This document shows positions 1 through 44,486 of a DNA stretch of 44,486 nucleotides, in pieces. The position numbers were made by a program, and so were the translations under genes. This DNA comes from Candidatus Gastranaerophilales bacterium (lineage in GTDB: Bacteria; Cyanobacteriota; Vampirovibrionia; Gastranaerophilales; Gastranaerophilaceae). Each line of letters starts with the position of its first letter. Positions within the stretch are counted from its first letter, which is position 1. The DNA lies in NCBI GenBank assembly GCA_944326675.1, contig CALVET010000061.1, positions 1-44,486 of the forward strand, read 5' to 3'. The notes under the pieces are model-generated. The model had not been told where the DNA came from. It made no database searches and was given only the letters and a program-made list of their open reading frames with translations.

Positions 1-557
1 CAATAGGTAATGTTGTGATTAATTATGAAGATATGGTTGCAACATCTGATTCGGCGTATGCACTTTTGGATAAAAAAGGCGATGTACATAATTTAAAACT
101 CTCCTCTAGGGCTGTAATTAAACAAGATAAGAGCATAATCAAAGGTGATGATATCAGATATTCAAAATTAAGACAAGATATTATCGTTAGCGGAAATACA
201 TTATCTGATGTTACTTTTGATAATGGTGACAGAGTAATTATAAATGCAAGAAGTCAGCAATATGACAGAAAAGGAAACACCATGATGGCTTCAGGTGCTG
301 TTCACGTTGATTATGGTGATTATATTGCAGATGGTCCCAAGGCAATAATGCATATAAATCCAAAAACTAATAAACCTGAAAAAATAATTTTTATCGGACG
401 ATCTAAAATTGTTGAAAAGGGTGTTAATTCGGTTGAAGCCGATAAAATTACAATGACAATGCAACCAAGGACATTTGAAGCGATTGGCAATGTAAAAACA
501 AATATTGAGCAAAATTCTACACAAGAAAAAGACAATAAAATGGAGTTTAATTTATAG
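1..557 (+). CDS. LptA/OstA-like LPS transport protein, C-terminal part (5' truncated by window edge)
   Basis: The reading frame is open from base 3 and continues upstream of the window, so the GTG at 15 is probably internal. The visible ~185 residues are short beta-strand-like repeats with recurring G-x-V and D-x-A patterns, such as ASGAVHVDYGDYIADGPKA and EADKITMTMQPRTFEAIGNV. These are typical of the OstA/LptA beta-jellyroll that carries lipopolysaccharide across the periplasm. The gene ends 2 bases before lpxI, in an operon with lpxI and lpxB, which supports a lipid A/LPS role. The family call is good. Whether it is LptA itself or an LptC/LptA hybrid cannot be decided from the fragment. 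Confidence 0.7.
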   Translation, partial: IGNVVINYEDMVATSDSAYALLDKKGDVHNLKLSSRAVIKQDKSIIKGDDIRYSKLRQDIIVSGNTLSDVTFDNGDRVIINARSQQYDRKGNTMMASGAVHVDYGDYIADGPKAIMHINPKTNKPEKIIFIGRSKIVEKGVNSVEADKITMTMQPRTFEAIGNVKTNIEQNSTQEKDNKMEFNL

Positions 558-559
558 AA

Positions 560-1381
560 ATGTCAAATATAATTCTTGAACATAAACAGTGTTTAATTGC
601 AGGAGACGGTCAACTACCTGTCTATATGGCAAAAAGTGCTAAAGAAAACGGCTTCGATGTAATATGTATATCTTTGTCGTCTGATAATTATAAAGATTTA
701 AAAAAATATTGTTCCAAAGTTGTTTCCTATGGTCCGGGGCAGGTTGATTCAATTAAAAAGTTTTTAAAAGATGAAGGTATTAAGCAACTTACTTTTTTGG
801 GCAAAGTTTCCAAGACAATGCTTGTTAAAAGACCGAGACTTGAAAAAACAGCTATTGCGTTATTGAAAGAAATGAAAAAATTAAACGATGACGCTATTAT
901 GTTAAAAATTGTTGAACAATTGGAAAATATTGGTATAACTATTTTAGATCAGACTATTTTTATTAAAAACCTTATGATACAAAAAGGTGTTTTAACTTCA
1001 TTAGCTCCGACTCCTGAGCAAAATGCAGATATTGAATATGGATTTAAAATTGCAAAGCAAATGGGGGGACTTGATATTGGTCAATCTGTTGTAATGAAAG
1101 ACCGTATGATAATGGCTATTGAAGCAATTGAAGGTACAGATAGATGTATTAAAAGGGGTGCTAGGTTAGCCAAAAAGAAAAATGCTATTGTTGTTAAAGT
1201 TTCTAAACCTGCTCAGGATAAAAGATTTGACATTCCGGCTGTTGGTTTAAGAACAATAAAAACAATGAAAAAGTACGGTGCTAATGTGCTTGCGCTTGAA
1301 AGCGGTGAGACAATTATTGTTGACCAGCAGAAAATGATAAATTTTGCAAATAAACACAAAATGGTTATTGTGGCAATATAA
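560..1381 (+). CDS. lpxI: UDP-2,3-diacylglucosamine pyrophosphatase LpxI (DUF1009)
   Basis: This 273-residue protein matches LpxI, which cleaves UDP-2,3-diacylglucosamine to lipid X and UMP in lipid A synthesis in bacteria lacking LpxH. Visible family features are the N-terminal nucleotide-binding-like G-x-G-x-L-P segment (AGDGQLPVYMAK, about residue 14), the central DDAIMLKIVEQLENIGI stretch, and the C-terminal block VVKVSKPAQDKRFDIPAVG (about 212-230). Length is normal. The ATG lies 2 bases after the LptA-like gene, with GGAG about 12 bases upstream. lpxB follows 2 bases downstream, so the product lipid X passes directly to the next enzyme in the operon. Confidence 0.93.
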   Translation: MSNIILEHKQCLIAGDGQLPVYMAKSAKENGFDVICISLSSDNYKDLKKYCSKVVSYGPGQVDSIKKFLKDEGIKQLTFLGKVSKTMLVKRPRLEKTAIALLKEMKKLNDDAIMLKIVEQLENIGITILDQTIFIKNLMIQKGVLTSLAPTPEQNADIEYGFKIAKQMGGLDIGQSVVMKDRMIMAIEAIEGTDRCIKRGARLAKKKNAIVVKVSKPAQDKRFDIPAVGLRTIKTMKKYGANVLALESGETIIVDQQKMINFANKHKMVIVAI

Positions 1382-1383
1382 TT

Positions 1384-2499
1384 ATGAAAAAAGTTTTTAT
1401 AATTACAGGAGAATATTCAGGGGATAAACACGCCTCAGGAGTTGCAAGAGAGCTTAAAAAGTTGTGCCCTTCAGTTGTTATAGAAGGTGTTGGTGAATCC
1501 AACCTTGAAAAAGAGGGTGTTAAACTTTTTTGTAATCATGCAAAAATGGGTAAAGTAGGCTTAACCCCCAAAACAATCTTAAATCATCTTTTTTTGGGTT
1601 TAAAGATAGTTAAATATTTAAAAGAAGAATTTAAACCTGATTTAGTGTTACTTGTTGATTACGGTGCATTTAACCTTCAGATTTCAAAGCAATTGAAAAA
1701 AGCGGGAATAAAGACTTTCTATTTTATTCCTCCTCAAATTTGGGCTTCAAGAAAATATAGATTAAAAACAATCAAAAAAAATATTGATAAAGTATTTACA
1801 ATATTTCCATTTGAAAAAGAATTTTATGAAAGTCAAGGTATAAATTCGGAATTTGTTGGTCATCCTCTTGTGGATGAGCTTCCGAGGTGTGATAATAAAA
1901 ATGAATTTTTTCAAAAACACGGCTTAGATGTTAATAAAAAGCTTGTTAGTGTTTTTCCGGGTTCAAGAATTTTTGAAATTAATTATTTACTGAAAATTTT
2001 CATTAAAGCAGTAAAACTAATTGAAAAATCTAGAAATGATGTACAATTTGTTTTTTCGCATGCTAAAAGTTTATCAGATTATGATTTTAAAATTCCCTAT
2101 AAAGAATTGAAAGACGAAAATTATGAACTTTTAGCATACTCTGATGCTTTAATGCTTGCATCAGGCACGGTTGCTCTTGAGGCTGCAATGTATGAAACAC
2201 CCATGCTTATTGCTTATCGTGGACCTTTATTCTTTTATTTAGTATATCTTTTGGTTAGAAACATCAAAAAGGCTTGTTTGGTTAATATAATAACAAAACA
2301 AGATTATGTTGATGAATTTTTGATGTATGACGCTAAACCTAATAAAATTGCAAATTGTATAAATCAAATTTTGGATGATAACAAAAAAAGACAGCATATT
2401 ATCGAAGGTTGCAAAAAGACAAAGGAACTATTGTCTAGTTCCCATTGTGTGCTAAAAGTTGCACAAAGTATAGAAAGAGAGCTAAAGGAGGCAAAATGA
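1384..2499 (+). CDS. lpxB: lipid-A-disaccharide synthase LpxB
   Basis: LpxB (GT19 family) condenses lipid X with UDP-2,3-diacylglucosamine to form the lipid A disaccharide at the inner membrane. The 371-residue length is usual. The N-terminus reads ITGEYSGDKHASGV (family G-E-x-S-G-D), followed by PQIWASR (about 118-124), FVGHPLVDELP and VSVFPGSRIFEI (about 188-199), all LpxB/glycosyltransferase-B landmarks. The stop is TGA, overlapping the pgsA ATG as ATGA, which implies translational coupling. This TGA is also evidence that TGA is a true stop in this genome. Confidence 0.95.
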   Translation: MKKVFIITGEYSGDKHASGVARELKKLCPSVVIEGVGESNLEKEGVKLFCNHAKMGKVGLTPKTILNHLFLGLKIVKYLKEEFKPDLVLLVDYGAFNLQISKQLKKAGIKTFYFIPPQIWASRKYRLKTIKKNIDKVFTIFPFEKEFYESQGINSEFVGHPLVDELPRCDNKNEFFQKHGLDVNKKLVSVFPGSRIFEINYLLKIFIKAVKLIEKSRNDVQFVFSHAKSLSDYDFKIPYKELKDENYELLAYSDALMLASGTVALEAAMYETPMLIAYRGPLFFYLVYLLVRNIKKACLVNIITKQDYVDEFLMYDAKPNKIANCINQILDDNKKRQHIIEGCKKTKELLSSSHCVLKVAQSIERELKEAK

Positions 2500-3107
2500 A
2501 AAATTTAGCTAATATCATCACTTTATCCAGAATATTTTTTGTTTTTATCGTAGCGGCACTGTTATTTTGCAGGGAATGTGCATATTCATATTATACTGCT
2601 CTAATTTTAACGGCAATCTTGATGTGGTTTGATGGTTTAGACGGTTATGTTGCCCGTAAATTTAATATTTCCTCTCGTTTTGGTGCATTATTGGATATCA
2701 TGGGTGATAGAATAGTGGAAAATGTATTTTGGATTTCTTTTTGCGCTCTAGGTTGGATTAATGCTGCAATTCCGATTATTGTATTAACCAGAGGAATTAT
2801 AACAGACTCATTAAGAACTTTGGCTTTTGAAAAAGGCTATACTGCATTTGGTAAAACTACTATGATGCAGGGTAAAATTGCTAAATTTATTGTTGCGTCA
2901 AATTTTTCAAGATTTACCTATGCCGTTTGTAAAGCAATTGCATTTTTCTTGTTAATTGCAGGAAATATCCCTATAGAATATCAAAATAAAGATATTATTT
3001 TAAATATAGGTTTAATTTGTGCTTATATTTCAGTTGCATTTTGTGTATTAAGAGGTTTACCTGTAGTATTTGAGTCAAAGAGATTTTTTGTTGAAGGCAA
3101 TAATTAA
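2496..3107 (+). CDS. pgsA: CDP-alcohol phosphatidyltransferase (phosphatidylglycerophosphate synthase-like)
   Basis: The start was set at the ATG at 2496 because AAAGGAGG sits at 2484-2491 and it overlaps the lpxB stop; an upstream extension in the same frame only reads through lpxB. The 203-residue membrane protein carries the CDP-alcohol phosphotransferase signature D-G-x2-D-G-x2-A-R-x8-G-x3-D-x3-D (residues about 45-71, DGLDGYVARKF followed by FGALLDIMGDR). Several hydrophobic segments flank it. Likely reaction: CDP-diacylglycerol plus glycerol-3-phosphate to PGP. The exact alcohol acceptor cannot be proved from sequence, so PgsA is the likeliest family member rather than certain. Confidence 0.82.
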   Translation: MKNLANIITLSRIFFVFIVAALLFCRECAYSYYTALILTAILMWFDGLDGYVARKFNISSRFGALLDIMGDRIVENVFWISFCALGWINAAIPIIVLTRGIITDSLRTLAFEKGYTAFGKTTMMQGKIAKFIVASNFSRFTYAVCKAIAFFLLIAGNIPIEYQNKDIILNIGLICAYISVAFCVLRGLPVVFESKRFFVEGNN

Positions 3108-3108
3108 T

Positions 3109-3579
3109 ATGAAATCTGATTTTTTAAATATTGTATTATATGAGCCTGAAATTCCTCAAAATACAGGGAATATAGCAAGATTATGCGCTTGTATAGGAGC
3201 TAAATTATATCTTATAGGAAGACTTGGGTTTATATTATCTGATAAATATTTAAAGCGCGCAGGTTTAGATTATTGGGATAAGCTTGAAATTGAACATATA
3301 AATACACTTGATGAACTTATTGAAAAAAATCCTGAATCTGGTTTCTATTATTTTACAACCAAAACTGACAGATTGTATACGTCAATAGCCTATAAAAAAG
3401 GTGATTTTTTGATTTTTGGACCTGAAACAAGAGGAATTCCCGAGGATATATTAAATAAAAACAGTGAATTTTGCCTTACAATTCCTATGAAAAAATGCAC
3501 AAGAAGTTTAAATTTGTCAAATTCGGTTGCTGTTGCTGCTTACGAAGCTGTAAGGCAATTTGGAGTTATTTTGGATTAG
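3109..3579 (+). CDS. trmL: tRNA (cytidine(34)-2'-O)-methyltransferase TrmL
   Basis: A 156-residue SPOUT-class methyltransferase of TrmL size (E. coli 157). It begins LNIVLYEPEIPQNTGNIARL, the family hallmark, and has GPETRGIP (about 103-110) and IPMKKCTRSLNLSNSVAVAAYE (catalytic SAM knot, split about 124-145). TrmL 2'-O-methylates the wobble base of tRNA-Leu isoacceptors. The start is the ATG at 3109, one base after the pgsA stop; the longer in-frame start at 3070 would overlap pgsA and adds residues foreign to the family. It belongs to the same operon as lpxI-lpxB-pgsA. Confidence 0.92.
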   Translation: MKSDFLNIVLYEPEIPQNTGNIARLCACIGAKLYLIGRLGFILSDKYLKRAGLDYWDKLEIEHINTLDELIEKNPESGFYYFTTKTDRLYTSIAYKKGDFLIFGPETRGIPEDILNKNSEFCLTIPMKKCTRSLNLSNSVAVAAYEAVRQFGVILD

Positions 3580-3593
3580 TTTGGAGATAAATT

Positions 3594-4493
3594 ATGCCAC
3601 AACAAAATGCTGATATTCAAGTTTTAGGAAAAGATATAATATTAAATTTACTGCCAAAGAGAGTTCAAAATTCACATAAAGGCACCTATGGACATGTATT
3701 AAATATTGCAGGCTCAACACAATTTAGCGGTGCTGCTTATCTTAGCTCAATATCTTCCCTAAAAGTAGGTGCAGGTTATACAATGCTTGCAAGTTGCAGC
3801 GACGTAGTTAACACCATTGCTTCAATGTGCCCTGACATAACTTTTTTGGATTTAGGTCAATCAAACTACGGAACAATACCTAAAGATGCGCTAAAATACG
3901 TTTCTGCAATGGCAAATTATGATGTTATTTCTATAGGCTGCGGTTTAAATTTAGTTGGTGGTGTAAGTGATTTTATATTAAACTTTATAAAGAAAAATGT
4001 TGAGTCGTATACTCCTATTATTATTGATGCGGATGCAATTAATGCGTTGTCTCAAGCAAACAGTTTTGCTTTTCCTCTAAATTCAATAATTACTCCTCAC
4101 CCTCTCGAATTATCAAGATTATTAGGGGTTGATGTAAAAGAAATTCAGCATAATCGAGCAAAATGGGCTTGGGAAGCAAGCAAAGAGTTTGATTGCATTG
4201 TTTTATTGAAAGGACATGAAACCGTTATTGCAGTTCCAAACGGGAAAATATTTATAAACCACACAGGAAACTCTGCCCTTTCAAAAGCAGGAAGCGGAGA
4301 TGTTTTAACTGGAATGATTGCGGGTTTTTGCGCTCAAGGTCTGCCTGTTGAGTCGGCTGCGTGCTGCGCTGTATTTATTCATGGACTTACAAGTGAAATA
4401 GCTTCAAAAGCAATGAGCGAATATTGTGTACTTGCAAGTGACTTAATTAAATATATTCCTTACGCATTTAAAGCTTTACTGAATCCGAATTAA
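3594..4493 (+). CDS. nnrD: ADP/ATP-dependent NAD(P)H-hydrate dehydratase (NnrD/YjeF C-terminal type)
   Basis: This 299-residue ribokinase-fold protein repairs hydrated NAD(P)H. Visible motifs are the GTYGHVLNIAGS start (about 28-39), IIIDADAINAL (about 143-153), ITPHPLELSRLLG (about 164-176) and KAGSGDVLTGMIAGF (about 230-244), the last being the anion-hole/catalytic Asp motif. The NnrE epimerase half often fused at the N-terminus is absent. GGAG lies about 8 bases before the ATG. Its last 26 bases overlap the convergent glycosidase gene tail to tail. Confidence 0.9.
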   Translation: MPQQNADIQVLGKDIILNLLPKRVQNSHKGTYGHVLNIAGSTQFSGAAYLSSISSLKVGAGYTMLASCSDVVNTIASMCPDITFLDLGQSNYGTIPKDALKYVSAMANYDVISIGCGLNLVGGVSDFILNFIKKNVESYTPIIIDADAINALSQANSFAFPLNSIITPHPLELSRLLGVDVKEIQHNRAKWAWEASKEFDCIVLLKGHETVIAVPNGKIFINHTGNSALSKAGSGDVLTGMIAGFCAQGLPVESAACCAVFIHGLTSEIASKAMSEYCVLASDLIKYIPYAFKALLNPN

Positions 4494-5796
4494 GACTTGA
4501 TAATTGATAATCATCTGGATATATTTCTGAAATTGTAAGTGCATTTGAAACGGCTATTCCTTCATAATTTATTGCAGAATTAACTATTTTGCCTTTTATG
4601 TACATTGCGCTTGAAGAACCGCCGTCAAAATTCATTGCATATTCACAGCCTATGTTTTTCATTAATTTTGCTAATTCATATAGTGTCATACCTACTGAGT
4701 CTTTTTCTCTTCCGTCAATTGTAACTATTATAAATGTACCGTCATTTTTATATCCTACTGCACTCCTTGGGTTTTTCCCCGAAATTGCCTGCAATTTCTG
4801 GGTTTTGTAATCGACATATATCTGTGAATCTTTTACTAAATATGGACCTGCGCCGATTATATGCCTTGCGCCTTTTATGTTGTCAGGAATATTTATTTCA
4901 ACAGATAAATAATTGTTGTTTTTGGCGATTTTTGTAACAACGCTTTTGGGTGCCGAAATTACAAAATCATTTTGTCCGATTTCGATTGGATTAGCGGAAA
5001 TTTTTTTAATTATATTTCCGCTAACCAAAACATTGTAACCGTTTTTGGGTGCATAAGGTGATTTTGCACCCCAAATCGGAGTATATAATAAAGTGTGGGT
5101 TGATAACATTCTCGGTTGATTGATATTATCAATTTGAATTGAAGTATCTTTTGTATAAGCTTTGATGTCAAATGCAATATTATCCATTTTGAAGTATGTT
5201 TTATTGTTTTCTTCAAAAATAGCAATTCCAACTCTATTGTATATAGGACCTGTTAAAACCTCTCCATTAATCATTAATGCACCTAATGGCACTCCTGTCT
5301 GCGGTTTAAAAAATCCTCCGTTTATTGCTATAACTGCACCTTGTTTTTGTGCTATTTTCCTAACGCTTGATTTAGAATTTAATTTACTGCTCGCAATTTG
5401 TGGCTGTATTTTTAAATATGGATTTACATTTGTATTTAATTCTACAATGTTGATTTTGATTGGTTTTTGATTAATATATTTAACTTTTTTGATATGGGCG
5501 ACTCCTTTTGTCGGAAATGATACATAGGAGCCGGCATATTTATTTTTTATATTTGTTTCAAAGTTTTGCTGTAAATATATTTTTTCAGTATCTTGCGCGA
5601 GTTTTACATCTTCGATGTGCCGCGTGTTTGCAAATATTGGTTTTGATATTCCTAAAATTGCTATCAATAAGGTTAAAATGAATAAAAAGATGATGCAGTT
5701 AATTTTGGAATCCTGTTTTTCCTTGTGTGCCAAATATTCGGAAAAATAGGTGCCCTGATAGCTTCGATAATAGTCATCTGTCCCTGAATTCATCAT
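4468..5796 (-). CDS. membrane-anchored phosphodiester glycosidase-domain protein (NAGPA/DUF2233)
   Basis: 442 residues. A hydrophobic segment at about 33-55 (CIIFLFILTLLIAILGISK) forms an N-terminal signal anchor. The outer part is a NAGPA-like phosphodiester glycosidase domain: AINGGFFKPQTGVPLGALM (about 155-175), NPRSAVGYKNDGTFIIVTID (about 343-362) and NFDGGSSSAMYIKG (about 389-402), which holds the family's D-G-G-S-S. The family cleaves sugar phosphodiesters and is often tied to exopolysaccharide or cell-wall glycan. AAGGTG precedes a double ATG start (5796 or 5793). It is convergent with nnrD, overlapping by 26 bases. The substrate is unknown. Confidence 0.82.
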   Translation of the reverse strand: MMNSGTDDYYRSYQGTYFSEYLAHKEKQDSKINCIIFLFILTLLIAILGISKPIFANTRHIEDVKLAQDTEKIYLQQNFETNIKNKYAGSYVSFPTKGVAHIKKVKYINQKPIKINIVELNTNVNPYLKIQPQIASSKLNSKSSVRKIAQKQGAVIAINGGFFKPQTGVPLGALMINGEVLTGPIYNRVGIAIFEENNKTYFKMDNIAFDIKAYTKDTSIQIDNINQPRMLSTHTLLYTPIWGAKSPYAPKNGYNVLVSGNIIKKISANPIEIGQNDFVISAPKSVVTKIAKNNNYLSVEINIPDNIKGARHIIGAGPYLVKDSQIYVDYKTQKLQAISGKNPRSAVGYKNDGTFIIVTIDGREKDSVGMTLYELAKLMKNIGCEYAMNFDGGSSSAMYIKGKIVNSAINYEGIAVSNALTISEIYPDDYQLSSLNSDSVKL

Positions 5797-5921
5797 CTTA
5801 TTTCACCTTAATGTCTTTAGTATGCTCTATATATTTAATTCCACGATTTGAAATTGCCTAAAAGTCTTTAATAGTGTGATTTTTAGACAATTTTTTTAGT
5901 GTAAAAAATACTATATTCAAA

Positions 5922-5940
5922 AAAGCCTTTAAATGGCTTT
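5922..5940 (-). terminator. leftward Rho-independent terminator before the glycosidase gene
   Basis: A 6-bp perfect stem (AAAGCC/GGCTTT) with a 7-base loop is followed on the minus strand by a T-run. It lies between gltX and the glycosidase gene and would stop leftward read-through. Confidence 0.5.
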
Positions 5941-5997
5941 GTATCTTCTTGAGGGCGTAATAAGTGTATAAATTATTATTAAGAATTGTAAAATTGA

Positions 5998-6214
5998 TAT
6001 AATGGAGAGTTTTTTTAGTTATAAATTTTCTAATGTTGGAATTTATATTATATGAGATTATTTTTTGGGAGTATTTAGCAACTGATACAAGATATAAAGA
6101 TTAATATATTTTGTACTTTAATTTAAGTTTACACACACCTACATTTTTCCTAACCTTTCCTTCCTTTCTATGTACCAAGTAGAAATACCTCGCTTTATGC
6201 GAGGATTTTTTTAT
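5998..6214 (+). ncRNA. candidate small RNA: TATAAT box to an orphan rightward terminator
   Basis: The 454-base stretch 5797-6250 has no gene. On the plus strand it holds a perfect TATAAT at 5998-6003 and, 185 bases later, a hairpin CCTCGC-TTTAT-GCGAGG (6188-6204) followed by ATTTTTTTATTT. This is a clear rightward terminator, yet no rightward gene exists nearer than nnrD (ends 4493). A transcript of about 200 nt would explain it. No convincing -35, no small ORF with a ribosome site, and no match to 6S, tmRNA or RNase P that I can see. Low confidence. Confidence 0.3.
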
Positions 6215-6215
6215 T
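6188..6215 (+). terminator. rightward Rho-independent terminator (orphan)
   Basis: The 6-bp stem CCTCGC/GCGAGG has loop TTTAT and is followed by A then seven T. It functions only on the plus strand; the minus-strand side has no T-run. Confidence 0.75.
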
Positions 6216-6243
6216 TAAAAAAAGAGCCTTTAAAAGGCTCTTT
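6215..6243 (-). terminator. gltX terminator
   Basis: Stem AAAGAGCC (6221-6228) pairs with GGCTCTTT (6236-6243). On the minus strand the stem runs into a T-rich tract directly after the gltX stop. Confidence 0.75.
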
Positions 6244-6250
6244 AATTTTA

Positions 6251-7690
6251 TTATATTAGTTTATTCAATCTTTTTAGTATTTCATCTTTACCTAGGATTT
6301 GAATTGTTGCAACCATGTCAGCACCTCTTGTTCTACCTGTTAAGGCGCTTCTTATTGCCCACATAGTTTCTTTTGGTTTAAATCCGTGATTTTCTTTAAA
6401 ATATGTTCTTAATTCAGCCAGTTTATCATGGATATCTTCTTCAGAATTAAAATCATATTTTTCAACATCAGACTTGAATTTTGGAAGAACTAATTTTGCA
6501 ACATCACCTTTTAAGATTTCTTCAACTTCATCATATTTCGGTTCTTCAAAGAAATAGGCTGTATCATTTACAAGATCTTTTAATAATGTTATCGGTTCTC
6601 TTGTAACTTCAATAATATGTTCAAGTTGTTTTCTTGAATATTTATTTAAGTCATACATATTTAAGAATGGGATAGCTAAATCAGTCAGTTTAGAAATATC
6701 CATATGTTTAATATATTGACCGTTCATCCAATTTAATTTTTCATATTCAAAAATTGAATTAGAACTTGATACTTCATTTATTCTAAAATCGGCAGCAATT
6801 TCATCAACATTTTTAATTTCAACACCGTCTGATGGCGCCCATCCTAATAAAGCAACGAAATTTAGCAATGCTTCGGTTAAATATCCTTCTTTAATGAAGT
6901 CAGAAACGGCCGTAGCTCCGTGTCTTTTAGATAATTTGCTTCTGTCGGGTGCTAAAATCATGCCCAAATGACCGAATTTAGGAACAGGAGCACCAAGCGC
7001 TTCATATATAAGAATTTGTTTTGGTGTGTTTGAAATATGGTCTTCACCTCTAATTACGTGAGAAATTTTCATTAACATATCATCAATTACAACCGCAAAA
7101 TTATATGTGGGTGTTCCGTTTGATTTCATGATTGCAAAATCGCCGATTAAACCTGTATCAAATTTTAGCTCACCCTTTACAAGATCATTAAAAATGAGTT
7201 CTTTTGCTTCAACTTTAAATCTTATTGAAGGTTTAATTCCTTTTGCTTTCAGTTCGTCTTTTTGTTCTTTTGTTAAATTAAGACATTTTCTTGAATATTT
7301 ATAGGGAATTTTCTTTTCCGCTGCTATGCGGTGCTCTTCTTCTAAATCTTCATTTGAACAGAAACATTCATACGCATAACCCTTATCAATTAACATTTGA
7401 GCGTATTTTGGGTAGATATCAAATCTTTCTGATTGTTTATATGGACCATAAGGACCGCCTACATAAGGACATTCATCCAAATTTAAATCAAGGGCCTTTA
7501 ATGAATCAAAAATATTTTGTTTGTAGGCTTCAGATGATCTGTCTAAATCTGTATCTTCAATTCTTAAAACATATTTTCCACCTGTTTTTTTTGCAAATAA
7601 ATAATTAAAAAGAGCAGTTCTTGCTGTACCTATGTGCAAATTTCCCGAAGGAGAGGGGGCAATTCTTACCCTAATATTTTCTTCACTCAT
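6251..7690 (-). CDS. gltX: glutamate--tRNA ligase
   Basis: A class I aminoacyl-tRNA synthetase of 479 residues, the usual length. It has the Rossmann HIGH-type motif RIAPSPSGNLHIGTART (residues 9-25, HIGT at 19-22), LRIEDTDLDRS, and the KMSKS-type loop SKLSKRHGA (251-259). The anticodon-binding helical domain fills the C-terminal third. It charges tRNA-Glu; in lineages without GlnRS the enzyme is non-discriminating and also charges tRNA-Gln, which cannot be judged here. GAGGAA lies about 7 bases before the ATG. It is divergent from hom. Confidence 0.96.
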   Translation of the reverse strand: MSEENIRVRIAPSPSGNLHIGTARTALFNYLFAKKTGGKYVLRIEDTDLDRSSEAYKQNIFDSLKALDLNLDECPYVGGPYGPYKQSERFDIYPKYAQMLIDKGYAYECFCSNEDLEEEHRIAAEKKIPYKYSRKCLNLTKEQKDELKAKGIKPSIRFKVEAKELIFNDLVKGELKFDTGLIGDFAIMKSNGTPTYNFAVVIDDMLMKISHVIRGEDHISNTPKQILIYEALGAPVPKFGHLGMILAPDRSKLSKRHGATAVSDFIKEGYLTEALLNFVALLGWAPSDGVEIKNVDEIAADFRINEVSSSNSIFEYEKLNWMNGQYIKHMDISKLTDLAIPFLNMYDLNKYSRKQLEHIIEVTREPITLLKDLVNDTAYFFEEPKYDEVEEILKGDVAKLVLPKFKSDVEKYDFNSEEDIHDKLAELRTYFKENHGFKPKETMWAIRSALTGRTRGADMVATIQILGKDEILKRLNKLI

Positions 7691-7726
7691 CTTTTATTCC
7701 TCATAAAATATTCTTTACGGAATAAT

Positions 7727-7756
7727 CTTACAACAAAAATAAATTTATGTTATTAT
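7727..7756 (+). promoter_or_regulatory. predicted leaderless promoter of hom
   Basis: CTTACA (7727-7732, 4/6 to TTGACA), 18-base spacer, TATTAT (7751-7756), then 6 bases to the hom ATG. There is no Shine-Dalgarno. The predicted start of transcription is at or beside the ATG. Confidence 0.5.
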
Positions 7757-7762
7757 TTTCGT

Positions 7763-9022
7763 ATGGAAAATAAGTTAAAAATCGGAATAATCGGTCTTGG
7801 TACCGTAGGATGCGGAGTAGTCAAGGTATTGTCGCGTTTTGATGATATCGAAGTGGCTGCTGTTGCAGTTAAAAATATCAACAAAAAGCGTGAGGTCGAA
7901 GTAAAAAAAATCACAACTGACCCTTATGAAATTGCAAAAGATTCTTCTGTTGATATTGTGGTCGAAGTTGCAGGCGGTTTAGCTGTCAAAGATGTGTTAA
8001 TTGAAGCAATAAAAAATAAAAAACATATCGTAACTGCCAATAAAGAGCTTTTAGCAAAGCATGGCGCTGAGTTGTTCGATTTAGCCAAAGAAAACAATGT
8101 TGTAATAATGTATGAAGCTGCTGTTGCAGGCGGTATTCCAATTATTCTTCCGATTAAAACCAGCCTGAAGGCTAATGAATTTAATTCTGTTGCAGGTATT
8201 TTAAACGGAACAACAAATTATATTTTAACCAAAATGGAAGAAGATAATCTTTCCTATGATGAATGTCTTTTAAAAGCGCAAAAATTGGGTTACGCCGAAA
8301 CTGATCCTACGGGTGATGTTGAAGGCTATGATGCTATGTATAAAATAGCGATTTTAGCTAATATTGTCTTTAATAAACGAATTGACTATACAAAAATTTA
8401 TAGAGAAGGAATTACAAAAATTTCGGCAGGTGATATTCAAATTGCCAATGAATTAGGCTATAAAATAAAACTTATTGCGCAAGCAAAAAAAGTGGATAAT
8501 TCTGACAATTTAGATATTAGAGTTCATCCTATGCTTGTGGATAAAAATAGGTCGATTTCAGAAATAAAAAATGCAACAAATGCCGTTTTGTTGTCAGGTT
8601 TTCCTGTTGATAAAGTCATGTTTGTCGGCCCCGGAGCAGGGCAATTTCCGACTGCAAGCTCTGTAGTTGGTGATATTTTATCTATAAAAGCTGAATTACA
8701 TACTAATTCTTGTGTTTTACCGATGACAATGTGTAATCATTCAAAATATGCAAATATAATAGATATTGATGATACAAAAAATTCTTATTATTTGCGCATA
8801 AGTGCTAATAATGAGCCGGGTGTAATCGGTAAAATCGGATTAGCATGCGGTGAATTTAAAATTAACCTTTCTTGCATAATTCAAAAAGGAGTAATAGATA
8901 ATCCAAACGCAACAATAATTGTCATAACAGAAAACTGCTATGAAAGAGATATTAACTCCATGATTGAAAAAATTTCAAAAGATAATCATATAAGAGTTGA
9001 AAATAAAATAAGGGTAATGTAG
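7763..9022 (+). CDS. hom: homoserine dehydrogenase with ACT domain
   Basis: The ATG at 7763 was chosen because the protein then begins at the NAD(P) fold ([18 protein letters not shown]); the same frame is open upstream but reads antisense to gltX. It has 419 residues. The Rossmann domain is followed by the catalytic region with [28 protein letters not shown] and [20 protein letters not shown]. The C-terminal ACT domain (about 335-415) starts [18 protein letters not shown], suggesting feedback control by threonine. It reduces aspartate semialdehyde to homoserine. It is one base upstream of thrC, so the pathway genes are coupled. Confidence 0.95.
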
Positions 9023-9023
9023 C

Positions 9024-10076
9024 ATGAGATATTTGGGATTAATTGAAAAATACAGAAAATATTTACCTGTCGGAGATGATACTCCAATTATAAGTCTTTG
9101 TGAAGGCAACACCCCTTTAATTAAAGCAAAGAATTTACCTCAGGCAATCGGGGTTGATGCTGAAATTTATTTTAAATATGAAGGATTAAACCCAACCGGA
9201 AGTTTCAAGGATAGAGGCATGACAATGGCAGTAACAAAAGCTGTTGAAAATGGCTCAAATGCAATTATTTGTGCTTCAACAGGAAATACATCCGCTTCTG
9301 CTGCAGCTTATGCTGCAAGAGCTAAAATAAAATGTTATGTTTTAATTCCGGATGGCCATATTGCAATGGGAAAATTATCTCAGGCTATGATGTATGGTGC
9401 AAAAGTTATTGCTATTAACGGCAATTTTGATAATGCATTGGATGCAGTTCGGGAAATTTCATCCAAATATCCGATTACGCTTGTAAATTCGGTTAACCCG
9501 TATAGAATTGAAGGTCAAAAAACAGGCGCATTTGAAATAGTTGATGCTCTTGATGATGCACCTGATTATCACTTTATTCCTGTTGGAAATGCGGGAAATA
9601 TAACAGCTTATTGGAAGGGTTATAAAGAATATTTTGAAAATAAAAAATGTTCAAAATTGCCTAAAATGATGGGAATACAAGCATGTGGCGCTGCTCCTAT
9701 TGTATTGGGCCATAAAGTTGAAAATCCTGAAACAATCGCTACTGCAATAAGAATAGGAAACCCTGCAAGCTGGGAATATGCTCTTAATGCAAAAGAAGAA
9801 TCAGATGGAACAATCGATATGGTATCTGATGAGGAAATTTTAGATGCATACAGATTATTAGCTAAAACTGAAGGCATATTTGCTGAACCGGGGTCAATAG
9901 CTTCTGTTGCAGGCTTAATTAAATATAAAAATTCAATTAAAGCAGGTTCAAAAGTTGTATGTATTTTAACGGGAAATGGTTTAAAAGACCCAAAAACGGC
10001 AATTGAACATTCTAATGTTACGGTTCATAAAACTACAAGCTCTATAGATGACATTATTAAAATAATAAAGGAATAG
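9024..10076 (+). CDS. thrC: threonine synthase
   Basis: This 350-residue fold-type II PLP enzyme makes threonine from O-phosphohomoserine. The PLP lysine is K62 in [12 protein letters not shown], the phosphate-binding loop is about [12 protein letters not shown] (88-99), and the C-terminal [10 protein letters not shown] is typical of ThrC. The short bacterial form lacks the long N-terminal domain of the E. coli/yeast type. The stop-start gap from hom is a single base, with no strong Shine-Dalgarno, so translation is probably coupled. Confidence 0.94.
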
Positions 10077-10085
10077 GAATAAAAA

Positions 10086-12551
10086 ATGTTGGAAAAAGAA
10101 TACTTTGCTCCAAAAATCGAGAAAAAATGGTTTGATATTTGGGAGGAAACCAATCCTTACAAAGTTGATGATAATTCGGATAAACCAAAATATTATGCTT
10201 TGTCAATGTTTCCGTACCCATCAGGAAAACTGCACATGGGACATGTTAGGAATTATACGATAACTGACGTTGTAGCAAGATTTAAACGTGCTCAAGGATA
10301 TAATGTATTGCATCCGATGGGTTGGGATAGTTTCGGTTTGCCGGCAGAAAATGCTGCAATTCAACATGGTGCCAATCCTCAAAAATGGACTCTTGATAAT
10401 ATCGAATATATGAAAAAACAGCTTAAAATGCTTGGTTTATCTGTTGATTGGTCAAGAGAAGTAACAACTTGTCTGCCTGATTATTACAAATGGACACAAT
10501 GGCTATTTTTGCAATTATATAAAAAAGGCTTAGCCTATAAAAAAACTGCTCCTGTAAACTGGTGTGATAAATGTCATACTGTATTAGCAAATGAACAAGT
10601 AATAGATGGCAAATGCTGGAGATGTGACAGTGAAGTTACAAAGAAAAATTTATCACAATGGTTTTTGAAGATTACCGATTATTCTGAAGAACTATTAAAA
10701 GATTTAGAGCTTTTAAAAGGCTGGGGTGACAATGTAAAAACCATGCAGGCAAACTGGATAGGTAAATCTACAGGTGCAATTTTAAAATTTAAAGTTAAAG
10801 AAATTGACGGGCTTGAAATCCCTGTTTATACAACAAGAGCTGATACTGTATATGGAATTACTTATCTTGTTGTTGCGCCTGAATATAAAGATATTGAAAA
10901 ATTAACAACGCCTGAAAATCTTGAGGCAGTTACAAAATATAGAGAAAACGCAAAAAAACTTTCTGAAATTGAAAGACTTTCAACCGAAAGAGTAAAAACA
11001 GGTGTTCCTTTGGGAACACATATAATAAATCCATTCACAGGCAGAGTTTGTCCTATATGGGTTGCGGATTATGCTTTAGTTGATTATGGCACAGGCGCTG
11101 TTATGGCTGTACCATATCATGATGAACGTGATTTTGATTTTGCAAAAAAATATAACCTTCCAATGATTCAAGTAATTACCGGTGATGATTTTGAAGAAGG
11201 TAAATGCTATATTGAAAAAGGTACATTGATAAATAGCGCTCAATTTGACGGTATGAAAGCAATGGAAGCCAGAGATAAAATAACTCAATATGCAAAAGAA
11301 CAAGGATTTGGAGAATTTAAGACTCAATACAGGCTCCGTGACTGGCTGATTTCGCGCCAAAGGTACTGGGGTGCGCCAATTCCGATTGTATATTGTCCTA
11401 ATTGCGGCGAAGTTGCGGTTGATGAAAAGGATTTACCTGTTAAATTACCGGAAGATGTTGATTTTTCAGTTCAGGGAAAATCACCTATTGAAACCAGCCC
11501 GACATTTAAATATACAACATGCCCTAAATGCGGCGCTAAAGCTCTAAGAGATACGGACACGATGGATACGTTTATGTGTTCAAGCTGGTATTATATGAGA
11601 TATGCGGACGCCCGTAACGATAAAGAATGTTTTAATCGAGATAAGGTTAATAAATGGCTGCCTGTTGACCAATACATAGGTGGAATAGAACATGCTATTT
11701 TGCACTTATTATATTCAAGATTTTTCACAAAAGCATTAAGAGATTGCAAACTTCTTGATTTTGATGAACCTTTCTCAAATCTTTTAACTCAAGGTATGGT
11801 CTTAAAAGACGGTTCAAAAATGTCTAAATCAAAGGGTAATACTGTTGATCCCGATGATATATACAAAAATTACGGAGCCGACACGGCAAGACTGTTTATT
11901 TTATCTGATTCACCGCCGGCACGTGATTTTGACTGGACTGACGCAGGTGTAGAAGGCTGCTATAAATTCATTTCAAGAGTTTATCGCTTATATTCTAAAT
12001 TCCAAGATAATATAAAACTTGATTGGAATTTTGACGTTAAGTCTTTGTCTAAAAAAGATGAAAACATGGTAAGAGAAGTTCATATTTCAATTAAAAAAAT
12101 CACAAATGATATTGAAAATGAGTTTCAATTTAATACTGTAATTTCAAGATATCGTGAATTTACAAATGCAATATATGAATATATTAAAGATGAAAAGTCA
12201 ATTAATTATGACGTTTTGAGTTTTGCGCTTTTAACGTTGTTGAAATTAATTTCTCCGGTGTGTGTATTTATGAGCGAAGAAATTTATTCTCAATTAGGAG
12301 CTAAAGATTCAATTCATGGACTATTATGGCCTAAATATGATGAAAATCTTGCTAAATCATCTTCAATTACTTTAATTGTTCAAGTTAACGGCAAAATAAA
12401 AGATAAAATTGAAGCTGACGAAGGTTTATCAAATGATGAACTGGAAAATTTGGCTAAAACATCGTCTAAAGTACAAGAAGCCATAAGCGGAAAAACAATA
12501 GTTAAAACAATAGTTGTACCTAACAAATTGGTAAATATTGTAGTTAAATAA
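10086..12551 (+). CDS. leuS: leucine--tRNA ligase
   Basis: A class I synthetase of 821 residues. HIGH motif at 50-53 (GKLHMGHVRNYT), zinc-type cysteines in WCDKCHTVLANEQ and CWRCDSEV (about 158-182), an editing CP1 domain with TTRADTVYGITYL, a second cysteine pair CPNCGEVA, and KMSKSKGNTV (M at 579). The C-terminal VQVNGKIKDKI segment is the LeuRS-specific tRNA-binding end. AGGAAT precedes the ATG by 6 bases. It lies 9 bases after thrC, so it is likely co-transcribed with hom-thrC. Confidence 0.97.
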   Translation: MLEKEYFAPKIEKKWFDIWEETNPYKVDDNSDKPKYYALSMFPYPSGKLHMGHVRNYTITDVVARFKRAQGYNVLHPMGWDSFGLPAENAAIQHGANPQKWTLDNIEYMKKQLKMLGLSVDWSREVTTCLPDYYKWTQWLFLQLYKKGLAYKKTAPVNWCDKCHTVLANEQVIDGKCWRCDSEVTKKNLSQWFLKITDYSEELLKDLELLKGWGDNVKTMQANWIGKSTGAILKFKVKEIDGLEIPVYTTRADTVYGITYLVVAPEYKDIEKLTTPENLEAVTKYRENAKKLSEIERLSTERVKTGVPLGTHIINPFTGRVCPIWVADYALVDYGTGAVMAVPYHDERDFDFAKKYNLPMIQVITGDDFEEGKCYIEKGTLINSAQFDGMKAMEARDKITQYAKEQGFGEFKTQYRLRDWLISRQRYWGAPIPIVYCPNCGEVAVDEKDLPVKLPEDVDFSVQGKSPIETSPTFKYTTCPKCGAKALRDTDTMDTFMCSSWYYMRYADARNDKECFNRDKVNKWLPVDQYIGGIEHAILHLLYSRFFTKALRDCKLLDFDEPFSNLLTQGMVLKDGSKMSKSKGNTVDPDDIYKNYGADTARLFILSDSPPARDFDWTDAGVEGCYKFISRVYRLYSKFQDNIKLDWNFDVKSLSKKDENMVREVHISIKKITNDIENEFQFNTVISRYREFTNAIYEYIKDEKSINYDVLSFALLTLLKLISPVCVFMSEEIYSQLGAKDSIHGLLWPKYDENLAKSSSITLIVQVNGKIKDKIEADEGLSNDELENLAKTSSKVQEAISGKTIVKTIVVPNKLVNIVVK

Positions 12552-12553
12552 TT

Positions 12554-12577
12554 AAAGGAGCCATAAGGCTCCTTTTT
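12554..12577. terminator. bidirectional terminator between leuS and deoB
   Basis: AAAGGAGCC (12554-12562), loop ATAA, GGCTCCTTT (12567-12575), then further T. On the minus strand it also ends in T, so it can serve both convergent genes. Confidence 0.85.
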
Positions 12578-12583
12578 TAATTT

Positions 12584-13717
12584 TTATTTTAAAAGATAAT
12601 CTGCTACAACTTTACTTACGTATGACAGAGAATCCTTTAAACCTTCATTTTGGGGTTTGATTTTTTTTGAATACATTAAATAGGGCACCATTTCTCTTGT
12701 ATGGTCTGTACCTTTAAATGTTGGATCGCATCCATGGTCAGCAGTAATTATAATCATATCTTGTTCAGACATTGCATTTATAAATTTTTCAAGAAAAGAA
12801 TCTATTTCTTCAATAGCTTTTTTATAGCCTAGTGAGTCGCGTCTATGACCATATAGCATATCTGTATCAACAAGATTTGTAAATATAAAATCGGCATCTG
12901 AACTTTTAATTGCTTCAAGAGTTTTATTTAGCCCATCGGTATTGCCTTTAGTCAGAACTTTTTCGCTGACCCCTGAACCGACAAAAATATCATAAATTTT
13001 TCCTATTCCAAGAACTTTTTTGTTATTTTTTTCTAAGATATTTAGTAAAGTATCCTTTGGCGGTTGAACTGAATAATCGTGTCTTAAAGCACCAATTCTC
13101 GTTGGTTTACCGTCAATTAGTCTATAAGGGCGAGCTATTACTCTTGAAATACCGTATTTTTTTTCATCAAGTATTCTTCTTGCAATTTTACACCATTCAT
13201 ATAATGTTTCCACGGGAATTAAGTCAATGTCAACGGCAACTTGAAAAACACTATCTGCGGAGGTATATATAATTGGAAAATGGGTTTTTTGATGCTGTTC
13301 ATTTAAATCTTCAATAATTTTTGTCCCTGAAGCAGGGTAATTACCTAAAATTCCTTTGCAATCGGTTTGTTGAATAAATTCATTAATTAAATCATCGTCA
13401 AATTTTGAATATGTTTTAAATGGGGTGTCTAATATAAGTCCCATCATTTCCCAATGACCGGTTGTAGTATCTTTACCTTTTGATTTAAGCATTAACTTAG
13501 CGTATGAAGCAATGTTATTTGAGGTTTTATTTACTCCGTTGATTTCTATGATATTGCCAAGTCCCCATTTTTCAAAGTTTGGGACATTTAAACCGCCTTC
13601 TTTTTTTGCAATGTTTGCTATGGTGTTACAAGTTAAATCATCGTTATATTCTGCCGCATCGGGCATTGCACCGCAACCCATTGAATCAATTACAACAACA
13701 ATTGCTCTTTTTTTCAT
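12584..13717 (-). CDS. deoB: phosphopentomutase
   Basis: 377 residues of the alkaline-phosphatase superfamily. It interconverts ribose- or deoxyribose-1-phosphate and the 5-phosphate in nucleoside salvage. The N-terminal metal site is VVIDSMGCGAMPDAAEYND (about 8-26). The phospho-acceptor Thr region includes DTTTGHWEMMGL (about 79-90), and the C-terminal metal ligands lie in ADHGCDPTFKGTDHTREMVP (about 325-344). GAGGT is 5 bases before the ATG. It lies 7 bases after the decarboxylase-family gene and is likely in one transcript with it, though the functions are not obviously linked. Confidence 0.95.
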   Translation of the reverse strand: MKKRAIVVVIDSMGCGAMPDAAEYNDDLTCNTIANIAKKEGGLNVPNFEKWGLGNIIEINGVNKTSNNIASYAKLMLKSKGKDTTTGHWEMMGLILDTPFKTYSKFDDDLINEFIQQTDCKGILGNYPASGTKIIEDLNEQHQKTHFPIIYTSADSVFQVAVDIDLIPVETLYEWCKIARRILDEKKYGISRVIARPYRLIDGKPTRIGALRHDYSVQPPKDTLLNILEKNNKKVLGIGKIYDIFVGSGVSEKVLTKGNTDGLNKTLEAIKSSDADFIFTNLVDTDMLYGHRRDSLGYKKAIEEIDSFLEKFINAMSEQDMIIITADHGCDPTFKGTDHTREMVPYLMYSKKIKPQNEGLKDSLSYVSKVVADYLLK

Positions 13718-13724
13718 AAATACC

Positions 13725-15036
13725 TCAAGCTATAATCTCAACATCATTGTTCAAATAATTTAAATGCCATTTTTGAATTGCTTCTCCAGGATATAATAAT
13801 CCGATTCCCGGAGGATAGGGCATAATTATTTTATTTGATATTTTTAATAATGAATCATTTTTATTAACGTAAATGTATTCTCTATTATACGCATTTACAG
13901 GCTGTAATTTCACAATTGGATAGGGTTGAAAATCCATATTTTGAAATTCAAAAGAAGGATTTGTTTTAATTTTTTTAAGTGCATTTTTTAATTTTTCAAG
14001 TTTTTGTTTTGTTGTACCTATGCCCGTTAAATATAAACACGAATTTTGATTGTTCATTTCATCTTCTATATTAAAATCATTAAATAAACTGTCAGATAAA
14101 TCAAAACCCGATATACCGTCTTTTCTTAATAATATTTTTGTCGGGTCATGGTTGTCTTCGCTATAGAACTCTACTCCAAATCTTTTTAATTCTGACTTGG
14201 TTTTTTCAATTTCCAACAGTAATAAATCAATTTCTTTTCTGCCTTCTTTTGAATTTAAATAATTAAAGCAAGCTTCAATATTTGCTAAGAGTGGATATGA
14301 AGGTGATGTTGTTTGAAATAAATTGAGAGAATTTTGAAAAGAAGTAATGTGAATATTTTTGATATTTGATGATACGTTTAAAATTGCCGTTTGATTCAGT
14401 GCGCCTGCAGTTTTGTGCAGTGAATTAACAGAAACATCTGCACCTTGTTCAATTGCAGTTTTGGGTAATTTATCAGAAAAATTATATAATGCACCATGGG
14501 CTTCATCAACGATTAAATATACATCGTGTTTTTTGCATATATCAGAAATTTCTTGAATATTTGAATTTATGCCTTCGTATGTAGGTGAAGTCATAATAAA
14601 AACTTTATATTGATTTAATTCAAGAGTTGATTCCAGTTTTTTAGGGTCAATTATAGTGTAAATTCCCCATTTTTCGTCAGTTTCAGGCATAAACCAATCA
14701 ACCATGCCAGCCGTTAAAACAAGCCCGTTATATACTGATTTATGGCAATTTCTTGCAACCAACACTCTATCAGCAGGGTTAATTAATGTTTTCATTGCTG
14801 CAAGCATTGCGGTTGTTGCGCCTTGAATTGAAAAAAAAGTCTGTTTTGTTTTTAATATGTCAGAAACCTTGCCTTGTGCCATTAAAATTGAATTAACGGG
14901 ATTTTGGAGGTTATCAAAACCGTCAATTTCTGAATAATCGTGTTTGTAAAAAGAAGCATATTCTTGAGAAAATATTGCTTTTTGGTTATGTGACGGCGTT
15001 GTAAAAATAGTTCTATCGAGCTTTTTTGTTAATAAT

Positions 15037-15050
<14 letters not shown>
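13725..15050 (-). CDS. Orn/Lys/Arg decarboxylase-family PLP enzyme
   Basis: 441 residues, the compact form without the wing domain of inducible enterobacterial enzymes (compare Bacillus SpeA/YaaO). Visible: TPSHNQ near the N-terminus, FSIQGATTAMLAAMKTL (about 73-89), NCHKSVYNG, IVDEAHGALYNF (Asp for the PLP pyridine nitrogen) and the Schiff-base lysine in VNSLHKTAGALNQTA (about 212-226). The C-terminal group II decarboxylase domain ends PYPPGIGLLYPGE. It probably decarboxylates arginine or lysine to feed polyamine synthesis; substrate not determined. Its ATG is only 23 bp from the divergent ligA ATG. Confidence 0.85.
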
Positions 15051-17810
<2,760 letters not shown>

Positions 17811-17933
17811 TTTACTTGCAATTTAATGATATTAATGCTATTTTAAAATTACCGGCACTGGATGGAATAATCTGGTATGGTTTTAAGTTTTAAGTGCTAA
17901 TTATATCAACAAGTAGTTTATCACGGATAATTT

Positions 17934-20900
17934 GTGAAATATACGTTTAATAACAAATATTTAAAAGATAATTCAAAGCCCGGTTCATACAGACGTGGTT
18001 ATGAGACCTTTCAAAAAGGCATGGTTGAAGATATAAAATTCAACGAAAATATTGTAAGAGCAAAGGTAAAAGGTAATTTCAAACCACATTATGAAACAGG
18101 GATTAAATTTACAAAAGCTGGTGCTAAGCCGACATGTAATTGTCCGCTCGAAGAGCCATGGTGTAAGCATGCTGTTGCTTTGGGTTTTGCTTCATTAAAA
18201 AATCATTTTTGGGATGAATATTTATATGAAAAATTTGATATAGAACCAAATTTGATTGACGAAGAACTGCCGATGAATGAAAACCCTATGGGTGATTTTA
18301 TATTTCATTTTAACCCGAAACGTCGTCAGAATTTCTTTTCAATTCTTGTAATGAACAGACACACAAAAAAAGTAATAAGGGACTTAGAGGCTGTTTTTAA
18401 ACAAATTATACAACGCCAAAGGGAAGAGGAAAATTTTGAACTGAATAATTCTCAAAAGCTGGAAGTTGTTATGTTTAAAATGCTCTTAAGTCAATCGAGG
18501 CTTGATAAAAAATCTGGCTGGTACGATGTTCAAATCAATAAATTTGACGAATTTTTCAGAATGTTATCCAAAATGGATGATGTAATTGACGCTAAAACAC
18601 ATAAAAAAATTCGCTTTAGCTCCACAATTTGGAATTTGTGCTTAGATGTTAATGTTTCTTATGTTGGAAATGTTTTATTAAGTTTATATTGGAAGAGAAA
18701 TGATATTGACGAAATATACCCCTTTGAAGAAGTAAGATATTTTTCAAGACAATTAAAATGGGGCAGATATAAGGACGTAATTTTTCAGACAGATACTTCT
18801 GTTAGTGTTGTTCCTCAAAATTTAACTAAATCAAGTTTTTCAGATATAAAAGACGCAGATGGCGGCAAATTTGTATATGAAGAGCTTCCTAAACTAAAAG
18901 AAGTAATGACAGTTAACATGTCTGAAGAAATGGAAAAATTAACGTTCGAAAAACGTCCGCCAAAATGCATTGTTGAGCTTGGTGTTGATTATGATCAATC
19001 CTTGAAAGCTTCATTGGAATTTGAATATGACGGCGTTAGGGTTCCTTATCAAAAGCAATATAAAAGCCCTTATGTTACCATTAAAGATCCACAAAAGGAC
19101 CTTTTGTACTGGATAAAAAGAGATATGCAATTTGAGCAAGCTGCCTATCAAATGCTTTTAGCTTGCAGGTTCGCTCCTGTTCAATCAAATAATTTGGCCC
19201 TTGATAAAGAGTATGCAATTGATTTTTACAATTACTATATTTCAAAAGCAGGGGACGGTTGGGAATTTATTGAAAAGGATGATTTATCTTTTTATAAGTT
19301 AAATAAAAAAGGCTTAAAATTAATTGCCGACATTGATTTTTCTCAAGAAGGTACAGATAAATTTGAAATAAAATTAAAAGGTTTGGCAGATGATAAAGAA
19401 GTTGATTTTGAAAAAATCATAGATTTAACTTATGAAGGCGCTAAATATTATAATATTCCCCAAGGGGGGCAAGTTTCAATACCTACAGATGACGTATTAT
19501 CTTTATTGAAATCTTTTAATACGTACGATGTTTATAAAAATGATGAAGATAAATACATAGTTAAAACTTACCGTGCAGGCGTTGTTTCTGAAATGGAGAA
19601 AATGGGCATAAGCCTTAAAATGAGCAGAAGTTTTTCAAAATTTTGGAAAGAAATTTCAACTTTTTCAACTATGGATACTACCCCTTTACCTAAGAACTTA
19701 AAAGCTGATTTACGTGAATATCAATTAAAAGGTTTTAGTTGGCTTTGGTTTTTATATAAATATGGCTTAAATGGGGTATTGGCTGATGACATGGGGCTTG
19801 GAAAAACAGTTCAAACATTGGCTCTATTACAAAAAGCAAAAGAGAAGGATCAAAAAGAGCCTAGTTTAGTAGTTTGTCCGACTAGCGTTGTATTTAACTG
19901 AGAAAAAGAAATTGAAAAATTTGCTCCGAATTTGAAATATCTAACCCTTTCTGGTACAGAAAGAAAGAAAAAATTTACCGAAATATCAAAATACGATGTT
20001 GTAATCACAAGTTATGCGCTTGTGAGAAGAGATATTGAAGAATTAAAAAAAGAAACATTCAGATATGTAATTTTAGATGAATCACAAAACATTAAAAATT
20101 ACCAAAGTCAAACATCAAAAGCTTGTAAAATGCTCAATTCAAAACATAGGCTTGCTCTTTCAGGTACACCAATTGAAAACAAATTGGAAGAATTGTGGTC
20201 TGTTTTTGATTTTCTTATGCCGGGATTTTTGTTTGATACGAATGAATTTATTCACAGGTTTGTTACTCCAATTGTTGAAAACGAGGATACAGAAGTTCAA
20301 AAGCGTCTAAAATCTCAAATTTATCCGTTTATCTTAAGACGTATGAAAAGAGATGTTGCCAAAGATTTACCGGATAAGATTGAATCAGTTGCATATTGCG
20401 AACTTACGCCTGATCAAAAGGATTTATATTTACAAGTTCTTGATTCAACAAAAGAAGAATTATTTAAATCTATTGAAACTGTCGGACTTGAAAAATCCAG
20501 AATGTCGATTTTCTCTGCATTATTGAGATTAAGACAAATATGCTGCCATCCTCGTTTGTATGATAAAGAAGGCAAACTGGGAATAAATGAATCAGGTAAA
20601 TTTGAACAGCTGCAATCAATGCTTGAGGAAATAATTTCTGAAAAACACAGAATTCTTTTATTCTCTCAATTTGTCGGCATGCTTGATATTATTCAAGATT
20701 GGCTGCAAAAGAAAGGAATTAAGCACGAGTATCTTTCAGGTAAAACAAAAGACCGTCAAGCTGTTGTAGAAAGATTTAATGAGGACCCCACAATTCCGAT
20801 TATGCTTGTTTCACTAAAAGCCGGCGGTACAGGATTAAACCTTACAGGCGCAGATTATGTTATACATTATGATCCATGGTGGAATCCTGCAGTTGAAGAC

Positions 20901-21101
20901 CAAGCAACAGATAGAGCTTATCGTATTGGTCAAACCAAGAAAGTATTTGTTTACCGCTTAATTACTAAAAATACCGTTGAAGAAAAAATTCAAGCACTTA
21001 AATCTAAAAAACGCTCGCTTGTTGATAGCGTAATTTCAATAGACAGAAATATAGTAAAATCTCTAACATATCAAGATATTAAAGATATATTTTCAATTTA
21101 G
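17934..21101 (+). pseudogene. SWIM-SNF2 family DEAD/H helicase interrupted by one in-frame TGA (19899-19901)
   Basis: One 1,055-codon frame encodes a Swi2/Snf2 ATPase. A SWIM zinc finger [12 protein letters not shown] lies at about 66-77, followed by an SNF2_N region, Walker [13 protein letters not shown] (about 619-630), motif II LDESQNIKNY, SGTPIENKLEELWSVFDFL, and the C-terminal helicase half with LVSLKAGGTGLNLT and QATDRAYRIGQTKKV. Codon 656 is TGA, exactly where the family has Trp (VVFN-x-EKEIEKFAP). The frame is intact on both sides. The break separates Walker A from motif II, so neither half would work alone. The downstream half has no ATG or ribosome site near 19932 (only a TTG). The start is GTG at 17934, two codons after an in-frame stop. 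This is a recent nonsense mutation, a base-call error, or UGA read-through. Confidence 0.85.
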
Positions 21102-21138
21102 ATGAATATAAAAATAAAATTTAAGGTTGTTTGATGAA

Positions 21139-22230
21139 TTATTCATCAACTTCTGCCAATTTTTCCAATTTTAATTTTTGGTCGTATTCAACTAAAGCAT
21201 CTATTAATTTATCTAAATTTCCTTCAATAACTTCTCTAACGTCAAAATTTTGACCTATTCTATGGTCTGTTAATCTGCCTTGAGGGAAGTTATATGTCCT
21301 TATTCTTTCGCTTCTGTCGCCTGTACCAACCTGAGAACGTCTTAAGTCGGTAACTTCCTGCATTTGTTTTTGAACTTCCATATCGTAAAGTTTTGCTTTT
21401 AAAATTTGCAAAGCTCTTTCTTTATTTTGCAGTTGAGAACGTTCTTCAGTACAGAATATCATGATGCCTGTAGGTTTGTGGAAGACTCTTGCAGCAGTTT
21501 CAACTTTATTTACATTTTGACCGCCTGCACCGCCTGAACGAGCAGTTGTGATTTCTATATCATTCATGTTGAGTTCTATTTCAACATCATCAACTTCAGG
21601 CATAACGGCAACAGTTGCAGTTGAAGTATGAACCCTACCTTGAGATTCTGTTTGAGGAACTCTTTGAACCCTATGAACACCGGATTCATATTTTAATCTT
21701 GAATAAATATCATCTCCGCCTTTAACTGAAATAACAACTTCGGATACACCGCCAGCTTCACATTCATTAATAGAAAGAATTTTTGTTTGCCAGCCTTTAC
21801 TTTGTGCATATCTTAAATACATGCGCATTAAATCGCCTGCAAAAATATTAGCCTCATCGCCGCCCGCAGAGCCCCTGATTTCAAGCATGATATCTTTTTC
21901 ATCCATTGGATCTTTAGGGAGTAATAAAACCTTCAGACGATGTTCATAATCTTGTATTTTTTGCTCATTTGAAGAAATTTCATTATTCAGAAATTCTCTC
22001 ATTGTTGCATCTTTTTCACCATGAAGCATTTCTTTTGCTTCATCGATGGCTTCTTTCGCAGCTTTATACTGGTAATATATATTAACAGTTTCTTCCATGG
22101 TTTTTCTTTGTTTAGATAAATCACGGAATTTTTCGTAATCTTGGATAACTTCAGGTTTAGATAAAGTAACACCTAGTTCTTGGTATTTCTTTTCAATTTT
22201 TTCAACTTTTTCAAACATTGAATTATCCAT
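21139..22230 (-). CDS. prfA: peptide chain release factor 1
   Basis: 363 residues. GGQ motif in [16 protein letters not shown] (about 225-240) for peptidyl-tRNA hydrolysis, with domain 3 ending [15 protein letters not shown]. It recognises UAA and UAG. The start was placed at ATG 22230 ([12 protein letters not shown], typical RF1 N-terminus); a longer in-frame start at 22341 only reads thyX in another frame. The ATG lies at the end of a 15-base A-run (plus-strand T 22230-22244) that also ends thyX; GGAAG lies just upstream of that run. The overlap with thyX is 8 bases. Confidence 0.95.
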
Positions 22231-22918
22231 TTTTTTTTTTTTTTCTTCCACAAGACTTTTCTTCATCACAATAGCCAAGTCTCTCGCATTTTGGTACAAG
22301 ATGTTCTTTGAGCCATGGCTCTCTTTCTTCAACCAGCGCACACATTCTTTTAACAGCCAATCTTATTTCAAGCTGTGCACGAGTACAAAGTCTTAAATTT
22401 GCTAGATGTATAAGTTCTCTTAAATTAAGACTTACTACCATTGAACTTGCAGTTGCATTAGGTAAAATCGCTCTTGCGTCTTCGCCTTTTATGCCATTTT
22501 CAATAAATTCTTGATATAAATTAGCAGTTTCTCGCATGTGAATTAAAAATTTGTCGTATAAATCACGCTTTGCTTCAATTGCAGACGGTACTATAAAATC
22601 AAATTCACCTTTTTCTTTAACATATCTTTGAGATTTTTGAGAAAAGCTCATGTGTCTATGTCTGACTAATTGATGAGTAGCAGCGCGAGATATATTGTTT
22701 ATTGCAAAAGTAACTTGAATGTGCTCAATTGTTGAATAGTGACCTGAAGAAATAACTTTTCTTATTAAATTTAGTTTCTTTTCAGTGTCGTCAGTTAAAT
22801 TTTCGTATATATCCACAGCTCCTTCGGGACTGTAGCATGTTCTACAGGCGGTATAAATTACATCCAAAAGATTATCCGGTATAGATATAAGAGATACTTC
22901 AAGTATAGTTTTTGGCAT
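22223..22918 (-). CDS. thyX: FAD-dependent thymidylate synthase
   Basis: 231 residues. The ThyX signature R-H-R-x7-S is at 86-96 ([11 protein letters not shown]), followed by Q-R-Y. Other family segments are [19 protein letters not shown] and [20 protein letters not shown]. It makes dTMP from dUMP using FAD, NADPH and methylene-tetrahydrofolate, replacing ThyA. The C-terminus runs into an A15 tract, giving the odd KKKK-N-G end. GGAG lies 7 bases before the ATG. rpmE is upstream and prfA overlaps downstream. Confidence 0.96.
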
Positions 22919-22959
22919 AATTTACTCCTGCATTCTAATTCACATACTTTTATATAAAT

Positions 22960-22986
22960 TTTTGGCTGGTAATAAGCCAGCCAAAA
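22960..22986 (-). promoter_or_regulatory. strong hairpin between rpmE and thyX
   Basis: TTTTGGCTGG and CCAGCCAAAA form a perfect 10-bp stem with a 7-base loop. On the minus strand it is not followed by a T-run, so it looks more like an mRNA processing/stability or attenuator element than a full terminator. Confidence 0.5.
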
Positions 22987-22998
22987 GACAATTTGCAA

Positions 22999-23199
22999 CT
23001 ATTTTTTTTCGTAACGTTTTTTAAATCTTTCAACTCTACCTTCAGAGTCAAGGATTTTTTGATTTCCTGTATAAAAAGGATGGCAAGCGTTACAGATTTC
23101 AACTGTGATGTTTTCTTCAACTGAACCTGTTTCGATTTCGTTTCCACATACACATTTTATAGTTGTTTTTTTGTAATCTGGGTGAATACCTTTTTTCAT
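22999..23199 (-). CDS. rpmE: 50S ribosomal protein L31 (zinc-type)
   Basis: 66 residues. The zinc-binding C+ form: [11 protein letters not shown] (cysteines about 16 and 18) and [13 protein letters not shown] (about 36-48). AGGGAAG lies about 4 bases before the ATG. An AT-rich promoter region with TATTAT lies upstream between it and divergent lepA. Confidence 0.95.
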
Positions 23200-23301
23200 T
23201 GTTCTTCCCTTTTAGTGATAATATCTTATATTAATTATTTTACGGTGCTCAAAAATAATTTTCAAGCACAAAAAAATATTTTTATTAACTTATGTTTATT
23301 G

Positions 23302-23307
23302 TATAAT
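23302..23307 (+). promoter_or_regulatory. -10 box of predicted leaderless lepA promoter
   Basis: A perfect TATAAT ends 7 bases before the lepA ATG and no Shine-Dalgarno intervenes. The -35 region is only T-rich. Confidence 0.5.
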
Positions 23308-23314
23308 TAATTTT

Positions 23315-25117
23315 ATGAAAAGACTTGAGAATATAAGAAATTTTAGCATAATAGCACACATTGACCACGGTAAATCTACTCTTGCAGATAGACTCCTAGA
23401 AGCTACGCATACAATATCAAAAAGAGAAATGCAGGACCAATTGCTCGATACAATGGATATCGAGCGCGAAAGAGGTATTACAATTAAACTTAATGCCGCT
23501 AAAATGAATTATAAAGCAAATGACGGCAAAGAATATATTTTAAATTTAATCGATACTCCGGGTCACGTTGATTTTTCTTATGAAGTATCTCGTTCGCTTG
23601 CTGCTTGCGAGGGTGCATTATTAATTGTTGATGCGACTCAAGGCGTCGAAGCTCAAACTTTGGCCAATGTTTATTTGGCTATGGAACAAAATCTTGAAAT
23701 AATTCCTGTTATCAATAAGATAGATTTACCTTCAGCGGATGTTGAAAGAGTTAAAAAAGAAATTGAAGATGTTTTAGGAATAGATGCTTCTATGGCAATT
23801 CCTGTTAGTGCTAAAACAGGTCAAGGAATTGAAAATGTTTTAGAAGCAATCGTTAAATACATTCCCGCTCCTTTTGATACATCTGACAAACCACTAAGGG
23901 CTTTGGTGTTTGATAGCGCGTATGATGCATATTTAGGAACAATTTGCTTTTTTAAAGTTGTGGATGGTTCAATTAAGCTTGGCGATAAAATTAAGTTTAT
24001 GGCAACAGGGCGAGAATTTGAAGTTATAGAGCTTGGTTTTTTAAATCCTCACAGAATTCAGGTTCAAGAACTTAAAACCGGAGAAGTTGGCTATTTTGCA
24101 GGTTCAATAAAAGAAATTACGCGTTTTGTCGGTGACACTATAACCCATGTTGAAAACCCTGCAAAAGAACCCTTAGAGGGATATAAAGAAGCAAAACCAA
24201 TGGTATTTTCAGGGCTATATCCCGTAAATAATGAAGATTATCAGGAATTAAAAGAAGCTCTTGAAAAACTAAAACTTTCAGACAGCTCCATAACCTATGA
24301 ACCTGAAACATCCAATGCTCTGGGCTTTGGATTTAGATGTGGTTTTTTAGGCATGCTGCATATGGAAATAGCTCAAGAACGGTTAGAAAGAGAATACGAT
24401 TTATCACTAATTACTACAGCGCCATCTGTAATATATAGAGTTTATAAGACGGATGGTTCAATGGTTGAAATAGATAACCCCTCGGAACTCCCTGCTCCGC
24501 AGTATCGTGAATATATTGAAGAACCCTATGTAAGAGTTAATATTTTCACCCCTAATGACTATGTGGGCACCTTAATGGAATTATGTCAAGATAAAAGAGG
24601 CATATTTATTAATATGCAATACATTGATGACATTAGGGTTAATTTAGAATATCAATTGCCGTTATCTGAAGTAATTACTGATTTTTATGATCAATTGAAA
24701 TCGCGCTCAAGAGGCTACGCTTCATTGGATTATGAATTTTGTGATTATAAAAAATCAGATTTAGTTAAAATGGATATTTTATTGGCTAATGAAATAGTAG
24801 ACGCTTTATCTGTAATTTGTCATAAAGATAGTGCTTATAATATTGGTCAAAAATTAACCAATAAATTAAAAGAAATTATTCCAAGACAAATGTTTGAAGT
24901 TGCAATTCAAGCAGCAATTGGCGGGAGAGTTATTGCAAGAACAAATATTAAAGCACTAAGAAAATCCGTATTAGATAAATGTTATGGTGGTGATATTTCA
25001 AGAAAAAGAAAACTCTTAGAAAAACAAAAACGTGGTAAAAAGCGTATGAAGTCAGTGGGTAGAGTCGAAATTCCACAAGAAGCATTTATGGCAGTTTTAT
25101 CATTAAATGAAGAATAA
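23315..25117 (+). CDS. lepA: elongation factor 4 (LepA) GTPase
   Basis: 600 residues. G1 AHIDHGKST at 14-22, G2/switch I with RERGIT, G3 DTPGHVDF, G4 NKIDLP, then EF-G-like domains and the LepA-only C-terminal domain rich in Lys/Arg ([20 protein letters not shown] split about 568-587, then [15 protein letters not shown]). LepA acts on ribosomes in back-translocation or biogenesis. The full family length is present. Confidence 0.97.
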
Positions 25118-25134
25118 ATTGTTTTTAAAATTAT

Positions 25135-25162
25135 AAAAGTCCGAAGAATTTCGGACTTTTTT
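25135..25162 (+). terminator. lepA terminator
   Basis: AAAAGTCCGAA/TTCGGACTTTT stem with a 4-base loop followed by T's, 18 bases after the lepA stop. It also ends in T on the other strand. Confidence 0.85.
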
Positions 25163-25222
25163 GCATAAAGAAAATGGGAGCATAAGCCCCCAAGATATCA
25201 AAACACAAAAAATAACATAAAT

Positions 25223-27418
25223 TTAATCAACTCTATCAGTTATGCATCGAACTGAAAGTGCTTCAAGATTGTAAGTGGTAGAATAAGACCAAGTTGAACC
25301 ACTTAAATAATAATGGTAAGAACTATTAATATTTGATGTATTTTGTGTCCATATATAACTAGGATAACAATTATCTGAATAAGTCCCCTTGCACCCGTAT
25401 TGCGTGTAACACATTGGCCAATTGTAGCTTGAACTGGTTGTATTACTACAAATTTGTAATCCATATATATCAGCATAATTTGCTGAATATGTTTGATACC
25501 AATTTTTCATTTCAGAATATTTGGGTAGTCTCCAAGTTTTGTTTCCTGCAGTATATTGGCTGCATATTTCTTTTGCAGCTTCAAAATTGCATACTGTTCT
25601 ATTACATCCGCTATATCCATTATAAAATGCATTACAATAGCTACTATAAGCAGTGCGACCCTGCCAACAGCATTTAATTGATGTACAAGTACCGTTAAGT
25701 GGAAGTATTGTAACAGTTGATGGTATTGGTAGACCATTATCTCCCATATTATATTTTGTTACATAAAACTTATCTACAGGAAGTGCATTTTCTAACGATT
25801 TTACACATTTACCCGTTCCTCTATGAAATTCATATCCAGTTTGACACAAGTGGCACAATTGATCATCGCAAAGACTGCAGTTTGGGTATTTATTAGAACA
25901 ATCAAGACAATCATTATTGCTTTTATATGTACCCGCAGGGCATGTATTTGATTCTTGTGCTACGCAACGAACCGACATAGCATTTCTTTTGTAATCGGTA
26001 GAATAATTCCAACTTGAACCATTTAAATAATAAAAATACGCATAATCATTAGTATTGTTATTTCTAGTCCACAAGTAGCCTGGATTGCATGACAAAGTTC
26101 CAATATATGAGTAATTTACATAATTTCCGCAATTACTTTGTGTATAACAACGGGACCAATTTTTAGAGGAACCGGTTGTATTACTGCATAACTGAAGCCC
26201 GTTAGCTGACATTAGGGCAGAGTATGAGTACCAACTGCTCATTTCAGAATATGCAGGCAATCTCCAATTAAAACCATCTAGATTAAATCGTGCGCAAACT
26301 TCTCTTGCTGCATCCCAGTTGCATACTGTTCTTTTGCAACCGCTATATCCACCGTTTTCTGCATCACAATAGCTACTGTATGCAGTTTGACCTTGCCAGC
26401 AGCATTTTCCGTTTGTAGGGCATTTTTCATTATAATTTAGCAGAGTAATAGTCGAGGGAATAGGAAGCTCATCTCTATCACCCATGTTATATTTTGTTAC
26501 ATATAGATTTCCGACTTTCATTGTAAGTGGAGATAAGCTTTCACATTGACCATTTGAAAAATTAAAATTTTCCTTACATTTAGTACATCCAGTTGAATCA
26601 CATTCGGCGCAATTTCTCCATTTTTCGCTACATGACACTTGCTGACCGCCTGAACAATAATAACCTGTCGGACAGCTTGTGCAAGCGCTTTGATCTTCAG
26701 TTGGATATTCATTATCAGGACAAGTTGAACATTGCGATGTATTACCTTGTGAATAAGTTCCTTCGGGGCATTTGGTTTCTATACCGTCTACACAATATGA
26801 CCCAGCTGGACATGGAGCGCAAATATGGGATTTACCTAAAACTCCTCCAAGGTTTTCTTCAATTTTTGGTGCAGTGGTGCCGGAACATTTTACCTGTGTA
26901 TCTTGATTACATATATATCCTTTAGGACATTCTACACAAGCAGTTTTATCATCATTAGGCCAATAACCTATTTCACAATACTTACATTCTTTTCCGTTAT
27001 CTGAATATTTTCCGTTAGGACACGCTATACACGTACTATCAACCAACCTATAACCATTTTTACATTGTATACAAGCAGTATTAGTAAATTTAATACAATT
27101 AGGATATTCACTTGCAGGGCATTCTTTGCAAGTACAATTTGTTGAATCCTGACATTGACCCTCTGGACATGTTTTAGCGCAACTTAAACACTCGCTTGAT
27201 GTACATAATAAACAATCAGATGAAAATTTTGAACTGCAATCAGCACTTATTGAAGGGGTGTTTCCGCTGCCTCCTCCAAAACCAAAAACACTAGATGAGA
27301 ATTTTTTAGTAATCAAAGGTGCAAAAGCTGCTGTAATACAAGAAATTACAATTAATGAAATTAATAATTCCACCATAGAAAAGCCAAATTTACGGCATAA
27401 AAATAATTTGTGTTTCAT
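25223..27418 (-). CDS. prepilin-like cysteine-rich surface protein with duplicated DUF1566-like domain
   Basis: 731 residues. The N-terminus has a class III/type IV prepilin leader: a short basic leader, cleavage after G12, mature F13 with Glu at +5 (E17), then a hydrophobic helix (VELLISLIVISCITAAFAPL). Residues 61-292 and 493-540 are cysteine-rich repeats spaced like furin/TNFR/GCC2-type modules (C-P-x-G-x-Y-x-C). Residues about 296-487 and 548-727 are two copies of one domain with KYNMGD, LPIPST, CCWQG-TAYSSYC, GYSGC-RTVCN, WRLP-YSEM and a C-terminal SVRC, resembling the DUF1566/FISUMP class. It is probably displayed on a pseudopilus as an adhesin; binding partner unknown. GGGGAA precedes the ATG. 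A divergent XRE regulator shares its operator. Confidence 0.8.
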   Translation of the reverse strand: MKHKLFLCRKFGFSMVELLISLIVISCITAAFAPLITKKFSSSVFGFGGGSGNTPSISADCSSKFSSDCLLCTSSECLSCAKTCPEGQCQDSTNCTCKECPASEYPNCIKFTNTACIQCKNGYRLVDSTCIACPNGKYSDNGKECKYCEIGYWPNDDKTACVECPKGYICNQDTQVKCSGTTAPKIEENLGGVLGKSHICAPCPAGSYCVDGIETKCPEGTYSQGNTSQCSTCPDNEYPTEDQSACTSCPTGYYCSGGQQVSCSEKWRNCAECDSTGCTKCKENFNFSNGQCESLSPLTMKVGNLYVTKYNMGDRDELPIPSTITLLNYNEKCPTNGKCCWQGQTAYSSYCDAENGGYSGCKRTVCNWDAAREVCARFNLDGFNWRLPAYSEMSSWYSYSALMSANGLQLCSNTTGSSKNWSRCYTQSNCGNYVNYSYIGTLSCNPGYLWTRNNNTNDYAYFYYLNGSSWNYSTDYKRNAMSVRCVAQESNTCPAGTYKSNNDCLDCSNKYPNCSLCDDQLCHLCQTGYEFHRGTGKCVKSLENALPVDKFYVTKYNMGDNGLPIPSTVTILPLNGTCTSIKCCWQGRTAYSSYCNAFYNGYSGCNRTVCNFEAAKEICSQYTAGNKTWRLPKYSEMKNWYQTYSANYADIYGLQICSNTTSSSYNWPMCYTQYGCKGTYSDNCYPSYIWTQNTSNINSSYHYYLSGSTWSYSTTYNLEALSVRCITDRVD
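25560..26360 (-). repeat. coding-level duplication inside the surface protein
   Basis: The segment encoding the RTVCN...SGC part of domain copy 2 (about 25590-25625) and copy 1 (about 26320-26355) share near-identical runs such as GCATACTGTTCT and CCGCTATATCCA. The two repeat units start about 750 bases apart. Confidence 0.7.
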
Positions 27419-27438
27419 AATTCCCCAAAATATATAAT

Positions 27439-27465
27439 TTATAAGTTATATATTATAACTTATAA
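27439..27465. promoter_or_regulatory. operator O1, perfect 12-3-12 palindrome
   Basis: TTATAAGTTATA, centre TAT, TATAACTTATAA. It lies between the pilin-like gene and xre and covers the -10 of the pilin-like gene promoter. Its outer half-site TTATAAGT recurs at O2. Confidence 0.75.
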
Positions 27466-27487
27466 CACTCTTAAATTTATAAGTCAA
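27459..27487 (-). promoter_or_regulatory. promoter of the pilin-like surface gene
   Basis: On the minus strand TTGACT (27487-27482), 17-base spacer, TATAAG (27464-27459). Both hexamers are 5/6 matches, and both overlap operator half-sites (O2 left half and O1 right half). Confidence 0.65.
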
Positions 27488-27499
27488 TATTTATATACT
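27471..27499 (+). promoter_or_regulatory. predicted leaderless promoter of the XRE gene
   Basis: TTAAAT (27471-27476), 17-base spacer, TATACT (27494-27499), then 7 bases to ATG 27507. It is fully covered by operator O2. Confidence 0.5.
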
Positions 27500-27504
27500 T
27501 ATAA
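27477..27504. promoter_or_regulatory. operator O2, inverted TTATAAGT half-sites
   Basis: TTATAAGT (27477-27484) and ACTTATAA (27497-27504), 12 bases apart and ending 2 bases before the xre ATG. They are the same half-sites as in O1, so four copies lie within 66 bases. Confidence 0.65.
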
Positions 27505-27506
27505 AT

Positions 27507-27731
27507 ATGGATAAGGATGTTTTATTAAAAAAATTTGGCAAAAATGTTAAAATTGAACGCATTAAAAAAGATTTAACGCAAGAACAATTAGCTGAAATAA
27601 TGAATGTATCACAAAACTACATTGCTAATATTGAGCGTGGTAAAGCAAATATGTCATTAGCAAAAATTTATGAACTATCTAAATTTTTAAATGTTAATAT
27701 TGAAAAATTACTTATTTTTAACGAGAATTAA
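27507..27731 (+). CDS. small XRE-family helix-turn-helix regulator
   Basis: 74 residues, essentially one HTH_3 domain: KRIKKDL-TQEQLAEIMNVSQNYIANIERGKANMS with the recognition helix at about 33-44. There is no sensor domain. It is divergent from the pilin-like gene, and its own -10 and start lie inside an operator carrying the same half-sites as the pilin promoter. Autorepression plus control of the surface protein is the likely role. Its last 14 bases overlap the convergent Nudix gene. Confidence 0.88.
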   Translation: MDKDVLLKKFGKNVKIERIKKDLTQEQLAEIMNVSQNYIANIERGKANMSLAKIYELSKFLNVNIEKLLIFNEN

Positions 27732-28296
27732 TTCTTAAAAGCGCATAATAAACTCCGCATACTAATGCGGCAGCAACTGATATTTCATTTTGGTTTATTG
27801 TTTTTAAATATTTATCGACGCCGTTGACAGGAATAAAAAGACGCTCAAGAATTATACCGCCATCTGAAACGGGTTTTTGAATTAAATTATATGAATTACA
27901 AACTGCAGTAACATAAGTTATTGTTTCGCTTGATAGACCTGCGCTTGTAGATGAATTTTTTAACTCTATATATAATTCATCAGCCTGAAGCCCTGCTTCT
28001 TCTAAAAGCTCTTTTTTAGCACATTCCAATAAAGTTTCATCTTTATCTATATCAGCAATTAGCCCCGCCGGAGATTCAAGGCAATATTTTGCTTTTTTTT
28101 CATTTGAAATCGGGGGTCTGTTTGTTTTAATGAATAAAAAATTATATTCACCGTTAATTTTGACTAAAGTTGTTATTGCAACTGCGCTATCAAGATTAGG
28201 TTTATCATTTGTTCTTTTTACATAATACCAATCATGGCCTGATGGTGAAATTGCAGATTTAAAATCAAGAAATTTTGTTGAATTAATTATTGCCAA
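27718..28296 (-). CDS. Nudix hydrolase (ADP-ribose pyrophosphatase-like)
   Basis: 192 residues. The Nudix box is present in modified form: PAGLIADIDKDETLLECAKK then ELLEEAGL (about 74-101), i.e. G-x8-E-x7-K-E-L-L-E-E-A-G-L, with Lys for the usual Arg and a longer first gap. The start is TTG at 28296, supported by AAGGAA 7 bases upstream and overlap with the thiamine gene. Likely a nucleoside-diphosphate-X pyrophosphatase. The substrate is unknown. Confidence 0.82.
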   Translation of the reverse strand: MAIINSTKFLDFKSAISPSGHDWYYVKRTNDKPNLDSAVAITTLVKINGEYNFLFIKTNRPPISNEKKAKYCLESPAGLIADIDKDETLLECAKKELLEEAGLQADELYIELKNSSTSAGLSSETITYVTAVCNSYNLIQKPVSDGGIILERLFIPVNGVDKYLKTINQNEISVAAALVCGVYYALLRINSR

Positions 28297-29311
28297 AGTT
28301 TAATTCCTTATTAAAAATATTAACTGTTCTATTGACGTCATTTGAATTCATTAATGCTCTTATAACAGCAATTCGTGCAGCACCCGCCTTAACTACATCA
28401 GCCACATTATTTTCATCAATTGAACCTATTGCATAAAAAGGTATTTTAATATTATTTTTAACCCAATTAACATATTCAAGCCCGACGGGGTCAGCGTTTG
28501 GCTTTGTCGGAGTTTTAAAGACAGGTCCTACCCCAATATAGTCTGCACCGTTGTCTTGCGCTTCAATAGCGTCCTGAGGCTTGTGGGTAGAAATTCCGAT
28601 TATTTTGTCATCTCCTAAAATTTTTCTTGCTGATAATATATCAATATCATCTTGACCCAAATGCACGCCATCAGCATCTACAATTTTTGCAATATCAACT
28701 CTGTCGTTTATGATTAAAAGTGCATTATACATGGAGCATAATTGGCGCAATTTCTTAGCTGTTTTAATCATGTATCGGGCAGATTTATTTTTTTCTCTAT
28801 ATTGAATTAATTTAACACCCGCATTTAGAATTTGAGCAACTTTATCGATAAAATCATCTTCATTTTCAATATTATTTTGAGATGTTATAAGATAAATATT
28901 TTTATCATCTAATAATGCTTGTTTAATATTTGTTCTTTTTTCTTTATAGATTATATCCATAATTTCTTTTTCTATTTCATACATTTTATATCTGTATTTA
29001 TCATCCAAAGAACCATATTCGCTTAGTACTCTAAGTGCTTGCTGGGTCCTTTTGATATTTGCTTTTAATACATCAGTTTTATTTTCTGTTTTTGATATAT
29101 TTTCGATATCTGTACCAATATCGTTTTTTGTGTCTCTTGAATTTATGAGATTTATATAATCTCCCTCAAAATACATTGTAATTCGATGACGTAAATTTTT
29201 CAATTCAGCAGAAAGTTTTTTATTATTTAAAATAAACCTGACATACTCTTCAACACTTCTTAGGCCTTCACTGGCTCGATTTAAATTTGCGTCTATTATT
29301 CTAAAATACAT
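28283..29311 (-). CDS. thiE: ThiD2-ThiE fusion: thiamine phosphate synthase with N-terminal ThiD2 domain
   Basis: 342 residues. Residues about 1-125 (YFRIIDANLNRASEGLRSVEEYVRF...) match the ThiD2 domain found fused to ThiE in cyanobacteria and some deep-branching bacteria, where it phosphorylates HMP-phosphate. Residues about 130-335 are the ThiE barrel: NIYLITS, GVKLIQYREKNKSARYM, LLIINDRVDIA, ADGVHLGQDD, IGISTHKPQDAIEA, YIGVGPVFKTPTKPNA and AIGSIDENNV. It couples HMP-PP and thiazole phosphate into thiamine phosphate. No TPP riboswitch is visible upstream. AGGG precedes the ATG. Confidence 0.9.
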   Translation of the reverse strand: MYFRIIDANLNRASEGLRSVEEYVRFILNNKKLSAELKNLRHRITMYFEGDYINLINSRDTKNDIGTDIENISKTENKTDVLKANIKRTQQALRVLSEYGSLDDKYRYKMYEIEKEIMDIIYKEKRTNIKQALLDDKNIYLITSQNNIENEDDFIDKVAQILNAGVKLIQYREKNKSARYMIKTAKKLRQLCSMYNALLIINDRVDIAKIVDADGVHLGQDDIDILSARKILGDDKIIGISTHKPQDAIEAQDNGADYIGVGPVFKTPTKPNADPVGLEYVNWVKNNIKIPFYAIGSIDENNVADVVKAGAARIAVIRALMNSNDVNRTVNIFNKELNFGNN

Positions 29312-29380
29312 AAATATTGCCCTATTGAATATATATATCAGATTATAGCGAAAGCAGATAAAATTTAATAGTCTTAATTT

Positions 29381-29947
29381 ATGAATGAAGAAAAATTAGA
29401 AACAATTAAAAGAGCAATAAAATCTGATAAATTAGCTTTAATTGAACTTATAAAACAAGAACAAAATAACATTTATTCTACATTGTTTTATCTTAAAAAA
29501 GATGAAAATGATATTGCTGATATAATGCAAGACGTATTAATCAAATTAAGCAAAAAAATTACGCAATTGAAAAATCCCAAATATTTTAAAACATGGCTTA
29601 ATCAAATAATATTAAATTCATATTATGACTATTTAAGAAAAAATAAGAAAAAATCAACAGAAATACCACTGATAAGAAATGATGATTCGGCAGCGATTGA
29701 AGTACCTGATTATGATTCAAATCCACAAGAAACAATATTAAATAATGAATTAGATTTAATAATCAAAACATCAATCGAAAACCTTCCTTTGCACTATAAA
29801 ATCCCAATAACATTAAGAGAAATCCAAGGGCTGAGCTATGATGAAATTTCAGATATTACAAATACTACAATAGGAACGGTAAAATCTCGTATTGCAAGGG
29901 CAAGAGCAATAATAAAAGATGATATAAACAAATATTCAAGGGGTTAA
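29381..29947 (+). CDS. ECF-type RNA polymerase sigma factor
   Basis: 188 residues. Sigma region 2 is at about 25-90 (DENDIADIMQDVLIKLSKKI ... FKTWLNQIILNSYYDYLRK). Region 4 is at about 130-185 (LPLHYKIPITLREIQGLSYDE then TIGTVKSRIARARAII). There is no region 1 or 3. It is followed by a small gene one base downstream that is probably its anti-sigma partner. Target promoters are unknown. Confidence 0.9.
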   Translation: MNEEKLETIKRAIKSDKLALIELIKQEQNNIYSTLFYLKKDENDIADIMQDVLIKLSKKITQLKNPKYFKTWLNQIILNSYYDYLRKNKKKSTEIPLIRNDDSAAIEVPDYDSNPQETILNNELDLIIKTSIENLPLHYKIPITLREIQGLSYDEISDITNTTIGTVKSRIARARAIIKDDINKYSRG

Positions 29948-29948
29948 T

Positions 29949-30281
29949 ATGATTTCAACAAGTTCACTTGAAGATAAAATAAATGAATATTACGATGAGC
30001 AGATGAACTCATCGCAATTAATCAGTTATGAAGCAAGAGTTGCAAATTCATTGCTTATAAAAGAATATACCTATCAAAAATGTTTTGAATTCTATAAAAT
30101 TTCAAATTCAATTAAAAAAACAAAATTTAAACTTGAAGAAAAAGCAAAAATAACAACCGAAAATATACTTGTAAATATTCAAGATGAGCTATTCTTCAAT
30201 ATTGATTCCGTTTTTCTTAAGCGTGTCTATAAACATCTGCGCAGCTTTTTTTTGAACATCGGGAGGAACAACACGAAGTAA
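29949..30281 (+). CDS. small hydrophilic protein, candidate zinc-less anti-sigma factor
   Basis: 110 residues, placed one base after the sigma gene with AAGGGG before its ATG. The N-terminus (LEDKINEYYDEQM...YEARVANS) resembles the start of anti-sigma zf-HC2-like domains but lacks the His/Cys ligands and has no transmembrane helix, so it would be cytoplasmic. The last 93 bases are antisense to the 3' end of a conserved convergent gene, so the C-terminal ~30 residues may be a recent extension. The role comes from context only. Confidence 0.55.
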   Translation: MISTSSLEDKINEYYDEQMNSSQLISYEARVANSLLIKEYTYQKCFEFYKISNSIKKTKFKLEEKAKITTENILVNIQDELFFNIDSVFLKRVYKHLRSFFLNIGRNNTK

Positions 30282-30512
30282 TTCAACCGTTCTTGATATA
30301 ACAGGATCTTTATCATACCATCGCGCACCGCCATTAATAGGTTTAACCAGTTGATAGAACTTTTCTATAGCTTCTTTGGAAACTTTTTTTTCAATAGAAT
30401 TTAAAAATTCGTTTGCTTGTTCTCTAAGTTCTGTTTGATAATCTCTCAGCATATTAATAACTTTTAATAAGAGAGGATCATGGTCATACCATCTTTTATA
30501 TTCTTGTGCCAT
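30189..30512 (-). CDS. conserved small protein with internal RWYD-DP duplication
   Basis: 107 residues from ATG 30512, chosen because GGAG lies 8 bases upstream. The protein is two copies of one ~45-residue unit: KRWYDHDPLLLKVINMLR followed by a helical stretch, then ARWYDKDPVISRTVELLR followed by a similar helix. It overlaps the murA 3' end by 17 bases, so it is translated from the murA message. I do not recognise the family. It looks soluble and helical. Confidence 0.7.
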   Translation of the reverse strand: MAQEYKRWYDHDPLLLKVINMLRDYQTELREQANEFLNSIEKKVSKEAIEKFYQLVKPINGGARWYDKDPVISRTVELLRVVPPDVQKKAAQMFIDTLKKNGINIEE

Positions 30513-31812
30513 TTGTTTCTCCGGTTCTAACATCTGTCTGATTATCCGATGTTCTTACGACATCCAAATTTAAACCTCTAAGCTTTTCAACAAAATTTTC
30601 ATATCCCCTGTCGATATGGTTTAATCCGCTTATTTCTGTTTCACCGCGCGCCATGACTGCAGCTGTAACTAGTGCAGCACCTGCTCTAAGGTCTGTTGAT
30701 TGAACCTGTGTACCTGCAAGACAATCAACACCTTTAATTATTGCATGTTTTTTGTTTACAATTATATTTGCGCCCATTTTCCAAAGTTCGGGAATGTGCA
30801 TAAATCTGTTTTCATAAAGACTTTCTGTTACAACAGAAATTCCGTCTGCGCAACATAAAAGCGCCATGGCAAGTGCTTGAAGGTCGGTTGGAAAACCGGG
30901 ATAAGGTTGTGTAATGAAGTTCATTGCTTTAAGTCTTTGATTATTTGAAACCTTCATCGTATTTGGGTCAATTAATTTTATTTTTGCGCCCATTTCAAGA
31001 AGTTTTCCCGTAAATAAAGTAAGGTGATTTGGAAAGATGTTTCTAATTATACCTTGACCCCTTGAAGCAATAATTATACTCATATATGTACCTGCTTCAA
31101 TTCTATCGGGTAAAGTTGTATATTCGCAGCCTCTTAAATCAGATTGTTTAACTCCAGTTATAACAATTTGATTAGTTCCAGCACCTTCAATTTTTGCACC
31201 CATTGACTTAAGAAAGTTTGCCAAATCGACAATTTCTGGTTCTTGAGCAGCGTTTTGAATAATAGTATCGCCTTCAGCCAAAACTGCAGCCATCATGACA
31301 TTCTCTGTAGCACCAACAGAAGGTATATCAAAACAAACAGTTGAACCTGATAATTTAGCTGCCTTTGCAACAACATATCCATCATCAATTTCACATTTAC
31401 AACCCAATGTTTCAAGTCCTTTGATGTGAAAATTAACTCTTCTTTCACCAATTTTACACCCGCCGGGGAGTGCAACTTTTGCTTGTTTTAATCTTCCAAC
31501 CAGAGCGCCTAAAACACAAAAACTTGCTCGCATCTTTGAAACAAATTCTTTTGAAGCGGTGCAATTGGTAAGGTTTGATGAATCAATTTCAACTTTTTTT
31601 AATTCTTTATCATAGCTACATTTTGCACCAAGCTCTGATAAAACTTCTAACATTATTTCAACATCAGATAAACAAGGAACGTTATATATAACACAGGTGT
31701 CATTACACAAAAGTGAAGCCGCCATTAACTTTAAAACGGAATTTTTTGCACCGCTAATGGAAACTTCGCCTTTTGTTGGAATTTGACCTTTTACAATTAA
31801 TTTTTCACCCAA
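30496..31812 (-). CDS. murA: UDP-N-acetylglucosamine 1-carboxyvinyltransferase MurA
   Basis: 438 residues. It catalyses the first committed step of peptidoglycan synthesis. Catalytic C119 lies in LPGGCKIGERRV, with K23 in SGAKNSVLK and the MRASF segment near 94. The start is TTG at 31812 with AAAAGGG about 8 bases upstream. The C119 form is the fosfomycin-sensitive type. Downstream it overlaps a small duplicated-motif protein; yidC lies upstream on the same strand, beyond an 86-base gap. Confidence 0.95.
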   Translation of the reverse strand: MGEKLIVKGQIPTKGEVSISGAKNSVLKLMAASLLCNDTCVIYNVPCLSDVEIMLEVLSELGAKCSYDKELKKVEIDSSNLTNCTASKEFVSKMRASFCVLGALVGRLKQAKVALPGGCKIGERRVNFHIKGLETLGCKCEIDDGYVVAKAAKLSGSTVCFDIPSVGATENVMMAAVLAEGDTIIQNAAQEPEIVDLANFLKSMGAKIEGAGTNQIVITGVKQSDLRGCEYTTLPDRIEAGTYMSIIIASRGQGIIRNIFPNHLTLFTGKLLEMGAKIKLIDPNTMKVSNNQRLKAMNFITQPYPGFPTDLQALAMALLCCADGISVVTESLYENRFMHIPELWKMGANIIVNKKHAIIKGVDCLAGTQVQSTDLRAGAALVTAAVMARGETEISGLNHIDRGYENFVEKLRGLNLDVVRTSDNQTDVRTGETNGTRI

Positions 31813-31898
31813 AGCAATAACCCTTTTCTAACTGATTTTAGTACAAATTATTGATTTTTTAAAGTATAAGTTTAAAAAATAAAATTTTTGTAGGATAT

Positions 31899-33011
31899 TT
31901 ATTGCTTTTCATTATTGTCTGAAATGACTTTTGAGTCAATCACTTTTGCATCTATAATTCCTTTTTCGCTATCTTTTTGAGCAGCTTTTTTATGCTCTTC
32001 AAAATCAAGCTGTTTATTAATAATAACAGTTTGAGCAATTTGGAATATATTACTTGTAACAAGGTATAATAAAGCACCTGCCGGTATAGGAATAAATACA
32101 AACGTTAAAACTATCATAACAGGCATTATAGTACCCATAGATTTTTGAATTGCTTCTTGAGTGGCGTCTTGATTTTTAGTTTTAGTTGTAGCCATCATAA
32201 CTTTTTGAGATAGCCAAATCGTTATACCAAACAATGCTACTAATAAAATTACATCATAATGAATTGCGTTTTGAGCAGGAATTGTTGGCACGCTTGCTGC
32301 TAAAATATCTCCTCTTCTGGTAAATTCGACATTTTCGGTTTCTTTAGTCATAATATTCATGACTGAAAGCTCAGCTTTTTGAATTTTATCAAGTTGGGCA
32401 AATTTAAGATTTAAACTGTCAAGAGAAATTTTGAGTTCAATAGGTTTATCTTTCTCGATTTCACCCTGAATTGAAACAGCTTTTTGCGGTTTTTCAATTT
32501 TAACATTTTCAATTACTTTATTATTTACTAAAAATACCTTTGCTGATTTTCCTGCTTGAAATTGCGCATTTTTACCAACAGAAAATTTGCCGTCCAAAGA
32601 AACGCCGGCATTTGATTTAATTGTTGCATCCAGCCTGTTTATAAATAAAAAGTTGGTATTTCCTGCCATTTGAATAAACTGAGGACTCATTAGAGCACTA
32701 TATAGCATAATGAAAACAGGAATTTGAATTAACATCGGTAAACAACCTGCTGTTGGGTTAAAATTGTGCTCTTTATAAAATTCCATCATTTTTTGCTGCA
32801 TTAATTGAGGATTATTCTTATATTTCTCCTGAATCATTTTCATTTTAGGAGTAAGCGTTTGCATATTTTTCATGGAACGTTGTTGAGAAACGTTTATCGG
32901 CCATAAGCATAGGCGCATTAAAATGGTAAAAATTATAATTGCCGTGCCGTATGAACCTGCGAAAGAGGCTAGTTTGTTTAAAATCTCTATTGTTAATGTT
33001 ACAAAATCCAT
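31899..33011 (-). CDS. yidC: YidC/Oxa1 membrane protein insertase
   Basis: 370 residues. It starts with a transmembrane segment GTAIIIFTILMRLCLWPINV, carrying the conserved Arg near residue 28 that contacts substrate. Next come the cytoplasmic QQRSMKNMQTLTPKMKMIQ hairpin and TAGCLPMLIQIPVFIMLYSA. A soluble insert of about 130 residues (about 120-250) separates this pair from the last membrane helices (VILLVALFGITIWLSQ, MIVLTFVFIPIPAGALLYLV). The insert, an external loop between TM segments, is characteristic of cyanobacterial-like YidC. GAGGAG precedes the ATG. It is divergent from mnmE. Confidence 0.92.
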   Translation of the reverse strand: MDFVTLTIEILNKLASFAGSYGTAIIIFTILMRLCLWPINVSQQRSMKNMQTLTPKMKMIQEKYKNNPQLMQQKMMEFYKEHNFNPTAGCLPMLIQIPVFIMLYSALMSPQFIQMAGNTNFLFINRLDATIKSNAGVSLDGKFSVGKNAQFQAGKSAKVFLVNNKVIENVKIEKPQKAVSIQGEIEKDKPIELKISLDSLNLKFAQLDKIQKAELSVMNIMTKETENVEFTRRGDILAASVPTIPAQNAIHYDVILLVALFGITIWLSQKVMMATTKTKNQDATQEAIQKSMGTIMPVMIVLTFVFIPIPAGALLYLVTSNIFQIAQTVIINKQLDFEEHKKAAQKDSEKGIIDAKVIDSKVISDNNEKQ

Positions 33012-33071
33012 ATATTCTCCTCGTTTATTAAAAGTCTAAATTATTTAAGTTTAATTTTACTATAAACATGA

Positions 33072-33077
33072 TAAAAT
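33072..33077 (+). promoter_or_regulatory. -10 box of predicted leaderless mnmE promoter
   Basis: TAAAAT ends 6 bases before the mnmE ATG. There is no Shine-Dalgarno. Confidence 0.4.
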
Positions 33078-33083
33078 TATCAT

Positions 33084-34415
33084 ATGGAAAATAATTTTGA
33101 TACAATTTGTGCAACATTAACACCTCAAGCACTCTCAGCAGTTGGAATAATAAGAATATCAGGCGATAAAGCTTTTAACATAGCAAATGAAATATTTTCT
33201 AAAACAATCACCCCAAAACAAATAAACTATGGTTTTATATTGGATGATAAAAAAAACAAGCTCGATGAAGTAATACTTTTGCCTTTTTTATCCCCTCACA
33301 GCTATACAGGTGAGGACGTTATTGAAATTCAAACCCATGGTAACCCATCTATTTTAAATGCGGTTTTAGAGTTAATAATTTCAAAAGGAGCAAGACTAGC
33401 TCAAAAAGGCGAATTTACAAAGCGCGCTTTTTTAAATCATCGAATTGATTTATCTCAAGCTGAAGCGGTTTTAGATGTTATTCATGCAAAAAGTACAAAA
33501 TCAGCTCAAAATGCACTAAATAATCTCGGCGGATATTTAAAAAACAAAATTAATACACTAAAGTCAGATTTAATTGATATTTATTCAAAAGTAATTGCTT
33601 CAATTGATTTTCCTGAAGATGTTGCTGAAGTTAACTCAAAAACAATCGTATCGATATGTAATGATAAAATTCTAGAAATTAACGACATTTTAAAAAACGC
33701 TAAAAGCCACGATTTTATTAGGGACGGTTTGTGTGCATGTTTAATTGGGGTTCCGAATGTCGGCAAAAGCTCTTTATTTAACGCTCTTTTAAATTATTCT
33801 CGTGCTATTGTAACAGATATTGCGGGCACAACAAGAGATACAATAAAAGAAGCAATCAATCTTGACGGATATATTGTTAATTTTATTGACACGGCGGGAA
33901 TAAGAGATAAAGAAAAAGCAGATTTAGTTGAGCAAATCGGAATTGATAATTCAATTGAAGCAATTAAACAATCTGACATCGTTTTATTTTTATATGAAAA
34001 TAATTTTTCTGATGAAATTGATGAAGAATTAATCAATTTAGCGAAAGATAAACAGGTTATTTTTGTTAAAACAAAAGCAGATATAAACAAAAAAAATGAC
34101 AACATAAACGCCATTGAAATAAGCTCAAAAAGTGGTTTTGGGGTTGATGTCCTCAAAAATAAAATAACATCAATAATAAAAAATCTAATTATTGAAGATA
34201 CAAACTATACAACAAATAAAAGACAACAGACTTGTTTGATAAGAGCAAAAGAATGCCTTGAAAACGTAATAAACACCTCTAAAATATCTGAAATAGCAGA
34301 TTTGTATGCAATGGATTTAAAAGGTGCAATTTTGGCATTAGATGAAATTACGGGCGAAGTTTTAACTGATAGCATTTTGGATAATGTCTTTTCAAACTTC
34401 TGTATCGGTAAATAA
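33084..34415 (+). CDS. mnmE: tRNA modification GTPase MnmE
   Basis: 443 residues. The N-terminal folate-binding domain (TICATLTPQALSAVGIIRIS) is followed by HGNPSILNAVLELIISKGAR, helical domain, G1 GVPNVGKSS (222-230), GTTRDT, DTAGIRDK and the C-terminal CIGK, whose Cys is needed for modification. With MnmG it adds carboxymethylaminomethyl or aminomethyl groups to U34 of tRNAs. The last 24 bases overlap the convergent FAD oxidoreductase gene. Confidence 0.96.
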   Translation: MENNFDTICATLTPQALSAVGIIRISGDKAFNIANEIFSKTITPKQINYGFILDDKKNKLDEVILLPFLSPHSYTGEDVIEIQTHGNPSILNAVLELIISKGARLAQKGEFTKRAFLNHRIDLSQAEAVLDVIHAKSTKSAQNALNNLGGYLKNKINTLKSDLIDIYSKVIASIDFPEDVAEVNSKTIVSICNDKILEINDILKNAKSHDFIRDGLCACLIGVPNVGKSSLFNALLNYSRAIVTDIAGTTRDTIKEAINLDGYIVNFIDTAGIRDKEKADLVEQIGIDNSIEAIKQSDIVLFLYENNFSDEIDEELINLAKDKQVIFVKTKADINKKNDNINAIEISSKSGFGVDVLKNKITSIIKNLIIEDTNYTTNKRQQTCLIRAKECLENVINTSKISEIADLYAMDLKGAILALDEITGEVLTDSILDNVFSNFCIGK

Positions 34416-35693
34416 TTTGCCTTTGATATATTTGGCAATTGCTTCACCCATAGACATGCAGCTTTTCTGCACCCTTAGGGCGCTATGAGTTTCAAAATCT
34501 GCTCCAACGAGCTTTCCAATGACACATAAATTTTCAATATCTGCACTAATTAATGACTCAACAGGCAATTTATAATCAACCGTTTTTAATAATACCGATT
34601 TGTTTTTTTCGCCCGAGTGGATATCAATAGGGTAATTAGCCTCCAAAACCGGGTTTTTAATTTCTTTTTGATTTAAAATGTCATTTTTAGTGTAAATATA
34701 TTTTGTTTTCACGCGGTTTTGTTCTCTTATACCAGTTTGAACCGCTATATTTACTATTATTGCATTTTCAAATCCGACAAAATATTTCTTAACAAAGCGA
34801 TACAGTCTATAAATTGCCATTCTGGCATTTTTCAATTCAAGCGAATATTTAAAAGGGTTATCTATATAATTGGCAAATCGAGGACAATTAAAAGCAACCT
34901 CGCCTTTAGCACCTGCAACTGAAAAAATTTGAAAATAACTTCGATCGCAATCTAATAAAATTCCATCTTGGACACCTTTTTTAAGATATTTATCCAATGC
35001 CCAATATTTTGATGTATCCCACGTAGAAGCAGTTGTAAAGTGGATTTCATTCATTGTATCTCTATCGTTTCGATAGGTATTGGTAATATTCTCATCAGAA
35101 TCTACTTGTTTAATAAATTCACAAAATTTATCTATATCGACATTGCCCAAAATAAATCTTAGAGAATTTTGTTGTTTTAAGTTTGAATCATGTAAAAAAT
35201 TACATCCGCATAGTTGTGAAAACTCACCTGAACCTGTAGCATCAACAAAATACTTCGCTTCGATTGGTATTGATAATAAATTAGATTTTAATATAACAGT
35301 ATTGATAAATTTGTTTTGCTTTTTTACTTCTAAAACTTCTGTTTCATATAAAATATCAAGATTGTTTTTTAATTCTTCAGAAGACAACAAATCATCCAAA
35401 ACAATTTTTAAAATCTCAGGATTGAACCAGCCATCATTTAAATCTTTATATGTAACTTGAGCTTTGTATTTTTTTGCGGTTTCAACAAGTTTATCATAAT
35501 ATTCGCAATTGTAATTTTTAACTGAAGATTTCATAACCGGAACAACAAGCCCGCCGGTCATTAAGCCGCCAAGAAAATTATTCTTTTCAACAAGCAAAGT
35601 TTTTAGATTGTTTTTAGCACAAATATAAGCACAAGCACAACCTGAGGTTCCGCCTCCAACAATTACAACATCATATTTTGCTAATTTTAACAT
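34392..35693 (-). CDS. FAD-dependent oxidoreductase (FAD_oxidored family)
   Basis: 433 residues. The N-terminal dinucleotide fold YDVVIVGGGTSGCACAYICA (about 8-27) and the LLVEKNNFLGGLMTGGLV segment mark the FAD-dependent oxidoreductase family. YFVDATGSGEFSQLCG (about 147-162) and LCVIGKLVGADFETHSALRV near the end complete the FAD pocket. Family members act on varied substrates and no specific reaction is deduced. It has a predicted leaderless start. Confidence 0.82.
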   Translation of the reverse strand: MLKLAKYDVVIVGGGTSGCACAYICAKNNLKTLLVEKNNFLGGLMTGGLVVPVMKSSVKNYNCEYYDKLVETAKKYKAQVTYKDLNDGWFNPEILKIVLDDLLSSEELKNNLDILYETEVLEVKKQNKFINTVILKSNLLSIPIEAKYFVDATGSGEFSQLCGCNFLHDSNLKQQNSLRFILGNVDIDKFCEFIKQVDSDENITNTYRNDRDTMNEIHFTTASTWDTSKYWALDKYLKKGVQDGILLDCDRSYFQIFSVAGAKGEVAFNCPRFANYIDNPFKYSLELKNARMAIYRLYRFVKKYFVGFENAIIVNIAVQTGIREQNRVKTKYIYTKNDILNQKEIKNPVLEANYPIDIHSGEKNKSVLLKTVDYKLPVESLISADIENLCVIGKLVGADFETHSALRVQKSCMSMGEAIAKYIKGKLFTDTEV

Positions 35694-35699
35694 AGTTTT

Positions 35700-35705
35700 A
35701 TTATA
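35700..35705 (-). promoter_or_regulatory. -10 box of predicted leaderless FAD-oxidoreductase promoter
   Basis: A perfect TATAAT on the minus strand ends 6 bases before the ATG at 35693. No Shine-Dalgarno. Confidence 0.5.
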
Positions 35706-35807
35706 ACATTTTTAAAGATTTATAATTCACTTTTTTGAATTAATTTTAGTAAAAATTGAAAATCTCGCTATAAGTTGCTTTAGATAGTATATCCATGTTA
35801 AACGATT

Positions 35808-35835
35808 GGTTATGATAATGTATATTATGTAAACA
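35808..35835 (+). other. attL: dif-like Xer site (host XerC arm, phage XerD arm)
   Basis: XerC-side arm GGTTATGATAA, centre TGTATA, XerD-side arm TTATGTAAACA. The centre is identical to E. coli dif, and the arms match it well (E. coli arms GGTGCGCATAA and TTATGTTAAAT). The 15 bases 35818-35832 are repeated exactly at 41447-41461. Confidence 0.85.
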
Positions 35836-35847
35836 CAGGAGTTAAAA

Positions 35848-36273
35848 ATGGAAAACAAGGAAAACATCAAAAAAAGAAAAACAACTACATTAAAAGACAT
35901 TCTAGACACTGCATTAATAATGAAAAATGTAGATAAAAAAAACAAGAGCAATACTAAAGAATTAATTCTGAAGAGTGTGGAATTATATGAGCCAATATCA
36001 TTTAAAGAAATTATCAAAATAAACAAGAAAAAATACAGAAATTTAAAAATAAAAATTCTGAAAGAAAACCTAGAAGAAACAATAAAATGTTTAAAAAATT
36101 CAATAGAAATATATAAAGAGTTGATAAATAGAACAGAATTTTGGGAAAGAAAAAGCACATACGATTTTAATTTTAAAGATTGGAACACACTAAAAAAAAC
36201 TAACGGAAAAATAACAAGATATTTCAATGAAATAAAGAATATATATGTAAAAATAGAAACGGAGGAAATATGA
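35848..36273 (+). CDS. phage protein of unknown function, first ORF after attL
   Basis: 141 residues, very rich in Lys and Ile, with several predicted helices and no motif that I recognise. AGGAG lies 6-7 bases before the ATG, which is 13 bases from the att site. The stop is TGA, overlapping the next start as ATGA. In the circular phage it would be the first gene downstream of the promoter at 41347, a position suiting an early or regulatory protein. The hydrophobic antisense frame here is an artefact of its lysine codons. Confidence 0.75.
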   Translation: MENKENIKKRKTTTLKDILDTALIMKNVDKKNKSNTKELILKSVELYEPISFKEIIKINKKKYRNLKIKILKENLEETIKCLKNSIEIYKELINRTEFWERKSTYDFNFKDWNTLKKTNGKITRYFNEIKNIYVKIETEEI

Positions 36274-36377
36274 AAATCGATTTAAACACAATTATTAAAA
36301 TCATCAATCTTGTTAAAACAGTAATTGAAATGATACAAGAGACATTTTTTAAAGAACAAGGAGAAAAAAATGTATAG
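36270..36377 (+). CDS. 35-residue phage micro-protein
   Basis: ATG at 36270 preceded by GGAGGAAAT, the best ribosome site in the prophage. The product starts MKIDLNTIIKIINLVKTVIE, an amphipathic helix with a hydrophobic face. It overlaps the previous stop (ATGA) and the next gene start. A membrane-active or lysis-related role is possible; there is no homology I can name. Confidence 0.6.
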   Translation: MKIDLNTIIKIINLVKTVIEMIQETFFKEQGEKNV

Positions 36378-36594
36378 TAGATATTTAAAAATGTTATTAA
36401 AAAAACAAAAGAGAGATTTGAAAGATATAAATAAATTCATAAAGAATGAAGAAGAAAAAGCAACACTGACTTATGAAAAAAATATAATAAAAAAATTATA
36501 TTCTGAAAAAGGATTGACAAAATTTGTAATAAGACAACTAGAAGAGCAAATAAAAAAAGTAGAAAATGGAGAAATAATAAAAAATGAAATTTAA
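36370..36594 (+). CDS. 74-residue lysine-rich phage protein
   Basis: AAGGAG lies just upstream of the ATG at 36370. It is highly charged and helical (KKQKRDLKDINKFIKNEEEK), likely coiled-coil, with no recognised domain. It overlaps the micro-protein before it and VP3 after it (11 bases), so it belongs to one tightly packed phage operon. Confidence 0.65.
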   Translation: MYSRYLKMLLKKQKRDLKDINKFIKNEEEKATLTYEKNIIKKLYSEKGLTKFVIRQLEEQIKKVENGEIIKNEI

Positions 36595-37189
36595 AAATCA
36601 TTATTCCCAAATAGGAAAAAAAGAAGGATTTAAAATTAAATATGATGCTGAAGATCTAACTGACCAAAGTCAATTATCAAGTGCAAGTATAACAGAAATG
36701 GCGAAAAGGTACGGAATAGACGCAATAATTGCAAAAGCAGAACAAAAGAATGTAGAAGCAAATAGCGCATTAGCTAATAAATTATATGGTAATGACTATA
36801 CACAAATGTTTAAATCAAAAGAAGAATTATTAAATACAAAGAAAAGATTAAATAATTTATTTGAAAATATTCCGGCAAGAATAAGAAAAGAACAATTTAA
36901 TGACAATCCAATGGAATTTATAAATGCTTATACTTGTAATGACGAAACAAAATTAGGAAAATTGGCGGAAATTGGAATTGTATCAAAATCACAACTTGAA
37001 TCAGTGAAAAATTACAATAAACAAATAAAACTACAAAAACAAGAAATTGAAACACAAAAAGCATTCATAAAAGCATTAGAAAGTAAGCAAGGAGAATTAT
37101 ATGAAAAATTTAAAGAAACTGGCAATATTAACATTAATAATATTCAAAACAATCAAACCGATAATACAAATGTACAAAAAAGTGTATAA
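36584..37189 (+). CDS. gokushovirus internal scaffolding protein VP3
   Basis: 201 residues. The family pattern is visible: LTDQSQLSSASITEMAKRYG (about 24-43), then NLFENIPARIRKEQFNDNPM and EFINAY (about 88-113), matching the gokushovirus scaffold segment 'L-P-x-x-I-R-x-x-F-x-N-N-P'. The C-terminal part is a coiled coil rich in Gln/Asn. It directs procapsid assembly with VP1. Its last 89 bases overlap the next ORF in another frame. Confidence 0.85.
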   Translation: MKFKNHYSQIGKKEGFKIKYDAEDLTDQSQLSSASITEMAKRYGIDAIIAKAEQKNVEANSALANKLYGNDYTQMFKSKEELLNTKKRLNNLFENIPARIRKEQFNDNPMEFINAYTCNDETKLGKLAEIGIVSKSQLESVKNYNKQIKLQKQEIETQKAFIKALESKQGELYEKFKETGNININNIQNNQTDNTNVQKSV

Positions 37190-37367
37190 TAATCTGATCA
37201 GAAATGATGAACAAATAAAAGAAAAATGTAAAAGCATAATAGAAGCTGACAAAGTAATAAAAACAACGTTTATTCATCCAAAAAAAGAATATGATGAAAA
37301 GATAAAACAAAGATTTAAAAGACAATGGAACAGTATGGAAAGGGTAAATAAATGTCAAATGCATTAA
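37101..37367 (+). CDS. 88-residue phage protein overlapping VP3, N-terminal membrane helix
   Basis: Begins within VP3 with its own AAGGAG 7 bases before the ATG, and ends 16 bases inside the capsid gene. Residues about 5-24 (KKLAILTLIIFKTIKPIIQM) are hydrophobic; the rest is basic and helical. The overlap at both ends and the ribosome site argue for a real gene. Function unknown; a VP5-like or lysis role is speculation. Confidence 0.65.
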   Translation: MKNLKKLAILTLIIFKTIKPIIQMYKKVYNNLIRNDEQIKEKCKSIIEADKVIKTTFIHPKKEYDEKIKQRFKRQWNSMERVNKCQMH

Positions 37368-39013
37368 ATATAGAAAAATTTTATAAGAGTTTTCCAACAT
37401 TATCACATAAAAGAAACAGATTCCCATTCGAAAAAGAAATAAATTGGAACATGAAACTTGGAGAGATAACACCAATTGCGGCAATTAGAGTAGTACCGGG
37501 ACAAACATATAATTTAGACATGTCTACAGTAATAAAAGTAGCACCATTATCAATAACACCAATGGATAATTTAGTAGCTAAATTTTTTGCATTTTATAAT
37601 CCGGATAGAAATGACTGGACAAAATATAAATACTGGTTTGGCGAAAAACAAAATCCAGAAAATCCTGAAGAAGAACCAACGTATTTAGTACCAAAAGTAA
37701 CAGCTCCGGAGGGAGGTTTTGAGTTTAATTCATTTTATGACAATATAGGATGCCCACCAGGAGTACCTAATTATAAAATTGATGCATTCTTACCAAGAAC
37801 AGATAGGCAAATTTATAACTATTATTTCAGAAATCAAACATTAGAAAATCCATTAAGTGTAAATCTAGGAGATGAAGATGACGACCCAAACGAAAATATG
37901 AAATTAAGAAAAATTTGCAAACCAAGAGATTTATTTACACAATGTTTACCTACACAAAGCGGTACAACTCCGGTTGAAATACCATTAGGAAGTACTGCAC
38001 CAGTTATAGGAAATGGTAAAACACTAGGATTAAGTAGTGGTACAATAAATGTAGGTATATGGCCGGACAGTAGTAGTGCAATAAATATTAGTACTTCAGC
38101 ATATGGAAAAGATGTTGGACAAAATTTACCAGAAGGAGAACCGGGCCCAATAGGATCATTAGGAGTAACAAAAGAAGGAAAAAATTCGGGTCTAATAGCG
38201 GACTTATCAAATGCAATGGGAGCACCATTAGAAGGTTTGTATCAAGCAGTAGCTTATAATACATTCCAATATCTAACGTCCAGAGGAGGAAATAGATATT
38301 TTGAACATATATCTAATATATATGGAACAGTAAATCCTGATGGAGTATTACAACAACCGGAATTTTTAGGTTCTACATCACAAATGATAGAATTTGATAC
38401 AGTTACACAAACATCATCAACAGCAAGTGAACCGACACCATTAGGAAATAGAACTGCTAATGGATATATGGAAAACTACGGCGAATTAATAAACAAATCT
38501 TTTGGAGAGTTCGGCTGGATTATAATATATGGTGTTGTAACGTGCTATCCAAAATATCAACAAGGCGTAAGCAAGTTAATGCAAACTGACGACCCACTAG
38601 AATTATTTAATCCAATTTTTAATTTAATGGGAGATGAAGCTATATACAGAAGTGAAATATTTGTACAATCTGATGATGTAGTAAATGAACAAGGAACACC
38701 AGTAAATGATGAAGTATTTGGATACGGAAAGAGAAACAGCAGATTATTATATCCGGTAAATGAAATACACGGAGAACAGAGAAGTAGTTATGCGCAATCA
38801 TTAGACGCATATCATTTTGCACAAGAATTTGAAGAAGCACCGACTTTAAATAAAGATTTTGACAAAGTAACGGATGAAGCTTTTAAAAGAGCATTGACAG
38901 TAACAAATGAAACACAATTTATATGTAATTCATTAATTACAGGAATACAAGATATAGAAGTACCATTAGAAGCAATACCAAATATAAACCCGATGTTGGC
39001 ATTCAATACTTAG
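37352..39013 (+). CDS. major capsid protein VP1 (Gokushovirinae)
   Basis: 553 residues. The N-terminal block (GEITPIAAIRVVPGQTYNLD then LSITPMDNLVAKFFAFYNP, about 36-92) and C-terminal block (SLDAYHFAQEFEEAPTLN, about 481-498) match the gokushovirus major capsid jelly-roll. The middle (about 185-340) is a Gly/Ser/Thr-rich variable insert, in the position of the three-fold spike loop that defines the subfamily and contacts the host. AAAGGG lies before the ATG. It is the strongest family marker in the prophage. Confidence 0.93.
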   Translation: MSNALNIEKFYKSFPTLSHKRNRFPFEKEINWNMKLGEITPIAAIRVVPGQTYNLDMSTVIKVAPLSITPMDNLVAKFFAFYNPDRNDWTKYKYWFGEKQNPENPEEEPTYLVPKVTAPEGGFEFNSFYDNIGCPPGVPNYKIDAFLPRTDRQIYNYYFRNQTLENPLSVNLGDEDDDPNENMKLRKICKPRDLFTQCLPTQSGTTPVEIPLGSTAPVIGNGKTLGLSSGTINVGIWPDSSSAINISTSAYGKDVGQNLPEGEPGPIGSLGVTKEGKNSGLIADLSNAMGAPLEGLYQAVAYNTFQYLTSRGGNRYFEHISNIYGTVNPDGVLQQPEFLGSTSQMIEFDTVTQTSSTASEPTPLGNRTANGYMENYGELINKSFGEFGWIIIYGVVTCYPKYQQGVSKLMQTDDPLELFNPIFNLMGDEAIYRSEIFVQSDDVVNEQGTPVNDEVFGYGKRNSRLLYPVNEIHGEQRSSYAQSLDAYHFAQEFEEAPTLNKDFDKVTDEAFKRALTVTNETQFICNSLITGIQDIEVPLEAIPNINPMLAFNT

Positions 39014-39021
39014 GAGGAAAA

Positions 39022-39165
39022 ATGGAAATTAATAAAATCTTATTAGAAGGATACTTAGTATTTGGCATTATATTAAGTTACACAATAACTTTTATGATGG
39101 GTGCATTGTATGGAGAAAGAAAAATGGAAGGAGAACAAAACAATGGCGAATCAATACAAAGCTAA
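39022..39165 (+). CDS. 47-residue single-span membrane protein of the phage
   Basis: ATG at 39022 follows AGGAGG by 4 bases, directly after the capsid gene. Residues about 10-31 (GYLVFGIILSYTITFMMGAL) form one transmembrane helix, and the tail is charged. Size, topology and placement suit a lysis or membrane-targeting peptide, but this is inference. It overlaps the next gene by 23 bases. Confidence 0.65.
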   Translation: MEINKILLEGYLVFGIILSYTITFMMGALYGERKMEGEQNNGESIQS

Positions 39166-39289
39166 AAAGAAATCATTATCAATGCAAGAGAATTTAAAAT
39201 CTTGGAACAAAGGAACAAAACAAAAATTAATTGCACAACCTAGCAACATACTAACTAAATCCAGTAGAAACGGATTAATTTTAACGTAA
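39143..39289 (+). CDS. 48-residue basic phage protein, candidate DNA-binding (VP8/J-like)
   Basis: Start chosen at ATG 39143 (MANQYKAKKK...), with AAGGAG 10 bases upstream; the longer frame from 39101 lies within the previous gene. Ten Lys/Arg and few acidic residues recall the small DNA-condensing proteins (J of phiX174, VP8 of gokushoviruses). The gene order after VP1 is compatible. Family identity is not proven. Confidence 0.55.
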   Translation: MANQYKAKKKSLSMQENLKSWNKGTKQKLIAQPSNILTKSSRNGLILT

Positions 39290-39304
39290 GAGGTAAAGCA
39301 ATAA

Positions 39305-39323
39305 GGGGGAGATATTCTCCCCC
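39305..39323 (+). other. GC-rich 8-bp hairpin between small basic protein and VP2
   Basis: GGGGGAGA, loop TAT, TCTCCCCC. It stands out in an otherwise AT-rich genome. There is no T-run after it. It could be an mRNA-stability or partial-termination signal, or a structure in packaged ssDNA. Confidence 0.6.
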
Positions 39324-39338
39324 GTTCATAGGTGTAAT

Positions 39339-40121
39339 ATGGTAGATTGGAATAAAATAAAAAATTATGCTACTAGCGGATTAAATACAATAAAAGATAT
39401 AGCAAGCAGTAATATACCAGGAGCAATATACAATGGAATAGGAGCAACAATGGGACTTTTTGGAATAGGAAGTTCAAACAGTGCAAAAGCAGCACAAAAA
39501 CAATATGAATATAATCTTGCACTACAGAAACAAGCACAAGATTGGAATGAATATATGTATAGAAATAGATATAAATTCCAATACGAAGATATGTTGAATG
39601 CAGGAATAAACCCACTTTTTGGAATGGGACAAGCACCAACAGTAACAAGTGGAACTAATAGTGTAGGAATGGCTGATGCAGTGGGAGAACAAAACAACAA
39701 ATTTCAGCAAATGATGTCATTATTAGACTTTGGGCAAAATTTATCAGCAAAAAGGGCACAAACAAAATTATTAGAAAATCAAGCAAATACAGAAGCAATA
39801 AATACGAATTTAAAATCATTAGAAGTAATACAACAGCAAATCAATAATCTAAAAGGACAAAAAGATTTAAAATATTATGATAGAGAAAAACTGGCAAATT
39901 TAAAAAATTTAGAAGCGCAAACATATAAGAATTTAAAAGAAGCACAAAATACTATGGCAGATACAAAACTTATTAATACAACAGTAAGAGGAACTGCAAG
40001 AGAAGTAAAACTTCAAGAAGATTGGGACAAAAATCATAGAATATTAAAAAATATAGCTAACACTATACGTCGTTTTGGTTTTGGAGGTTCGTTAGGTGTT
40101 TCGCTTCCTTTGAAGAAATAA
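39339..40121 (+). CDS. DNA pilot / minor spike protein VP2
   Basis: 260 residues. A Gly-rich hydrophobic N-terminal segment (NGIGATMGLFGIG, about 32-44) is followed by NEYMYRNRYKFQYEDMLNAG and INPLFGMG (about 69-96), the hallmark 'NRYQ-x-x-x-E-D-M-x-x-A-G-I-N-P' of gokushovirus VP2. The second half is a long coiled coil (about 140-225), fitting a DNA-translocating tube like that of phiX174 H. A GGTG lies upstream of the ATG. Confidence 0.9.
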   Translation: MVDWNKIKNYATSGLNTIKDIASSNIPGAIYNGIGATMGLFGIGSSNSAKAAQKQYEYNLALQKQAQDWNEYMYRNRYKFQYEDMLNAGINPLFGMGQAPTVTSGTNSVGMADAVGEQNNKFQQMMSLLDFGQNLSAKRAQTKLLENQANTEAINTNLKSLEVIQQQINNLKGQKDLKYYDREKLANLKNLEAQTYKNLKEAQNTMADTKLINTTVRGTAREVKLQEDWDKNHRILKNIANTIRRFGFGGSLGVSLPLKK

Positions 40122-40136
40122 ATTTATAAATTTTTG

Positions 40137-40160
40137 TTAATTTTCCTAGTCGAAAATTAA
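40137..40160. other. AT-rich hairpin upstream of the replication gene
   Basis: TTAATTTTC, 6-base loop CTAGTC, GAAAATTAA. It is the only perfect inverted repeat in the ~100-base VP2-VP4 gap and could be part of the replication origin or a regulatory element. No T-run follows. Confidence 0.4.
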
Positions 40161-40222
40161 TAAAAGATAATTGAATAATAATAACCAATAATAATATTTC
40201 CATAATGAAAGTATAACATAAA

Positions 40223-41203
40223 ATGTGTTTAAATCCAATAAAAATTATTAATAAAAATACAAATGAAGAAATCCTTGTTAAATGTGGCAAGTGCATACTA
40301 TGTAAAAGGCAAAAATGCCGAACGTGGGCGATAAAATTATATCACGAATCACAATATTACAATAAAATGTGTATGATAACACTAACATTTCGTCCACGTT
40401 TTTTATTAAGACCAAAAGTAAAAGAACTAACAAAATATCATACGTATAAACAAAATGATGGAACAACTAAAAGAATAAAAGAAAAATATACAACTATGAT
40501 AGGTCCACATTACATAACAAATGTAAAAAAAACAGGATGGTTAGTAACACTATTTATTAAAAAATTAAGAAAAGAACTAGCAAAGCAAGATAGGTTTATT
40601 TCATATTTTGCAGTAGGAGAACACGGAACACAAAACACACATAGAGCACATTGGCACATTCTATTTTTTGGAATAGATAAAGATGATTTAGGAAGCATTA
40701 ATATAGGAAAATCAAAAAAAAATAAGGAAATATATTTTTCTCCTTTTATTGATAAAATTTGGAGCTATGAAAAGATGAAAATAGGACAACACACAATATC
40801 AGAAGTAACTCCAAGGACTATAAAATATGTAGCAAATTACACAATGAAAAAATTGTATAACAACAATAAAAAAGAGTATCCGGTTACAATGCGATGCAGC
40901 AGCCATAACAAAATAGGGAAAAAATGGGCTAGAAGATACCACAAAGAATTAAGAAAAGGGTACTTATTGGACGGGGATAATCACAAATATTCAATACCAG
41001 AATCATATTATAAAGAAATGCTAAGATATGAAAATCTAGCAAGCAACGAATCAATGAATCAAACTGCAATGATTATAGAAAATAAAAAAGATCAAATGAT
41101 AAACAAACTAAAAGAAAAAGGTTTGTTAAATGAAGAAGAAATAAGAAAAAAAGCAAAAAGACTTGAAATAAGATACAAAAAACAAGAAAGAGACACAATT
41201 TAA
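40223..41203 (+). CDS. replication initiation protein VP4 (HUH endonuclease)
   Basis: 326 residues. Cysteine-rich N-terminus VKCGKCILCKRQKC (about 19-32), then CMITLTFRPR, SYFAVGEHGTQNTHRAHWHI with the HUH metal-binding His143 and His145, and the catalytic tyrosine region KYVANYTMKK (Y202, Y206). This order is that of gokushovirus Rep. It nicks the phage double-stranded form and starts rolling-circle replication. The ATG has no strong ribosome site, and the 101-base gap upstream suggests separate control. Confidence 0.92.
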   Translation: MCLNPIKIINKNTNEEILVKCGKCILCKRQKCRTWAIKLYHESQYYNKMCMITLTFRPRFLLRPKVKELTKYHTYKQNDGTTKRIKEKYTTMIGPHYITNVKKTGWLVTLFIKKLRKELAKQDRFISYFAVGEHGTQNTHRAHWHILFFGIDKDDLGSINIGKSKKNKEIYFSPFIDKIWSYEKMKIGQHTISEVTPRTIKYVANYTMKKLYNNNKKEYPVTMRCSSHNKIGKKWARRYHKELRKGYLLDGDNHKYSIPESYYKEMLRYENLASNESMNQTAMIIENKKDQMINKLKEKGLLNEEEIRKKAKRLEIRYKKQERDTI

Positions 41204-41346
41204 AAAAATAGTGTCATTGGCGCTTATAATGTCAAGGGGGCTAGCGCTCAGGCTGGCTGTTCACTCCTGCCGAGGGCGGTTTTCTAGTGCTGCGCACTAG
41301 AAATTATTAAATAATAGGCACTTAGAAGAAATTTTAAAAAAGGGTA
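41204..41346. other. GC-rich non-coding region of the prophage, candidate origin
   Basis: No ORF. Bases 41221-41300 are much richer in G+C than the rest of the phage and include the perfect 10-bp hairpin TTTCTAGTGC-TGC-GCACTAGAAA (41281-41303), AGCGCT, and CCGAGGGCGG. GC-rich, hairpin-rich intergenic DNA beside the Rep gene is where microviruses place origin and packaging signals. The hairpin may also end VP4 transcription. Confidence 0.5.
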
Positions 41347-41374
41347 TTGACATAATAGATAAAAAATTTATACT
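41347..41374 (+). promoter_or_regulatory. near-consensus promoter at the right end of the prophage, facing outward
   Basis: TTGACA (41347-41352, 6/6), 16-base spacer, TATACT (41369-41374, 5/6). The predicted start is near 41381. In circular phage DNA it reads through attP into the ORF at 35848. In the prophage it points at attR and the response regulator. Confidence 0.75.
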
Positions 41375-41422
41375 AAATAAATAACAGGGCTTAAAACTTG
41401 TTACAGACCGCTTAAATTAAAC

Positions 41423-41436
41423 ATGTCGATACATGT
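41423..41436. promoter_or_regulatory. paired ACATGT sites just left of attR
   Basis: ACATGT, CGAT, ACATGT, at about 41421-41436, lying in the predicted 5' leader of the outward promoter and about 10 bases from the attR arm. It could be an operator or an accessory site for recombination. Confidence 0.35.
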
Positions 41437-41464
41437 AATAAGCATTATGTATATTATGTAACAG
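41437..41464 (+). other. attR: dif-like Xer site (phage XerC arm, host XerD arm)
   Basis: XerC-side arm AATAAGCATTA, centre TGTATA, XerD-side arm TTATGTAACAG. The 15 bases 41447-41461 are identical to the attL copy. Joining outer arms gives the predicted empty host dif: GGTTATGATAA, TGTATA, TTATGTAACAG. Confidence 0.85.
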
Positions 41465-41603
41465 GCAATGTTAATTAAATAAATGATAAAATATACTAAG
41501 CCTAATTCTAAAACCCCCTTAAAACTGATTTTGAAGCGAGCACGGTTTAGCAATCATTACTGATATGAATAACATTATAAAGTATATTTCAAATCTAAAT
41601 TTT

Positions 41604-41612
41604 TGCTATAAT
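41604..41612 (+). promoter_or_regulatory. extended -10 promoter of the response regulator
   Basis: TGCTATAAT (extended -10 TGn plus perfect TATAAT) lies 76 bases upstream of the ATG. The rest of 41465-41688 is AT-rich host intergenic DNA without an ORF. Confidence 0.55.
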
Positions 41613-41688
41613 TACACGCTTTATGATGACAAATGCAATGAATAAATAAATATAAACTGTTATTTTATTAAAAAATTAAGGAGTAATT

Positions 41689-42378
41689 ATGCAAAATACT
41701 ATTTTAAATAACAATGAAGAAAAAATCAGATTAATGATTGTTGATGACCATAAATTGTTTCGCTGCGGAATAAAGTCATTATTTAAAAATTCACCTTGTG
41801 TGTGCGTTGTAGCAGAAGCTTCAAACGGCAAAGAAGGAATCAGTAAAATTGTTGCGCAAAATCCCGATGTTGTACTATTGGATTTAGAATTAGGTGATAT
41901 AAACGGTCTTGACTTAATTGAAAAAGTGTCCAGTCAAAAGCCAAATGTAAAATTTGCAATTTTAACATCACATATAAATGAACATGTAATTAATAAGGCC
42001 ATGAAAATGGGTATTTACGGTTATATTTTAAAAGATATTAACACAGAATTGCTAGATTTGATTGTAAAATCTGTTTCAAGAGGAGCAATGTGGATTGATA
42101 AAAAAGCAGTTCAAATCTTAAGAGAATTAAACCCAAATGTAATACCAAATACACAAGTCAGCCGTTCAAATTTTAAACAAACACACGCTAACCTTACTGC
42201 AAGAGAATATGAAGTATTAAAACTTGTTGTGGATGGCAAATCTAACCAACAAATAGCAGACGAGCTGAATATTTCTGAGCACACATCTAAAGCCCACGTA
42301 TGCAACATAATTCAAAAGCTTGTTGTAGATGATAGAACACAAGCTGCAGTTAAAGCAATTAGAGAAGGTATTGTTTAA
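41689..42378 (+). CDS. NarL/FixJ-family response regulator
   Basis: 229 residues. Receiver domain with acidic pair D19-D20 (MIVDDHKLF), phospho-acceptor D65 in VVLLDLELGDINGLDL, and conserved Ser/Thr and Lys regions (AILTSH, YILKD). A linker precedes the LuxR helix-turn-helix (about 166-229, LTAREYEVLKLVVDGKSNQQ). No histidine kinase is adjacent. AAGGAG lies 6-7 bases before the ATG. It is the first host gene right of the prophage, so the outward phage promoter could reach it. Confidence 0.92.
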   Translation: MQNTILNNNEEKIRLMIVDDHKLFRCGIKSLFKNSPCVCVVAEASNGKEGISKIVAQNPDVVLLDLELGDINGLDLIEKVSSQKPNVKFAILTSHINEHVINKAMKMGIYGYILKDINTELLDLIVKSVSRGAMWIDKKAVQILRELNPNVIPNTQVSRSNFKQTHANLTAREYEVLKLVVDGKSNQQIADELNISEHTSKAHVCNIIQKLVVDDRTQAAVKAIREGIV

Positions 42379-42459
42379 TATTATCAATACCCATCTGTTA
42401 GATTTATTTAAATATATTATCAATATCAATCGAATAGTAAGAAATATAGGAGAATAAAA

Positions 42460-42849
42460 ATGGAAATTAAATATTTAACTGAAAATACAAAAAAAGCTGA
42501 AGAATTTTTCTTAAATGAACTATCTTTTATTATTTCACCTTTTAAATTAAAGAGAATGATTGAAAATGAAATAGAAAATATTAATATCGTCGATGTTAGA
42601 AAATATGAAGACTACATTGAAGGTCATATCCCTTATGCAATACATGTGCCGTACGAAAGCCTTGATGAACACCTTGTGATGTTTGAAAAGAAGAAATTAA
42701 ATATTGTATATTGTTATAGTCAATATTGTGCACTTGCTCATAAAACAGCCTATGAAATCGCAAAAAGAGGCTACATGGTAATGGTGGTAAACGGAGGCTA
42801 TAAAACATGGGAAAAAATGAGTTTTGATACTGTAAAAACAGCTGAATAA
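42460..42849 (+). CDS. rhodanese-domain sulfurtransferase
   Basis: 129 residues, a single rhodanese domain: NIVDVRKYEDYIEGHIPYAI (about 42-61), active-site C85 in IVYCYSQYCALAHKTA, and VVNGGYKTWEK. The loop after C85 is Y-S-Q-Y-C rather than the common R-S-G-x-R, with a second cysteine (C90) that might form a disulfide. It has about 35 extra N-terminal residues. AGGAG lies 6 bases upstream. It is 81 bases after the response regulator with no terminator between. Confidence 0.85.
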   Translation: MEIKYLTENTKKAEEFFLNELSFIISPFKLKRMIENEIENINIVDVRKYEDYIEGHIPYAIHVPYESLDEHLVMFEKKKLNIVYCYSQYCALAHKTAYEIAKRGYMVMVVNGGYKTWEKMSFDTVKTAE

Positions 42850-42927
42850 CAATCTTTAGCGACGTAAATAGTATATATGTAGTATTTCTATAATTGTAGC
42901 GCGTAGTATAATTGTTAATGTTAAAAA

Positions 42928-42951
42928 AAAGCCCAATAAAAATCGGGCTTT
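42928..42951 (-). terminator. hairpin with stronger leftward terminator character
   Basis: AAAGCCC and GGGCTTT around a 10-base loop. Eight T follow the stem on the minus strand, only three on the plus strand. Confidence 0.45.
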
Positions 42952-42983
42952 AAGATTTACTAACGATACAAGACTCATTATAT

Positions 42984-43020
42984 AACCGGTTTTGAAATAT
43001 ATTCAAATTCGGTTTTTTTT
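42984..43020 (+). terminator. rightward terminator after the rhodanese gene
   Basis: AACCG and TTTGAA pair with TTCAAA and CGGTT around loop ATATA, with a 2x2 internal loop, followed by a run of T to 43020. Confidence 0.75.
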
Positions 43021-43172
43021 AATCCTCACTCTCGTGAGGTGCATTATCTATCTTATCTAAAAAATATTTTTTTGCAAGAAGTTTTTTTTATTTTTAACTA
43101 AACTTAATAATATCATTTTTTTCAGGCAATAATTTTAAATAATGCGTTTTATAATGCTTGAAAGGGTGTTTA

Positions 43173-44486
43173 ATGTCTATCATCAGTAATTATAAAAATT
43201 TTAAGCAAAACCAACCAAAATATAAAAGCTGGAAAGAAGAACGCGATTTAAATCTTCAGAAAAAAATTGAATATATCAATTCGCATAAAGATGAATTTTC
43301 CAACTATCAAGATGACATACAAAGAGCAAAAGTTGTTCTTGATGCGGTAAATGTCATGGATGAATATTCGCAAACAAAAGCTGAAAATATGGAACAGATA
43401 ACCCAGACTGTAACAATGCCAATTATGCAGCTTGCATCATATCTATCAATGGGCATAGGTGGGGCAATAACGGCTCTAAATAAAAAAAGCAGAATTGCAA
43501 TTCAAGAAGTTTTTTCGGGTGATTTCAAAAATATAAAACATCTTATTCCCGGCGTAGCTGCAATGTTGTCTGTTCTATGTATATCAGTTGGCGCAATATC
43601 TGCCTGGAGTGCCTCAAAAGAAGTTAAGGCATCAAGAATGGGTAGAACTGAATCAATGATGGATGACTTATCTAGTCCAAATCGATTTGCTATATTAACC
43701 GAAACTCAACAAAAAGAGCAAGAAAAAATAGCAGATACAATAAAAGTTGACAAAAAAGAAGCAAAAAAAATTATTGCTCAAAATAATGGTTTTGGGATTG
43801 TTTCATCAATAAAAACTCTTATTCACCCCGATAAAGAAGTAAGCGCAAAATTAGATGAATTTAGTAAAAAAATAAATGAAGAAATTAAAAATGTTGATAA
43901 TGTTAAATTATCAAAAGAAGAGGAATTACAGGCAAAAAAAGATCAAGAATTAATTCAAACAATTGTAGAAAAAATAGATATAGCTTCACAAGATTACGCA
44001 GAAGATGCAGAATTAGCAACGAGTGTTGTTTCAGCAGCTTTAGGTTTCTTTGGAGTTGGGTCTTACGCTGGGTTAAATGCAATATTATCTAAAGTTAAAT
44101 CTATAGCTAAATATTCACCGATTATTTCAAGTGTATTGGCAATGACAGGTTTTATTGCCGGCACTGTTACATTCACAAAAATACAAAAACAAGCTTCACG
44201 TGTTGCACGTTTTAAAGTGAGAAACGAACTTTTAGATAACCCGCAAGCCTTAATTTATGTTGACCCTGAAAAATATAAAGATGTTAAGATAACTCCCGAA
44301 AACAAGAAAAAGTCAGGTTATTTCACAAAATTAATTAATCTATTTAAAGACAACAAGGAATATAATGAGTATATAAAGAAAAATAATGCAAGAGATATAC
44401 AATTAAGAAAAGCCAAAGACAAATTGAATTTATCTCAAGAACAACTGGATAATGCAACGCAGCTTCAAAATAATGTATTTAAAATG
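43173..44486 (+). CDS. unknown multi-pass membrane protein, 5' part (runs off the window)
   Basis: 438 codons are open to the last base. The start ATG 43173 has AAAGGGTG 4 bases upstream and TATAAT at 43150-43155. Hydrophobic segments lie at about 80-102 (TMPIMQLASYLSMGIGGAI), 123-144 (LIPGVAAMLSVLCISVGAIS), and two more in the second half (SVVSAALGFFGVGSYAGL, SVLAMTGFIAGTVTF). Between the pairs is a long charged, coiled-coil-like stretch with many Lys/Glu. The N-terminal 80 residues are soluble. I do not recognise the family. Confidence 0.8.
   Translation, partial: MSIISNYKNFKQNQPKYKSWKEERDLNLQKKIEYINSHKDEFSNYQDDIQRAKVVLDAVNVMDEYSQTKAENMEQITQTVTMPIMQLASYLSMGIGGAITALNKKSRIAIQEVFSGDFKNIKHLIPGVAAMLSVLCISVGAISAWSASKEVKASRMGRTESMMDDLSSPNRFAILTETQQKEQEKIADTIKVDKKEAKKIIAQNNGFGIVSSIKTLIHPDKEVSAKLDEFSKKINEEIKNVDNVKLSKEEELQAKKDQELIQTIVEKIDIASQDYAEDAELATSVVSAALGFFGVGSYAGLNAILSKVKSIAKYSPIISSVLAMTGFIAGTVTFTKIQKQASRVARFKVRNELLDNPQALIYVDPEKYKDVKITPENKKKSGYFTKLINLFKDNKEYNEYIKKNNARDIQLRKAKDKLNLSQEQLDNATQLQNNVFKM

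Follow-up and report, generated by a model that had tools for sequence, protein, structure and literature searches.

The window, which is the whole 44,486-nucleotide stretch of Candidatus Gastranaerophilales DNA analysed here, contains a Microviridae provirus of 5,629 bp at positions 35808–41436, bounded by two dif-like Xer sites and measured from the start of one site to the start of the other. The initial annotation had placed two Xer sites approximately 5.63 kb apart, and these coordinates proved to be exact. The provirus and its immediate chromosomal neighbours comprise the following features.

34392..35693, minus strand: host FAD-dependent oxidoreductase, the conserved left neighbour of dif (Pfam FAD_oxidored, E=3.5e-75)
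35808..35835, plus strand: attL, GGTTATGATAA.TGTATA.TTATGTAAACA (host XerC arm, core, phage XerD arm)
35848..36273, plus strand: 141-aa ORF in the VP5 position, clade-conserved (39–48% identity to ORFs in L063 and L007–L009)
36270..36377, plus strand: small ORF of 35 aa (translation only)
36370..36594, plus strand: small ORF of 74 aa (ORF call; weak PHROG match, 0.002)
36584..37189, plus strand: VP3, internal scaffolding protein (Chlamy_scaf, 7e-8; PHROG_1642, 1e-12)
37101..37367, plus strand: 88-aa ORF that overlaps both VP3 and VP1, conserved across L063 (56%) and, in part, L008
37352..39013, plus strand: VP1, major capsid protein of 553 aa (Pfam Phage_F, E=1.9e-91; PHROG major head, 2.7e-107)
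37973..38215, plus strand: EF4-loop (threefold protrusion) module, VP1 residues 208–288 (SpV4 alignment; profile matches)
39022..39165, plus strand: 47-aa ORF containing a single stretch predicted to be hydrophobic
39143..39289, plus strand: putative VP8/J-like small basic DNA-binding protein, 48 aa, lysine-rich
39339..40121, plus strand: VP2, DNA pilot protein (PHROG_8693, 5e-13)
40223..41203, plus strand: VP4, rolling-circle replication initiator (PF23343, 8e-12; PHROG_942, 7e-53; HRAHWH and YVANY motifs)
41211..41251, plus strand: conserved hairpin 3' of VP4 (GTGTCA, stem, and a TATA..GWCAAGG loop)
41437..41464, plus strand: attR, AATAAGCATTA.TGTATA.TTATGTAACAG (phage XerC arm, core, host XerD arm)
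41689..42378, plus strand: host LuxR-type response regulator, the conserved right neighbour of dif (Response_reg, 9e-25; GerE, 1e-19)

VP1, VP2, VP3, and VP4, which had been called intact from the sequence, are all uninterrupted and matched by Pfam and/or PHROG profiles. VP1 is a Phage_F jelly-roll major capsid protein, as in the Microviridae, and its profile matches the capsid structures of SpV4 (9cgm, 1.4e-69) and EC6098 (8des, 8e-69). As is also typical of the family, a pilot protein and an HUH rolling-circle initiator, whose HUH (HRAHWH) and YxxxY (YVANY) motifs are legible in the VP4 translation, are encoded in a genome of 4–6.5 kb, here 5,629 bp. The C-terminal half of the VP8-like protein is nearly identical in L063, L007, and L009, where its gene also lies between VP1 and VP2. 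The 47-aa ORF, for which no counterpart was found in L063, could speculatively encode a lysis peptide; no repressor or lysis gene was identified in the provirus. The hairpin downstream of VP4 recurs in six relatives, where the stem differs in sequence but keeps its pairing, and is a candidate replication origin or packaging signal. An Rfam scan of the provirus gave no matches.

The locus had been described as a complete gokushovirus prophage. That it is a complete microvirus provirus is borne out, but its membership of the Gokushovirinae is unproven, as VP1 is only about 30% identical to named members and the approximately unbiased (AU) test of a placement of the window clade outside the subfamily gave p=0.49, with which inside and outside positions are both compatible. 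Specifically, VP1 shares 29–31% identity with phiMH2K, SpV4, and EC6098, whereas phiMH2K and EC6098 are 50% identical to each other. In the VP1 tree, in which the named Gokushovirinae were phiMH2K, SpV4, EC6098, and KT264826 (Chp1, Chp2, and Chlamydia phage 4 were outside the sampling), the window phage falls in a separate deep clade with a long stem (support 100/100) together with bajarodmic viruses 902, 440, and 879, and this clade groups with the gokushoviruses at a support of 74/82. The Chlamy_scaf-type VP3 (7e-8) and the circular gene order VP1-VP2-VP4-[VP5]-VP3 are those of Gokushovirinae, but a recognisable VP5 is missing, since the ORF at 35848–36273 matches no VP5 family and has no reliable Pfam or PHROG match. 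The proviruses of three sister genomes (G200, G203, and G174) are nearer to named gokushoviruses than the window phage is, and it is through them that the proposed link between gokushoviruses and this host lineage holds.

Both ends of the provirus show the 11-6-11 layout of a dif-like site with an identical core, as expected of a XerCD/dif-integrating element (IMEX). The 18-nt repeat at the two ends matches at 17 of 18 bases, and the XerC arm of attR is degenerate. Of the five copies of the 12-mer TGTATATTATGT in the 1.7-Mb genome, two fall precisely on the provirus ends and three have no dif-like context; the same pattern read backwards, used as a control, occurs zero times. The att sites, their layout, and their matching cores support the Xer/dif integration that had been proposed. 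Host genes lie on both sides, as initially annotated, with yidC, mnmE, and the FAD oxidoreductase to the left and the LuxR-type response regulator and a rhodanese gene to the right, and the ORFs for murA, leuS, and lepA are present within the window. The genome belongs to the same genus as Candidatus Gastranaerophilales G171, in the Melainabacteria lineage, in agreement with the Melainabacteria-like host first suggested.

The chromosomal site is conserved across the host genus. The FAD-oxidoreductase gene adjoins dif in all 28 genomes searched, and the site is free of microviruses in 24 of them and occupied by one in the other four. In 23 of the 24 empty sites the response regulator lies 190–262 bp from dif, and in the remaining one a non-viral gene is found between the two. 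When the provirus was removed in silico, the flanks recreated the empty site and the spacing of four close relatives. GC skew did not clearly locate dif at the replication terminus: in one contig the change point lies within 7.6 kb of the site, and in the other it is weak and 37 kb distant.

The phage ORFs encode no detected recombinase, and the host genome encodes exactly two tyrosine recombinases, whose best matches are XerD (310 bits) and XerC (305 bits), both slightly under the equivalog cut-offs. These marginal scores leave some room for integration by homologous recombination or by an unrelated recombinase rather than by XerCD. Such a route is very improbable, however, because the homology is restricted to the 11-6-11 dif-like site with exchange at the core, and the phage brings no recombinase of its own into view.

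We therefore regard the element as, very probably, a temperate Microviridae provirus integrated at the chromosomal dif of Gastranaerophilales via the host XerC/XerD. In the replicative double-stranded form, a single dif mimic, attP (AATAAGCATTA.TGTATA.TTATGTAAACA), would lie just downstream of VP4, and the host XerC and XerD would recombine it with dif, attB (GGTTATGATAA.TGTATA.TTATGTAACAG), across the common 6-bp core. The products would be an intact dif on the oxidoreductase side, made of the host XerC arm and the phage XerD arm, and, at the opposite end, a site whose XerC arm is degenerate; chromosome dimer resolution could thus continue, and the provirus could still excise. Once it had done so, rolling-circle replication would begin with VP4, and virions would be assembled from VP1, VP2, VP3, and VP8. 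The gene content, the two att sites with their matching cores, the conserved empty site, its repeated and independent occupation, and the XerC/XerD-like pair of the host are read directly from the sequence; catalysis by XerCD and present-day excision and virion production are inferred. The degenerate XerC arm of attR would also suit a stranded remnant, integrated at dif and now unable to excise or to form virions. This is unlikely, given that every one of the four core genes is intact, as are the VP8-like gene, the conserved hairpin, and the cores of the two sites, and that enterobacterial gokushovirus prophages, one of which experimentally infects and lysogenizes, also have degenerate phage-side arms (PMC7062461).

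Phage_F is present in 13 of 383 genomes of the order; the genomes compared are all assemblies or MAGs. Nine proviruses each have two flanking dif-like sites with core hexamers identical within the pair, namely TGTATA in the four proviruses of the genus, TATATA in four others, and TAGATA in G066. The nearest provirus lies on the 112-kb contig CALVAA010000006.1 of the Candidatus Gastranaerophilales MAG BRZ_AF__bin114 (L006/L063/G171); it resembles the window provirus in VP1 (76%) and VP4 (77%) and occupies the same chromosomal dif with the same neighbours, but is reversed relative to dif and the host genes. Overall, the four occupants in the genus represent three distinct VP1 lineages in both orientations, the window and G200 proviruses lying one way and those of G171 and G203 the other. 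The sequences show that one dif site serves several distant microvirus lineages.

These occurrences bear on two further explanations. Assembly or binning could have fused a free microvirus genome with host contigs through a short AT-rich repeat: the shared repeat is short (17/18 bases), short dif-like repeats can mislead assemblers, and Kirchberger 2022 dismissed the then-known Melainabacteria cases on similar grounds (PMC9239249). However, at least eight independent assemblies carry a phage at this locus, with VP1s as little as 27–35% identical to that of the window. The contigs concerned measure 16 to 112 kb and include host genes on both flanks of the phage or on at least one, and the phages are inserted in either orientation, their core hexamers agreeing with the variant of the host. 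Because independent assemblies show the same junction locus, a chimera is strongly disfavoured and deserves hardly any credence. Descent from a single ancestral integration, rather than repeated infection, would fit the identical chromosomal locus in every case in the family and the close relationship of the window and G171 phages (VP1 76%), but it is highly unlikely, as these two proviruses are reversed at the same dif, 24 of the 28 congeners lack a microvirus, and the other occupants belong to remote VP1 clades, each of them nested with a different set of free viruses.

The closest free relatives are bajarodmic viruses 902, 440, and 879 (PQ007151, PQ006561, and PQ007127) from Neotoma bryanti faeces, with VP1 identities to the window phage of 67, 63, and 60% and VP4 identities of 62, 52, and 50%, respectively. 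They share the gene order and the conserved hairpin of the window phage. No dif-like attP is detectable in these three genomes, which weighs against the integration model. The exact 14-nt core plus XerD arm, expected by chance 0.0005 times per genome, was found in the free circular bajarodmic viruses 877, 1116, 556, 473, 890, and 892 and in mar38, at or just past the end of VP4 in those with a listed position. Neither the window VP1 nor a five-sequence alignment retrieved a relative from IMG/VR, and a motif scan of it returned 110 contigs, six of them microviral and all closer to the G203 phage (46–54%) than to the window phage.

Two known systems are comparable. Escherichia Enterogokushovirus EC6098 (PMC7062461, NC_048874) is likewise a member of the Microviridae without a recombinase, integrated at the chromosomal dif with the upstream dif left intact and the downstream one degenerate, and shares the VP4-[VP5]-VP3-VP1 order. 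It differs in host phylum and in VP1 (only 30% identical), its attP lies upstream of VP4 (misc_feature 1–28) rather than downstream, and its VP8-like gene follows VP2 instead of lying between VP1 and VP2. The Bacteroidetes BMV proviruses (PMC3091885), compared by description, also have dif-like sites and no integrase of their own, but differ in host phylum, measure about 6.2–6.7 kb, and are placed outside the gokushoviruses.

An 80-residue module of VP1, corresponding to the EF4 loop, is shared with tail fibres of tailed prophages in the same bacterial family (hhalign E 1e-17); the tailed phages include podovirus-like and myovirus-like ones. In gokushoviruses, the EF4 loop forms the threefold "mushroom". 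The window VP1 has a loop of similar length that aligns with the EF4 protrusion of the SpV4 capsid (9cgm; PMC11281519), but these profiles detect tail-fibre relatives for the window loop and none for that of SpV4. The fibre profile gave nothing meaningful against solved structures (best 0.24, to antibody chains) and no matches to Pfam and PHROG families, and a single-sequence AlphaFold2 model of VP1 (pLDDT 29.5, pTM 0.17) was too poor to be used. The shared module suggests a host-recognition element exchanged between viral realms. We lean slightly towards the reading that the EF4 loop, in the window phage as in many other microviruses, is a module for receptor binding that has been exchanged with the fibre tips of tailed phages infecting the same bacterial family, a transfer between Monodnaviria and Duplodnaviria; no prior report of VP1-loop/tail-fibre sharing or cross-realm exchange was found in the literature searched. 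If true, this exchange would account for the function of the mushroom protrusion, whose role the shared module makes directly testable.

In a 2022 survey of more than 13,000 microviral genomes, Melainabacteria hosts were set aside as single contigs from fragmented metagenomic assemblies (PMC9239249). The link to Gastranaerophilales now rests on repeated, oriented, and site-specific integration at a conserved chromosomal site in many genomes. The free rodent-gut viruses with a matching attP should be assignable to the same kind of host, which is a testable prediction. Gut viruses of a group so far seen mainly as free genomes thereby gain a firm host, a non-photosynthetic gut relative of cyanobacteria.

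The window holds a 5,629-bp Microviridae genome between two dif-like sites (XerC arm, 6-bp core and XerD arm), with host genes on either flank. The core genes VP3 (scaffold), VP1 (major capsid protein), VP2 (pilot) and VP4 (rolling-circle replication initiator) are all intact on the + strand. The complete microvirus prophage between two Xer sites, embedded in host genes, that the initial annotation had claimed is thus confirmed as a Microviridae provirus. Read in translation, VP4 carries an HUH motif (HRAHWH) and a two-tyrosine motif (YVANY), as in superfamily I rolling-circle initiators. The ends of the provirus and its additional ORFs are as follows.

Attachment sites and small ORFs of the provirus
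35808-35835: dif-like site
41437-41464: dif-like site
141-aa ORF at the VP5 position, conserved in the clade
88-aa ORF overlapping VP3/VP1, conserved in the clade
48-aa lysine-rich VP8/J-like protein between VP1 and VP2, conserved in the clade

Elsewhere in the window, two adjacent ORFs (17934-19901 and 19932-21101) together resemble a single SNF2-type helicase, one half each, so a frameshift or stop may divide the gene, and a 731-aa cysteine-rich ORF (25223-27418) resembles pilins at its N-terminus and has a pair of similar repeats at its C-terminal end.

The provirus ends are attL, GGTTATGATAA.TGTATA.TTATGTAAACA, and attR, AATAAGCATTA.TGTATA.TTATGTAACAG, so exchange at the core gives an empty host site (attB) of GGTTATGATAA.TGTATA.TTATGTAACAG and a phage site (attP) of AATAAGCATTA.TGTATA.TTATGTAAACA. 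When the host flanks are joined, the resulting 367-bp intergenic region can be aligned across dif to the unoccupied sites in four relatives and matches their spacing to two conserved host genes, a FAD-dependent oxidoreductase and a LuxR-type response regulator. From the inferred attP and the rejoined flanks, the XerD arm of the phage-side site is good and its XerC arm is poor, a pattern shared by the genus's other proviruses. In the provirus of genome G171 (L063 7553-7600 and 13077-13124), the att sites share the core, the XerD arm and ~16 more bases (CAGGCTTTAAACTCTT), and this phage seems to carry host DNA past dif. The phage ORFs of the provirus include no apparent recombinase; the window's genome encodes two Phage_integrase proteins of 295 aa (best match XerD) and 305 aa (best match XerC), each slightly under the NCBIfam equivalog cut-off.

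All 28 genomes searched from the window's genus contain the oxidoreductase, with a dif-like site located 82-173 bp past it, and the response regulator follows 190-262 bp further on in 23. The interval between dif and the response regulator is occupied by a microvirus in four genomes (the window, G171, G200 and G203) and by a non-viral ORF in one, G089 (465 aa; L203 8446-9843). The phage genes run from the oxidoreductase to the response regulator in the window and G200 and are reversed in G171 and G203. These differing orientations at the same conserved site rule out a single inherited insertion and make an assembly artefact very unlikely, including the chimera against which the initial annotation had cautioned.

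A survey of the order detected Phage_F in 13 of 383 genomes, against 0 of 14 control genomes. Two dif-like sites that have the same core flank each of nine proviruses (window, G171, G200, G203, G032, G066, G371, G174 and G178). That hexamer is TGTATA for proviruses of the window's genus, TAGATA for G066 and TATATA for the other four. A gene of the same oxidoreductase family lies near one dif-like site in eight of the nine; it was not seen near the sites of G032, which belongs to a different family. The truncated contig of G344 bears the oxidoreductase, a VP1 and a single dif-like site; no such site occurs on the 5.4-kb contig of G317, and G359 and G212 yielded divergent fragments. Loci L073 (G359) and L204 (G212) encode larger divergent VP1-like proteins (open frames of 598-758 aa) on short contigs with no dif-like site nearby. 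The nearest provirus to that of the window (VP1 identity 76%) lies on a 111,779-bp contig, CALVAA010000006.1, of a Candidatus Gastranaerophilales bacterium of the same genus, and in the NCBI taxonomy this order belongs to Candidatus Melainabacteria, which bears out the Melainabacteria-like host proposed initially. Microvirus proviruses at dif are known from Bacteroidetes (PMC3091885) and Enterobacteriaceae (PMC7062461), and Kirchberger 2022 reported Melainabacteria assignments that were then set aside because they came from single contigs in fragmented MAGs (PMC9239249). No open-access paper was found with both Microviridae and Gastranaerophilales, which, for open access only, is weak evidence of absence. 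The new host phylum is now firm.

The closest free relatives of the window VP1 are from Neotoma bryanti faeces (bajarodmic viruses 902, 67% identity; 440, 63%; 879, 60%), and it is ~30% identical to phiMH2K and EC6098, which share 50% with each other. VP1 trees of 26 and 34 sequences unite the window, G171 and these three viruses with 100/100 support; the stem of this clade measures ~2 changes per column, and bajarodmic 892, 890 and G317 join the clade. It groups with gokushoviruses with support of only 74/82, and a tree placing it outside them is equally good (p-AU 0.49). Therefore, of the gokushovirus claimed initially, the Microviridae provirus stands and the Gokushovirinae label is neither shown nor rejected; the phage is a new deep lineage of uncertain subfamily. 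G200 and G203, by contrast, fall among free rodent and marmot viruses whose own identity to phiMH2K and EC6098 is 46-53%, and G174 clusters with EC6098 and a gokushovirus from the human gut. Six IMG/VR microviral contigs of 3.6-5.3 kb (L098, L101, L123, L160, L161 and L173) are 46-54% identical to the G203 phage and carry a TGTATA dif-like site.

Of the eight other free relatives examined from these clades, six carry the exact 14-nt core and XerD arm once, as does bajarodmic 890, against a chance expectation of 0.0005 exact matches per genome (dinucleotide shuffles); in bajarodmic 883 it has a single mismatch, and a search of 902, 440 and 879 did not find it. In free relatives with listed positions, the attP-like site lies at or just past the VP4 end, whereas the annotated dif motif of EC6098 precedes VP4. 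The integration mechanism is of a known kind, with attP placed differently. Just 3' of VP4, six relatives (window 41211-41251; L007, L008, L009, L063 and L212) have a hairpin consisting of GTGTCA (TGTCA in one) and an inverted repeat whose loop contains a TATA..ACAAGG-like sequence. Its stem varies in sequence with pairing kept, as judged by eye, making it a candidate replication origin or packaging signal.

In alignment, residues 208-288 of the window VP1 (37973-38215) correspond to the SpV4 EF4 loop, from which the threefold protrusion is built; its function is stated as unknown, with host attachment suggested (PMC11281519). The order-wide VP1 search also matched stretches of 80-100 residues in large ORFs of other genomes. 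A profile of ten such stretches, which lean towards the window VP1 because they were chosen with it, matches the loop in 14 of 34 VP1s with scores reaching 62 bits, compared with at most 6.4 bits for reversed and shuffled VP1s. It also found VP1 loops (G371 C23, G032 and KT264826) and fibre ORFs (G141, G209 and G273) that are independent of that choice, and profile-profile comparison of the fibre stretches with the VP1 loop gave a probability of 98.9 (E 1e-17).

The context of the fibre ORFs was checked in three genomes. In G328, a terminase large subunit lies nearby; in G141, tail sheath, baseplate J and baseplate wedge genes are immediately upstream (myovirus-like); and in G109 the head and tail genes are T7-like, and the N-terminus of the fibre matches a tail-fibre family (podovirus-like). 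The fibre stretch comes after an LPR/LPK segment, where another copy within the same protein has a different insert (L026), and we read it as a putative collar-like insertion. Among 386 sampled genomes of the phylum, the profile matches only in the window's family, and in GenBank phages it matches 38 microvirus capsid records and two Dulem virus 29 records, one annotated as a tail collar protein. No Pfam or PHROG family spans the module, and no open-access paper was found joining gokushovirus, tail fiber and receptor, again weak evidence of absence given that scope. Judged by sequence, the VP1 EF4-loop module is common to fibre-like proteins of podovirus-like and myovirus-like Gastranaerophilales prophages (L022-L030, L032, L074:3496-5427, L273:6986-9655 and L274:8131-10512), and we infer a receptor-binding role for it. 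Among the findings on provirus, host, lineage and mechanism, this capsid-loop module in common with tailed phages is the most novel.
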